In this document: positions 1-35,514 of the stretch, in pieces | How positions within the stretch are numbered: position 1 is the first letter of the stretch | Layout: each line of letters begins with the position of its first letter | Virus record (IMG/VR): IMGVR_UViG_3300021600_000014 | Location: 1 to 35,514 of that record | Source: a virus | Strand: one strand, 5' to 3' | DNA: 35,514 nucleotides | Program-made: the position numbers and the translations under genes | The notes under the pieces: generated by a model | The model's database searches: none | Seen by the model: the letters and a program-made list of their open reading frames with translations, nothing else | What the model was told of the DNA's origin: nothing

Positions 1-150
1 TAAAAGAATTTGCGGTGAAAACCAAGGCTTCGGTGTGTTTTTTCCAAACTCCTGCGATCCAAGCTGAATGATTTGGAAAAGACGTGCTGGATAGTGTCCA
101 TTTGGAATTGAATATTCAGGTTTAGTTATTCCTGCGTAAATTGGTGCCAT
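1..150 (-). CDS. SSB-like protein, N-terminal fragment (duplicate of right-end gene)
   Basis: This encodes the first 50 codons of the protein fully encoded at 34738-35457 and runs off the left edge. The ATG is at 150-148 behind an A/T-rich leader without a Shine-Dalgarno motif. The only difference from the right-end copy is codon 8, which is ATA (Ile) here and ATG (Met) there. It is not a separate gene but the other side of the circle junction. The variant may be a population polymorphism or an assembly error. Confidence 0.9.
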   Translation of the reverse strand, partial: MAPIYAGITKPEYSIPNGHYPARLFQIIQLGSQEFGKNTPKPWFSPQILL

Positions 151-207
151 AATTTTTTGTAATTTTAAATTTTTTAATTATTCTTTTTTACCCCAACCTC
201 TTAAAGT
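1..207. repeat. Left copy of 207-bp terminal direct repeat
   Basis: Bases 1-207 match 35308-35514 except at position 127 (T) versus 35434 (C). The repeat covers the 5' part of the SSB-like gene, the short gap before it and the last 30 bases of the 78-aa gene. This is what a linear contig cut from a circular or circularly permuted genome looks like. A genuine short terminal repeat is less likely because the boundary falls inside a coding sequence. Confidence 0.95.
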
Positions 208-414
208 CGCTTCAGTACAATAATGCCAAGGATTTGTTTTGCTAAACCTAATCGGAATTAAATTTTTCAACGACTCATCGTCAATATCATTGTTTATATA
301 AAAACAAATTATTTTTTGTTTTTTACCAACAAGTGAAACTTCAATTTTCACAATTTGTCTATAAAGGCAACTACGATTGACAATGTCACCAACCTCAAAA
401 AATGATTTTTTCAT
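178..414 (-). CDS. Hypothetical protein, 78 aa
   Basis: I do not recognise the family. The protein is basic and starts MKKSFFEVGDIV. The stretch with GDIV near the N-terminus, followed by alternating hydrophobic strands, resembles a small beta-barrel, and the protein at 2446-2688 has a similar KYKIGDIIVF segment, so the two may be distant relatives. It lies 4 bp after the 155-aa gene and 27 bp before the SSB-like gene across the circle junction, in the early replication/recombination operon. Function unknown. Confidence 0.7.
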   Translation of the reverse strand: MKKSFFEVGDIVNRSCLYRQIVKIEVSLVGKKQKIICFYINNDIDDESLKNLIPIRFSKTNPWHYCTEATLRGWGKKE

Positions 415-418
415 AAGG

Positions 419-886
419 TCATGATGGCTTAACTTCTTTAATGATCACACCGGAACCCTTGATCTCTTTGATTGTTGGGTTTTTGGTCGCGAGTTCAACT
501 TGCTTCATTGTGATTTCGCCCTTTGCTGATGCGCGCTTGAGATATTTGTCAATCTCAGTTTTTGAAACTTTGAGAAATGGCTTTGCATCCATTCCAAGTG
601 CCTCAATCACATTGCCAACATTGTACTCTTTGGCCTGCTTGCCATAGTCGCGCTTCACTTGCCAAATCTTGATCTCTCCAGTTTCTGTGTCGAGCGTCTG
701 ATACTCGATCATATCCTTATTGTCGCGATCCATGATTTCGACAGTTCGCTCTTTTACTTTTTCCTTCACTTCCTTGGCAAAACGCTCAAGGTTGCGAACG
801 AATAGCAAGGCCTCTGCTGCCTTTTCCGGCGTGCTTAAATAAAAGCGCGCCTGTTCTTTGATGATGTCTAGTGAGTTTTCCTTCAT
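419..886 (-). CDS. Hypothetical protein paired with recombination ATPase, 155 aa
   Basis: The family is not recognised. The protein is highly charged, with a helical first half (about residues 1-50, many Lys/Glu) that could form a coiled coil, then a short mixed segment with TLDTETGEIKIW. Its ATG overlaps the end of the Sak4-like ATPase gene by 4 bp (ATGA), which implies translational coupling. Together with the ATPase and the SSB-like protein it forms a likely recombination set, so a role as an accessory of the ATPase is a reasonable inference. No catalytic motif is visible. Confidence 0.75.
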   Translation of the reverse strand: MKENSLDIIKEQARFYLSTPEKAAEALLFVRNLERFAKEVKEKVKERTVEIMDRDNKDMIEYQTLDTETGEIKIWQVKRDYGKQAKEYNVGNVIEALGMDAKPFLKVSKTEIDKYLKRASAKGEITMKQVELATKNPTIKEIKGSGVIIKEVKPS

Positions 887-1860
887 AATAGTTTTTGATT
901 AGTTGGAGTTATATGCTTTGATGCCGACGTCTGCAGCGCTGAGTTTGCACTTTTTGGTGGCAAAAAATTGGCAGGATCTTGATTCTTTTTGTTGATTCTC
1001 TCAAGTGCTGCATCAAGTTTTTTGCTCCAAGTTTTCAACTCTTCAAGCGTCATAATTGATAATGCTCCCGACTGTTTCTCCAACCATTCGCGATCCTTTC
1101 CGAGCAATAACAATACGCTATCCATATACTCAATGACGGCCTCATCCTCTGTTTTTTCAGCACCACTAGCAGCACCACTAGCAACCCAATCAGCCAATAT
1201 TTTACCAGTTGCTTCAGTAATAATGAAAGGATCTTTACCCTCGAACAACCTAGTATTGTCTTTTGAAACTACTACTTGATGAGAGTCACGATCAATATTA
1301 AAGTTTACAGTCAATTCATACTCAAATCCTTCTCGCTGCACTTCTTTAGTACCGACCTTCTTGACTCTCTTATCTTCGGTCATCACTGTTTCAACCTTAT
1401 TTCTTACTGTGGTGATCACATGGCTTGATGAGGAGGTGATAGCGTCAAGAAATCTTTGGTGACGTGGAGTAGTTTCGCTCCATGCTGACCACGTATTGCC
1501 CTTAAATTTAGCCATAGCTAACTTTTCATTGAGTTGAAGGCATCCACCTTCACCTTCCCATTCGTGGGTTGTTGAATCAATAATGATAGCTTCCATCCCT
1601 GCATTTTCAAATGCCTTGATAGCTTCGATATAACTCTCCGGTGTGAATGGTGGCTTCAAAGTGATGATATTGTATTCTCCAAAATCTGAATAAATATCAC
1701 CTCGACCATTCTCCGAATCAATAAGGCCAATTTTGTCCCAAGATCCAACCAAACCCTTGGCAAGCAATAAAGACGAGTAAGTTTTGCCAGCACCGGACGG
1801 TGATGATAACCCGATCCTCAATCTTGCCTGCGTGCGCTTTGCTTTTCTAATTTCAATCAT
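883..1860 (-). CDS. RecA-like/Sak4-type ATPase (AAA_24 family), recombination
   Basis: 325 aa. A Walker A motif (SPSGAGKT, residues 20-27) is followed by GLIDSENGRGD (about 45-55) and a Walker B strand AIIIDSTTHEW (91-101). This layout is typical of phage nucleotide-binding AAA_24/Sak4 proteins, which act with a phage SSB in single-strand annealing or strand exchange. The last 80 residues are charged and Asn/Pro/Ser-rich, probably a flexible tail. The ATG follows an A/T-rich leader. The downstream gene overlaps by 4 bp, and an SSB-like gene lies two genes further on, supporting a recombination/replication role. The exact biochemical activity is inferred. Confidence 0.85.
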   Translation of the reverse strand: MIEIRKAKRTQARLRIGLSSPSGAGKTYSSLLLAKGLVGSWDKIGLIDSENGRGDIYSDFGEYNIITLKPPFTPESYIEAIKAFENAGMEAIIIDSTTHEWEGEGGCLQLNEKLAMAKFKGNTWSAWSETTPRHQRFLDAITSSSSHVITTVRNKVETVMTEDKRVKKVGTKEVQREGFEYELTVNFNIDRDSHQVVVSKDNTRLFEGKDPFIITEATGKILADWVASGAASGAEKTEDEAVIEYMDSVLLLLGKDREWLEKQSGALSIMTLEELKTWSKKLDAALERINKKNQDPANFLPPKSANSALQTSASKHITPTNQKLL

Positions 1861-1929
1861 AATGTTTTTACGTTTTTACTTTTTAAATTTTACTATTTTA
1901 CACGCCACATCGACCGATGGCTCCTTGTT

Positions 1930-2172
1930 TTATTTTTTGATAACACGCATTATTTTTTCCAATCGGCTCAAAGGTTTTGAGCGTCTGTTTTCTCTGAATC
2001 TGCGTGCTATTTCATTTAAGTAGTTGTTTGCTCCAGCTTTACTGATGCCAAAACGCTCGCGCAATGTCTTGGTGCTTGGCAATATACCATGCTTCTCGGA
2101 CTGTTGGAAATGCCATTCTTCAAATTTTACGAGGTAGTCAAATACTTCCTGTTCTGTTGTTTTTTGATACAT
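1930..2172 (-). CDS. Winged-helix/HTH DNA-binding protein, probable transcription regulator
   Basis: 80 aa from the ATG at 2172. A longer ORF with a start at 2205 is possible, but the promoter -10 at 2196-2201 puts the transcript start below 2205. Residues about 30-60 (LPSTKTLRERFGISKAGANN) look like the helix-turn-helix of LexA/GntR-type winged helices: a short helix, a turn around FGIS, then a recognition helix. The C-terminus is strongly basic. The promoter just upstream carries a GACG-N3-CGTC palindrome also present at the early promoter 4287-4315. Autoregulation through that palindrome is an attractive but untested inference. Confidence 0.75.
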   Translation of the reverse strand: MYQKTTEQEVFDYLVKFEEWHFQQSEKHGILPSTKTLRERFGISKAGANNYLNEIARRFRENRRSKPLSRLEKIMRVIKK

Positions 2173-2195
2173 TTTGTTGTTTTTATAATAGGTTA

Positions 2196-2224
2196 ATATT
2201 AGCATACCTTGGACGTTTCGTCAA
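2196..2224 (-). promoter_or_regulatory. Sigma-70 promoter with palindromic operator (P-early2)
   Basis: On the minus strand the -35 TTGACG (2224-2219) and -10 TAATAT (2201-2196) are separated by 17 bp, with TATGC directly before the -10. The -35 overlaps a perfect palindrome GACGTTTCGTC (plus strand 2212-2222). The promoter at 4287-4315 has the same architecture and the same TATGCTA at the spacer/-10 junction. It would drive the HTH and Sak4 genes. Confidence 0.75.
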
Positions 2225-2441
2225 ATCTATAAATGACCTTAATATACTTTTTTCTGCCCAATAATGCCAATGGTAGAAAGATAAGTCCAAGGATCAATCC
2301 CTTGCCAATGCTGTAATTTTTCACCACTTCCTCGGAATAAACGACATATCCTTGGCGTAAAAGAAAAAACTCCTGACGTTTCCTGCTGGCATATCCAGTC
2401 ATTGATTTTGGATACTTTTTGATGATTTGTTGTGGTTTCAT
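2199..2441 (-). CDS. Small membrane protein, 80 aa
   Basis: The family is not recognised. A basic N-terminal half (residues 1-42) is followed by one hydrophobic segment GLILGLIFLPLALLG (about 48-62) and a basic C-terminal tail, so a single-pass inner-membrane protein with Lys/Arg on both sides is likely. The ATG at 2441 lies 4 bp after the preceding stop codon. The 3' end overlaps the promoter at 2196-2224. It is in the early operon, so it may act on the host membrane, but nothing in the sequence says how. Confidence 0.7.
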   Translation of the reverse strand: MKPQQIIKKYPKSMTGYASRKRQEFFLLRQGYVVYSEEVVKNYSIGKGLILGLIFLPLALLGRKKYIKVIYRFDETSKVC

Positions 2442-2445
2442 ATTG

Positions 2446-2688
2446 TTACTTTAATTTATAAAAAATTTCACTTTCATGTAATGAGTCATCACCATTTTCA
2501 ATTATTTCTTTTGTTTGATAGTACCAATATAAAGTGTCCTTTTTATCTTCAAGATCTATCAATCCATAAGCATTGACAATAACTCCTTGCAAAACGTCTG
2601 TAATACCTTCGTCATCACTAGCAAAGACAATAATATCTCCTATTTTGTACTTTGGCTTTAATAATAATCTTTTGTTAAATCTATTCAT
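2446..2688 (-). CDS. Hypothetical protein, probable small beta-barrel, 80 aa
   Basis: The ATG at 2688 was chosen over an upstream in-frame ATG because it follows the stop of the 49-aa gene (2699-2848) by 10 bp and has the A/T-rich leader usual here. Residues 11-40 (KYKIGDIIVFASDDEG and following) suggest an SH3-like barrel, as in several small phage proteins that begin with GDIV strands. The protein at 178-414 has a similar motif. The protein is acidic toward the C-terminus. No function can be assigned. Confidence 0.65.
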   Translation of the reverse strand: MNRFNKRLLLKPKYKIGDIIVFASDDEGITDVLQGVIVNAYGLIDLEDKKDTLYWYYQTKEIIENGDDSLHESEIFYKLK

Positions 2689-2698
2689 AAGTATGAAA

Positions 2699-2848
2699 TT
2701 ATTGATAAATATCCTCATCGTCATCGTCTCCGATGGCATCCTTTCTTATTTGGTAACGTTGTGCGCGTTCCTCGATAAACATTCGCTTCTCGTTTTGATA
2801 ATCAAGCCATTCTTCGACTGTCATATCAGATTCTTTTTTTCTACTCAT
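2699..2848 (-). CDS. Small acidic-tailed protein, 49 aa
   Basis: A small open frame from ATG 2848 to TAA 2699. It starts MSRKKESDMTVEEWLDYQ and ends with an acidic DDDDEDIYQ tail, with charged helix in between. The start overlaps the end of the preceding gene by 8 bp and the stop lies 10 bp before the next start, exactly the packing seen elsewhere in this operon. No family recognised. Confidence 0.6.
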   Translation of the reverse strand: MSRKKESDMTVEEWLDYQNEKRMFIEERAQRYQIRKDAIGDDDDEDIYQ

Positions 2849-3023
2849 ATTTTTTGATGATGTAAAATCCTAAAATCTTTCTTGATACTTTTCCTTCTGC
2901 AAGTCTTCTCCAAAGTTGCGGATCTGATTGATGCACAACAATGGTAGTGGTCTTTTTTTGTGATTTGACTGCATCGTAGCGTTGATATGCGCGATCCAAT
3001 GATAAGTAGTTTTTTGTTTTCAT
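2841..3023 (-). CDS. Hypothetical basic protein, 60 aa
   Basis: The start at 3023 (MKTKNYLSLDRAY) is preferred over an in-frame ATG at 3035 because the ATG overlaps the upstream stop in an ATGA arrangement, implying coupled translation. The protein is Lys/Arg-rich with alternating short strands and helices (TTTIVVHQSDPQLWRRLAEG). No family recognised and no catalytic motif visible. It belongs to the block of small early genes. Confidence 0.6.
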   Translation of the reverse strand: MKTKNYLSLDRAYQRYDAVKSQKKTTTIVVHQSDPQLWRRLAEGKVSRKILGFYIIKKYE

Positions 3024-3259
3024 GATCGTGTCCATTTAACATTTATGCCGTTTTTTACAAAGTATCGTTTCATAATGATGTCGTACTCTGTGGCTAGCGA
3101 TAACTGCCAACGTGGAAATTCCCAATCTTCGCTCATTCCTAACTCTTTTTTGCATGCTTCGTAATGTATGCAATTAGTGCTGCAAACTCCTTTCACTTCT
3201 AAACGTTCCTCATTTTTTATATTTCCTTCTTCATCGAAGTAATGTGGTGAGCATTTCAT
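3020..3259 (-). CDS. Hypothetical Cys-containing protein, 79 aa
   Basis: It starts MKCSPHYFDEEG and contains C3 plus a cluster VCSTNCIHYEAC (about residues 26-37), which could bind a metal as CxxxC...C with an additional His. The remainder is mixed. The start overlaps the SLT-like gene's stop by 4 bp and the stop overlaps the next start. Early operon; function unknown. Confidence 0.6.
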   Translation of the reverse strand: MKCSPHYFDEEGNIKNEERLEVKGVCSTNCIHYEACKKELGMSEDWEFPRWQLSLATEYDIIMKRYFVKNGINVKWTRS

Positions 3260-3825
3260 ATATTTTTGTATTGTAGGTTTGCTTTTTTAGCAAATACCCA
3301 TTTTGATAGATTACCTTTTATAATTTGTGATTTTGTCCAGTCAGTAGATTTTGCTACATCGAACCGATCCAATGAGTTGATGCAGTCGTCCTGCATTTTT
3401 CCTTTGTTGATTTTTTGCCATTCGCAAGTGTTGCAGTCGTTGATTTGGTAAAGCCCTATATCCCACGTGCCGTTTGTGTTTAGCAGTTTAGCATTTGGAT
3501 TGTTGGAACTTTCACCGGCGGCCAAGGCGGCCATAACTTCTGTAATATTTGTGCGCGGCTCTTTGATTTCGTCAGCGTGTGCGGTTGGTGTCACGGCTTC
3601 GCTTAGTTTGTGTGCTTCCTTCCAAGCCGGAAGTTCATTCACGATTTGCAGCGTTTCTTGATAGCCTGCCCAAACTTCCCGGAATGTTAGGATGTCGAAT
3701 GTATACGTCACTCCAATAATCATCCCCAAAGATAGTCCGATAGCAAGTCCAATCCTGCGCTGCTTGATCAATTTTTTTTCCTCGATTGATTTTTTTGCTG
3801 CTTCAATTTTTTTTAATACTTCCAT
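3256..3825 (-). CDS. Membrane-anchored SLT-like (lytic transglycosylase/lysozyme-fold) protein
   Basis: 189 aa from ATG 3825; a longer TTG start at 3846 exists but the ATG has the usual ACACAAAAATG leader. Residues 1-24 are basic and charged, 25-44 form one transmembrane segment (signal anchor), followed by a linker of about 50 residues. A short lysozyme-like core then starts around residue 95: catalytic Glu105 in AAGESSNNPNA, then NTNGTWDIGLYQIN (116-129), the hallmark of SLT/goose-lysozyme folds. The domain is only about 95 residues long, near the minimum, with cysteines at 131, 134 and 148. It probably cleaves glycan strands outside the inner membrane. Unusually it sits in the early operon, far from the lysis genes. 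Confidence 0.7.
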   Translation of the reverse strand: MEVLKKIEAAKKSIEEKKLIKQRRIGLAIGLSLGMIIGVTYTFDILTFREVWAGYQETLQIVNELPAWKEAHKLSEAVTPTAHADEIKEPRTNITEVMAALAAGESSNNPNAKLLNTNGTWDIGLYQINDCNTCEWQKINKGKMQDDCINSLDRFDVAKSTDWTKSQIIKGNLSKWVFAKKANLQYKNI

Positions 3826-3856
3826 TTTTGTGTACCCCTCACCCAAGGGTGTACGA

Positions 3857-4030
3857 TTAATTATTATTTTTTTCAGTTATTGCCATCTCCACACTTTTAA
3901 CTGCATTGTAGCCTATACTTTCGCGTGCCCAAGTAGCTTTTTCTGCTTCAATTATCTTCATCAAATCGCGATAACTGACCATTGGATTCTCCTGCGAGCA
4001 CTGCACCTTTCCGTAATATTTAGTAAGCAT
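3857..4030 (-). CDS. Hypothetical protein, 57 aa
   Basis: A small frame from ATG 4030 (MLTKYYGKVQCSQENPMVSY) to TAA 3857. The ATG directly follows the TAA of the preceding 46-aa gene (TAAATG), so the two are probably translationally coupled. Mostly helical and charged (MKIIEAEKATWARESIGYNA). No family recognised. Confidence 0.6.
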   Translation of the reverse strand: MLTKYYGKVQCSQENPMVSYRDLMKIIEAEKATWARESIGYNAVKSVEMAITEKNNN

Positions 4031-4171
4031 TTATTTGACTGGTGGCATCTCCGCTACAAGTTTAGTGTGCATATCGCACAGTCTTTTGTATTCAGGTGTC
4101 CCAAATTTTCCCTTAATAATTAGATTGTCAATTTGTGCATTCAACTTCTTCAATGTTTCTTTTTTGTTCAT
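4031..4171 (-). CDS. First gene of early operon, small basic protein, 46 aa
   Basis: It runs from ATG 4171 (MNKKETLKKLNAQIDNLIIK) to TAA 4031. It is the first open frame after the promoter at 4287-4315, about 110 nt into the predicted transcript, and is preceded by a hairpin 2 nt before the start codon. Mainly helical and amphipathic. Small first genes like this are often host-takeover peptides in phages, but nothing specific is visible here. Confidence 0.55.
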   Translation of the reverse strand: MNKKETLKKLNAQIDNLIIKGKFGTPEYKRLCDMHTKLVAEMPPVK

Positions 4172-4173
4172 TT

Positions 4174-4200
4174 TTTTGGCAGCGTCACCCGTCGCCAAAA
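4174..4200 (-). promoter_or_regulatory. Hairpin directly before the first early start codon
   Basis: On the minus strand TTTTGGC (4200-4194) pairs with GCCAAAA (4180-4174), giving a perfect 7-bp stem with a 13-nt loop. It ends 2 nt before the ATG at 4171, so it could limit ribosome access or protect the 5' region. Confidence 0.5.
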
Positions 4201-4286
4201 TTTATTGATTAATTTACTTGGTAGAGAGAGGACAGTAAACGGCTCTTTGTTTTTGGCCTTGCTGCCTCCCTCAACCTTGTAAACCC

Positions 4287-4315
4287 AGTATAGCATAGGA
4301 TAGACGAAACGTCAA
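4287..4315 (-). promoter_or_regulatory. Main early sigma-70 promoter with palindromic operator (P-early1)
   Basis: On the minus strand the -35 TTGACG (4315-4310) is followed by 17 bp and the -10 TATACT (4292-4287), with TATGC before the -10. The -35 overlaps the palindrome GACGAAACGTC (plus strand 4303-4313), the reverse complement of the one at 2212-2222. It lies downstream of the terminator and upstream of the first early gene, as an early promoter should. Confidence 0.85.
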
Positions 4316-4593
4316 GTATCAAAAGAAGTTTTGTAAAAAACAGCCAAATAATGGCTTAAATAAAGCATAATAAATAAAAAAAGTATTTGGCATATTATAC
4401 CATAAATTGCCACGTTTCCCCTTGAGTTCGCCTCGAGTTCGGATTGTGGACAAAAAATCACCTTCAAACCGGTGGAATGAAAGTGAATTTTTGCGTGGTA
4501 AAATGAAAGTTTATTGATATTGGTCGGTAGTATGTGACCAGTGGCCGGGATGGGGTGTTTGATAGTTACCTCATCCTGTGGCCACGTCAATAG

Positions 4594-4616
4594 AAAAAGG
4601 CGTCCACTTGAACGCC
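4594..4616 (-). terminator. Intrinsic terminator of the late operon
   Basis: On the minus strand GGCGTTC, loop AAGT, GGACGCC gives a 7-bp stem (one G-U pair) with a tetraloop, followed at once by TTTTT (4598-4594). It lies 42 bp after the holin stop and before the early promoter, separating late from early transcription. Confidence 0.8.
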
Positions 4617-4657
4617 AATTTTATGATTGTATGCGTGTGTCGCCTTTTTCTTGCCTT

Positions 4658-4846
4658 CTATTTGGTGCCGGCGTCGGATAGTCTAATATCTTTATGTATC
4701 GCACCCACTATAGAAAGCACAATACCCACGATTTCAAACCCATCAGTGACAACCGTAGTGATCTGTTCCGGCGTGAAATACTTCGTCCATCCAAGCAATC
4801 CAGCAACGGTAATAAATAGCCCTAGATATGTTTTGTATCCTGTCAT
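4658..4846 (-). CDS. Putative holin, 62 aa
   Basis: It has two hydrophobic segments, about residues 6-24 (TYLGLFITVAGLLGWTKYF) and 38-50 (FEIVGIVLSIVGA), joined by a short polar loop with TPEQITTVVTDG, and a charged C-terminus. Size and two-helix topology fit a small holin that opens the inner membrane for the endolysin. It is the last gene of the late operon, 4 bp after the amidase and 42 bp before the terminator, the position expected for a lysis gene. Family assignment rests on topology and context, not on a signature motif. Confidence 0.7.
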   Translation of the reverse strand: MTGYKTYLGLFITVAGLLGWTKYFTPEQITTVVTDGFEIVGIVLSIVGAIHKDIRLSDAGTK

Positions 4847-4850
4847 AAAA

Positions 4851-5345
4851 TTAAAACTTGTGAATTAGCGGATAAAGATTGCGTCCCGGGCAAGCAGTCG
4901 GAGCCAATCGCACATCGCGGTGACCTTTCACACTTGCAGCAACAACTTTCGGTAGATCCGGGCGTTGGCTTGTAAGATAAACCAAAAGCGCCTGCAAAGA
5001 TTTGATTTGCGCTGGCGTTGGTTGCTGAGTTTCCATATTGCCATCCAACTTGATCGCAAGGCTTCGGATATTCACGTCGTAATTTCCAGCGTGGTAGCAA
5101 ATCTCTTTTTCATTTACACACTGATAAACATCCCCGACGTTATCAATAGAATAATGGTATGATAGATGCCCCCAATTATCTGCAATGTGCGTGTTTGCTT
5201 CTGAAATCAAACGCTTCAAAGTATTGTAAGAGGTCGGACGAATGACTGCGTCGTGGTGAATTACCACGGTGTCAATGTTTTTAAAATTCATTTTTCCATT
5301 GCTTTTTTTGAATGGAAGTTTTGCTGTGATGTCAATAATTTTCAT
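4851..5345 (-). CDS. N-acetylmuramoyl-L-alanine amidase (Amidase_2), endolysin
   Basis: 164 aa, a single Amidase_2/PGRP-type domain. Visible signatures are VVIHHDA (zinc ligand H30 or H31), LSYHYSID (61-68), ICYHAGNYD (82-90), GHRDV (141-145, zinc ligand H142) and TACPG (150-154, zinc ligand C152). These zinc amidases cut the bond between N-acetylmuramic acid and L-alanine in peptidoglycan. No signal peptide and no cell-wall-binding domain are present, so export should depend on the adjacent holin. The ATG overlaps the preceding small gene's TGA (ATGA). Confidence 0.93.
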   Translation of the reverse strand: MKIIDITAKLPFKKSNGKMNFKNIDTVVIHHDAVIRPTSYNTLKRLISEANTHIADNWGHLSYHYSIDNVGDVYQCVNEKEICYHAGNYDVNIRSLAIKLDGNMETQQPTPAQIKSLQALLVYLTSQRPDLPKVVAASVKGHRDVRLAPTACPGRNLYPLIHKF

Positions 5346-5467
5346 CTTGTTTTTTTATTACTGTTTAATTGCTCGCTTAATTTTTCTGCTATGGTTTTGT
5401 GCCTTTCAATTTTCACACTTGCCGCCGCTTTGACGCCTAGCGATAGAAAAATGATGCCTGCCACCAT
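5342..5467 (-). CDS. Small bitopic membrane protein before endolysin (possible holin/spanin-like)
   Basis: 41 aa from ATG 5467 (MVAGIIFLSLGVKAAASVKI) to a TGA overlapping the amidase ATG. The same frame continues upstream without a stop for seven codons back to an ATT, adding KFNRTIIIV, which would complete a transmembrane helix with a basic N-terminus; a non-ATG start is therefore possible. The C-terminal 25 residues are a charged helix. One membrane helix plus a charged helix directly upstream of the endolysin suggests a lysis accessory, but the function is inferred only from position. Confidence 0.5.
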   Translation of the reverse strand: MVAGIIFLSLGVKAAASVKIERHKTIAEKLSEQLNSNKKTR

Positions 5468-5517
5468 TACAATGATAATTGTGCGGTTAAATTTACTCGT
5501 ATTTTTATTATTAATTA

Positions 5518-5838
5518 TTAAACGATTTCACTCTCCACAATGATCTGGAAAGTTGGAACCGTGATGACTTCTCCACTTGAAAATGTCACTTGCAACTCGG
5601 CGATATAAATACCGTCCGCAGCAAACGTCCCGTTTTGAACGTTATACTTGCAAATACCATTAGCAGCATCAGCAACAGTTGCAGCCAACACAGTGGCGGC
5701 ATCGGTGCTATTTGCCAGCTTCAAATTTAGACTGATCGCGTTTGCGACTGTCAAATCAAGTGCGGTGTTGTCGTAATTCACCACCTCGAAAAACAGATCG
5801 TAACCGTGGTCGTTTTGCTTCACTACTAATTGCTCCAT
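5518..5838 (-). CDS. Baseplate/fibre protein with BppU N-terminal-like domain, 106 aa
   Basis: Residues 12-100 form an all-beta, Ig-like pattern: YDLFFEVVNYDNTALDLT, then strands around NAISLNLKL, DGIYIAELQVTF and TVPTFQIIV. This resembles the N-terminal domain of lactococcal phage upper baseplate protein BppU (PF10651), which attaches receptor-binding proteins to the tail tip. Here the domain is the whole protein. It lies at the distal end of the tail module just before the lysis genes. Domain assignment is by pattern recognition. Confidence 0.6.
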   Translation of the reverse strand: MEQLVVKQNDHGYDLFFEVVNYDNTALDLTVANAISLNLKLANSTDAATVLAATVADAANGICKYNVQNGTFAADGIYIAELQVTFSSGEVITVPTFQIIVESEIV

Positions 5839-5900
5839 AATTTTATTTTAAATTAATAAACTGAATACTGCCCACTGGTAAGGCGAGCAGTATCAAATTA

Positions 5901-7499
5901 CTATCTTTGTAATATGCAATCAAAGAATTCCTGTCCGGTCTGTCTTATTAAATATAGGAATCCGAGTTTTGTCGATCCGTCAATGAATGTTCCTGTGGCC
6001 AATTTTCCACCTGCAACCGCTGTAGACTGAGCATAACGAATATAGCACCACGGTTCAAGCACACGATTCAGCATGTCGAAGCGGTATATGCGCTGCGATC
6101 CCATGTTGATATACATATACTTGCCTCCATTGGTTGCTGCATCTTGCGCGCTTGAGCATCCAGTTGTAAAAGTGATCGATTGGTTATTTCCATATGTCAC
6201 GGCTGCGCTCCATGTTCCATTTGATCCAGCAGCAATATCGAGGTAATAAAGCGTAGTTGTAGCAGCTCCCCTGAACCACATAATGTGAGAATTTCTCGCA
6301 TTTTTGGCAGCGTCCGGAGTGATTGGAAAACAACTCTCAGCCATACATCCAGCGCCCATTGCAGCCGGTGGGTTAGCATATTGAACCATAGCGCCACCAG
6401 CAATGGCGGCAGTTGACCATGCAGCATCAGCAGCGAATCCACCAGCTAAGTATGAGTAAGTCACTGCAGCGGCATTTGTCCAAAGTAGCAAGTCGTTGTT
6501 ATTTTCAACCACGAATTTTGCAGTGGCAGATGGTGTCACAGCCCAAGCAGCGACTGTGAAAACTGCGGTAGCACCACCAGTGTGAGATGTGATCTTGCGA
6601 CGTTGTCCAACTGCTGTCGGATTGGTCGTATCTTCAACGATTCTGACTTGATAGTTTGAAAATTCATTGGCAAGCAATCCTGCAGGCATTCCTGATCCAG
6701 TTATTGATCCAGCAGCAGCGGCAGTTGCAACGATACATTTCAAAAGTCCGCCATTATAGGTTGCTCCTCCCAAAATCATACCTTCTCCCGGATTAGAAGT
6801 ATTTGGCACATATTGTTCATCAAGTGCAACTGCAGAAAAATCAGTACCAATCGTAGCGGCAAGGTTTGTCACTGAAAGGTTTCCTGAAATTGACTGCGTG
6901 GCAATATCAAATGCTTTGAAATATCCAGCAGCAGTTGTTCCTGATCCAAGAATATAAATGCGCCCAGATAAAACCTCATAGGTGTCGGTAATTGTTGGCA
7001 CAAATGAAAGCGGTGTGTCGAAAGTAACAACCGGCGTAGTTCCGGCAGTATTTGCAACGATTGTGCGCTCCTCAATTTTTCCTGAAGTTTTTCCAATGAT
7101 ACGAATGCGATATCCCGATCCATCTCCAGCGTTTGCAAGCTGATTGATTCCAACGCTTGATGCATTTGGAAGTGCAGCCAATGTAATTCCGGTGTTTGCA
7201 GGCGATGCGCCAACTGTTCCAGCTGGTCCGTGGGAAGGCACAAACATAACTCCTGAGCCTGCTCCAATTGCTCCACCAACAGCGGTGAATGCTGCGGTAG
7301 TAATCCAATCATCAGCAGCTTTCAAATATTTTTCAAAAGCAGTAAGTGCAGTGAGATGCCAAAGGTTTGGCTCTTTATTTCCAGTGTTTCGTAAATCAAA
7401 AGCTAAGCATTTGCCAGCCGTTGATGTTGTTGGAGCAATAGAAAGCGGTCTAAACTCTGGCTTGTCTATTAAATCCTTGAATGCTAATACTGTGGTCAT
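5901..7499 (-). CDS. Large tail/host-recognition protein, 532 aa
   Basis: The family is not firmly recognised. The protein is rich in Ala, Gly, Thr and Ser with regularly spaced short strands and turns (RIYILGSG, GMILGGATYNGG, TTTLYYLDIAAG, KYMYINMGSQRIYRFDM), a composition typical of beta-rich tail fibres or propeller-like receptor-binding proteins. There is no signal peptide. It lies among tail fibre and baseplate genes after the tape measure, so a distal structural or receptor-binding role is likely. The conserved-looking C-terminus (LGFLYLIRQTGQEFFDCILQR) may be an assembly element. Confidence 0.65.
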   Translation of the reverse strand: MTTVLAFKDLIDKPEFRPLSIAPTTSTAGKCLAFDLRNTGNKEPNLWHLTALTAFEKYLKAADDWITTAAFTAVGGAIGAGSGVMFVPSHGPAGTVGASPANTGITLAALPNASSVGINQLANAGDGSGYRIRIIGKTSGKIEERTIVANTAGTTPVVTFDTPLSFVPTITDTYEVLSGRIYILGSGTTAAGYFKAFDIATQSISGNLSVTNLAATIGTDFSAVALDEQYVPNTSNPGEGMILGGATYNGGLLKCIVATAAAAGSITGSGMPAGLLANEFSNYQVRIVEDTTNPTAVGQRRKITSHTGGATAVFTVAAWAVTPSATAKFVVENNNDLLLWTNAAAVTYSYLAGGFAADAAWSTAAIAGGAMVQYANPPAAMGAGCMAESCFPITPDAAKNARNSHIMWFRGAATTTLYYLDIAAGSNGTWSAAVTYGNNQSITFTTGCSSAQDAATNGGKYMYINMGSQRIYRFDMLNRVLEPWCYIRYAQSTAVAGGKLATGTFIDGSTKLGFLYLIRQTGQEFFDCILQR

Positions 7500-7500
7500 A

Positions 7501-7740
7501 TTATTGTATTGTTAGCAAGTTATTTATTGTTTCCTCTTTTGATGTGAATGCATCATAAAGCACCTTTTTTCTTGACTCAACTTGCGCGGTGACATTGTTT
7601 AAAATGTTTTGATTGATTTGCTTGCAACCCTCGCAAAGGAACTGCTCATATTCAACCGGTGTGGTACTGAGCGCATTGTACTCTTCTCGCAATGCTGCAA
7701 CTTCTGATTGCAACCCTGCTATCATTTCTTCTTTAGTCAT
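7501..7740 (-). CDS. Small coiled-coil protein with CxxC, 79 aa
   Basis: Residues 3-27 (KEEMIAGLQSEVAALREEYN) form a heptad-like coiled coil, followed by CEGC (about 36-39) and a second helix with SRKKVLYDAFTSKEE. It could be a trimerising or chaperone-like tail accessory. The stop lies 1 bp before the start of the 532-aa tail gene. Family unknown. Confidence 0.65.
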   Translation of the reverse strand: MTKEEMIAGLQSEVAALREEYNALSTTPVEYEQFLCEGCKQINQNILNNVTAQVESRKKVLYDAFTSKEETINNLLTIQ

Positions 7741-7755
7741 ATTTTTTATTTATTA

Positions 7756-8037
7756 TTAACTTATACGATTACGAATTGTACCAGCCCAAGCACTGCGATC
7801 CTGTGAAGTCAAAAGTGACTGTTTAAGATCGAACCCTGACATTTGTGACATCGACGTAACTGTTCCAACGGTTGTGATTGTTCCAGCAGTAATTGATGCA
7901 ACCGTATTGACGTTGATTTTTCCTGTTGCTGGATCAAGCCAAATTGGTCTCATAATTGCATTTAGAATTGATTTCAACGCTACGTTGATATCTTTGATTT
8001 GTAGTTGTCCTATAACCATAATTATATTATTAGCCAA
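7756..8037 (-). CDS. Tail-associated protein, 93 aa
   Basis: It has a helical N-terminal part (IKDINVALKSILNAIMRPIW), then a segment typical of phage fibre-associated proteins, with short repeated TAGTITTVGTVTS strands (about residues 50-63), and a polar C-terminus. The start overlaps the end of the 459-aa fibre gene by 16 bp. A role as a fibre tip, adaptor or chaperone is plausible but not proven. Confidence 0.6.
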   Translation of the reverse strand: MANNIIMVIGQLQIKDINVALKSILNAIMRPIWLDPATGKINVNTVASITAGTITTVGTVTSMSQMSGFDLKQSLLTSQDRSAWAGTIRNRIS

Positions 8038-9401
8038 TTAGAATTATCACTAATGATTGTGATTGCATCATACTGAGAGCTTAACACTTGAGTGGTATCT
8101 CCGTCTATTGTTTGAGTTCCAAAAGCATCAATAACTGTGACGTTTGATGATGAGCAACGCTTTTTGATTGTGAATTTGCAAGTGTTACCAACGGCCGTCG
8201 GCAAATTGATACTGATTTGTCCCAAACTGCAATCAGTGATAATGATGCGTTCTCCTGAAGTATCTGCTGGGCTTGAATCAGTGGTAACGCTCGAAACATT
8301 GTATGCTCCACCTCCACCACCAACAATCACAATATCTCCACTTCCCAAAACAGATGCTCCGTTGATTGTTTTGATATTGGTGCCTGATACAAGTACGGCC
8401 TGATACAGCGTATCAAAATACGTTTTCAATATTGCCTTCAAATTCCCAACCGTGAAACGAATCAGCGAAAAACCTCCGGCACTGTCTTGGCCGGTTATTT
8501 CGTCGGCATCCACTAGCGCAGGTTTGGATGCGGCAGCGTGGTGCAACGTTGCAATTCTTGCGCCAGTTTCATCGCCGCTGTTTGTGCCGCTCTGATTTCC
8601 GAGTTTTGTGCGCTCAGCCTCAAGCATGTAGCGCTTGTCGTTGCTGTCGGCCACATTTGCCGTTGTGAGCACTACAGCGCCCTGCTGGCCATTCACTGAT
8701 GACACTTTGTCAGAATTGTCCACCCTTTCCCAAGCAGATCCATTATAAATGATCCAGTCACCAGCCAAATATGCGATTGTGGCAATCGTTCCGGGCACAC
8801 TGATCACATAATAGTCCCCTTGGTTGGTTCCACCGGGCACAGTTGGCGCAATTCCAGTACTGGCATCGTATGTGCCGTGATAATTCACCGATCCAATCAA
8901 AGTATCGGGAATGTTTGCCAAAAGGAGCTTCTGATTTGCATCCAGCGCAGCGTAGCCATTCACAGCGCCCTTTTTGCTGGCATCCTCGGGTGTGAACCCA
9001 AGTGCAGCCTGTTTTGCGTTCCAAGCGGCTTTTTCGACGTCTGTGGATAACCTGTGCGTAGTGTCATCCGACATTTGTGCCAAAGTGGTCGGAATTGTTG
9101 GCTTATTGTTTAAATGATTATAGTCAAAAGCATCGCCATTTTTTCCGGTCGGATCATACACGGCCTTGGTCATATCTCCGGATCCGCCGTTTCCCTGCCC
9201 ACCATTAGCGATAAGTTGCCAATGCGCAGTGTCGCTTGTTGGATTTCCTAAGGTATTACCGGTAGCAACAAAAGACGAACCATTGTCCGTCACCAAATCA
9301 TCCACAGCATAAGTGGTTGCTAAACTGAAAACTCCGCGCAAATTAAAACCGCTCTCCGGAATGACGACTATAGTGCTTGATTTTAGCTTAATTCTTCGCA
9401 T
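8022..9401 (-). CDS. Tail fibre protein with carbohydrate-binding-like N-terminal module, 459 aa
   Basis: After a short beta start, residues about 18-66 (TYAVDDLVTDNGSSFVATGN ... HWQLIAN) match the pattern of chitin-binding CBM5/12-like modules (a V/N-G-x-x-F/Y strand and a terminal Trp). Next come fibre-type repeats: HLNNKPTIPTTLAQMSDDTTH, a second module around DWIIYNGSAWERVD, and VSSVNGQQGAVVLTTANVAD followed by DSNDKRYML, a shaft repeat common in phage tail fibres. The C-terminal third is Gly-rich then beta-rich, probably the receptor-binding tip. It lies between tail accessory genes and probably recognises host surface glycans. Confidence 0.8.
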   Translation of the reverse strand: MRRIKLKSSTIVVIPESGFNLRGVFSLATTYAVDDLVTDNGSSFVATGNTLGNPTSDTAHWQLIANGGQGNGGSGDMTKAVYDPTGKNGDAFDYNHLNNKPTIPTTLAQMSDDTTHRLSTDVEKAAWNAKQAALGFTPEDASKKGAVNGYAALDANQKLLLANIPDTLIGSVNYHGTYDASTGIAPTVPGGTNQGDYYVISVPGTIATIAYLAGDWIIYNGSAWERVDNSDKVSSVNGQQGAVVLTTANVADSNDKRYMLEAERTKLGNQSGTNSGDETGARIATLHHAAASKPALVDADEITGQDSAGGFSLIRFTVGNLKAILKTYFDTLYQAVLVSGTNIKTINGASVLGSGDIVIVGGGGGAYNVSSVTTDSSPADTSGERIIITDCSLGQISINLPTAVGNTCKFTIKKRCSSSNVTVIDAFGTQTIDGDTTQVLSSQYDAITIISDNSNWLII

Positions 9402-9405
9402 AATT

Positions 9406-9525
9406 TTATATTTCGGTTAGTTTCAAAGTTACTTTTTTATTTGGCAACTTCAGTCGCAAAAGTGTCTGCCTTATTTTCAGAATCACTGTGTTGTTATTCA
9501 ATTTTATTCTTAAATCTATAATCAT
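9406..9525 (-). CDS. Small basic protein, 39 aa
   Basis: ATG 9525 to TAA 9406, beginning MIIDLRIKLNNNTVILKIRQ. It is rich in Leu, Ile and Lys with an alternating pattern suggesting a single beta-sheet. The A/T-rich leader and the stop only 4 bp before the tail fibre ATG match the packing of the tail module. Too short to classify. Confidence 0.5.
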   Translation of the reverse strand: MIIDLRIKLNNNTVILKIRQTLLRLKLPNKKVTLKLTEI

Positions 9526-9604
9526 AAAATTTTTGGTGAGCCTTTTCGGGAGTTGGCTCAAACTCGTTATACCATCGTGATGGCGATGATACCTTCGTGA
9601 TCAT
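9494..9604 (-). CDS. Possible small protein, 36 aa
   Basis: ATG 9604 to TAA 9494, beginning MITKVSSPSRWYNEFEPTPE. It overlaps the 39-aa gene by 32 bp in another frame and lies 20 bp after the stop of the Cys-containing gene. There is no Shine-Dalgarno motif, and a small hairpin lies directly before it. Weakly supported; it may be non-coding spacer. Confidence 0.3.
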   Translation of the reverse strand: MITKVSSPSRWYNEFEPTPEKAHQKFYDYRFKNKIE

Positions 9605-9605
9605 A

Positions 9606-9621
9606 CGGACGGATGAGTCCG
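9606..9621. other. Small GC-rich hairpin
   Basis: CGGAC (9606-9610) pairs with GTCCG (9617-9621) around a 6-nt loop. On the plus strand it is followed by ATTTTAG, so it could be a weak plus-strand terminator; on the minus strand it only separates the Cys-rich cassette from the next frame. Confidence 0.35.
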
Positions 9622-9624
9622 ATT

Positions 9625-9804
9625 TTAGGGTTTAATTGCGCAGACATTTGTCGGCGCTTGATCCAGTGGCAGCAAGCGGTAACATTCACCTGCCGCACCC
9701 GGACACTGCTTGCAAACCCAACGGTTATAAAGTTTGTCGCCTACTGTTTTCAAAGCTACTGCAACGAATTTCGGATTTTTCGGTGTGTTAATGGTTGTTT
9801 TCAT
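9625..9804 (-). CDS. Cys-containing small protein, second gene of SD-driven cassette, 59 aa
   Basis: The start is ATG 9804 (MKTTINTPKNPKF), not the in-frame TTG at 9822, because a textbook AGGAGA lies 7 bases upstream of the ATG and the ATG overlaps the preceding TGA (ATGA). The protein contains WVCKQCPGAAGECYRL (about residues 29-44), a CxxC-x6-C set that could bind a metal. No family recognised. With its partner at 9801-9980 it forms a two-gene unit whose strong ribosome-binding sites contrast with the rest of the genome. Confidence 0.65.
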   Translation of the reverse strand: MKTTINTPKNPKFVAVALKTVGDKLYNRWVCKQCPGAAGECYRLLPLDQAPTNVCAIKP

Positions 9805-9980
9805 CGCCTGTTCTCCTTGCAATGGTAGATTGGAATGGTTACGAAGTCCAAATTGTCACCCCAAGGGCAAAATTTGAAATCGCAACGGACACAGTAGTCA
9901 GCAACCCCGTTCTGAATGCAACCAGCGCGGCACTTCCTATGCCTCTTGCACAACTTGTCGTTGCAAATCGCGATTAGCAT
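9801..9980 (-). CDS. Cysteine-rich small protein, first gene of SD-driven cassette, 59 aa
   Basis: ATG 9980 to TGA 9801, with a near-perfect GGGAGGT six bases before the ATG. Eight cysteines lie at about residues 6, 11, 17, 21, 30, 33, 38 and 54; the spacing (CxxC at 30-33, others four to six apart) suggests a double zinc-binding fold or a disulfide-rich peptide. The N-terminal part is Lys/Arg-rich (KLCKRHRKCRAGC). No signal peptide, so metal binding in the cytoplasm is more likely than disulfides. No family recognised. It sits between membrane-protein genes and tail fibre genes, where phages often carry late-acquired cargo. Confidence 0.65.
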   Translation of the reverse strand: MLIAICNDKLCKRHRKCRAGCIQNGVADYCVRCDFKFCPWGDNLDFVTIPIYHCKENRR

Positions 9981-10004
9981 CGGAGCACCTCCCTAGCCTT
10001 TGTT

Positions 10005-10316
10005 TTAGTTGTTTATTTCTAAAATTGTCAAAATTCGTGTTTGAACCTCACTCATTCTGCGCATTTCCATTTCAATATGTTTGATGTCATTTTCTTTGAT
10101 AAGTAAAAGTGAACTGTTGATGATTTTGATGGCGTCCTTTGTTTCTTTAAAAATCTCATCAATCCGAGAATGGCGGATCGTGCAATTACTTGACATTATG
10201 TTGATTTTGTCTGTCGCTTTCTCTGCTGGACGAGAAAGGAAAATATACCCACCGATTAGCATAGCCAGCAGTTGCCCCACTGAAAGTGCTATCAAAATAT
10301 ATTCGTATGTTTGCAT
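10005..10316 (-). CDS. Bitopic membrane protein with coiled coil, 103 aa
   Basis: An N-terminal membrane helix at about residues 6-28 (YILIALSVGQLLAMLIGGYIF) is followed by a basic patch and a long helical, heptad-like region (about 45-103). The topology, one membrane helix plus an extended coiled coil, resembles inner-membrane spanins or tail-associated membrane proteins, but no diagnostic motif is present. It lies in a block of accessory genes between collar-domain fibres and the large tail fibre. Confidence 0.65.
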   Translation of the reverse strand: MQTYEYILIALSVGQLLAMLIGGYIFLSRPAEKATDKINIMSSNCTIRHSRIDEIFKETKDAIKIINSSLLLIKENDIKHIEMEMRRMSEVQTRILTILEINN

Positions 10317-10329
10317 TTTATTAGATATT

Positions 10330-10686
10330 TTATTTTATTATAGCGTCTTGTTCTGATTCGCACGGTTCTAAACAATCCTCGCAGTGGTTGGTAGTAGGCC
10401 ACCTGAAGATTTTATAAAAAACTTTGTCCACAAAACGTTCTAAAATAGTACCTTGATAATTGCGTCCCAGCCGTGACGAAATAGTTTCGTCTTCACTTCC
10501 ACCAAATACAGTGTTTAAAAGTTGATCAAACGCTTTCCAATTATTGCTGATGTAGCGCTTAATCTCTATGTCGCTAATTATAGCATAAATTGGCAGCGTC
10601 GTAAATAGCAAAATAAAGAATATAACAACGTTAATTGGCACGATGATGCTGAATATTAAAATGAAAATTGGGATGTATTTTTTCAT
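10330..10686 (-). CDS. Membrane protein with conserved C-terminal Cys motif, 118 aa
   Basis: Residues 4-37 are hydrophobic, probably two closely spaced membrane helices around IFILIFSIIVPINVVIFFIL. The soluble part contains FDQLLNTVFGGSEDETISSR and ends with HCEDCLEPCE (about 101-110), a probable metal site. I recall similar LDQLLNxxxGGxxDETxSSR segments from other phage membrane proteins of unknown role near lysis or tail genes. It lies 13 bp upstream of the coiled-coil membrane protein. Function not known. Confidence 0.7.
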   Translation of the reverse strand: MKKYIPIFILIFSIIVPINVVIFFILLFTTLPIYAIISDIEIKRYISNNWKAFDQLLNTVFGGSEDETISSRLGRNYQGTILERFVDKVFYKIFRWPTTNHCEDCLEPCESEQDAIIK

Positions 10687-10690
10687 TGTT

Positions 10691-10918
10691 TTATATAATG
10701 ATGTTTTGTTGTTCCACCATTGACTTGGCTAATTTTATTCTTTCTCCAAGTATTTTTTTTATTTCAATAATAGCAAATTCTCCCTTTGTTATTGGGTTTG
10801 GTATCATCACATTTAATCCACTACCATCATCAATCTCATCAGCATAGTTTCCAAGAAAACACATAGCATCAACTATTGGTTGGTAACTTTCATCTGAAAT
10901 TTCAACTTCAATTATCAT
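10691..10918 (-). CDS. Hypothetical protein, 75 aa
   Basis: An acidic small protein with a hydrophobic start (MIIEVEISDESYQPIVDAMC) and a basic C-terminal helix (EIKKILGERIKLAKSMVEQ). It lies 4 bp upstream of the membrane-protein gene at 10330-10686 and 4 bp after the stop of a collar-domain gene, with no intergenic space. No family recognised. Confidence 0.65.
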   Translation of the reverse strand: MIIEVEISDESYQPIVDAMCFLGNYADEIDDGSGLNVMIPNPITKGEFAIIEIKKILGERIKLAKSMVEQQNIII

Positions 10919-10922
10919 ATAA

Positions 10923-11570
10923 TTATATTTTTATTAAAAAATTAAATGTCAAATAAGGCTGCAAAACGTTGTGTGCGGTGTCTGTTCCAGTAGTTGCGGA
11001 ATTAAACGCTGCAATATCAGTCCAGTGAGCATGATCAGAATCAACATATCCGGATCGTGATGGATTGTTCCAGTTCCAATAGTTTGCGTCTCCATGAGGA
11101 TATGCTGCTGATGGAGAATATCCTAAAGCATTACCACCCGATGCATAGTTTGCGCTGTAATGTCTATGGTTTGCTGTTACTCCACCGGATACTGTGCTGG
11201 GTGGATCAACAACATGGTAGTGACTTGGCAATTCTGCTACCGTCAATGTGTGTTTTTTCTCTCCTCCAGAAGTTCCAAGGTCTAAAAATTCAGTTGTTCC
11301 ATCTTTTCCAACAGCAACGCGTCCTCTCATATCTGGAATATTAAAGGTTGTGCTTCCATCTCCAAATCCATACTTTGTACCAATTGCAGCAAAAAGGTCT
11401 GAATATGTTGCACGTGAAATAGCACTTCCATCACACATGAGCCATCCACTCGGAGCACTTGCACCAGCATAAATCTGTAATTGTCCCGAAAACAAACACA
11501 TCGCTAAAGATGCGTTCATTTGAGCGCTCAGTATGGTTTGCATTGGTACAAATTGGTATGGTGCTGACAT
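10923..11570 (-). CDS. Tail collar-domain protein (microcystin-dependent protein-like), 215 aa
   Basis: Residues 30-85 carry the collar-domain signature: GQLQIYAGASAPSGWLMCDG, then YSDLFAAIGTKYGFGDGSTT and FNIPDMRGRVAVGKD. A His-rich region follows (LPSHYHVVDPP, NHRHYSANY, DSDHAHW), as in T4 gp12-type short fibres where His residues chelate metal and stabilise a trimer. The C-terminus HNVLQPYLTFNFLIKI is the family ending. It probably forms a distal tail fibre binding host envelope sugars. It is a paralogue of the next gene upstream (11572-12135). Confidence 0.88.
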   Translation of the reverse strand: MSAPYQFVPMQTILSAQMNASLAMCLFSGQLQIYAGASAPSGWLMCDGSAISRATYSDLFAAIGTKYGFGDGSTTFNIPDMRGRVAVGKDGTTEFLDLGTSGGEKKHTLTVAELPSHYHVVDPPSTVSGGVTANHRHYSANYASGGNALGYSPSAAYPHGDANYWNWNNPSRSGYVDSDHAHWTDIAAFNSATTGTDTAHNVLQPYLTFNFLIKI

Positions 11571-11571
11571 A

Positions 11572-12135
11572 TTAAGATTTCATTATTAATGCTAATGCGT
11601 AAAATGGCGGCATTGTGTTGTGCGCAGTTCCACTACCTTGTGCAGAAATTCCGTGAGTGTGCCCTGCACTAGCTCCTCCAGTCGGCGCTCCTGTTCCTGA
11701 TTGCATATATCCAGTATATGAACCAATTGCACCACCATTCAATGAGTTTGTTCCACCGTTTGATTGCAAAACTTGATGTGTGTGATCGTTTGATTGTCCT
11801 CCAGTATTTCCACCGTGATCATGACTTGGCAATTCTCCAATAGAAAGCACGTGCGATTCTTCTCCGCCTGTCGCACCAACCACTCTATTAGTAAGCCCAG
11901 CTCCCTGTCCGGCAGCTACAATAAAACGCCCACGCAAATCTGGTGTTCCATTTGTTCCATCACATAAATACCAACCAGCTGGTATTGCGCCAATAGCACC
12001 ACTCCACATCACAATGATTCCACTTGGAGCGGCAGTATTAAGTCCAGCAACAACATTGGAAAAATTTGTGTTGACATCGCTTGATTTTATGGTTGTTGAT
12101 GGCGAAAATGTATAGGTAATTGATGCCCAAGACAT
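11572..12135 (-). CDS. Tail collar-domain protein (microcystin-dependent protein-like), 187 aa
   Basis: After a short N-terminal part (ITYTFSPSTTIKSSDVNTNF, a motif shared by phage tail proteins) the collar domain is clear: PSGIIVMWSGAIGAIPAGWY, then LCDGTNGTPDLRGRFIVAAG. His-containing metal-binding repeats follow (LPSHDHGGNTGG, DHTHQV, AGHTHGIS), and the end NTMPPFYALALIMKS is diagnostic. It differs from its downstream neighbour by lacking the longer YSDLFAAIG insertion. Two adjacent non-identical collar proteins suggest a duplicated adhesin with altered specificity. Confidence 0.88.
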   Translation of the reverse strand: MSWASITYTFSPSTTIKSSDVNTNFSNVVAGLNTAAPSGIIVMWSGAIGAIPAGWYLCDGTNGTPDLRGRFIVAAGQGAGLTNRVVGATGGEESHVLSIGELPSHDHGGNTGGQSNDHTHQVLQSNGGTNSLNGGAIGSYTGYMQSGTGAPTGGASAGHTHGISAQGSGTAHNTMPPFYALALIMKS

Positions 12136-12139
12136 ATTT

Positions 12140-12466
12140 TTATTCTTTAGTGTTTAGTTCTCTCTTTTTTGCAAACTTGTCCTCGTTAGTATTTTGATCA
12201 ATAATCGTGAAGTCCTCGAATCCAATCGGTGCATATTCGTCATTGTTCCAGTAATCCTTGTGTTTTTTTAGGATATTGTCAGCCACTTCTTGCGCGGTTT
12301 TTTCATCCTCAAGCAGCGCTTTGCAGTTTTGGCAAACCCCAACTCGCATCAACGTGTTGTTGCTGAGTTCCACGATATGATCGCGGTAATTTGAAAGGAA
12401 ACGGTCTTGGCCGCGCCTGTTCAAATCCATCACTTGTGTGTCGCAATTGCTACATTTTCCAATCAT
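12140..12466 (-). CDS. Zinc-ribbon protein of the tail module, 108 aa
   Basis: Two Cys pairs are visible, CSNC near residue 5 and CQNC near residue 46, spaced as in a four-Cys zinc ribbon. The rest is charged, with KDYWNNDEYAPIGFEDF and a basic C-terminus. It is packed within 5 bp of both neighbours, the tail hub and the collar protein. Its role is unknown; a chaperone or assembly factor for the adhesins is one possibility. Confidence 0.65.
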   Translation of the reverse strand: MIGKCSNCDTQVMDLNRRGQDRFLSNYRDHIVELSNNTLMRVGVCQNCKALLEDEKTAQEVADNILKKHKDYWNNDEYAPIGFEDFTIIDQNTNEDKFAKKRELNTKE

Positions 12467-12470
12467 ATTT

Positions 12471-14162
12471 TTATGTTAGTGGGATTGGCTTATTTTGACG
12501 TGTCTGCCAAGTTATAAGCGATTTATTAATGTCCTCAACGCGCTTTGCAATATCAGGCTGGCGGTTTGAAATTTCAAGTTCTGCGTAGTCTGGGTAGTAG
12601 GTAATTTTCTGAATCTGCAAAACTGTTCCGGCACTGTTAGTCACAGCATAATCCCAAGAATCAGTGTCCCAAAGAGAATTGTCCCAAAGATTGTTACCTT
12701 TTGAAGCTACTCCGAAAATTTGGCAACTGTCGCCAACTTTTATGCTTTCAATATCGTATCCCTTGCCATCATCATTGTTGCTGTCTGAAACGCGTAGAAT
12801 AATGCGAATCTCCGGACTGCTCATACGGTTCAAAATTGCATTTGCCATCACATCAGCCGTCGCAATATCAGTCACTTGTTGCTGCACCATTTTCTGAGTG
12901 AAACGTCCATACGAGGCAACGCTTCCACTGTTGATATATTTCTTGAAAAAGTTGGATCCAGTAAAATAAATATAATTGACAATATTCTCAAGGCGCTTTT
13001 CCTGCTTGTAATATGTGACATTGCGTCCAAGGTAGAATTTATGTACCGGAGTCGAAGCAAGCAATTTGAAATAAATCTTGTCATCGGTTCCAACCCGGAA
13101 AAACCAGTTCAGCGGTGACATGCTTTGTAATTGACTGATGACTTCTTGTATTGTGTTCGTGTTAAATTGAGTTGTGACTGTGATGCCAGTGGCGTCAACG
13201 GTTGTGCCGTCTGCGGTCAATTTTCCACCCTGTCCGTTGAACTTTCCAACCACATCAAGCAAGATGTTTGATGGATCGAGTTCATTATAATTCAAGGTTG
13301 TTGTGCCATTTCTTGTATACGCTCCACCTTCCATAATTTCCAAAGAGATGATGCCAACGTAATTTGCGTCGCCATTATTGAGCGTCACATTCAAGCGATA
13401 ATAGCGATAGCGTGAGGTTTGATTTGGCATTGGATATACACGGCGCTCATTCGTCGCCCAGTTTGCCTCGTTTGTTTTCGTGTCCAAAACAGTCCAGGTT
13501 GCGTTGTCATTGCTTCCCTCAAACGTCCAATTTTTTGGAGCCTGTGCGGTTGCATTTGGCACGATTGCATATTGCATCACTTGCTTTCTTGATCCGAAGT
13601 CAAAAGAGATCCAACCAGTCGGTGTGGCGGTAGCAGTATCCCAAGCAGTCCCAGCGTTTTTATCAAAAGCCTTGAATGGATCATAAGTTGCCAAATAAGA
13701 TGAAGCGGCCACGACGCACGGCGATGGCAAAACATTGCTGGTCATTGTTGGCGTGGCATCGGCAGCGTAACCATTGCCAAGTGCGGCGCTATCAATGCCG
13801 CTTCCAGTTCCCTCAAGTAGGTAAAGATTAGCTTGGTACCACCACGATACGAGTGTGATCTCGATTGTTTCTTGCGTGCCATCAATTTGTGGGATGTAAC
13901 GCGAAATATACCCGGAATAAATACACGTTCCGTTCGGAGCCTCTCCATCAAACGCATAAACCTTGACCACATTGCCGTAGGCCACATCCACGCCCTCTCC
14001 AAAGTTGAAAATGGTGTGCGCCAGTTTTACAGTCAACTCAGAAAATCCCGCGTTCAATTGCGAGTAAAATGTCGGCTCATTGATAACGTTCTCCCAGGTT
14101 GTTATGAACGTGGTGCCGTTTGGAGCGTAGACTTTATATAAAAATTTCTTTTTTACAGCCAT
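12471..14162 (-). CDS. Tail baseplate hub/Tal-like protein with F5/8 type C domain, 563 aa
   Basis: The N-terminal 115 residues (LYKVYAPNGTTFITTWENVI, then VVKVYAFDGE and IYSGYISRY) resemble gp27/Tal-type hub proteins that follow Dit in siphophages. Residues about 145-278 form an inserted discoidin (F5/8 type C) carbohydrate-binding domain: SSYLATYDPFKAFDKNAGTA, WISFDFGSRKQVMQYAI, NWTFEGSNDNATWTVLDT, RYYRLNV. The hub fold resumes around 285-563 (LLDVVGKFNGQGGKL and WFFRVGTDDKIYFKLLAS). The insertion would place a sugar-binding module at the tail tip. The start overlaps the Dit-like gene's end by 10 bp. Confidence 0.8.
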   Translation of the reverse strand: MAVKKKFLYKVYAPNGTTFITTWENVINEPTFYSQLNAGFSELTVKLAHTIFNFGEGVDVAYGNVVKVYAFDGEAPNGTCIYSGYISRYIPQIDGTQETIEITLVSWWYQANLYLLEGTGSGIDSAALGNGYAADATPTMTSNVLPSPCVVAASSYLATYDPFKAFDKNAGTAWDTATATPTGWISFDFGSRKQVMQYAIVPNATAQAPKNWTFEGSNDNATWTVLDTKTNEANWATNERRVYPMPNQTSRYRYYRLNVTLNNGDANYVGIISLEIMEGGAYTRNGTTTLNYNELDPSNILLDVVGKFNGQGGKLTADGTTVDATGITVTTQFNTNTIQEVISQLQSMSPLNWFFRVGTDDKIYFKLLASTPVHKFYLGRNVTYYKQEKRLENIVNYIYFTGSNFFKKYINSGSVASYGRFTQKMVQQQVTDIATADVMANAILNRMSSPEIRIILRVSDSNNDDGKGYDIESIKVGDSCQIFGVASKGNNLWDNSLWDTDSWDYAVTNSAGTVLQIQKITYYPDYAELEISNRQPDIAKRVEDINKSLITWQTRQNKPIPLT

Positions 14163-14914
14163 TGTTTTGTGTATGTTGTAACTAAATTGAATGTTGCACT
14201 TGTGCGAGTGACGTCAATCTCCCAGTTATTCGTGCCCACAATAAAGCGTGGGAAAATTCCAGTATAATCAACCTCAGCTCCATTTTTGGTGACCTTTTTA
14301 TTGGCGCAATCAAATATCAGCACGTCATTAACTGCAATCGCTCCGGTATACGTCACACTGTCGCCGTTCACTTTGAAAGTGACAACAGTAACGGCAGATG
14401 CAGCTGTGAATGTCAGCGTCATTTTTGGAAAAGGATATGCGCTGCCGCCAGCAACGATTGCGCCGGTGTTTACTGCTAAAGTGAGTCCATTGTTTGTGAC
14501 TGTGGTGACTCCAGTATCAGATCCAACGCCACTCGGAACAGTGAATGTGATTGTAAATGGCACATAGCTTTGATTGAAAAATTGACGGTCGAAAGTGTGC
14601 GCAGTAGCCCAAGCAATATAGCGTCGAGTGCCGCCAGCATAGTCAATGTCCAAAACCTTGCCATCGCGCGAAAGTAATTCTTTGAGCGTGTCAATGTTTG
14701 CCTCAAGTTCAGCAGCCAGCCCGGTGTTTGGAGCTTTGATTGTGCCACTGATTGTGATCACCTTGGATTTATAGTTGCTGTCAATCATCACGCTTCCACG
14801 TTCGCGAGCCAAGCCAAAACTAAACAGCTCCTTGTCTGCTGTTTGCTCGTGCGTGATGCCCTTGATAAAGAAAGGCGATGCATTGATATTGACACTGTCG
14901 TAAATTACATTCAT
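14153..14914 (-). CDS. Distal tail protein (Dit-like, Sipho_tail family), 253 aa
   Basis: It starts MNVIYDSVNINASPFFIKGI and continues with FGLARERGSVMIDSNYKSKVITISGTIKAP, the N-terminal pattern of Dit-type proteins forming the ring between tail tube and tip. A Thr/Val-rich galectin-like second half follows from about residue 125. It lies directly after the tape measure gene and before the hub gene, the canonical Dit position. Assignment uses both pattern and order. Confidence 0.82.
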   Translation of the reverse strand: MNVIYDSVNINASPFFIKGITHEQTADKELFSFGLARERGSVMIDSNYKSKVITISGTIKAPNTGLAAELEANIDTLKELLSRDGKVLDIDYAGGTRRYIAWATAHTFDRQFFNQSYVPFTITFTVPSGVGSDTGVTTVTNNGLTLAVNTGAIVAGGSAYPFPKMTLTFTAASAVTVVTFKVNGDSVTYTGAIAVNDVLIFDCANKKVTKNGAEVDYTGIFPRFIVGTNNWEIDVTRTSATFNLVTTYTKQWL

Positions 14915-14924
14915 ATTTTTTTAT

Positions 14925-16739
14925 TTAAACTATGCCTAATCTTACTTGCTCCTGTTGGCGGCTGATTGCATCTTTTACCATATTAATAAGTGCATTTTTG
15001 TCGCCGATGATTGCGCCTTGCATATTAAACGTGAAATTGTTTTGACCGCCGCCAGCATTTCCACCACCACTCTGTTGATTATTTGCTGGGTTGTATTTAG
15101 CAGGCACAACCGCTTCACCTTTGTGGATCACTGCGAGCATATCCTGCGGCACAAAATTGGTACCAACATCAAGGCGTGGAATGTTTGGAATGTGCATAGA
15201 CTTTCCACCAACATCCGGAACCCAATCCGGTATTTTTACTTTATTCAATCCGTTAATGAATCCGTTCAATTTATCAATCATAAAGTTGATAGCAATTGTG
15301 AATTCTCCCTGCATTTGTTTCCAAATTCCACCAAAGATGTCGCCAATTCCGTTCCAAACACCAGTAAAAATCGCACCAATATCACCCCAGGCCTTCTTCC
15401 AGTTTCCGGTGAAAATATCAATGGCAACCTTAATAACGCCGGCAAGTATTGCCCACGCTACCTCAAAAATTCCTTTGATTTCCTGCCAAACGCCCTCAAA
15501 AATAAGCCGGATGCTGCTCCAGTTTTCCTTCCACCAAGTAACCACATGGTCGACTTTTTCCTTGAGCGTTGCCCATAGTGGCTCCAAATATTCAACGTAA
15601 AATTGCTTTATTCCTGAAAATACGGTCTTGGTGATGTCTTGAATCCCCATAAAGTTGGTATTCCACGCTTTATAAAGCACTGCACATACCGCCGCAAGTG
15701 CTGTAAAGGTCAAAACAATTTCGCCAACCGCGATAACCATCGGTATGATCCAAGTGGCTAGTGAAATGCCAATCGCCATCATCACACCCACGATTGCAGC
15801 CTTTTTTGTTTCGTCTGACATTGAGTCAAAAACTTTTTTCACCACGTCGGCCACCGGCACCAAATATTGAGCGATGGTTTGTCCAAAAGAGCGAATCTTG
15901 TCAATCAACCCCAAGAAAAACGCTTGTGTTGCCGGGTTGGTCACCCAAGCATTGAATTTATTGATAAAAGGCAGCAAGTAATTGCTTAGAACGCCTCCTA
16001 TGGCCTCCTGTAAGTTTTGAAAGTTATTTTTGAGCTTATCTATGGCTCCGGCGTATGTTTTGCCAGCAGCCTCGGCCTGCCCTTTGAAGTTTCCCTCTAC
16101 CAATTCTCCAGTCATTCGCACGCGCTCCTGAATGTCAGCCAATTCAAATTGCTTTTTCCACAAATCCTGCATCGCCTTGGTCGTTCCCGGAATGGTTACG
16201 CCAGCCTTGGCGAGCATACCCACTGTGCCGAGCTGTATGGCCTTACCCAACATGTTTGATGACTGTTCAAGGTCAACAGTGCCTCCGCTTGCCTTACGCA
16301 AACCCTCGGCCATATCAAGCAGCTTTGGAGTCAAGTCCTGAATCTGTGGAGCGGTCAATTGGAACGTTCCCAAAAATCCCTGAGCACTAGCGATAGCGTC
16401 GTCCTCAAAGCGCGTTGTTTGTGACAGCGCATTTTGTTGATCGCGAAGCGCTGAAATTTGAGCGTCACTGGCGTGTGCTACGTTTTTAAGCGCAGTTTCA
16501 AAGCGCGTCTGACTTGCCTCGGCGTCCGCAAAAGCTTTGACACTGGATACACCAAAAGCCACAACCCCTGCGGCTGCGGCTCCAATTCCTGTGGCCATTG
16601 CAGCGCCGGCAGTTTGTAAATTGCCGAACGCTTTCTCGCCAACGCTTTTGATATTATCCAAATGACCTGACAAATCTGCAAACGCCTTAGTTGCATTATT
16701 CTGTGCATCAATTACTATTTGTAGTTTTGTTTCTGCCAT
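14925..16739 (-). CDS. Tape measure protein, 604 aa
   Basis: It begins with a helical, Ala-rich region (residues 1-120) including the phage tail region AGAAMATGIGAAAAGVVAFG, and has a hydrophobic stretch about 318-362 (VGVMMAIGISLATWIIPMVI). Trp- and aromatic-rich repeats follow (VWQEIKGIFEVAWAILAGVI, AWGDIGAIFTGVWNGIGDIF), and the end carries HKGEAVVPAKYN, a motif shared by many tape measures. It sets tail length and is ejected during infection. By the usual rule of about 0.15 nm per residue the tail would be near 90 nm. The start overlaps the end of the frameshifted tail chaperone by 32 nt. Confidence 0.92.
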   Translation of the reverse strand: MAETKLQIVIDAQNNATKAFADLSGHLDNIKSVGEKAFGNLQTAGAAMATGIGAAAAGVVAFGVSSVKAFADAEASQTRFETALKNVAHASDAQISALRDQQNALSQTTRFEDDAIASAQGFLGTFQLTAPQIQDLTPKLLDMAEGLRKASGGTVDLEQSSNMLGKAIQLGTVGMLAKAGVTIPGTTKAMQDLWKKQFELADIQERVRMTGELVEGNFKGQAEAAGKTYAGAIDKLKNNFQNLQEAIGGVLSNYLLPFINKFNAWVTNPATQAFFLGLIDKIRSFGQTIAQYLVPVADVVKKVFDSMSDETKKAAIVGVMMAIGISLATWIIPMVIAVGEIVLTFTALAAVCAVLYKAWNTNFMGIQDITKTVFSGIKQFYVEYLEPLWATLKEKVDHVVTWWKENWSSIRLIFEGVWQEIKGIFEVAWAILAGVIKVAIDIFTGNWKKAWGDIGAIFTGVWNGIGDIFGGIWKQMQGEFTIAINFMIDKLNGFINGLNKVKIPDWVPDVGGKSMHIPNIPRLDVGTNFVPQDMLAVIHKGEAVVPAKYNPANNQQSGGGNAGGGQNNFTFNMQGAIIGDKNALINMVKDAISRQQEQVRLGIV

Positions 16740-17219
16740 ATTCTTGTCGTAATTTTTCTTGGATATTTAATAGTACCAGTTCAATCAGCCACTGCGGCTG
16801 TGTTAAGTAGGTCTGATAGTCCCACTTCATCTCGGTGCAAACAAACAGCACCGAGATTTCAGGAACCAGCGTCGCACGTCCTTGGTCATAGTAGTCGTAC
16901 AGTATCTTGTCTAGTTGTTTTTTTTTACTTCCGGGTTTGTAATTTCGTCAACCTTGGCTTGGATTTCCACATATTCAGATTTTGGCAAATCCAGCACACG
17001 TTGCAAAACGTTTTCTTTAATGTCGTTCAGCGAAAGCACAATCAATTCAATTGCCTTTTTCTGAGCGGTCAAGGTAACCACTGCGTCCATCTGCGGAGCC
17101 TCGCCGACGGTGTTCACTTTCATGCCTCCCAAGAAAACCTCTTGCAGTTGCAGGAACTCACCGCCGGTGATGTAATCCTTAAGTTCTAATTTGTTGCCCT
17201 TTGTTGTTTCAAATAACAT
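16708..17219 (-). CDS. Tail assembly chaperone, -1 frameshift product (gpGT-like), 170 aa
   Basis: The in-frame product ends at TAG 16913-16911, preceded by nine A and one C (16926-16917), which contain the classic slippery heptamer A AAA AAC (16923-16917). A -1 slip there opens a second frame of 69 codons from CAA 16917 to TGA 16708. Its product contains LDKILYDYYDQG, WDYQTYLTQPQWLIELVL and QEKLRQEY, typical of gpT-type extensions that contact the tape measure. It overlaps the tape measure start by 32 nt. An AUCUCGGUGC/GCACCGAGAU 10-bp hairpin lies 59 nt after the slip site. Position and overlap match lambda-like siphophages. Confidence 0.82.
16829..16857 (-). promoter_or_regulatory. 10-bp hairpin inside the frameshift extension
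   Basis: ATCTCGGTGC (16857-16848) pairs perfectly with GCACCGAGAT (16838-16829) around a 9-nt loop on the minus strand. At 59 nt from the slippery site it is too far for a classical stimulator (5-9 nt), so it may act in a longer-range fold or be unrelated. Confidence 0.5.
16911..17219 (-). CDS. Tail assembly chaperone, short form (gpG-like), 102 aa
   Basis: This is the zero-frame product, MLFETTKGNKLELKDYITGG at the N-terminus and EVKKNN at the end. It lies between the tail tube gene and the tape measure, the position of lambda gpG and its analogues, which coat the tape measure while the tail is built. The residues TAQKKAIELIVLSLNDIKEN fit the helical core of the family. Most translation should yield this form, with a minority shifting to the longer product. 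Confidence 0.85.
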   Translation of the reverse strand: MLFETTKGNKLELKDYITGGEFLQLQEVFLGGMKVNTVGEAPQMDAVVTLTAQKKAIELIVLSLNDIKENVLQRVLDLPKSEYVEIQAKVDEITNPEVKKNN

Positions 17220-17244
17220 AGCTTTGTTTATTAAAATTTTATAC

Positions 17245-18207
17245 TTAGTAAGATGTTTTGACGTTTGTAAGCACCGCGCTGATCATTGTGGAAGTCGTAA
17301 CATCAAGATGCGCTGTGAATTTCACGGCCTGCGTCACTAGATTGTCATTGGCGCTTTTTCTGCTCCAGTCTTGGAATGAAACGCGGCTCAAAGTAATTGC
17401 AAGTTCAGGATTACTTGCTGCGCCGATAGTCACGTCCGTGTTTTTGATGTCGATAAGCATTGCTTGCATAGTTCCTGCTAAAAATGCATTTTTGAAAGTT
17501 GTCAAATCAAGGTATGTAGCGTCGATAGTTCCACTGATAGCAATAGATTTATTGTAGATGTCGTTCGGGGTATTTTTTCCAAAAACATAGTCGTCATCAA
17601 GGTTTTTGTCGATTGTAAGTTCAACGCTTGAGATTGGAAGTGCAGTAGCACCGGCGAGTCCGCCGATAGCAGATGCAACTTTCACGATCACGTGCTTGGC
17701 AATGAACTCATTCTCGTTAGTATAAGATACTGCAGTCGCAGCGGTCACACCTTTGGTGCCTTTGAATCCGGCCGAGATTTCAACATACTTGCCAACAGTG
17801 GCGGTAATTTTCAACTTGTCAATCATTGCCATTGCAAATCCCAATTGCTCGATGTCATCCTTAACTTCAACTGAAAGACTTGGATGAGTGTTGCTGTTCA
17901 GCAAAGTGGCGGTATGATTATAGGCGGTTGTTTCTTTTACTGCGCTGGCAAGCTGTCCAAGCGTAGCCAAAAGGATATATCCGAAAGACTGGTCGCGCAA
18001 TTTTCCAGAAATTTCACCTTCGCTCCATTCTTGGATGATGTCAGCGTCCTCAGTTTCTGCAATACTTCCAAATGACTGATTGGAGTTGATATACTTCTTT
18101 TTGTCATGAATTGTTACGTCGTATTTTGGCATCCAAGTAGCAGCGGCAACCAACGTGCCTCTTACTGTTTCCTTTCCAAACCCAACGCTTATTTTTCGTC
18201 CGATCAT
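17245..18207 (-). CDS. Major tail tube protein, 320 aa
   Basis: It starts MIGRKISVGFGKETVRGTLV, followed by ATWMPKYDVTIHDKKKYINS and EWSEGEISGKLRDQSFGYIL, the pattern of a tail-tube family in which the N-terminal segment describes how the subunit is set up in the first ring. Alternating beta strands dominate. It lies upstream of the tail chaperones and downstream of the tail terminator, the standard order for siphophages. The length suggests an additional C-terminal Ig-like part beyond the basic tube fold, but I cannot delimit it. Confidence 0.8.
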   Translation of the reverse strand: MIGRKISVGFGKETVRGTLVAAATWMPKYDVTIHDKKKYINSNQSFGSIAETEDADIIQEWSEGEISGKLRDQSFGYILLATLGQLASAVKETTAYNHTATLLNSNTHPSLSVEVKDDIEQLGFAMAMIDKLKITATVGKYVEISAGFKGTKGVTAATAVSYTNENEFIAKHVIVKVASAIGGLAGATALPISSVELTIDKNLDDDYVFGKNTPNDIYNKSIAISGTIDATYLDLTTFKNAFLAGTMQAMLIDIKNTDVTIGAASNPELAITLSRVSFQDWSRKSANDNLVTQAVKFTAHLDVTTSTMISAVLTNVKTSY

Positions 18208-18212
18208 ATAAT

Positions 18213-18374
18213 TTATTTAGTTTTAATTATTACTTTTTTAAGTTTCTCCTCCAAAATCTTGTCCGCTTCTTCTTTGCTTTCCGCCTCAATCACGATGCCG
18301 TGGTCGGGGTAAAAATGCTTGTCGCTTTTTGCCGGTTTTTCCGGTTGGAGCGCTTTGTTTGAAATTTCTTCCAT
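18213..18374 (-). CDS. Small charged protein before tail tube gene, 53 aa
   Basis: ATG 18374 to TAA 18213, beginning MEEISNKALQPEKPAKSDKH. It contains HGIVIEAESKEEADKILEEK and a Lys-rich end; the middle resembles the ExxSKEEAxKxLEE helix of small head-tail region proteins. The gene fills the gap between the tail terminator and tail tube genes with 5 bp before the next ATG. Start and leader follow the genome's usual pattern. Confidence 0.7.
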   Translation of the reverse strand: MEEISNKALQPEKPAKSDKHFYPDHGIVIEAESKEEADKILEEKLKKVIIKTK

Positions 18375-18387
18375 ATGTATTTTTTGA

Positions 18388-18810
18388 TTAATTTATATAT
18401 TCACTTTTTATGCACTGCAATTTGATGGCGGTGTATTTTACTAGCCCGGTGCCTTCGTTGTAAAATCCAGCATCGAATCCAATCGGCCTGCACCAGTCAA
18501 CCACTCCATCCATTGTGTAATTTTTATCAAACATTGAAATGATTGCTTCGGTTGCTGAGCACAGCGTATCCAAGGCGTTGCTGTTTCCGTTCAATTCTGC
18601 TTCTTGATGGATGTAAATATCGAATTCATAGGTGCGCAGATTGTTAACGTTGTCCTCTTCTTTGCTTTCCATTTTGGTCGGCTCAAATGTTATTGCCGGG
18701 AACCCATCAAAACTGGTGCGGTGCTCACTGTATACGTATGAAATAGGTTTGCCAACTCCAATCTGAGTCTGCAGCATTGCCAATATTTTTGCTCGTATAG
18801 TTGTGATCAT
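18388..18810 (-). CDS. Tail terminator/completion-like protein, 140 aa
   Basis: The N-terminal helix MITTIRAKILAMLQTQIGVG is followed by SYVYSEHRTSFDGFPAITFE, the characteristic opening of small tail terminator proteins (lambda gpU/SPP1 gp17-like) that cap the tail. A strand YEFDIYIHQEAELNG and a helix follow, then a final strand TGLVKYTAIKLQCIKSEY. It overlaps the HK97 gp10-like gene by 4 bp. Assignment combines pattern with gene order. Confidence 0.72.
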   Translation of the reverse strand: MITTIRAKILAMLQTQIGVGKPISYVYSEHRTSFDGFPAITFEPTKMESKEEDNVNNLRTYEFDIYIHQEAELNGNSNALDTLCSATEAIISMFDKNYTMDGVVDWCRPIGFDAGFYNEGTGLVKYTAIKLQCIKSEYIN

Positions 18811-19259
18811 ATATTTTTATTCAATGGTGGAATTTTAGCGAGTGCTGTCTCAAAAAATCTTGTTATATTGTCCATGCTCTCCTCAACCGCCGGAATAAAG
18901 AATGGCTGCGCTTTTGTTCCTTTCTTGGCGATACTTGCCTGCACTGCATAGGGGCTAATTCCGTGCCGTTTTGCCCAAGGGATGAGCGATGCGATCGGTG
19001 CCCAGTGTGGAGCAGTCCCGAATTCAATGAATGGCGCATAGGGCATTTTTGGCTCAAGCGAACCCCTCATAAACCCCATCTGCAAATCCCATTCACTGCG
19101 CAAATGCCCTTGGTCGGTTGGCGATTTCTGCGTGGCCAAATCCTGAATCGCAATCAAACTCTGTCGAATAGCGGCGTTGAATTCTTTTGCTGACTTCTCT
19201 GGATATTCCCTAAAAGCTTGCTGTATTTTGTCTGCATTTTTTAGGGTAATCGTGATCAT
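18807..19259 (-). CDS. HK97 gp10-like neck/tail-completion protein, 150 aa
   Basis: Typical family features are present: an N-terminal helix (NADKIQQAFREYPEKSAKEF), SPTDQGHLRSEWD (about 46-58), then MPYAPFIEFGTAPHWAP (74-90) and an end with KAQPFFIPAVEESMDNI. HK97 gp10-type proteins act at the head-tail junction. Start and stop overlap neighbours by 4 bp, as expected in the connector block. Confidence 0.85.
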   Translation of the reverse strand: MITITLKNADKIQQAFREYPEKSAKEFNAAIRQSLIAIQDLATQKSPTDQGHLRSEWDLQMGFMRGSLEPKMPYAPFIEFGTAPHWAPIASLIPWAKRHGISPYAVQASIAKKGTKAQPFFIPAVEESMDNITRFFETALAKIPPLNKNI

Positions 19260-19558
19260 AATTTTTTCTTAACTATGGTGCACTCATTGCATTGGACGCT
19301 TCCCATTTGAACCGGGATAACGCCGCGTACCTCGTATACATCACCTCCAATTGTTAATTTATCAGTTGTTTCAATATCCTCGCGCGCGTCTATGTAAAAT
19401 TTGAATCCCTGTCCGTACTGAATGCTGTTGATTGATGCCGTGTAGGCGTCCATTGGCTTCAAATAACCTCGCCCTTTACCATAATCCTCATAGTCCGACT
19501 TTGCGCCGTTCTGTTTCAGCCGCTGACTGGTATAAATTGTGGTAAAAAAACTCATCAT
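19256..19558 (-). CDS. Head closure/head-tail joining-like protein, 100 aa
   Basis: A small all-beta protein: MSFFTTIYTSQRLKQNGAKS, then YTASINSIQYGQGFKFYID and DKLTIGGDVYEVRGVIPVQM, a pattern resembling phage head closure/stopper proteins (SPP1 gp16-like). The two cysteines lie in SVQCNECTIVKKKL at the C-terminus. The gene lies between the connector adaptor and the gp10-like gene, exactly where the stopper is expected, with 4-bp overlaps at both ends. Confidence 0.72.
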   Translation of the reverse strand: MMSFFTTIYTSQRLKQNGAKSDYEDYGKGRGYLKPMDAYTASINSIQYGQGFKFYIDAREDIETTDKLTIGGDVYEVRGVIPVQMGSVQCNECTIVKKKL

Positions 19559-20100
19559 AATTTTATGTCAATAAAGTCATTGATAATGGCCTGTTGGCTT
19601 GGGGTTAAATCGGTCTTCCAGTCAATTCTCGTCCCAGCCACGATTTCAACCGTCTTGCCTTGCGCGTGCCGCATCTCATATTCTTTGCAAACCAACTGTG
19701 TAGCCAACAGTTCCAATTCAGCCGGAACCTCAGTATATCCTGCCTTGTAGGTAATTTTGATATTGCGATGCCACCTTGGGAATGTTCCATAAACGGTTCC
19801 GCGTTCGTTATAAACCACGTAATTGGCAGCGTTGATTGGATACCAAACCGGATCGCTCGGAGTACCGGCATTGTAGACAATCTCGGTCACCTCCAAAATT
19901 GGAAATTCCCGGAGCGTCAACTCGCCAATTCCGATGCCATCGTGATATTCAATAAGCTCCTTAGTGCCATCAAAATTTCGCTGTGTTTCGCCGGCAATAT
20001 AATCGGTGACGTTGGTGCATAAAGTCACGATAAAGCTGTCATCATCGTTGAACTTGATCCCCAGCGCGTCCTTTACTTTGTCTTTTGTCGTTAATTCCAT
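19555..20100 (-). CDS. Head-tail connector adaptor protein (gp6/gp15-like), 181 aa
   Basis: Helical opening KDKVKDALGIKFNDDDSFIV, then TNVTDYIAGETQRNFDGTKE and RNIKITYKAGYTEVPAELEL, a core pattern of phage head-tail connector adaptors that attach below the portal. The Tyr-x-Ala-Gly-Tyr segment with VPAEL is a recurrent signature. It is the first gene of the connector set after the head genes, followed by closure, gp10-like and terminator genes. Confidence 0.8.
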   Translation of the reverse strand: MELTTKDKVKDALGIKFNDDDSFIVTLCTNVTDYIAGETQRNFDGTKELIEYHDGIGIGELTLREFPILEVTEIVYNAGTPSDPVWYPINAANYVVYNERGTVYGTFPRWHRNIKITYKAGYTEVPAELELLATQLVCKEYEMRHAQGKTVEIVAGTRIDWKTDLTPSQQAIINDFIDIKL

Positions 20101-20172
20101 AAAATAATGTTTTTAGTTCTGCCCGTAAGGAAAACAAAGAGCACAAAACCTTGACGGGCAGCACTGAACCAA

Positions 20173-20448
20173 TTATTCAGTTGCTGCTTTTTCGCCTGCG
20201 CCCTCTCCTGCTGGCAATTCTTCGTTATATTCATCTTCGCCAGCTGGTGCGCCTTCGCCTGCAACTTCACTAACTTGTTTTTCTTCTTCTTGCTCCTGTG
20301 ATTCCTCAACTTCCAAGGCATCAACAGCAACAACGTCTTCAGGATCAAAAGCAGCTGCTGCTTCGGCTGAAAGTTCCACGCGTTCTCTAACTTCGCGGAT
20401 TATCCCGTCGATATACAGTGGGCTTTTTGCAATTTCGTAAAATGGCAT
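20173..20448 (-). CDS. Acidic small head-region protein, 91 aa
   Basis: The N-terminus (MPFYEIAKSPLYIDGIIREV) is followed by a very acidic, Glu/Ala/Gly-rich low-complexity tail with about 55 residues of EEESQEQEEEK type. The first 30 residues look like a small domain; I have seen similar short proteins between capsid and connector genes in other phages, but the function is unknown. The tail may bind capsid or DNA-packaging parts. The gene has a normal A/T-rich leader. Confidence 0.65.
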   Translation of the reverse strand: MPFYEIAKSPLYIDGIIREVRERVELSAEAAAAFDPEDVVAVDALEVEESQEQEEEKQVSEVAGEGAPAGEDEYNEELPAGEGAGEKAATE

Positions 20449-20474
20449 ATTTTTGTTTGCTTAGTTTTTTTAAT

Positions 20475-20490
20475 TAACCCCGGAGGGTTA
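20475..20490 (-). other. Short hairpin with UCCG tetraloop after the major capsid gene
   Basis: On the minus strand TAACCC, loop TCCG, GGGTTA forms a perfect 6-bp stem with a C-G-closed UNCG tetraloop (20490-20475). There is no U-tract after it, so it is not a classical terminator; RNA stabilisation or processing between head genes is possible. Confidence 0.5.
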
Positions 20491-20566
20491 CCGCTGGTGC
20501 GCGTATCGGTTAGACAGCGCAACCAAGCGGCAAATATATGAACATACTCCAAAAATCCCGTAAGGA

Positions 20567-21718
20567 TCAAGAAGCAGATGTTTTTAATGCAACGAATGCG
20601 GTAGGTAGAGCAACAGCCATAGCAATACGCTCAGTTACACGCACGGCTGACATATTGCTTTCAAACATATTTGTTGATGCAATAGTAGCCTCTTCGGTTG
20701 TCTTCAGTGTCATTTGTTGGCGATCACCGCAGAACAAATACTTCAGATTTCCAAAGATCACATACTTGGTTGAAAGTGCAGTCGAAGACGGCATTTTTTC
20801 AGACAAGTACACAGGATATCCCCAAACGTATCCAACGATTCCAACACCAGCAGTTGCATCCTTTGAGATGATAGGATTTGCAAGCGATGCAATGTACTGT
20901 CCGTCAGTTCCTTTCAAAGTTTGAACGGTTGACCATATTGTACGATGCATAACGAATACAGCTCCTTGCAATGCCAATGGTTTAAGAGAACCAATCATGG
21001 AACGTAGGTAGTCTCCAGTGATTTTTGCAAACGTAGTGTCACCAGTTGCCTGAGTAACAACGTTTACACCAGAGTCAATCATAACTCCGGTAAATGGAGA
21101 ACCAGAACCCATAAGTCCTTGATTGTCTTCTTCACCTGCGATTGCTTCTGCAAACAGCTCAACCAAATAACCAATCGTGTCAATGTTTGCGTCAGCAAGC
21201 AATTCGTTGGTCAATGGGGTAATTCCAACCATCGTCTTGGCAGTCAAAACGATTTGAGCAAGTGTAGGCTGACTAGCAGTTCCAGCTACACCTTCACCTG
21301 GCCATGAAACAGAAACAGACGCTGTCACCTTAGGCAGTCTCAACACGTCGCGCTGCATTGGAATCCAACGAGCCAACTGTCTAATCAAACCAAAGTTTTC
21401 AGCCAAACGAGTAACTTCGCTTGAGAATTCATCAGGAACGAAGAATCCACCAGCGGTAGTTGTACCCTCAGTCATAGCTTTTTGACTACCAAGGGCAGTT
21501 GCCATTGCTTCGTCACCACGACCGATAGCTTGCAAGAATTTGACAACGCGGTCATTTCCTTCAAGTTTTTTTGCTTCCTCAACACCTCCGAAAATTTTCT
21601 TTTCAAGGCTCAAACCTTTTTCTTGCAGTTTAGTGTCAACGAGTTTTGAAGTTTCCTCCATAACTGACGTTGCAATAGACTTTGAAAGTTCTGCAAGTTG
21701 TTCTTGTGTAATTTCCAT
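20567..21718 (-). CDS. Major capsid protein, HK97 fold, 383 aa
   Basis: The start at 21718 (MEITQEQLAELSKS) is preferred over an in-frame ATG at 21751 because the latter lies inside the protease gene. About residues 1-90 form a helical, coiled-coil delta domain of the type removed by the prohead protease. The HK97 capsid core follows: TTTAGGFFVPDEFSSEVTRL, VLRLPKVTASVSVSWPGEG, KTMVGITPLTNELLADANID and VFVMHRTIWSTVQTLKG. The presence of a separate protease gene directly upstream supports cleavage, probably near residues 85-95. It forms the icosahedral shell. Confidence 0.93.
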   Translation of the reverse strand: MEITQEQLAELSKSIATSVMEETSKLVDTKLQEKGLSLEKKIFGGVEEAKKLEGNDRVVKFLQAIGRGDEAMATALGSQKAMTEGTTTAGGFFVPDEFSSEVTRLAENFGLIRQLARWIPMQRDVLRLPKVTASVSVSWPGEGVAGTASQPTLAQIVLTAKTMVGITPLTNELLADANIDTIGYLVELFAEAIAGEEDNQGLMGSGSPFTGVMIDSGVNVVTQATGDTTFAKITGDYLRSMIGSLKPLALQGAVFVMHRTIWSTVQTLKGTDGQYIASLANPIISKDATAGVGIVGYVWGYPVYLSEKMPSSTALSTKYVIFGNLKYLFCGDRQQMTLKTTEEATIASTNMFESNMSAVRVTERIAMAVALPTAFVALKTSAS

Positions 21719-21737
21719 AATCTTTTTTAAATTTAAA

Positions 21738-22565
21738 CTATTTAGTAGCACTGCCAGACTTCAGAATCGTTCTAATCTCCGACGAAATTCTCGCCGACGC
21801 GATAGATAACTCCTCAAGTTTCTGGGCTTGATCTTTTTCGCCGCTACCAACGACGCCCGCTTGCTTTAAATCGACCAATTCAGCCGCAAAGGATTTAGCA
21901 CTATTTGAAATTTCTTCCAACTTAGTCATCATAATGTCGTGCTTGTCGCACATTTCCTTGTGATTTGCGCACATTTTTTCAATCATCTCTTTCACGTGTG
22001 CCTTCAAATCACTGTTTGTCACTTTCTTTTCTTCTTTTCTCACACTCTTTTCAACCAAAAGAGCCATTTCTTTCTCGTCCAGTTTTGCTTCCTTTCCAAT
22101 TGCCAATGCATCCTGATTGGCTGGAACCGGCACGAATGAAAGCTCCAACAGTTCGCTCTCAGTGATCACGTTGCCCTCCCATTGTTTCGCAATGAATCCA
22201 ATTGATACAGTCTTGAGTGCTCCACAGTCATACAGTTTGCGGATAACCTGAGCAAAAGGATTGATATCAGCGCTCACAAATTTTCCTTTGATGATCGTCT
22301 TGTCTGCTTGTTTTTCAACACTTGTAGCAATACCGATCGGCAGACTTGAGTAGTCGTGGAATGCCAAAATTACAGGGTTCAGCATGTAATTTGCAGTGTC
22401 CAAACCTGCCTGCAAAACGATTTCGCCTTGTCTGTCCATTGATTGAGTCGATGCCACCACCTCAAATGTACCGTCAAAAGACTTGTCCTCACTTACAGAC
22501 TTAAGGTCGTAAGCATCGATAGCCTTTTGAAATTCTGCTAATATTTTGTCCGAAATTTTATACAT
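21738..22565 (-). CDS. Prohead protease (HK97 gp4 family), 275 aa
   Basis: The catalytic domain spans about residues 30-155: DGTFEVVASTQSMDRQGEIV, NPVILAFHDYSSLPIGIATS with His70, and LKTVSIGFIAKQWEG with Ser121, then ELLELSFVPVPANQDALA, matching the herpes-type serine protease family. Residues 170-275 are a charged helical part, possibly a scaffold domain fused to the protease (MALLVEKSVRKEEKKVTNSD and onwards). It processes the major capsid protein during maturation. Gene order portal-protease-capsid is canonical. Confidence 0.92.
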   Translation of the reverse strand: MYKISDKILAEFQKAIDAYDLKSVSEDKSFDGTFEVVASTQSMDRQGEIVLQAGLDTANYMLNPVILAFHDYSSLPIGIATSVEKQADKTIIKGKFVSADINPFAQVIRKLYDCGALKTVSIGFIAKQWEGNVITESELLELSFVPVPANQDALAIGKEAKLDEKEMALLVEKSVRKEEKKVTNSDLKAHVKEMIEKMCANHKEMCDKHDIMMTKLEEISNSAKSFAAELVDLKQAGVVGSGEKDQAQKLEELSIASARISSEIRTILKSGSATK

Positions 22566-22583
22566 ATTATTTAAAATTTTTAA

Positions 22584-24704
22584 TTACATTATTGGTAACA
22601 GTGTACATCGGCAACTTGGATGTAGCGGTGGCTCTCCAACGTCGCTGTAGTCGAGGCTCATCGTCCGATCACCGACTTGCAACTCGTCTCCTTGATCAAA
22701 AAAGTTCTCATCAAGTGCAATTTTTGTGCCGTCCATCTCGTCGCAGTAAGCGCAAACCCTGTCATCCTCGGCGGTATACCACTCCTTGCCGCTGACCACT
22801 CCCGACTGCTGCCAAGCAAATGCATTGGCCATATTTGCTGTCCGGATACTCTCAGTGTCGGCGATCATATCAGCCCTTGCAGTGTCAGCCCAATCGAAAT
22901 AGTCGGAAATCTTGGCGCTGAGTTGGGCAACGGTCAATCCCTCCGCATCCGCCTCCAATATCAAATCTTTCAAATCGCTTTCAGTCGTATCGGCCACGCT
23001 CCCGGCAATTCTTATGGAAAACTTATCAATAATCTTTCCTTTAGCAGTGTCAATCGTGAAATCCACATCAACTCCGAGTGCCTCAAGCGCTGCCTTTCCC
23101 TCTTTCATCAAATACTCTCGTTGCAGCGGTGTGAGCAAATCAATGAGCACTGCAGTGTCTGCCTTTTTGTCAATCAAATCCTTTTTTCTGCGGCGCAATC
23201 CTTTGATGGTTTTATATTCGTGCACGTTTCCAATCGCTTCACTCTTTACTTGGAAAAACCATTTTTTTATCACACCCTCATATTTCTTTTTCCAAGGTTC
23301 AGCCACCTCAATCATTTTTTTCACGGCTGCCTCGCCTTTTACTGTTCGCTCTGTGTCTGGTCTTTCAACACTTTTTTTTTTAGATGCGTGCTCGTGGCCG
23401 CATTTGTTTGCCTTATATATAAATCTGTCGTAATTCTTAGCGGTTGGATCGTCCGGTTCCTTTGTAGGATCAGCGCCCGGAGCAACTGGTGCCACCGGGG
23501 CGGCCGGTTTCTTGATGTCGTCATATTCCTCGCCCAATGATTCAAGTCCCTCCCTGGCGCGAATTTCATTCACCGTCATCCACACATTGCAAGCCGCGGT
23601 GTTTTCTTTAATCTGCGCTTCTCGGTCTTCCGGCACCGGATTGTCAAACTCGAAGTAATATCCCTCGCCAAGTTCTTTGACAATGCTGGCGTTTAGAGCG
23701 CCCTCAATTCGTTTGAGCCTCGGTCTGATAGTAAAACGAGTAAATGCCCACATTGCAGTGTTGGCGTTGGCAAGGTTCACGTCATCGCTCAAAAGCAATC
23801 CCTTTGGCACACCAAACATCGCAAGAATGTCGTCGCGGTCAAGTTTTCGTTGCTCAATAAATGCCAATTCATTCTGATTGAATCCGGTCTGCTTCCATTT
23901 CAGTCCACCCTGCAAGAATGGCGTAGTGTTTGCGTTCTCAACTCCGCTATATTGATTTTTCCACTCATTCTGCACACGTTTGACCTGATCCAAAGGCAAA
24001 TTGCCTTCATATTCAAGCACTCCGCTCGGTTGCGCACCATTGTCGAAAAATTTTGCGTTCCATTCCTTAATTTTCTCGTCTTCTTCAATAATTTTGAGCG
24101 CTGCCTGCACTTTTCCAATTCCACGATACGGTGATTTATTGTTGAAATATTTCGGGTTTGGTTCTTTGATGTGAATCACCTCGTCCAAACTAAGCTCCAC
24201 AACATTGCGCTCTTCGCCATTTTTGGCAAAAAGATAATGGTCAATAAGTTGCTTAGGATCGGTACTTGGAATGATGCGAACCCAATCAGGTCGCAAAACA
24301 TAAAGCTCTTTTGTGGCTCCGTTGTTTTTTTCACCCTCTCGCGCTCGGTATATGAAAGCATTTCCATCCAAATCAAGTGATGTGCTGATGTCCTCCAAAA
24401 ATTCGCTCTTGGTTTTGTGTGAGTTCGGATTTTCAATCAGTGCCAAAATGGCATTGCTCGTTTCAGTAACCTCCGTGCTTTTTCCTGCGCCACGTTGTCC
24501 TTTGAATAGTCGCAAATCAGTTGCTGCGCTTTCTTGCGCAATGATATTCACACATCTGAAAACAAAACCCTCGTATTTGTCGAGATGGTTTGCTGTCCTT
24601 TCTGAAAATTTGCTATAAAAAACGGACTTCAAAGAGCTAACCAAAGGTGACATACTCTTGGTTGTCTCTGCGCCCATTATTTTTGCTCTCAGTTTTTCAA
24701 ACAT
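22584..24704 (-). CDS. Portal protein fused to MuF-like head morphogenesis domain, 706 aa
   Basis: The start at 24704 (MFEKLRAKIMGAETTKSMSP) follows the leader better than the upstream ATG at 24728. Residues about 20-410 are an HK97-type portal: VFRCVNIIAQESAATDLRLF, DLDGNAFIYRAREG, IHIKEPNPKYFNNKSPYRGI and DILAMFGVPKGLLLSDDVN. After a Pro/Ala linker (AAPVAPVAPGADP) comes a basic helical region and, at the C-terminus, the gpF/gp7 motif with EWYTAEDDRVCAYCDEMDGT and GEPPLHPSCRC. The portal ring packages DNA; MuF-type domains sit inside the head and help scaffold or are ejected. The fusion is a single open frame. Confidence 0.9.
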   Translation of the reverse strand: MFEKLRAKIMGAETTKSMSPLVSSLKSVFYSKFSERTANHLDKYEGFVFRCVNIIAQESAATDLRLFKGQRGAGKSTEVTETSNAILALIENPNSHKTKSEFLEDISTSLDLDGNAFIYRAREGEKNNGATKELYVLRPDWVRIIPSTDPKQLIDHYLFAKNGEERNVVELSLDEVIHIKEPNPKYFNNKSPYRGIGKVQAALKIIEEDEKIKEWNAKFFDNGAQPSGVLEYEGNLPLDQVKRVQNEWKNQYSGVENANTTPFLQGGLKWKQTGFNQNELAFIEQRKLDRDDILAMFGVPKGLLLSDDVNLANANTAMWAFTRFTIRPRLKRIEGALNASIVKELGEGYYFEFDNPVPEDREAQIKENTAACNVWMTVNEIRAREGLESLGEEYDDIKKPAAPVAPVAPGADPTKEPDDPTAKNYDRFIYKANKCGHEHASKKKSVERPDTERTVKGEAAVKKMIEVAEPWKKKYEGVIKKWFFQVKSEAIGNVHEYKTIKGLRRRKKDLIDKKADTAVLIDLLTPLQREYLMKEGKAALEALGVDVDFTIDTAKGKIIDKFSIRIAGSVADTTESDLKDLILEADAEGLTVAQLSAKISDYFDWADTARADMIADTESIRTANMANAFAWQQSGVVSGKEWYTAEDDRVCAYCDEMDGTKIALDENFFDQGDELQVGDRTMSLDYSDVGEPPLHPSCRCTLLPIM

Positions 24705-24918
24705 ATAAAAAATTCCCCACTCTACCAAGGCCGTAGCCTTAGCGTTGTGGAGGTCGTAACCTCTGCGCGCACGTCCGTAAACGCTTGCACATCTTGTTTT
24801 TTAATTTGTGTCGGCAAGCATAGTTAGAGAGAGAGATAGCGCCCTCCAACCTTGCCCTCCGACGCAATAAATGTGTCAGGGGGAAAAATCAACCCACGAA
24901 ATGAACATCACCAACTCC
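24705..24918 (-). promoter_or_regulatory. Long structured leader RNA of the head operon
   Basis: About 210 nt separate the promoter from the portal ATG. On the minus strand they contain hairpins AAGGC-TACG-GCCTT (24740-24727) and GAGGT-TACG-ACCTC (24763-24750), an enclosing AGCGTT/AACGCT stem (24785-24780 with 24746-24741), and a competing GCTTGC/GCAAGC stem (24819-24814 with 24788-24783). The last two share bases 24783-24785, so they exclude one another, as in attenuators or riboswitches. A 17-codon Arg-rich leader frame (ATG near 24791) also crosses this region. Confidence 0.6.
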
Positions 24919-24947
24919 ATTATACACCCAAATGACGAAAATGTCAA
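24919..24947 (-). promoter_or_regulatory. Consensus sigma-70 promoter of the head operon
   Basis: TTGACA (24947-24942), 17 bp, TATAAT (24924-24919): a perfect consensus on the minus strand. The -35 overlaps the stop of the 126-aa gene. It shares TTGACATTTTCG with the promoter at 30236-30264, so the two late promoters may be co-regulated. Confidence 0.88.
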
Positions 24948-25324
24948 TCCTTATCAAACAACGCCTCAATTTCCATTGCCATATCAACACCATTCCTTTG
25001 ATGTTTTGGCTTTTTCATATAATCCCAAACGATCATCTGAATTTTTTGCAAGCGCGCTCCACCCTCGGCCGCTTTCTGTATCAATTCCTCATCAAAACCA
25101 CCGCCAAAATAACTGCTTTTCTTTGGCTTGACTAGTTTCCATCCCGCCTCTTTCATTCTCATTTTTTGCCCCTTAACACAAGTGCAGTAATTTTTATGTA
25201 CGCTTGGCGCAATTTCAAACCCTTTATCACCGGGAAAATCAGGCGATCCGATAATGCCACTATACTGCGTACTGTAACCTTTGTCCCAGCAATTCTTGCA
25301 AATAGGTTCTTTGTTTTTTTCCAT
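24944..25324 (-). CDS. Zinc-binding hypothetical protein, 126 aa
   Basis: It starts MEKNKEPICKNCWDKGYSTQ, with CKNC near residues 9-12, and has YCTC at about 47-50, making a four-Cys zinc site comparable with DnaJ-type or ribbon proteins. The rest is helical and basic (KGQKMRMKEAGWKLVKPKKS). It is one of several Cys-pair proteins between terminase and portal. The promoter for the head genes overlaps its 3' end. Function unknown; DNA or RNA binding is likely given charge and fold. Confidence 0.65.
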   Translation of the reverse strand: MEKNKEPICKNCWDKGYSTQYSGIIGSPDFPGDKGFEIAPSVHKNYCTCVKGQKMRMKEAGWKLVKPKKSSYFGGGFDEELIQKAAEGGARLQKIQMIVWDYMKKPKHQRNGVDMAMEIEALFDKD

Positions 25325-25527
25325 ATGTTTTGATTTTCGCTAATCCAGTGAAATGACAACTCGCAAAGCCACAGATCAATGAATAGAAATTTTTCAAAAT
25401 TATTAATTGTTATTTGACCATCAAGTTGCGTCATCATGTGTGGCCTTTTACGATAGGCAACCAGCACCGGGCGCACTTCTTCTCCTTCCGGCCAATTAAG
25501 GCGCAATAGTTTGGTGAATCGAATCAT
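25159..25527 (-). CDS. Hypothetical protein, 122 aa, overlapping the next gene
   Basis: The start at 25527 (MIRFTKLLRLNWPEGEEVRP) is chosen by leader pattern; an upstream in-frame ATG at 25578 lies inside the preceding gene. Residues 1-70 look ordinary, with LFIDLWLCELSFHWISENQN. From about residue 68 to the end the frame overlaps the 126-aa gene by 166 nt, and that C-terminal part is very basic, as expected of a frame read through another gene. Either the overlap is genuine dual coding or the frame simply lacks a stop. Family unknown. Confidence 0.55.
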   Translation of the reverse strand: MIRFTKLLRLNWPEGEEVRPVLVAYRKRPHMMTQLDGQITINNFEKFLFIDLWLCELSFHWISENQNIWKKTKNLFARIAGTKVTVRSIVALSDRLIFPVIKGLKLRQAYIKITALVLRGKK

Positions 25528-25537
25528 ACTCTTTGTT

Positions 25538-25771
25538 TTAAAATTTATTAAAAACTTCCTTTTTCTTTTCGCGCTCATATTTTGATACGCCGGCAGCGCG
25601 CGTGCTATTGACCACGCACCTTTTTTCTTTTATTTGTGCGAACATATAGGCCTGCGCCTCATTGCGCCGCTGGCTGCGATTTCTTTTGCGCCTGCCAGTT
25701 TTGCAAGCGTTACATTTTGGCACGGTTTCATTGTTGAACATTGTGCCACAATTAGGGCAAACAATAATCAT
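25538..25771 (-). CDS. Zinc-ribbon protein, 77 aa
   Basis: It begins MIIVCPNCGTMFNNETVPKC and continues NACKTGRRKRNRSQRRNEA: two CxxC pairs (about residues 5-8 and 20-23) form a classic four-Cys zinc ribbon, and a strongly basic arm follows. Such small proteins in terminase neighbourhoods often bind DNA or RNA. The start lies 4 bp inside the upstream gene's stop. No closer assignment possible. Confidence 0.7.
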   Translation of the reverse strand: MIIVCPNCGTMFNNETVPKCNACKTGRRKRNRSQRRNEAQAYMFAQIKEKRCVVNSTRAAGVSKYEREKKKEVFNKF

Positions 25772-25953
25772 AGGTTTCCGTTCTCATTGATCCGAATTGG
25801 ATCGGTGTCTTTGATGAATTTTAGCTCCTCGCCTTTTGTTATTTTTTTACATTGCCAGCACTTAATACTGAACGTGTCAAAGATATTGAGCACCTCAATC
25901 CTCATAACCGTTGCACCGCAGTGTGGGCAGTTCCCGTTTGTTTTTGTTGCCAT
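25768..25953 (-). CDS. Zinc-ribbon protein, 61 aa
   Basis: MATKTNGNCPHCGATVMRIE and FSIKCWQCKKITKGEELKFI contain the CxxC pairs (about 9-12 and 32-35) of a compact zinc ribbon. It lies 3 bp after the TerL stop and overlaps the next zinc-ribbon gene by 4 bp, so the two ribbons may have come from a duplication or work together with the packaging motor. Function not known. Confidence 0.7.
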   Translation of the reverse strand: MATKTNGNCPHCGATVMRIEVLNIFDTFSIKCWQCKKITKGEELKFIKDTDPIRINENGNL

Positions 25954-25956
25954 AGT

Positions 25957-27441
25957 TTAAAATGTTATTCCCGGAATAATTAGAACATTAAAAGTTAGAG
26001 CACCAGCATCGGCCACGTTTGGAGATTTTAGCCCTCGGTTGAAAAGCTCCTCCTTTGGCTCCATTTGTATTTTTTCGCTACTGTTTATTTTATATTTGAT
26101 TTCCAGCAATTCATTCCAACGAGGATCACGCAAAATTTTTCCACCAGCCAGCAAAAACTCTCGGAATAGTTGGTAGTTTTCTGCTTTTTTATTTGCAAAG
26201 CGCGACGTATCAACCGGCTGCTTTGCCCAATTTATGCCCTGCACCCAAAGCCCATTTTCCATTGCGCGGTCTGTAACACCCCCACCAACGCCGATGTCAT
26301 CAATGTTGGCATAACGGCTCCCATCCTTGATCAAACGGCCTATTTCGCCCACCTGTGCCATCGTGTCGCGGCTTTGGTTGGTTCCCTCAATCCACAAATA
26401 CATCCCTTGGCGCTGTACGAACGCCGTGGCATCGCTGCCGCGCCCAATATCAACCCCAAGCACCCTGTCACCTTTGCAACGACTGTAGAGCAGTCGTGCG
26501 CCGGGTGTGGCCAGTTTACGCTCGTCCCATTCCGGCTTTTTGCAGTTAAATAGCATTTTTGGCAAATAATCCACAAAAGCATTCTCCAAAAGCACCTCGT
26601 CAAACATGAAACGGTAGCCGCGCGGATCAATAGTGTCCTTTGGTGGAAAAAGGCACTCGTAAAGTTCCCTAAACATTGGCTTGCCTTTGGCCTCATTGAT
26701 GAACTCCTCACTGTAGCGCCCCTCTTTCAAAGCTCGCTTATAATCAATCCAAATTTTAAAATACTTCTTGCTTGTTTTATAAAAATGACTGAACGGTGGC
26801 TGAGTATAAAAAGTGTTTCCGATCTTGCAGTAAAATGCGTGCTCTCCCTTTCCGGCAATCATACGGAAAATGGTTGATTCAGTATTGTCCGCGATAAGTC
26901 CAGCCTCATCCACGATAGTGACACGCGAACCCTTACCCATAGCAGATTCAATCGATTTGCTGTAATTGCGCTGATCAACAGACAAGGTATAAATTCCGCC
27001 GCCATTATTCAGCACGATGCGCAATTTGCTCTCCTCCTGCTTCAATCGTTCAAGGCGCGACTTGGCGTCCAACTGTTTGAAAAACATCCGATTGTCGCCA
27101 AGGTGCTGGATGTAGTAGCGCATGATTTCTTTTGCTTTTTCGCTAGTTGGAGCCACCACTGACACTAACTCCCCCTGAATGCACGAGATTATCACACATG
27201 CCAGCGCCACCGTCTGACTCTTCCCGTACTGGGTGCAACTCTCGATCTGCAGGCGTTTGTGGTGCCTGAATATCAGCGCCCAAAATATCACCAGTTGTCC
27301 CTCCGTTAGCATCTGGTCGCCCGGCTTCCCCTCGATCCGGAACATCCGCAGCAGGCGCAGGCAAAGTTGCTTCTCCTCCGGCGGTATTGTCGGCAATGGC
27401 CAACTTTGTATCTCCGTTTGTGTTTGATTTGATTGGTTCAT
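25957..27441 (-). CDS. Terminase large subunit, 494 aa
   Basis: The ATPase domain has a degenerate Walker A IESCTQYGKS (66-75; the first Gly is replaced, as often in TerL) and a Walker B VTIVDEAG (174-181). The RNase H-like nuclease domain shows VLGVDIGRGSDATAF (327-341, catalytic Asp331), ANIDDIGVGGGVTDRA (378-393, Asp381/Asp382) and the late motif SPNVADAGAL (473-482, Asp478). It is the motor that cuts concatemeric DNA and pumps it through the portal. The first 100 codons overlap the TerS-like gene in another frame by 299 nt. Confidence 0.92.
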   Translation of the reverse strand: MNQSNQTQTEIQSWPLPTIPPEEKQLCLRLLRMFRIEGKPGDQMLTEGQLVIFWALIFRHHKRLQIESCTQYGKSQTVALACVIISCIQGELVSVVAPTSEKAKEIMRYYIQHLGDNRMFFKQLDAKSRLERLKQEESKLRIVLNNGGGIYTLSVDQRNYSKSIESAMGKGSRVTIVDEAGLIADNTESTIFRMIAGKGEHAFYCKIGNTFYTQPPFSHFYKTSKKYFKIWIDYKRALKEGRYSEEFINEAKGKPMFRELYECLFPPKDTIDPRGYRFMFDEVLLENAFVDYLPKMLFNCKKPEWDERKLATPGARLLYSRCKGDRVLGVDIGRGSDATAFVQRQGMYLWIEGTNQSRDTMAQVGEIGRLIKDGSRYANIDDIGVGGGVTDRAMENGLWVQGINWAKQPVDTSRFANKKAENYQLFREFLLAGGKILRDPRWNELLEIKYKINSSEKIQMEPKEELFNRGLKSPNVADAGALTFNVLIIPGITF

Positions 27442-27823
27442 CGGTTTTTTTGTATGAAGTAGTCAACTCTTTTAAAAGTCCGCGCAATTCTTCAACCTCC
27501 TCGTCGTCTTCATTTTCAACAACCATAGTCTGCACAGCCTTGCCATCAATGCGATCCACAACATCCTTGAGCATTGATGTGTTGCCATTGATCACGGACT
27601 CTCGGAGCACACGATCAACAAGCAACTCGGCATACGTTTTTTTGTTTTCACCCGGTGGACACTCTTGTAATTTTCGCTTAAGAATTGCCACCAAAGAGAA
27701 TGAATCTTTTTTGCGACCACCGCCCGGATTGCCAATTGCAAACTTCCCAGTTTCCGGGTCGGTGTAACGTTTATCCACGTTTAAAAACGTTGATTCTTCT
27801 AATTTTCCAGCTTCTTCGGCCAT
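27143..27823 (-). CDS. Terminase small subunit-like protein, 226 aa
   Basis: The N-terminal half contains GKFAIGNPGGGRKKDSFSLV, with the GNPGGG..K motif, and a helical part (AELLVDRVLRESVINGNTSM, then LKDVVDRIDGKAVQTMVVEN), a pattern I associate with small terminase-like (DUF5681-type) proteins. The C-terminal 100 residues are low-complexity (Ala/Pro/Gly/Asp-rich) because the frame runs on through the TerL start for 299 nt. The DNA-recognition part should be the N-terminal half. It overlaps the methyltransferase gene by 25 nt. The terminase pair is otherwise in standard order. Confidence 0.72.
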   Translation of the reverse strand: MAEEAGKLEESTFLNVDKRYTDPETGKFAIGNPGGGRKKDSFSLVAILKRKLQECPPGENKKTYAELLVDRVLRESVINGNTSMLKDVVDRIDGKAVQTMVVENEDDEEVEELRGLLKELTTSYKKTDEPIKSNTNGDTKLAIADNTAGGEATLPAPAADVPDRGEAGRPDANGGTTGDILGADIQAPQTPADRELHPVREESDGGAGMCDNLVHSGGVSVSGGSN

Positions 27824-29028
27824 ACGATTGGTTGCCCATTTAAAATAATATTTTCATTACCAGTAAAGTCCACGTAGCGCTGAACTATGACGTCGCAATA
27901 TTTTGGTTCCAGTTCCATGCCGTAGCAAACGCGGCTCGTTTTTTCACATGCGATAAGACATGAGCCACCACCCAAAAACAAATCCATCACCAAACAGTCC
28001 CGGACGCTGCTGTTTAAAATTCCACGCATTACCAATTCCACTGGCTTCATTGTTGGATGTTCTTTGTTTGACGTCGGACGTTTTACTTTCCAAATGTCGG
28101 TCTGCTTGCGGTCACCATTCCAAATCCTTTTTTCGCCATCCTTCCAACCATAAAGAATCGGTTGACCGTCCTCGTTTTCGTCCTCATTCTCCACCAATAT
28201 CGGCTCAAATTGAGTGTGGTAATCAGCGCGAGATAAAACAAGCCTATCCTTAACCCAAACAATGACTCGCGACCAATGCCCCCCCAACCTTTTGAATGAG
28301 TCCTGAACTGTTCCCCATTCCGATGATGACATGCAAACGTAAATCGCACCGCGGCAGAATGTCAAAAGATTGGTAACAAAGCCGTCAACAAACACTTTGA
28401 AATCCTCCGGTGACATCTGGTCATTCATTATTTTGTTTCCATTGCTCGCTTGATACGCCACATTGTATGGCGGATCAGTCCAAACCATGTCCGCTTTTTT
28501 TCCTTCCATTAAGTGAGTGACATCCTCAAGATTACAAGAATCTCCGCACATCAAATGATGGCTGCCCAAAACATAAATGTCGCCAAGTTTAGTCCTTGGA
28601 TTCACTGGCGTCGCAGGAATTGCATCGTCGTCGCTGCTTGGATCAACTAAAATATCCAAATCAAAACCAGTGGCAATCTGCAAATCCTCGTCCAGTTCTC
28701 GCAGGTCTTCAATGGCCATCTCCAAATTCCAATCGGACTCATTCAATTTATTGTCAGCCAATCGGTATGCTTTCTCTTCCGGGATACTTAGCTTTTTGTC
28801 CTCTGGTGCGCCGCTGATAGTTTTTCCAGTTTCGTCAATGATCCAAGGTTCCTTTATTCCCTCGGGATATTTTGAATACGCCTCCCAACGTCCGTGGCCA
28901 ACAATGATAACTCCATCAGCGCCAACCTTGATCGGTTGCTGCCATCCAAAACGCTGCAAACTATTAGCCAAAAGCTTCAATTGCTTTTCCGGGTGCTTCT
29001 TGGCGTTTTTAGAATATGGTGTAATCAT
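27799..29028 (-). CDS. ParB-domain/DNA N4- or N6-methyltransferase fusion, 409 aa
   Basis: Residues 1-95 form a ParB-like domain with the GHGRWEAY signature (44-51). The methyltransferase follows, with motif IV TDPPYNV (184-190, catalytic DPPY) before motif I MDLFLGGGS (348-356), plus HPTMKP (324-329), an order typical of the beta group of amino-methyltransferases (N4-cytosine or N6-adenine). ParB-methylase fusions are common in phages, probably protecting DNA from host restriction or marking it for packaging. No restriction enzyme is adjacent. It lies directly upstream of the terminase genes. Confidence 0.9.
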   Translation of the reverse strand: MITPYSKNAKKHPEKQLKLLANSLQRFGWQQPIKVGADGVIIVGHGRWEAYSKYPEGIKEPWIIDETGKTISGAPEDKKLSIPEEKAYRLADNKLNESDWNLEMAIEDLRELDEDLQIATGFDLDILVDPSSDDDAIPATPVNPRTKLGDIYVLGSHHLMCGDSCNLEDVTHLMEGKKADMVWTDPPYNVAYQASNGNKIMNDQMSPEDFKVFVDGFVTNLLTFCRGAIYVCMSSSEWGTVQDSFKRLGGHWSRVIVWVKDRLVLSRADYHTQFEPILVENEDENEDGQPILYGWKDGEKRIWNGDRKQTDIWKVKRPTSNKEHPTMKPVELVMRGILNSSVRDCLVMDLFLGGGSCLIACEKTSRVCYGMELEPKYCDVIVQRYVDFTGNENIILNGQPIVWPKKLEN

Positions 29029-29198
29029 TATTTTTTATCTGCAAATTTAATAATAATGTCCTGAATTTTTATGCCAGTCTCATCTTGAAAGTCCAGTGAC
29101 AACTTCATCAATTTTTCATTAAAAGCAGCGATAGATTTCTCAATTTCCTCTTTCCTTGTACTTTCAATTGGTCTGCAGCAGTGTTTGCATTCGCACAT
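29028..29198 (-). CDS. Small Cys-containing protein, 56 aa
   Basis: The start at 29198 (MCECKHCCRPIESTRKEEIE) is preferred over the longer frame from 29303, whose N-terminus overlaps the upstream gene. The N-terminal CECKHCC could bind a metal together with its His; the rest is an amphipathic helix. The stop overlaps the methyltransferase ATG (TAATG), suggesting coupling. No family recognised. Confidence 0.6.
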   Translation of the reverse strand: MCECKHCCRPIESTRKEEIEKSIAAFNEKLMKLSLDFQDETGIKIQDIIIKFADKK

Positions 29199-29211
29199 AA
29201 CTTTGTTTTGA

Positions 29212-29463
29212 TTAAGAAATAATAAATTTAAACCCAACATATCTCCACACAATACCATCCGAGAAATGAATAAAAACCTCTTTGTTCTTTTCCGTGATTG
29301 CACTCAATACCGCCTCAACTTCTCCGGTTCTCTTCTGCCCAAGATCGAAGTGATTCGTTTGCTGTTGATCAATGAGCATAATCTGCCCTTTTTCATCTTC
29401 CACTTTTTGCTGATTTCTCGCATCCAAGAAAAAAGTGACTGCTTTGTATTTTTTATCAAACAT
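29212..29463 (-). CDS. Hypothetical protein, 83 aa
   Basis: The start at 29463 (MFDKKYKAVTFFLDARNQQK) has the standard AATAATATG leader. The protein is mixed with several beta strands (GQIMLIDQQQTNHFDL and EVFIHFSDGIVWRYVGFKFI), a pattern common in small phage proteins of unknown function. It overlaps neither neighbour and lies in the late operon behind the promoter at 30236-30264. Confidence 0.65.
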   Translation of the reverse strand: MFDKKYKAVTFFLDARNQQKVEDEKGQIMLIDQQQTNHFDLGQKRTGEVEAVLSAITEKNKEVFIHFSDGIVWRYVGFKFIIS

Positions 29464-29464
29464 A

Positions 29465-29611
29465 TTATTTTTTGCTGTCAATGTTTAAAAACCAGCCAAA
29501 CAAAAAAACGCCAACTGCAATTTTCCAGCTAACGCTCCAAAGTAGTAACATCGAAGCAGCAAGCAAAAAAATACCAATTAGAGCTATAAATCTTTCAACT
29601 CGATTCACCAT
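29465..29611 (-). CDS. Two-helix membrane protein, 48 aa
   Basis: From ATG 29611 (MVNRVERFIALIGIFLLAAS) to TAA 29465. Two hydrophobic segments, residues about 8-26 and 30-42 (SWKIAVGVFLFGWFL), joined by a short turn. Basic N-terminus, charged end NIDSKK. The size and two-helix hairpin resemble small holins or toxin-like membrane peptides, but it is far from the lysis genes, so no function is assigned. The start follows the TAG of the preceding gene by 1 nt. Confidence 0.6.
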   Translation of the reverse strand: MVNRVERFIALIGIFLLAASMLLLWSVSWKIAVGVFLFGWFLNIDSKK

Positions 29612-29612
29612 A

Positions 29613-29840
29613 CTATTTGATTTTAATTTTATTAGCGATCGCGATTGCTTTTCTTCTTGCGTGACGATTTCCTTTCAAAAACATAGTCTGCAAAGTCATT
29701 GGTTTTTCTGCCTCCTTTGTCGCACTTGGCAGATACTCGCTTTTTGCATAGGAACTCAAATCAATACCGGCTTCCTCAGCCTTATCGTAAAGCTGCGCCG
29801 GCAATATTGTGATATTTTTGTGATCTTCTGTTTCAATCAT
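29613..29840 (-). CDS. Hypothetical protein, 75 aa
   Basis: N-terminus MIETEDHKNITILPAQLYDK, middle with DLSSYAKSEYLPSATKEAEK, basic C-terminal helix NRHARRKAIAIANKIKIK. The basic helix could bind nucleic acid. The start overlaps the previous gene's TGA (ATGA) and the stop lies just before the next ATG, so translation is coupled along this small-gene block. No family recognised. Confidence 0.65.
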   Translation of the reverse strand: MIETEDHKNITILPAQLYDKAEEAGIDLSSYAKSEYLPSATKEAEKPMTLQTMFLKGNRHARRKAIAIANKIKIK

Positions 29841-29926
29841 TGTTTTTTGTCATCCGCCCGGAGTATGATCCAAAACGCTACTGCCATAATAATATAACCA
29901 ATAGCGTCTTGGATGAAATACTTCAT
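29837..29926 (-). CDS. Single-helix membrane peptide, 29 aa
   Basis: A short frame from ATG 29926 (MKYFIQDAIGYIIMAVAFWI) to a TGA overlapping the next ATG. The residues from about 4 to 23 form one membrane helix, followed by LRADDKKQ. Coupled (ATGA) to the 75-aa gene. Very short, so confidence is limited, but length, topology and spacing fit the neighbouring genes. Confidence 0.5.
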   Translation of the reverse strand: MKYFIQDAIGYIIMAVAFWIILRADDKKQ

Positions 29927-29934
29927 GACTTTGT

Positions 29935-30213
29935 TTATTTTTTAACCCTCATTGATTCAAGCTTGTCATTAAGCGCGATCATCTTCGGATTTTTTCTAAC
30001 GCGTTTTTCATAGATGTGGGCATAGATTGTTTTGATGCAAGCCTCAGCTTCCTCAATCTTCATCCCATTAATCATCACTTTTATATCCGCGTCTTTCTTT
30101 TTTTTGTTGTAAAAAACAGTGAGCAACATCAATCCGTGCTCTTTGCTATTGTTGTTTAGCTCGTTTTCCTTTATGATCTTGCAAACTTTTTCGTGCAGGT
30201 CTTTGTTTTTCAT
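29935..30213 (-). CDS. First gene of late operon, helical protein, 92 aa
   Basis: The start at 30213 (MKNKDLHEKVCKIIKENELN) is chosen over an upstream ATG at 30264 because the promoter -10 lies at 30241-30236, so transcripts would begin only about 15-20 nt before 30213. Helical, Lys-rich, with a strand LMLLTVFYNKKKKDADIKVM. Unknown family; the first gene after a strong late promoter could be a regulator, but no HTH is evident. Confidence 0.7.
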   Translation of the reverse strand: MKNKDLHEKVCKIIKENELNNNSKEHGLMLLTVFYNKKKKDADIKVMINGMKIEEAEACIKTIYAHIYEKRVRKNPKMIALNDKLESMRVKK

Positions 30214-30538
30214 GAAGGTTCTTATTATTACTTGTATTATAGCGCACTTTCTCGAAAATGTCAACCGTCAAATTATCTTGATGTAGGTCTTTATTCACCC
30301 TAAATTCAATATAATCGTCGCTTTTTTCAAATTTGACATTTTCTGAAACTTCCTTGGCCTCAATAGCAATGTCTATTTTTTCCCTTGCCCACAGCCGGAC
30401 GATTTCCAGCTCCGCTTCAAGTTCCTGATACTTCAAAAGCACTTTTTTGTGAGCCTTCAGAAATTCGTCGCGAGTCTTAACTTTCTTTGATACAGTATCG
30501 AATACTTTATCAATAACGCTTTTCTTTGTTTTTTTCAT
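30146..30538 (-). CDS. Coiled-coil protein, 130 aa
   Basis: Residues 1-62 are a charged coiled coil (MKKTKKSVIDKVFDTVSKKV, then YQELEAELEIVRLWAREKID). The middle carries ENVKFEKSDDYIEFRVNKDL. The C-terminal 40 residues are basic and low-complexity because the frame overlaps the promoter and the start of the next gene by 68 nt. Family not recognised. It lies two base pairs upstream of the stop of the 112-aa gene's partner and belongs to the early/middle region. Confidence 0.65.
   Translation of the reverse strand: MKKTKKSVIDKVFDTVSKKVKTRDEFLKAHKKVLLKYQELEAELEIVRLWAREKIDIAIEAKEVSENVKFEKSDDYIEFRVNKDLHQDNLTVDIFEKVRYNTSNNKNLHEKQRPARKSLQDHKGKRAKQQ
30236..30264 (-). promoter_or_regulatory. Consensus sigma-70 promoter of the late operon
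   Basis: TTGACA (30264-30259), 17 bp, TATAAT (30241-30236): a perfect consensus on the minus strand, lying inside the 3' end of the coiled-coil gene. It should drive the small genes, methyltransferase and terminase. Twelve bases (TTGACATTTTCG) are identical to the head-operon promoter. Confidence 0.88.
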
Positions 30539-30540
30539 AC

Positions 30541-30879
30541 CTATTTAAAAATTAAAATTAGAATGTGGCCGATATCATACCCCCAAACGATAGCCGCCAA
30601 GATACTCATTACCCAAAGCGCTATCTGCTCTAAGGCATAAATTCTTTTATTGCGCCGCTTCATATCCCGGCGAAATTTGGCTTTTCTGATTTCTGCATTT
30701 TCCTCTCGAGTACTTAGATCCAATCCGGGAGGTGGAGAAAATGTATGTCCTACAAATACCTTTGTCTCTCCAAGGTCGCCCAAGTGAATAGCCTCGCGAA
30801 TTTTTTTCGCCCGGAGAACTTGCTGTGCCTTCCTTCCGGCAGCAACCGCCTCCTCGTGATTCCATAGATGTTTGCTCAT
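30541..30879 (-). CDS. C-terminally membrane-anchored protein, 112 aa
   Basis: The soluble N-terminal part is basic with helices (EEAVAAGRKAQQVLRAKKIR), a GHTFSPPPGLDLSTRE segment and a basic KFRRDMKRRNKRIYAL stretch. Two hydrophobic segments end the protein (about 84-98, LEQIALWVMSILAAIV, and 102-112, DIGHILILIF). Probably tail-anchored to the inner membrane with its bulk in the cytoplasm. No family recognised; it lies between the VRR-NUC gene and the coiled-coil gene. Confidence 0.65.
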   Translation of the reverse strand: MSKHLWNHEEAVAAGRKAQQVLRAKKIREAIHLGDLGETKVFVGHTFSPPPGLDLSTREENAEIRKAKFRRDMKRRNKRIYALEQIALWVMSILAAIVWGYDIGHILILIFK

Positions 30880-30901
30880 TTTGTTTTTTTTGATTAATTA
30901 A

Positions 30902-31363
30902 TTATAAACCCGGAAACAAATCGACCGTTGCCTCCAATTTTTCTATAACACTTTTTGCTTCTTCAAAGCCATAGCACACGAAAGCCTGACAATTGTTGCA
31001 TTTATTCAGCGCATCGATCCATTCCTGCTGCACCTCTGAAACTCCCCCCATTCCTTTCCCAGTCTTACTTTTACGATCAATCTTTTTCATCTCCACCCAC
31101 ACTAACCTATCACCAACTATAATAACCATATCAGGCAATCCAGCACGAACACCTGTGGCAGTATTCTTATTGCACTCCGACCAAGTTGTACGAGTTGAGT
31201 TAGGTATTGCACTAAACTTATAACCCTGCTCAGTCAGCCATTTCACAAAGTTACATTGCTCTGTATACTCCGATGGACAAGCATTTGGATCAACAACCTT
31301 ACACTTATTAACCACCTTACTCTGATTCCACTTTTGAAAGTCTTTAGTAGTTAGTTTGAACAT
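30902..31363 (-). CDS. VRR-NUC domain nuclease, 153 aa
   Basis: A PD-(D/E)XK-type core is visible: TGVRAGLPDMVIIVGDRLVW (70-89), with Asp78, then VEMKK (Glu91-x-Lys93), and later GVSEVQQEWIDALNKC (107-122), the Q-x-x-W helix typical of VRR-NUC. Such stand-alone phage VRR-NUC proteins are structure-specific nucleases, probably resolving branched replication or recombination intermediates. N-terminal 30 residues (NKCKVVDPNACPSEYTEQCN) contain several cysteines. It follows the C5-methyltransferase gene with a 5-bp gap, the same AT-rich stretch. Confidence 0.87.
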   Translation of the reverse strand: MFKLTTKDFQKWNQSKVVNKCKVVDPNACPSEYTEQCNFVKWLTEQGYKFSAIPNSTRTTWSECNKNTATGVRAGLPDMVIIVGDRLVWVEMKKIDRKSKTGKGMGGVSEVQQEWIDALNKCNNCQAFVCYGFEEAKSVIEKLEATVDLFPGL

Positions 31364-31368
31364 TTGTT

Positions 31369-32325
31369 TTATTTTATGTTTTTAAAAATATGAGCTATCA
31401 CATCGACTGTCCAACCATCACCAATACAACCTGCTGCTTTATTTCTAGTAAGACATTTAGTATATCCATCAGGCAGCGTCTGTAATCTTTCCAATTCAGT
31501 CTGTGTAAAATATCTCAAATCACCATCTTGGAATAAAAAATACTGATTATTACGCAAAAGACAATTAGACTTATCTTTCATAGCCCTACCTCTTCTAGTT
31601 TTACTGGTAGGATAACTCAAATCTACTCCTTGATTATTTCCAATATCCACAAACCCTATCTTAGTAGCCTCCCTAACTCTTAAAAATGTTTCCTCATCTT
31701 TTGTTATCAGCGTAGTAAATCCAGCATTAAAAAATCTATGTGCCATTTTATGTTGCTGCACTAATGGTCTTGATTCACTTTCTAATATAGATCTTGCTTT
31801 ATCCCTATCAGTGTATCCATATTCTATAATGTCTTGTAATTTTATTCCCCTATCTTCTAGTGCATCAACAGGTATATTTGTCCAATAAAACCTATTTCTC
31901 ATTTGTGCGGAAGCTAATTTAGAATTTATATTTATTGGCTCTACTCCAATCTCTTTAGAAATAATATCTTGCCATTCTTTTTTCATTCTAACATTCTCCA
32001 ACAAAAAGTATTTTGGCTTCAATTCTTTAAGCAATCTGGCATACTCCCAAAACAAACCACTTTTTCCATTAAATCCCTCCATCTTTCCGGCAATCGAAAA
32101 ACTTTGGCATGGAGATCCACCTATAAGCAAATCAATCTGTGGCAAATCTTCAGCCTTTAATTTAGTTACATCACCTACTTGGATAGTATTAGGAAAATTA
32201 TCCATCGTGACTTTTATTCCATCCTCCTTAATTTCAGAAGCATAATAATTATTTACACTAATACCTGCCTTCTTGAGTGCTAATTGACCACAACTAATGC
32301 CATCAAACAAAGATAATACATTCAT
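31369..32325 (-). CDS. DNA (cytosine-5) methyltransferase, 318 aa
   Basis: All main motifs are present: motif I LSLFDGISCGQLAL (4-17), motif IV GGSPCQSFSIAGK (69-81, catalytic Cys73), motif VI LLENVR (108-113, Glu110), motif VIII region around SAQMRNRFYWTNIP and the C-terminal motifs FTQTELERLQTLPDGYT and GDGWTVDVIAHIF. It transfers a methyl group to C5 of cytosine; the sequence specificity is not evident. No restriction endonuclease of a known type is adjacent, though the VRR-NUC gene follows. The gene is clearly more A/T-rich than its neighbours, suggesting recent acquisition. Confidence 0.93.
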   Translation of the reverse strand: MNVLSLFDGISCGQLALKKAGISVNNYYASEIKEDGIKVTMDNFPNTIQVGDVTKLKAEDLPQIDLLIGGSPCQSFSIAGKMEGFNGKSGLFWEYARLLKELKPKYFLLENVRMKKEWQDIISKEIGVEPININSKLASAQMRNRFYWTNIPVDALEDRGIKLQDIIEYGYTDRDKARSILESESRPLVQQHKMAHRFFNAGFTTLITKDEETFLRVREATKIGFVDIGNNQGVDLSYPTSKTRRGRAMKDKSNCLLRNNQYFLFQDGDLRYFTQTELERLQTLPDGYTKCLTRNKAAGCIGDGWTVDVIAHIFKNIK

Positions 32326-32334
32326 TTTATTTTT

Positions 32335-32994
32335 TTATTTATTATTTAGTGCTAAAATTGCTTCCCTAAAGGTCACATTATTCAAAGCCATATATACCTT
32401 GATCGCATCCCCTGATTCTCCGCACACATAGCAATAAGCAAAATTTTTCCGAATATCCATATTCCAGCCCTCTCCTTGGTGAAAGCAACACTTGCTCCGG
32501 CCATTTACTCCTCGCTCCAACAAATCCTGAATAGAATAATCTCGCGCCCTTTCAATCATCTCATCGGTGATAACATCCTCGCTCGAACGTCTCCCTTCCA
32601 GAACATCAATCGAAAGTTTGTAGCCATTGATTTTTTTCTTGAGTCCCTCGGCCATTTTTGACAGCCGCACCAATTCATCCTGCCTTTCCAATCCGCGCGT
32701 TTCAGCCACATACTCATCGCCGCAAGTTTGAAATTCCATCTTGGCGTTTTCAAGGCACTGTTTCAAATACCGAATGCGCGCCCTTTTTCCAAAATCTGCC
32801 ATTTCCGGCGACTCCGCCCATTCTCGCACTGACTTTCTAACCGCTCGCAATTCCTCGTGCCTGTTTTTTGTCATCCGGGAGCTAATCTCAATCCATTGGT
32901 CGTGGATCCATTCGGCATCCTCGTGCAAACTTTTTGGCACCAATTTCAGCCATCCACCAAATTGCTCGAGCCTCAAAACTTGTTGCAAAGTCAT
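32335..32994 (-). CDS. CHC2-type zinc-finger protein (primase N-domain-like), 219 aa
   Basis: The C-terminal 60 residues carry a DnaG-type CHC2 zinc finger: RSKCCFHQGEGWNMDI with Cys169/170 and His172, then FAYCYVCGESGDAIKVYM with Cys188 and Cys191. Residues 20-140 are helical and charged with a coiled-coil look. There is no Toprim catalytic domain, so the protein cannot be a complete primase; it may provide DNA recognition to a host or phage primase. It lies directly after the iteron cluster. Confidence 0.8.
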   Translation of the reverse strand: MTLQQVLRLEQFGGWLKLVPKSLHEDAEWIHDQWIEISSRMTKNRHEELRAVRKSVREWAESPEMADFGKRARIRYLKQCLENAKMEFQTCGDEYVAETRGLERQDELVRLSKMAEGLKKKINGYKLSIDVLEGRRSSEDVITDEMIERARDYSIQDLLERGVNGRSKCCFHQGEGWNMDIRKNFAYCYVCGESGDAIKVYMALNNVTFREAILALNNK

Positions 32995-33019
32995 ACGATT
33001 TATGTCTTAATATTTTAGA

Positions 33020-33220
33020 GGTGTGCAAATTGATTTTTTTTTATGGCTTAACCAAGCCAACTTGCATACCTGCACACCTAGATTCAATTTTCAAACTTTC
33101 CCCTGTGTTTTTCTATATAACTCTTACCTAAAAGGTATGAAAGGTATGCAAGGTATGCAAAGGGTGCTTAGTAGAGCCACGTATTGAGGTTGCACACCTA
33201 CTTGCACACCCTTGCACACC
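33020..33220. repeat. Iteron cluster, candidate replication origin
   Basis: Nine copies or near-copies of a 9-mer GGTRTGCAA lie in 200 bp: GGTGTGCAA at 33020-33028; TTGCATACC at 33062-33070 and TGCACACC at 33071-33078 (inverted); GGTATGAAA, GGTATGCAA, GGTATGCAA directly abutting at 33134-33160; TTGCACACC at 33190-33198, 33202-33210 and 33212-33220 (inverted). A/T-rich tracts lie between (33031-33041, 33107-33120). The cluster fills the gap between the replicative helicase and the CHC2 gene. Iterons at this place are the hallmark of a theta-type phage or plasmid origin; an operator array is the alternative. Confidence 0.75.
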
Positions 33221-34489
33221 TTAAATCTTAAACCAGCGCATTTTTTGCTCTCCGCCAACCATAACTCTCCGCCTTTCCCAACCCAACTGTTTCAATGCTA
33301 AGCCTATCTGCATCTCTTCGCTTTTGCGCATTTTTGAGGCGTCTGCTTGCAGTGCCCAGCGCCAAATGTCGGTGATTGTCACGCCCTCAGTCAAATCAAT
33401 CAAAGTTCCAAGTTTTAAAGGATTTGCAAACCAGTCGCGAATAGTGTCCTCAAAGGATGACCTAACCATTTTGGCATTTTGGTGGCACTCGCTGTCGCAA
33501 GGATATTCGTGCACGCTCTCTTTCAATTCTTCAACACGATAGAGCGCCTCGGCAAACATCTGCATCCTATTTTTTTCCAGCCATTCTAGGTCGACAAATG
33601 GGAGTTTCACTTCAACAGGATAAAATCGCCTGTTTCCGGATTCGTCTTTTAAATATTCGTCTTGATTGGTGCTCATTGCAAAGATGCAGCGGCGCGGCAC
33701 ATCTTTCATCGTTCGGCCATAAGGTGCGCGGTAGGTATCGGTTGCGGTGGAAATCATAGCTTTCATGTTTTTGGTCTCGGTGCGGCTGAGCGTCTCACCC
33801 TCGGAAAATTCCACGATCATCTTGCCTTTGAATTGCAAGAAAAAGTCTTTGTTGTCAGCCCGGAGTGTAGTCTCAAGGTGCCAGTCCCCGGCAATAATTG
33901 ATAGACTGGTAGATTTTCCGCATCCCTGCTTGCCCTCCAAAATCATAACGGTGTCAAATTTACATCCGGGTTGGATCACGCGTTTGACCATTCCTTTGAA
34001 AAAATTTGCGCCAACGGCCTTGTGATACTCGTCGTCTTCGGTTCCGTAAACCTTGGACAGCCACGAATCAAGCCTCGGCTTCATGTCCCATTTTTCCTGC
34101 CTGATGAAATCAAGTGCTCGGTCAAAGGAATTCTCGCGGCAAGTGTCCATCACTGCATCAATTACCATCTCCTTGCCAAGTTGGCGAAATTGCGGATACA
34201 TTGCGGAAATCCTGCGTTGGATTGGTGTGAAATCTGAGTCATCCACCTCAATCCAGCGACTATCCTTTTTGATTTCCATTTTTTGTAGCCACTCATCATA
34301 GCGAAATCGTCCTTTGAATTCCGGGTGGTTTTGCAAAATTCTAACCACATTTTCAGTGCACCGATTATAAACCTTGGCACCGCCACTCCCGGTAGTGGTC
34401 AATAATTTTAATGAATCGATAGGGATTTGTTGCGCTTCGTATGCAACGTCCCTGCCTGCTGCAGCAAACACTTGGTCTGTCTGTTTCAT
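33221..34489 (-). CDS. VirE/VapE-type (D5-like) replicative helicase/primase-associated ATPase, 422 aa
   Basis: The ATPase core shows Walker A ILEGKQGCGKST (183-194), Walker B KMIVEFSEGE (223-232), a sensor CIFAMSTN (268-275) and the family motif DESGNRRFYPVEV (282-294), which identify the virulence-associated protein E superfamily of phage and plasmid helicases. Residues 1-110 are a separate N-terminal region with no primase catalytic motif I can identify. The C-terminus (residues 330-422) resembles the wHTH-containing part that binds origins. It probably unwinds the nearby iteron origin. A 16-nt gap separates its ATG from the stem-loop element upstream. Confidence 0.87.
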   Translation of the reverse strand: MKQTDQVFAAAGRDVAYEAQQIPIDSLKLLTTTGSGGAKVYNRCTENVVRILQNHPEFKGRFRYDEWLQKMEIKKDSRWIEVDDSDFTPIQRRISAMYPQFRQLGKEMVIDAVMDTCRENSFDRALDFIRQEKWDMKPRLDSWLSKVYGTEDDEYHKAVGANFFKGMVKRVIQPGCKFDTVMILEGKQGCGKSTSLSIIAGDWHLETTLRADNKDFFLQFKGKMIVEFSEGETLSRTETKNMKAMISTATDTYRAPYGRTMKDVPRRCIFAMSTNQDEYLKDESGNRRFYPVEVKLPFVDLEWLEKNRMQMFAEALYRVEELKESVHEYPCDSECHQNAKMVRSSFEDTIRDWFANPLKLGTLIDLTEGVTITDIWRWALQADASKMRKSEEMQIGLALKQLGWERRRVMVGGEQKMRWFKI

Positions 34490-34505
34490 AATTTTTATTT
34501 CTTAG

Positions 34506-34604
34506 CAAGTTTTAAACACAAAGGAGCCAGCCATCAAAACTTCAGGTGTATCTAGTACCTGCCCACGAATGGGAAATGGCTGGCTCTTCAGAATTTAAAA
34601 CTTG
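34506..34604 (-). promoter_or_regulatory. Branched stem-loop element before the helicase gene
   Basis: On the minus strand an outer stem P1 CAAGTTTTAAA/TTTAAAACTTG (34604-34594 with 34516-34506, 11 bp perfect) encloses, across 7-nt side loops, stem P2 GAGCCAGCCAT/ATGGCTGGCTC (34586-34576 with 34534-34524, 11 bp perfect). P2 opens into a three-way junction with hairpin P3 CCCA-TTCG-TGGG (34573-34562) directly abutting hairpin P4 CAGGT/ACCTG (34561-34543, 9-nt loop). The junction strand AAGTTTTG can also pair with the P1 3' arm, an alternative fold. It ends 16 nt before the ATG. Either a leader RNA or an origin structure. Confidence 0.7.
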
Positions 34605-34633
34605 TTAGATACTTAGTTTTTATTTATGTGTCT

Positions 34634-34661
34634 ATTTTACTCCTTTGTGCGCGATTGGCAA
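34634..34661 (-). promoter_or_regulatory. Possible promoter for the helicase gene
   Basis: TTGCCA (34661-34656), 16 bp, TAAAAT (34639-34634) on the minus strand, a moderate sigma-70 match lying just upstream of the stem-loop element, so a transcript would start with that element. Confidence 0.45.
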
Positions 34662-34679
34662 CCGTCGACTTTCCACCAG

Positions 34680-34725
34680 TTATCAACCGCTTATCCACCA
34701 CCGCGCCACTTGACTGACGCGGTGG
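34680..34725. other. DnaA-box-like sites and GC hairpin
   Basis: TTATCAACC (34680-34688) and TTATCCACC (34691-34699) match the DnaA box TTATCCACA at seven and eight of nine positions and are spaced 11 bp apart, one helical turn. Next to them CCACCGCG/CGCGGTGG (34698-34705 with 34718-34725) forms an 8-bp hairpin with a 12-nt loop. No T-run follows, so it is not a standard terminator. The arrangement suggests a binding region for host initiator protein. Confidence 0.5.
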
Positions 34726-34737
34726 ATTCGGTCGTTC

Positions 34738-35457
34738 CTACAGTAGAAAATCGTCTGGCATTTCTTCTTCTGCTGGTTTTGCAGCTGGAGATATTGCACC
34801 TGCAAAATGATTGTTGCCAAATGGCACATCTTCTTTTGTTAGCGGTGCTGGTGCTTGTTGCGTTTCCGGTTCTTTTTCTTCAAACAGCTCCCGGTATTCT
34901 TTGGATTGCTGAATTTTTTCCACGATCCAGTTCGGCAAATAAAATGCATCAATATTTGCAAAATCCTCAGTGCTGACCATTATTGGCTTGCGATAAACTG
35001 GAAAATCCAATAGCGCTTTTTTGAAATCCAATGGCTCAACTCCGACGATGTTCTGATAAACTTGTCCCTTGCTTTCAACGCCATCCAAGATGATCGCGCA
35101 TTCCTTTCCAAGAAAAGATGAAATGTCAAACTTCTCCAATTCCTCCTCGGTGTATTCAGCAGATCCGTGCATACCGTCGATTATTTCCCTAAGTCCCACG
35201 GTTCCATTTTTTGATGGGTTCAGTGAAAGGAAATAAGTGCCGCTTTTAATATTTGAAACGGTCTCACCGTTTTGGTTTTCATAGGTCAATGATGGAAGTT
35301 CAAATCCTAAAAGAATTTGCGGTGAAAACCAAGGCTTCGGTGTGTTTTTTCCAAACTCCTGCGATCCAAGCTGAATGATTTGGAAAAGACGTGCTGGATA
35401 GTGTCCATTTGGAATTGAATATTCAGGTTTAGTCATTCCTGCGTAAATTGGTGCCAT
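34738..35457 (-). CDS. Putative ssDNA-binding protein, 239 aa
   Basis: It starts MAPIYAGMTKPEYSIPNGHY, then PARLFQIIQLGSQEFGKNTP, a pattern seen in phage proteins often annotated as SSB-like or recombination-associated, in which the ARxxQIIxLGxQ strand starts an OB-like fold. The C-terminus is disordered and acidic, ending EEEMPDDFLL, similar to the acidic tip of bacterial SSB that recruits partners. It lies in the operon with the Sak4-like ATPase and before the helicase. The ATG is at 35457; the codon 8 polymorphism is described at the left-end copy. Assignment is by pattern and context. Confidence 0.65.
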   Translation of the reverse strand: MAPIYAGMTKPEYSIPNGHYPARLFQIIQLGSQEFGKNTPKPWFSPQILLGFELPSLTYENQNGETVSNIKSGTYFLSLNPSKNGTVGLREIIDGMHGSAEYTEEELEKFDISSFLGKECAIILDGVESKGQVYQNIVGVEPLDFKKALLDFPVYRKPIMVSTEDFANIDAFYLPNWIVEKIQQSKEYRELFEEKEPETQQAPAPLTKEDVPFGNNHFAGAISPAAKPAEEEMPDDFLL

Positions 35458-35514
35458 AATTTTTTGTAATTTTAAATTTTTTAATTATTCTTTTTTACCC
35501 CAACCTCTTAAAGT
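35308..35514. repeat. Right copy of 207-bp terminal direct repeat
   Basis: Identical to bases 1-207 except C at 35434 (T at 127). Joining the ends gives a circular map of 35,307 bp. The mismatch argues against a purely computational k-mer overlap and suggests true within-population variation or a base-call error. Confidence 0.95.

Follow-up and report, generated by a model that had tools for sequence, protein, structure and literature searches.

Prophage "morons" are accessory genes in late operons. The unit described here resembles them in being accessory, in being unlike its late-operon neighbors and in recurring in otherwise dissimilar phages, but around it no promoter or terminator was clearly recognized. 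A second parallel is the rpsU (bS21) mRNA of Flavobacteriales and other Bacteroidota, which carries a strong Shine-Dalgarno (SD) sequence amid general SD avoidance (PMC9976891). Our cassette shares that pattern; however, rpsU encodes an autoregulating ribosomal protein, whereas P1, the first protein of the cassette, is not S21-like, is phage-borne and stands in a row of SD-led genes whose energies are mostly weaker. The bS21 family (PF01165) was absent from all five of the records analyzed. In freshwater Bacteroidetes phages that encode bS21, the phage protein is thought to bias translation to phage mRNA late in infection (PMC9723584). Those phages encode a ribosomal protein; in ours, the searches detected no S21, and what is unusual is confined to the mRNA signal. 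Com of phage Mu, a small zinc-finger phage protein controlling phage mRNA translation (PMC6483171), is a working model for what P1 could do. However, comparison of the cassette proteins with Pfam and PHROGs gave no credible family match, and no mom-like partner was identified. Literature searches on cysteine-rich proteins, Shine-Dalgarno and lysis cassettes, and on SD in Bacteroidetes phages, CPR and Patescibacteria, returned nothing alike among titles and abstract openings.

The cassette lies in a 35,514-base virus record (IMG/VR record IMGVR_UViG_3300021600_000014), referred to below, in its full length, as the window. The window is probably a near-complete tailed-phage genome, because it has a 207-bp direct repeat at its ends (positions 1 to 207 and 35308 to 35514; 99.5% identity), although the record is classed as linear. 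Pfam matches included a major capsid protein, a portal, an amidase endolysin and a DNA methylase, and a terminase was matched in PHROGs. The two 59-amino-acid (aa) genes that the original prediction had placed in this region are both present on the minus strand. P1 (9801 to 9980) has the eight cysteines that had been ascribed to one of the proteins, and gene 2 (9625 to 9804) has four. The P1 stop overlaps the gene 2 start in the predicted ATGA (9801 to 9804, minus strand), and the strong SD sequences, named beforehand as GGGAGGT and AGGAGA, are likewise there. That of P1 (GGGAGGT, 9987 to 9993, minus strand) has an energy of -15.4 kcal/mol, with 7 nucleotides (nt) from GGGAGG to the ATG, and that of gene 2 (AAGGAGA, 9812 to 9818, minus strand) has an energy of -8.5 kcal/mol, with 8 nt from AAGGAG to the ATG. 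The gene 2 SD sits in the final P1 codons, TGC AAG GAG AAC AGG CGA TGA. In the P1 leader, GGAG of the SD (9992 to 9989) can pair with CTCC (9985 to 9982) to form a small predicted hairpin. The proposed location between tail genes was right for one side only: the downstream gene (8022 to 9401) is tail-fibre-like, but upstream are two small genes (10005 to 10316 and 10330 to 10686) whose products resemble membrane proteins on inspection and gave no informative Pfam match.

At least three further IMG/VR phages carry P1, all with a strong SD. A protein search of IMG/VR gave a relative with 78% identity in L002 (record G001), a cysteine-pattern DNA search gave one among 15 stretches in L013 (record G002), and a looser cysteine pattern gave one in L129 (record G004), among at least 120 matching stretches listed. 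These searches used protein similarity or cysteine patterns, and the SD was part of neither pattern. All three relatives start behind a strong SD, with energies of -15.1 (G001), -8.7 (G002) and -13.0 (G004) kcal/mol. In an alignment of the four members, all eight cysteines are invariant in four of four phages, and 18 positions are invariant overall. The original prediction had called for a homologue search and would have been undercut by a lack of homologues and random variation among relatives; homologues were found, and their variation is not random. Record G001 is a distant relative of the window, and P1 is by far the most conserved protein between them, the next among proteins of at least 100 aa standing at 45.6% identity. 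Records G002 and G004 have almost nothing else in common with the window: at an E value of 1e-4, no coding-strand protein but P1 is common to the window and G002, and G004, besides P1 (46%), has the amidase (51.5%) in common with the window and a tail protein that matches weakly over 53 aa. P1 is present, as a moron would be, in at least four records of otherwise dissimilar phages, with late-gene placement. A profile scan of viral contigs yielded no further relatives. When bacterial and archaeal genome contigs were scanned with a three-member alignment, 68 stretches matched the pattern and none was confirmed, and phage and plasmid records held no relative at a meaningful E value.

P1 is followed by a varying set of predicted small genes, one to three in number, SD-led and mostly with cysteines. 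One such gene follows in G001 (51 aa) and three follow in G002 (103, 98 and 80 aa); two were counted in G004 (19 and 58 aa), a count that omits an 8-codon open reading frame (ORF) between them. The later genes of these three records encode four to nine cysteines each, except for the 19-aa gene, which has none. In a comparison of the 11 cassette proteins only, the last G004 gene resembled the second G001 gene (E value, 0.002), and gene 2 of the window was weakly like the last G004 gene (38% over 26 aa; E value, 0.009); searches found no homologue of gene 2. The ATGA overlap behind P1 occurs in three of the four phages (the window, G002 and G004), and in these the gene 2 SD lies within the 3' end of P1, as AAG GAG in the window and G002 and as AGG AGG in G004. 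Because AGG AGG replaces AAG GAG in G004, the SD is kept there while the residues change from KE to RR. In G001 gene 2 is not overlapped, and the end of P1 has no SD; a separate SD follows. Since there is a strong SD on every member, often in the end of the preceding gene, the cassettes look like translationally coupled mini-operons. Record G001 also has, outside the cassette and on the coding strand (position 439), a hydrophobic ORF of 66 aa whose ATG is preceded by AAGGAG at a distance of 7 nt; it may be a further SD-led small gene.

SD energy was calculated as pairing with a generic 16S tail, applied to every start used; SD use in the host is presumed. Starts of the other genes were assigned to the earliest ATG within the first quarter of each non-overlapping ORF of at least 80 aa, and some of these starts may be wrong. 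ORFs without such an ATG and those too near the end of a piece were excluded from scoring, and the region 43 to 60 nt upstream of starts was used as a mock. In the window, 3 of the 42 other genes scored reached -7 kcal/mol (median, -0.55), against 7/42 in the mock region. Over the four P1-bearing records, 7/142 other genes were at or below -7 kcal/mol, compared with 15/142 in the mock region, and because SDs are rarer at starts than in the mock region, they are if anything avoided elsewhere in these phages. The cassette genes of the four records were all SD-led (11/11; -8.2 to -15.4 kcal/mol). That count is inflated, because the later cassette genes in G001, G002 and G004 were chosen partly for having SDs; the P1 result alone is free of that bias. 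The early observation that nearly all other genes have no SD was borne out, and the equal SD use by other genes that would have spoken against it did not occur (7/142 versus 11/11). The cassette is an island of strong SDs in genomes that otherwise mostly lack them, as in the case of rpsU.

The P1 family had no credible match in Pfam, PHROGs, NCBIfam, PADLOC or the PDB, where the G004 member was searched in PHROGs and, within the profile, in the PDB. P1 itself had no Pfam match above the cut-off, and both structure models were poor (mean pLDDT, 47.5 and 48.7). The cysteine spacing of Mu Com differs from that of P1. Judged by its sequences, this is an unrecognized, new protein family found in phages that otherwise have little resemblance to one another. 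The novelty of the locus is this unrecognized family together with conserved SD use that is confined to one unit in SD-avoiding phages.

The cassettes are preceded by small genes with a membrane-protein look by eye, and tail or endolysin genes are near. In G001 the small membrane-type gene ahead of the cassette is a holin (Pfam PF05105), and in G002 and G004 an amidase endolysin lies a little beyond the cassette. Near the lysis genes there is also a small membrane ORF that is spanin-like by eye (5342 to 5540 of the window, minus strand; L002:8423-8605; L013:3623-3895; L129:9731-9949). It apparently has no ATG, GTG or TTG start for its conserved KNICTK-like N terminus, and in the window copy the only ATG comes later; it may start at a noncanonical codon, such as ATT or ATA. 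In L129 an integration site is suggested, because a tRNA-Thr (TGT; L129:11159-11231) lies between the endolysin and a tyrosine recombinase.

Between the window and G001, P1 has a pN of 0.18 and a pS of 0.79, a value at which synonymous sites are saturated. Because they are saturated and nonsynonymous differences are few, P1 appears to be a gene long maintained by selection, not one inserted recently from a foreign source. The sequence ahead of the P1 start, GGAGGTGC, is identical in the window and G001 despite this saturation. The idea of a foreign unit thus survives in part: the unit is distinct from its surroundings, and P1 recurs with its SD in phages sharing little else. As a recent arrival it fares badly, since the SD was kept through that divergence, and neither a close homologue outside such phages, in the contigs and records scanned, nor little synonymous divergence was found.

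We lean modestly toward the view that the cassette is an old accessory unit of otherwise SD-less phages, encoding SD-led, probably zinc-binding microproteins that have their own translation route and act late. P1 heads a row of SD-led small genes near lysis or tail genes. To judge from their cysteines, the products may be intracellular microproteins that bind a metal, probably zinc, and they might act on host RNA, the ribosome or RNA polymerase late in infection. The SD would give the cassette a start route apart from the A-rich, SD-less starts of the remaining genome. This arrangement suggests that the cassette genes follow a mode of activation of their own during infection, and special expression of the cassette is plausible from the sequences compared. 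If the SDs are functional, these SD-avoiding genomes keep selective SD use for a defined gene set, and the cassette offers a natural probe of when the anti-SD becomes available in SD-poor bacteria.

It is unlikely, though conceivable, that the SD is instead a plain strong booster, present because large amounts of protein are needed or because an A-rich start context is impossible at this place. The P1 leader in the window, with just two A's in 15 bases and a C at -3, is consistent with this, as is the start of gene 2 at the coding end of P1 in three of four phages, where the leader is constrained. However, in the window no SD precedes the first ATG of the major capsid gene, for which high expression is expected, and the leaders of other overlapping window genes remain A-rich.

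We consider it doubtful that the SD serves to gate timing in a host that hides its anti-SD, as Bacteroidota do via bS21, bS18 and bS6. The cassette would then be translated chiefly on the minority of ribosomes whose anti-SD is exposed, such as those without bS21, giving a late or stress-timed switch. Flavobacterium ribosomes without bS21 translate strong-SD mRNAs better, and the rpsU SD is exceptional there (PMC9976891). SDs are rarer at starts than in the mock region here, as has been reported for Flavobacteriales. The P1 energies, which reach the -15.4 kcal/mol of the window copy, also point this way, but the SDs of most cassette genes, at -8 to -13, fall short of the strength seen for rpsU (-14 to -21), and none of the five records has a phage S21 gene. 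A Bacteroidota host is likewise unsupported. The Bacteroidota-type promoter motif TAnnTTTG was not in excess over shuffles in any of the five sequences, with 24 occurrences in the window versus 15.7 in shuffles (shuffle maximum, 26), 4 versus 3.6 in one G001 piece and 9 versus 8.9 in one G004 piece. Absconditabacteria, Wolfebacteria and Campbellbacteria belong to CPR. These three groups and Bacteroidota are among the organisms named as SD-scarce (PMC10783764), and promoter motifs do not settle whether the host belongs to Bacteroidota or Patescibacteria. Matches of the terminase, capsid, endolysin and tail fibre to phage records pointed to many unrelated hosts. The tail protein at 5901 to 7499 of the window has 37 to 42.5% identity to proteins of the Synechococcus phages S-CRM01, MinM1 and B23, and cyanophages gave the best tail-fibre matches. 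For a window tail protein, two scans found one relative in a viral record without P1 (L018) and none among genome contigs. A further step, in which the SD acts as an intrinsic timer or ribosome-state sensor instead of an ordinary start signal and dedicated microproteins are read by separate ribosomes with exposed anti-SD in SD-blind bacteria, strikes us as slightly more doubtful again.

Recent acquisition of the gene pair from an SD-using organism is disfavored and very improbable: the GC3 of P1 (0.644) is the highest of the 50 window genes examined, above its relatives in G001 (0.51) and G002 (0.49), but the P1 homologues sit in other SD-poor phages with their SDs kept and synonymous sites saturated, and the scan of genome contigs and the phage and plasmid records gave no confirmed relative.

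Predicted RNA folds carry no weight in this argument, because such structures occur elsewhere too. Compared with shuffles, the fold before P1 had z scores of -2.4 in G001, -2.8 in G002 and -5.3 in G004, and in the window it was not stronger (-0.25). After the cassette the fold was stronger than shuffles in four of four phages (G001, -3.1; G002, -7.4; G004, -2.9; window, -3.9). In the window this is a structured, apparently noncoding stretch (9515 to 9624, minus strand; z score of -3.86 for 9515 to 9630). No intrinsic terminator was matched directly after the cassette, where RNA hairpins follow in all four, and scans for sigma-70 promoters were at chance level except in L002 (8 versus 3.2). Directly ahead of the P1 SD in L129 (L129:9103-9255) is a structured RNA in which a 21-bp stem closes approximately 110 to 120 nt (z score, -5.3). 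At gathering scores, Rfam families searched in five sources returned a tRNA in L129 only, and a search of the L129 cassette region at permissive scores returned one weak match, to rli49, on the minus strand (19.7 bits, with a cut-off of 40; E value, 0.67). Similar structures elsewhere in the records make it less likely that the flanking hairpins are peculiar to the cassette; in the window, 21 of 885 stretches fell below a z score of -3.5. Very strong structure (z score below -4.5) was predicted at 4515 to 4634, 20475 to 20594 and 29795 to 29954 of the window, partly in intergenic sequence.

Follow-up and report, generated by a model that had tools for sequence, protein, structure and literature searches.

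The window, that is, the whole stretch of 35,514 bases analyzed here, carries on its minus strand a gene for a VapE-family AAA+ helicase (33221..34489, 422 aa) and a gene for a CHC2 zinc-ribbon protein (32335..32994, 219 aa), with a gap of 226 bp (32995-33220) between them. The helicase, a putative initiator, matches PF05272 (E=2.3e-63) and is classed as a DNA helicase in PHROG. The CHC2 protein, predicted to combine a coiled coil with a zinc ribbon, matches PF01807 (E=9e-9) at residues 158-218, and it is TOPRIM-less, as Toprim_2 has no match anywhere in the record. The record also encodes a terminase, portal, major head protein, protease, tail tube, and tape measure. Because these virion genes are present, the window is a tailed phage rather than a satellite such as a PICI element, which would lack a full virion gene set. 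A C5 cytosine methyltransferase gene (31369-32325) directly follows the CHC2 gene, and a ParB-like N-terminal part fused to an N6/N4 DNA methyltransferase is encoded at 27799-29028.

Nine 9-bp iterons of the form GGTRTGCAA lie in the gap in both orientations, as claimed in a preliminary description of this DNA, although two of them have one mismatch. The first set consists of GGTGTGCAA on the plus strand (33020..33028, exact), GGTATGCAA on the minus strand (33062..33070, exact), and GGTGTGCAG on the minus strand (33070..33078, one mismatch). The second set starts with the three abutting copies noted earlier, all on the plus strand, which are GGTATGAAA (33134..33142, one mismatch) and two exact copies of GGTATGCAA (33143..33151 and 33152..33160). 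It ends with three exact minus-strand copies of GGTGTGCAA (33190..33198, 33202..33210, and 33212..33220) at the 12- and 10-bp steps already described, the last copy adjoining the helicase stop codon (33220/33221), so that the proposed origin is directly 3′ of the helicase gene. Between the two sets (33020-33078 and 33134-33220) is an AT-rich segment with 27% GC (33079-33133), which contains TTTTTCTATATAA and is likely the melting region.

The record of 35,514 bases has no exact sites other than these seven, all within 33020-33220, which answers the genome-wide count that the preliminary description had proposed as a check. When the whole window was shuffled 100 times with dinucleotides preserved, the mean number of exact matches was 0.87 and the maximum was 4, the expectation being about 0.005 per 201 bp. 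The reversed control pattern of GGTRTGCAA has 0 matches in the record. GC skew is negative along the whole record and becomes weaker past 33 kb (-0.34 to -0.10), with the record ending 2.3 kb beyond. Rfam gave chance microRNA matches alone, far under gathering.

The AlphaFold model of the helicase, built with 37 sequences, has a mean pLDDT of 90 and ends in a predicted C-terminal winged helix (about residues 347-421), with wing strands at 404-411 and 414-421. Among solved structures, the best match is 7pds, 'PriRep1 with dsDNA', whose chain is named 'similar to D. nodosus vapE'. It is matched by sequence over residues 39-321 (E=1.7e-39, 24% identity) and by fold over residues 22-422 (Z=32.2, rmsd 4.7). 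Together with a profile match of E=1e-92, these place the helicase among homologs of SaPI-type Rep (VapE/PriRep). The earlier remark that no classical Rep initiator is encoded nearby was right, as Rep_3 (PF01051) is absent from the record, which sets the window apart from Rep_3 iteron plasmids. This absence is no puzzle, because the VapE helicase is homologous to PriRep1, a self-loading Rep-type helicase.

Two relatives keep the gene order of helicase and CHC2 protein. L009, with a helicase 65% identical to that of the window, has 9 exact copies of GGTNTGCAA, the same iteron as the window, in the same gap. In L008, whose helicase is 69% identical, the gap instead holds copies of another 9-bp iteron, GGTN[GT]AG[TC]A, on both strands. 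A search of contigs with the helicase alignment, using search patterns that were poor, found no relative, and a search with the CHC2 alignment retrieved two already known records and no others.

A scan of viral contigs for tandem GGTNTGCAA, performed on DNA only, found four clusters of mixed orientation (L042, L053, L066, and L088). A VapE helicase is encoded in all four of these records and in 2 of the 40 other records of two tandem scans, one of which (G021) itself bears a mixed cluster of a second motif (L215). In each of five iteron-bearing records, most or all copies of the GGTNTGCAA type sit in one cluster. The same iteron occurs beside different primase arrangements, namely a PrimPol-like ORF in L088, a fused N-terminal region in L053, and a longer CHC2 protein in L041, with domain calls on the ORFs of these relatives made by eye. 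Among eight records with mixed-orientation clusters of GGTNGAGTA, PF05272 has no match in four and only a weak one in three of the rest; D5_N has no match in these records.

Because both orientations were required of clusters, arrays on one strand were set aside. Same-strand GGTNTGCAA arrays occur at multiples of 9 bp in L079, L030, L081, and others, in some cases over long stretches. These were rejected as origins, being probably coding repeats unrelated to origins.

Repeat clusters were then surveyed at VapE loci in general. A significant mixed-orientation cluster was present downstream of the helicase stop codon at 43 of 79 further loci, which are partly related to each other, and upstream at 5 of 71 (p<=0.025, 40 Markov resamples per locus). 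Among 15 named phage or satellite records, for 14 of which the upstream region was tested, the cluster was downstream in 11/15 and upstream in 0/14 (p<=0.01, 100 resamples). Named complete genomes with a cluster at the same place include Paenibacillus Bob, Enterococcus phiFL4A, Lactobacillus LfeSau, Corynebacterium Adelaide, and Marinobacter PS3. The iteron sequence varies from group to group. In the remaining 36 of the 79 loci, no significant cluster was seen downstream, which may reflect weak sites, an origin elsewhere, or a truncated locus. In the L010, L241, and L066 records, the cluster precedes the helicase by 0.8-2.6 kb; in L053, it is just upstream, and in the L240 record, it is at the far end of the contig.

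Two residues of the wing vary with the iteron sequence. All six helicases with GGTNTGCAA iterons carry Arg408 and Gln415, and all four with GGTN[GT]AG[TC]A iterons carry Arg415 together with Gln or Asn at 408, in a comparison of ten loci where four of the six in the GGTNTGCAA group had been brought in by their iteron and the L010 sites are degenerate. Among 335 columns, 408 and 415, which were first picked by eye, stand alone in being invariant in the GGTNTGCAA group and disjoint from the other group; columns 100, 366, and 373 also separate both groups but are not invariant. When all 210 splits of the ten sequences were considered, only the real split yielded two such winged-helix columns. In the model, the strand register suggests a common orientation of 408 and 415, toward one side of the wing.

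The two iteron groups do not follow phylogeny. L008 has the other iteron despite 86% identity to the window in the AAA+ domain, and L237 has the iteron of the window despite 79% identity to L010 and L240. GAGTA-like iterons had been predicted for L010 before its cluster was found, and the cluster holds GGTGTAGTA and related degenerate sites. L241 and the L240 record were found later, with GGTATAGTA and GGTAGAGCA, respectively. The distant loci L252 and L306, both with Gln408, do not fit. L238, which has a Gln/Arg wing, was tried as another case, and its best cluster in 38.8 kb (GAGTAGC) is a diverged repeat, apparently coding.

In a wider set of 49 loci, the wing signal is only suggestive. When columns were ranked against iteron similarity, 408 came seventh and 415 forty-fifth of 328. 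Iteron similarity correlates slightly better with winged-helix identity (rho 0.547) than with AAA+ identity (0.472), and the Mantel partials are 0.364 for the winged helix and 0.194 for AAA+ (both p=0.001). Because the AAA+ partial is also significant, shared descent explains part of the correlation.

We conceived that two wing residues of the VapE type could set origin specificity, so that Arg408/Gln415 would read GGTN-T-GC-AA and Gln/Asn408 with Arg415 would read GGTN[GT]AG[TC]A. Residue 408 would be tied to base 6 (Arg to G, Gln or Asn to A) and residue 415 to base 7, and joint changes of the pair would have occurred repeatedly, without regard to phylogeny. Judging from the sequence comparisons, we give this code an even chance of being correct. 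If it is true, sequence could show which of these phages and satellites have compatible origins.

Which protein reads the iterons had been left between the helicase and the CHC2 protein, and the comparisons favor the former part of that claim, but not the latter. The helicase is favored as the reader because the same iteron occurs beside VapE helicases without a short CHC2 gene, because a winged helix forms the C-terminal end of the helicase model, because wing residues switch with the iteron, and because SaPI Rep and Cch2 recognize their iterons C-terminally (PMC7581432). If the CHC2 protein read the iterons instead, as an origin binder of the primase type, its gene would be well placed, as it adjoins the array and its order is kept in L008 and L009. 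This is very unlikely, however, as the iteron is shared by VapE records with other primase arrangements (L088, L053, and L041) and the residues that switch with it, 408 and 415, belong to the helicase. The N-terminal part of the CHC2 protein, moreover, is a predicted coiled coil with no evident DNA-binding domain, although this point is weak with a low-confidence model (pLDDT 73).

The repeats could also be operator sites, bound by a transcription regulator of the replication operon, as they lie upstream of the CHC2 gene and inside a run of co-oriented genes. A scan of the gap for sigma-70-like promoters and for terminators found neither. Across many phages, the cluster position tracks the 3′ end of the helicase gene, and an operator would seldom have nine irregular copies on both strands about an AT-rich core, making this explanation highly improbable. 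Iteron arrays of plasmids also act in partition or incompatibility, and the ParB-like/methyltransferase fusion would fit a parS-like partition site, but the surveyed repeat clusters go with the helicase gene and such a site in place of an origin is extremely improbable.

We thus return to an origin read by the helicase. The gap (32995..33220) is very probably an origin of the SaPI/PICI type in a tailed phage, with iterons read by the phage's own VapE helicase, as judged from sequence, the structural model, and analogy. The initiator-binding origin that had been claimed earlier is supported by comparative evidence, namely the array in the same gap of L009 and the downstream clusters at 43/79 loci; in L008, the position holds a different iteron.

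Several steps can be proposed for initiation. First, the C-terminal winged helix of the VapE helicase would bind the 9-bp GGTRTGCAA iterons. Second, by analogy with SaPI Rep and Cch2, the iteron sets on either side of the AT-rich core would let helicase hexamers assemble around it. Third, the core would then melt, and the helicase would start forks after self-loading, with no other protein as loader, again as in these two systems. Encoded in the same operon, the CHC2 zinc-ribbon protein would probably be a primase partner rather than the reader. A helicase-initiator that binds its own iterons, as proposed for the window, is known in the alpha protein of phage P4, although P4 alpha unites primase, helicase, and binding domain in one fused protein, unlike the window helicase.

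The mechanism itself is already known from SaPI/PICI origins, and the wing code is the new part. In SaPI Rep and Cch2, the C-terminal domain reads the iterons and the origin is directly downstream of the gene (PMC7581432). In PICI origins, an AT-rich region is flanked by two sets of iterons (PMC6092414). The SaPI/PICI rep-ori is thus like that of the window in its AAA+ self-loading helicase, its origin 3′ of the gene, and its two sets around an AT-rich region (PMC6092414, PMC7581432). On the other hand, the window is a tailed phage that encodes a terminase, portal, capsid, tape measure, and tail proteins of its own, and its helicase is separate and followed by a TOPRIM-less CHC2 protein, with GGTRTGCAA as the iteron. 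PriRep1 (7pds), solved with dsDNA, is homologous to the window helicase by sequence and fold at 24% identity. Cch2 of SCCmec likewise binds direct repeats downstream of its gene through a C-terminal domain (PMC7581432), but it differs in having three 5-nt iterons (AAGTG) and in being a Primase_Cterm/D5-type helicase of the SaPI5 Rep group.

Replication from iterons beside the helicase gene looks general among phages that encode VapE helicases. This strategy would let the origins of these phages be predicted from sequence. It is also relevant to the ways in which satellites and phages use one another's replication machinery in common or keep clear of it, and it assigns a function to proteins that carry the annotation 'virulence-associated protein E'.

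Incidentally, a VRR-NUC protein is encoded near the helicase region in the window (30902-31363, after the C5 cytosine methyltransferase). In several named phages (L318, L321, L322, and L324), the VapE helicase and the origin gap are followed by a VRR-NUC or endonuclease gene and then by a second helicase.

Follow-up and report, generated by a model that had tools for sequence, protein, structure and literature searches.

The gene for a VapE/SF3-type DNA helicase in this phage is directly preceded by a structured element in which complementary segments are interleaved in the order a, b, a', b', and this layout is found in 17 contigs, namely the window (the whole 35,514-nucleotide stretch of DNA that was analysed) and 16 further ones, in each case directly upstream of a VapE-type helicase or primase-helicase gene. 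The layout recurs without sequence similarity and is accompanied in most relatives by a leader ORF and a terminator-like tail. We lean toward reading the element as a cis-acting 5'-leader gate, an attenuator or translational switch that would act on the mRNA of the replication helicase (primase-helicase in most relatives). With a similarly modest leaning, we take the gene that it would control in the window to be the helicase at 33221..34489.

Structure of the element in the window

The two ends of the window (1-207 and 35308-35514) repeat each other with 206 of 207 positions identical, and the nearly closed contig thus represents a phage genome of about 35.3 kb that is circular or circularly permuted. 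Most of the genes are on the minus strand; among them are those for a portal, a terminase, methyltransferases, a primase-type zinc finger protein, and the VapE helicase. No tRNA or tmRNA was found in the window, and neither an integrase nor a repressor was seen among the window genes tested. The element spans 34506-34604 and is read on the minus strand, directly upstream of the helicase gene. The features of the region are as follows.

33221..34489, minus strand: VapE/SF3-type DNA helicase, 422 aa (PF05272, E 2.3e-63; phrog_256, E 1.2e-79)
34516-34506, minus strand: 3' arm of the outer stem, TTTAAAACTTG, pairing with 34604-34594; the helicase ATG (34489) follows after 16 nt
34593-34587 and 34523-34517, minus strand: side loops of 7 nt each, between the outer and inner stems
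34534-34524, minus strand: 3' arm of the inner stem (b'), ATGGCTGGCTC, with CTTTGTGTTT after it as a weak U-rich tail
34542-34534, minus strand: junction strand AAGTTTTGA, a possible 9-bp partner of the outer 3' arm (window only)
34548..34554, minus strand: segment a' (TAGATAC), within the second hairpin's loop, complementary to a
34561-34543, minus strand: second hairpin, CAGGT-ACTAGATAC-ACCTG, abutting the UUCG hairpin; its loop holds a'
34573-34562, minus strand: CCCA-UUCG-UGGG hairpin of the three-way junction (from sequence and fold)
34586-34576, minus strand: 5' arm of the inner stem (b), GAGCCAGCCAT, 11 bp, perfect
34604-34594, minus strand: 5' arm of the outer stem, CAAGTTTTAAA, 11 bp, perfect; within loop L1, between a and b
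34606..34612, minus strand: segment a (GTATCTA), just 5' of the outer stem and about 12 nt past the putative transcription start; placed as in relatives with respect to the -10 and the hairpin
34634..34639, minus strand: -10-like hexamer TAAAAT of the putative promoter (consensus scan)
34656..34661, minus strand: -35-like hexamer TTGCCA of the putative promoter (consensus scan; 10/12 together with the -10, 16-nt spacing)
34691..34699, plus strand: DnaA-box-like TTATCCACC, upstream of the promoter, with TTATCAACC beside it at 34680-34688

The two perfect 11-bp stems, the 7-nt side loops, the UUCG hairpin, and the abutting second hairpin that the first-pass annotation described are all present, and the element ends, as it had said, 16 nt before the helicase ATG (34506 to 34489). 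Its judgement that such a fold lies beyond chance also holds: the minus strand folds with -42.9 kcal/mol (z -5.5), and none of 200 dinucleotide shuffles was as good. With 32-nt arms that match at 81%, the element exceeds every other inverted repeat in the 35.5-kb window by a wide margin in length and is the strongest of them. The fold of the plus strand is slightly more stable (-46.6 kcal/mol, z -6.6), and the choice of strand is therefore impossible from the window alone; folded as DNA, the element gives a z of -5.4. The tail CTTTGTGTTT after b' is weak, and a terminator scan gave no call there.

The RNA was not recognized at the outset as a known riboswitch, ribozyme, or phage RNA, and the searches agree. 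Rfam 15 has no family at the gathering threshold in the window, the best sub-threshold match of a permissive search is chance-like (mir-433, 22.9 bits vs 70), and nothing was found at the leaders of the two contigs with the closest helicases, L002 and L003. A blastn search of the region in phage records gave no match, and no description of the element was found in the literature, taken as open-licence papers only. An integron attC-like reading, prompted by the ATCTAAC/GTTAGAT pair that flanks the element, was ruled out by relatives that lack this core. As a separate observation, CACAAAGGAG (34640-34649, in the promoter spacer) and CTCCTTTGTG (34517-34526, at the inner stem's base) are perfectly complementary over 10 bp.

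On the 3' side of the helicase gene (33040-33220, minus strand), iteron-like direct and inverted repeats (GGTGTGCAAG, TTGCATACC) flank an AT-rich stretch; the direct repeats are 9-10 bp long, and the array is a probable replication origin. L002 and L003 have iteron-like arrays at the corresponding place, 3' of the helicase, and in several relatives with fused genes such arrays come before the leader. The window in this way resembles the SaPI-like VapE/SF3 replication module, which likewise combines a VapE-domain helicase (PF05272) with adjoining iterons.

The a-b-a'-b' layout in relatives

The closest helicases, those of L002 (69%) and L003 (65%), both have large inverted repeats of different letters directly upstream, and in both these repeats interleave as a, stem arm b, a' (the complement of a), and b'. 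In most relatives the helicase and primase are fused into one gene, and the layout lies just upstream of its start. The elements have no alignable sequence across the 17 contigs and no mutual blastn similarity at E 0.01, even though the helicases of some carriers are >70% identical (up to 73%). What is kept is the stems, with different letters, which is the opposite of uncompensated stem loss or of conservation in primary sequence only and bears out the original proposal of a structured RNA associated with the helicase gene. Minimum free energy z-scores range from -2.1 to -7.0 over all 17 members, and the sense strand is more stable than the antisense strand in 15 of them, which argues for RNA.

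Two details of the original description fare differently. The three-way junction is present in the window but is optional in the family, because the apical part is a single loop in several relatives. It had further been suggested that the junction strand could replace one arm of the outer stem, so that the element could switch. That 9-bp pairing exists in the window, but no equivalent was seen in relatives; the alternative that recurs is instead the long-range pairing a:a', whose energy over the family is comparable to that of the outer stem. The a:a' complementarity, the leader ORF, the terminator-like tails, and the DnaA box in most relatives all go beyond the first-pass annotation, and a:a' is the recurring part.

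We compared a:a' pairing with that in dinucleotide-shuffled 5' flanks, keeping the hairpin and using boundaries of a, b, a', and b' that had been curated by eye beforehand. Pairing exceeds that of the shuffled flanks with a Fisher combined p of ~1e-15 over the 17 members; individual p values run from 0.001 to 0.15, and the highest is that of the window, whose 7-bp pairing is not significant alone. An uncurated automated scan of 20 leaders found 12 that beat all 100 shuffles, which none of four element-free relatives did, and it missed L002, L033, L037, and L046 owing to interrupted or short stems. The spacing is regular as well: a and b are 16-32 nt apart (L1) in 16/17, and in the same 16 members a begins 7-21 nt past a -10-like hexamer. 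The atypical member is L002, with an L1 of 1 nt and no clear promoter. In the region 2912-2979 this contig also has GAGAGAAGAG, a third segment 5' of a, which can compete with b' for pairing with b and which, judged on sequence, is a clearer candidate for a strand-exchange switch than the one in the window.

In 16/17 members L1 also pairs with a stretch 3' of b', often reaching the start codon region, to form the outer stem. Energies are comparable over the family (-5 to -16 kcal/mol for a:a', -1 to -15 kcal/mol for the outer stem); in the window the outer stem is better than a:a' by about 6 kcal/mol. The two pairings should be mutually exclusive on geometric grounds, because the 5' arm of the outer stem would have to stretch along the helices.

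A promoter-like match in the sense direction is enriched over background at the leader position across relatives (p ~1e-8), and antisense promoter-like sites are not clearly above background in the leaders (p 0.05). Upstream of the -10, 12/17 leaders have a DnaA box with no more than one mismatch, as against 7.7% of random windows. A short leader ORF that runs through the whole hairpin is present in 13/17, a count that includes L017, where it runs into a longer ORF, and L033, where it was read by eye; it is absent in the window, L002, L003, and L053. It begins with ATG or GTG 2-22 nt past a TATAAT-like -10, mostly 5-11 nt past it, and the mRNA would thus be leaderless or nearly so. The stop falls at -12 to +8 of the primase or helicase start in 12 members, with an ATGA overlap in six. 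Stop codons make up 1 of 423 codons in the ORF frame of 12 leaders and 66 of 839 in the other two frames (29 and 37; Fisher p 2e-11). Because the leader peptides share no evident common motif, translation itself, rather than the leader product, seems to matter. In L017 (996-1655) the longer ORF, which overlaps the primase start, is possibly an HNH endonuclease, as judged by eye. Finally, b' runs into or precedes at least four T in 13/17 members, resembling intrinsic terminators; a good U-tract is absent in the window, L002, and L053.

The element is absent in four close relatives (L028/L027, L048, L049, and L054), and thus it is not essential to this type of replication. In the element-free L028 (2586-2601) and L027 (2542-2557), the primase ATG follows a TATAGT -10-like box by 6 nt, and the primase mRNA may be leaderless there. 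One carrier, L066, lies within a metagenome-assembled genome labelled Methylococcaceae, a label that is possibly a binning artefact; none of the more distant helicases from genomes of the order to which that label belongs had the element. No convincing upstream element was seen for the VapE proteins of Pseudomonas U5, Marinobacter PS3, podovirus ctHz2215, pGO128, pKNA06, or E. coli pM121-3. Primase genes of Croceibacter and Elizabethkingia, considered as candidates, were rejected, as they start at most 10 nt after a DNA polymerase gene.

A proposed leader gate and its alternatives

In the mechanism that we favor, the promoter just upstream would start the RNA, with segment a within the first ~30 nt. 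A two-tier hairpin would follow, composed of a GC-rich inner stem b:b' and an AU-rich outer stem that extends toward the translation start region of the helicase, with a' in the apical loop. On a nascent leader that is not translated, b:b' and the outer stem would form, and transcription would stop, the helicase start would be hidden, or both. Pairing of a with a' would then close the 5' end, including the near-leaderless ORF start of the relatives, and could make the decision irreversible. A ribosome trailing the polymerase through the leader ORF would instead open the hairpin and might reinitiate at the overlapping primase start. The clade of the window has no leader ORF, and only the translational half of the gate can apply there. 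A translational gate is the most likely form in this clade, in which a closed outer stem would mean off and a formed a:a' with an opened outer stem would mean on; with both the leader ORF and the U-tract missing, this is a mechanism that we infer. The net effect would be that synthesis of the replication initiator is held back and timed.

The same parts could be arranged to act in trans. Leader RNAs that are ended or processed after the hairpin would expose a', pair with a on other nascent leaders, and shut off the helicase as copies rise, giving sequence-specific copy control or superinfection exclusion, much as phage P4 CI RNA or plasmid antisense RNAs do. The terminator-like tail lies directly after b' in 13/17 members, a is in the first ~30 nt of the RNA and covers the leader start in several, and full sequence turnover with constant architecture is what is expected of specificity determinants; moreover, no enriched antisense promoter is present to supply a separate countertranscript. 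We nevertheless consider this self-antisense reading doubtful, as the length of L1 allows a:a' pairing in cis, the window has no good terminator tail, and the window genes tested include no integrase or repressor.

A role at the DNA level, in which the interleaved inverted repeats would be a cruciform or a protein-binding array within a replication origin, appears improbable. The repeats are indeed seen in the DNA, which folds as such with the z of -5.4 given above, and DnaA boxes lie upstream in most leaders. However, the iteron-like arrays 3' of the helicase (window, L002, and L003) or upstream of the leader (others) are better origin candidates, the members offer no common sequence for a protein to read, the sense strand folds better in 15/17, and terminator tails and leader ORFs are oriented features. 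The GC stem and T-run of 13/17 leaders would also suit a simple intrinsic terminator or an insulator that stops transcription arriving from upstream, with a:a' incidental, but we regard this as very improbable: the helicase's own promoter is upstream of the element, the hairpin is traversed by leader ORFs, a:a' greatly exceeds chance across the family, and the window, L002, and L053 have no T-run. T4 gp32 represses its own translation on the pseudoknot of its leader, and by analogy the helicase or another phage protein could bind the structured leader here and block its own translation. The structure abuts the start region and the product is a nucleic-acid-binding protein, yet members share no sequence or loop motif and the leader ORF would be left unexplained; this autogenous operator is the least probable of the readings that we weighed.

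Relation to known replication controls and significance

The closest logic for the proposed leader gate is that of the RepY/RepZ control of IncI plasmids. The pairing partner in those plasmids lies 3' of the hairpin, near the rep start, whereas here it lies 5' of the hairpin, near the RNA start. In the IncI complex, expression of the initiator needs translation of a leader peptide and is controlled by an antisense RNA (PMC10286972), and a pseudoknot is the switch (RepY/RepB leader peptide, RepZ/RepA initiator; ColIb-P9 and IncB), according to titles cited in PMC10724649. Shared features are an initiator gene, a coupled leader ORF just upstream (in the relatives), long-range loop pairing, and a sequence-variable specificity region; the loop pairing, as a:a', is present over the family and weak in the window alone. 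Differences are that no separate antisense RNA promoter was found here and that the phage elements combine a terminator-like tail and a near-leaderless leader ORF with a VapE helicase instead of RepA/RepZ. The window itself, having no leader ORF and no antisense promoter, is not an IncI-type member.

Phage P4 CI RNA and P1 c4 RNA are hairpins encoded in leaders that also contain, a short way 5', a segment complementary to them, with P4 being a case of replication operon control. Our elements share with them the leader-encoded hairpin complementary to an upstream segment and, in the case of P4, the predicted control of a replication operon, but have no Rfam match and no evident lysogeny, and their action in trans is putative. 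In the prophage Gifsy-1, the terminated small RNA IsrK and a structured read-through mRNA that carries a short ORF come from one promoter (PMC4825925). Alternative folds, a short ORF upstream of the controlled gene, and the combination of terminated RNA and read-through mRNA are points of likeness, whereas IsrK controls anrP/antQ rather than replication and has a different fold (PMC4825925). In pT181 and R1, according to titles cited in PMC10724649, attenuation or leader-peptide translation sets initiator synthesis. Both have a countertranscript, which is not indicated here.

The elements described here would be a regulatory RNA that is set by its layout and not by its letters, so that sequence-based RNA families miss it, and the sequence-specific part differs entirely among relatives with helicases that are >70% identical. 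It is conceivable, although decidedly doubtful, that the leader RNA is its own antisense, with a' of terminated leaders recognizing a on new transcripts, which would be a kind of phage replication control not described before. If so, recognition of a at the near-leaderless ORF start would provide each phage lineage with a private, fast-diverging specificity code, helicase synthesis would be limited by copy number, and identical superinfecting phages could be excluded. Segments a, a', b, and b' are now defined in a set of phages and are testable. If the leader gate that we favor is correct, tailed phages would control a replication initiator by a leader-ORF/pseudoknot logic that is otherwise known from low-copy plasmids.
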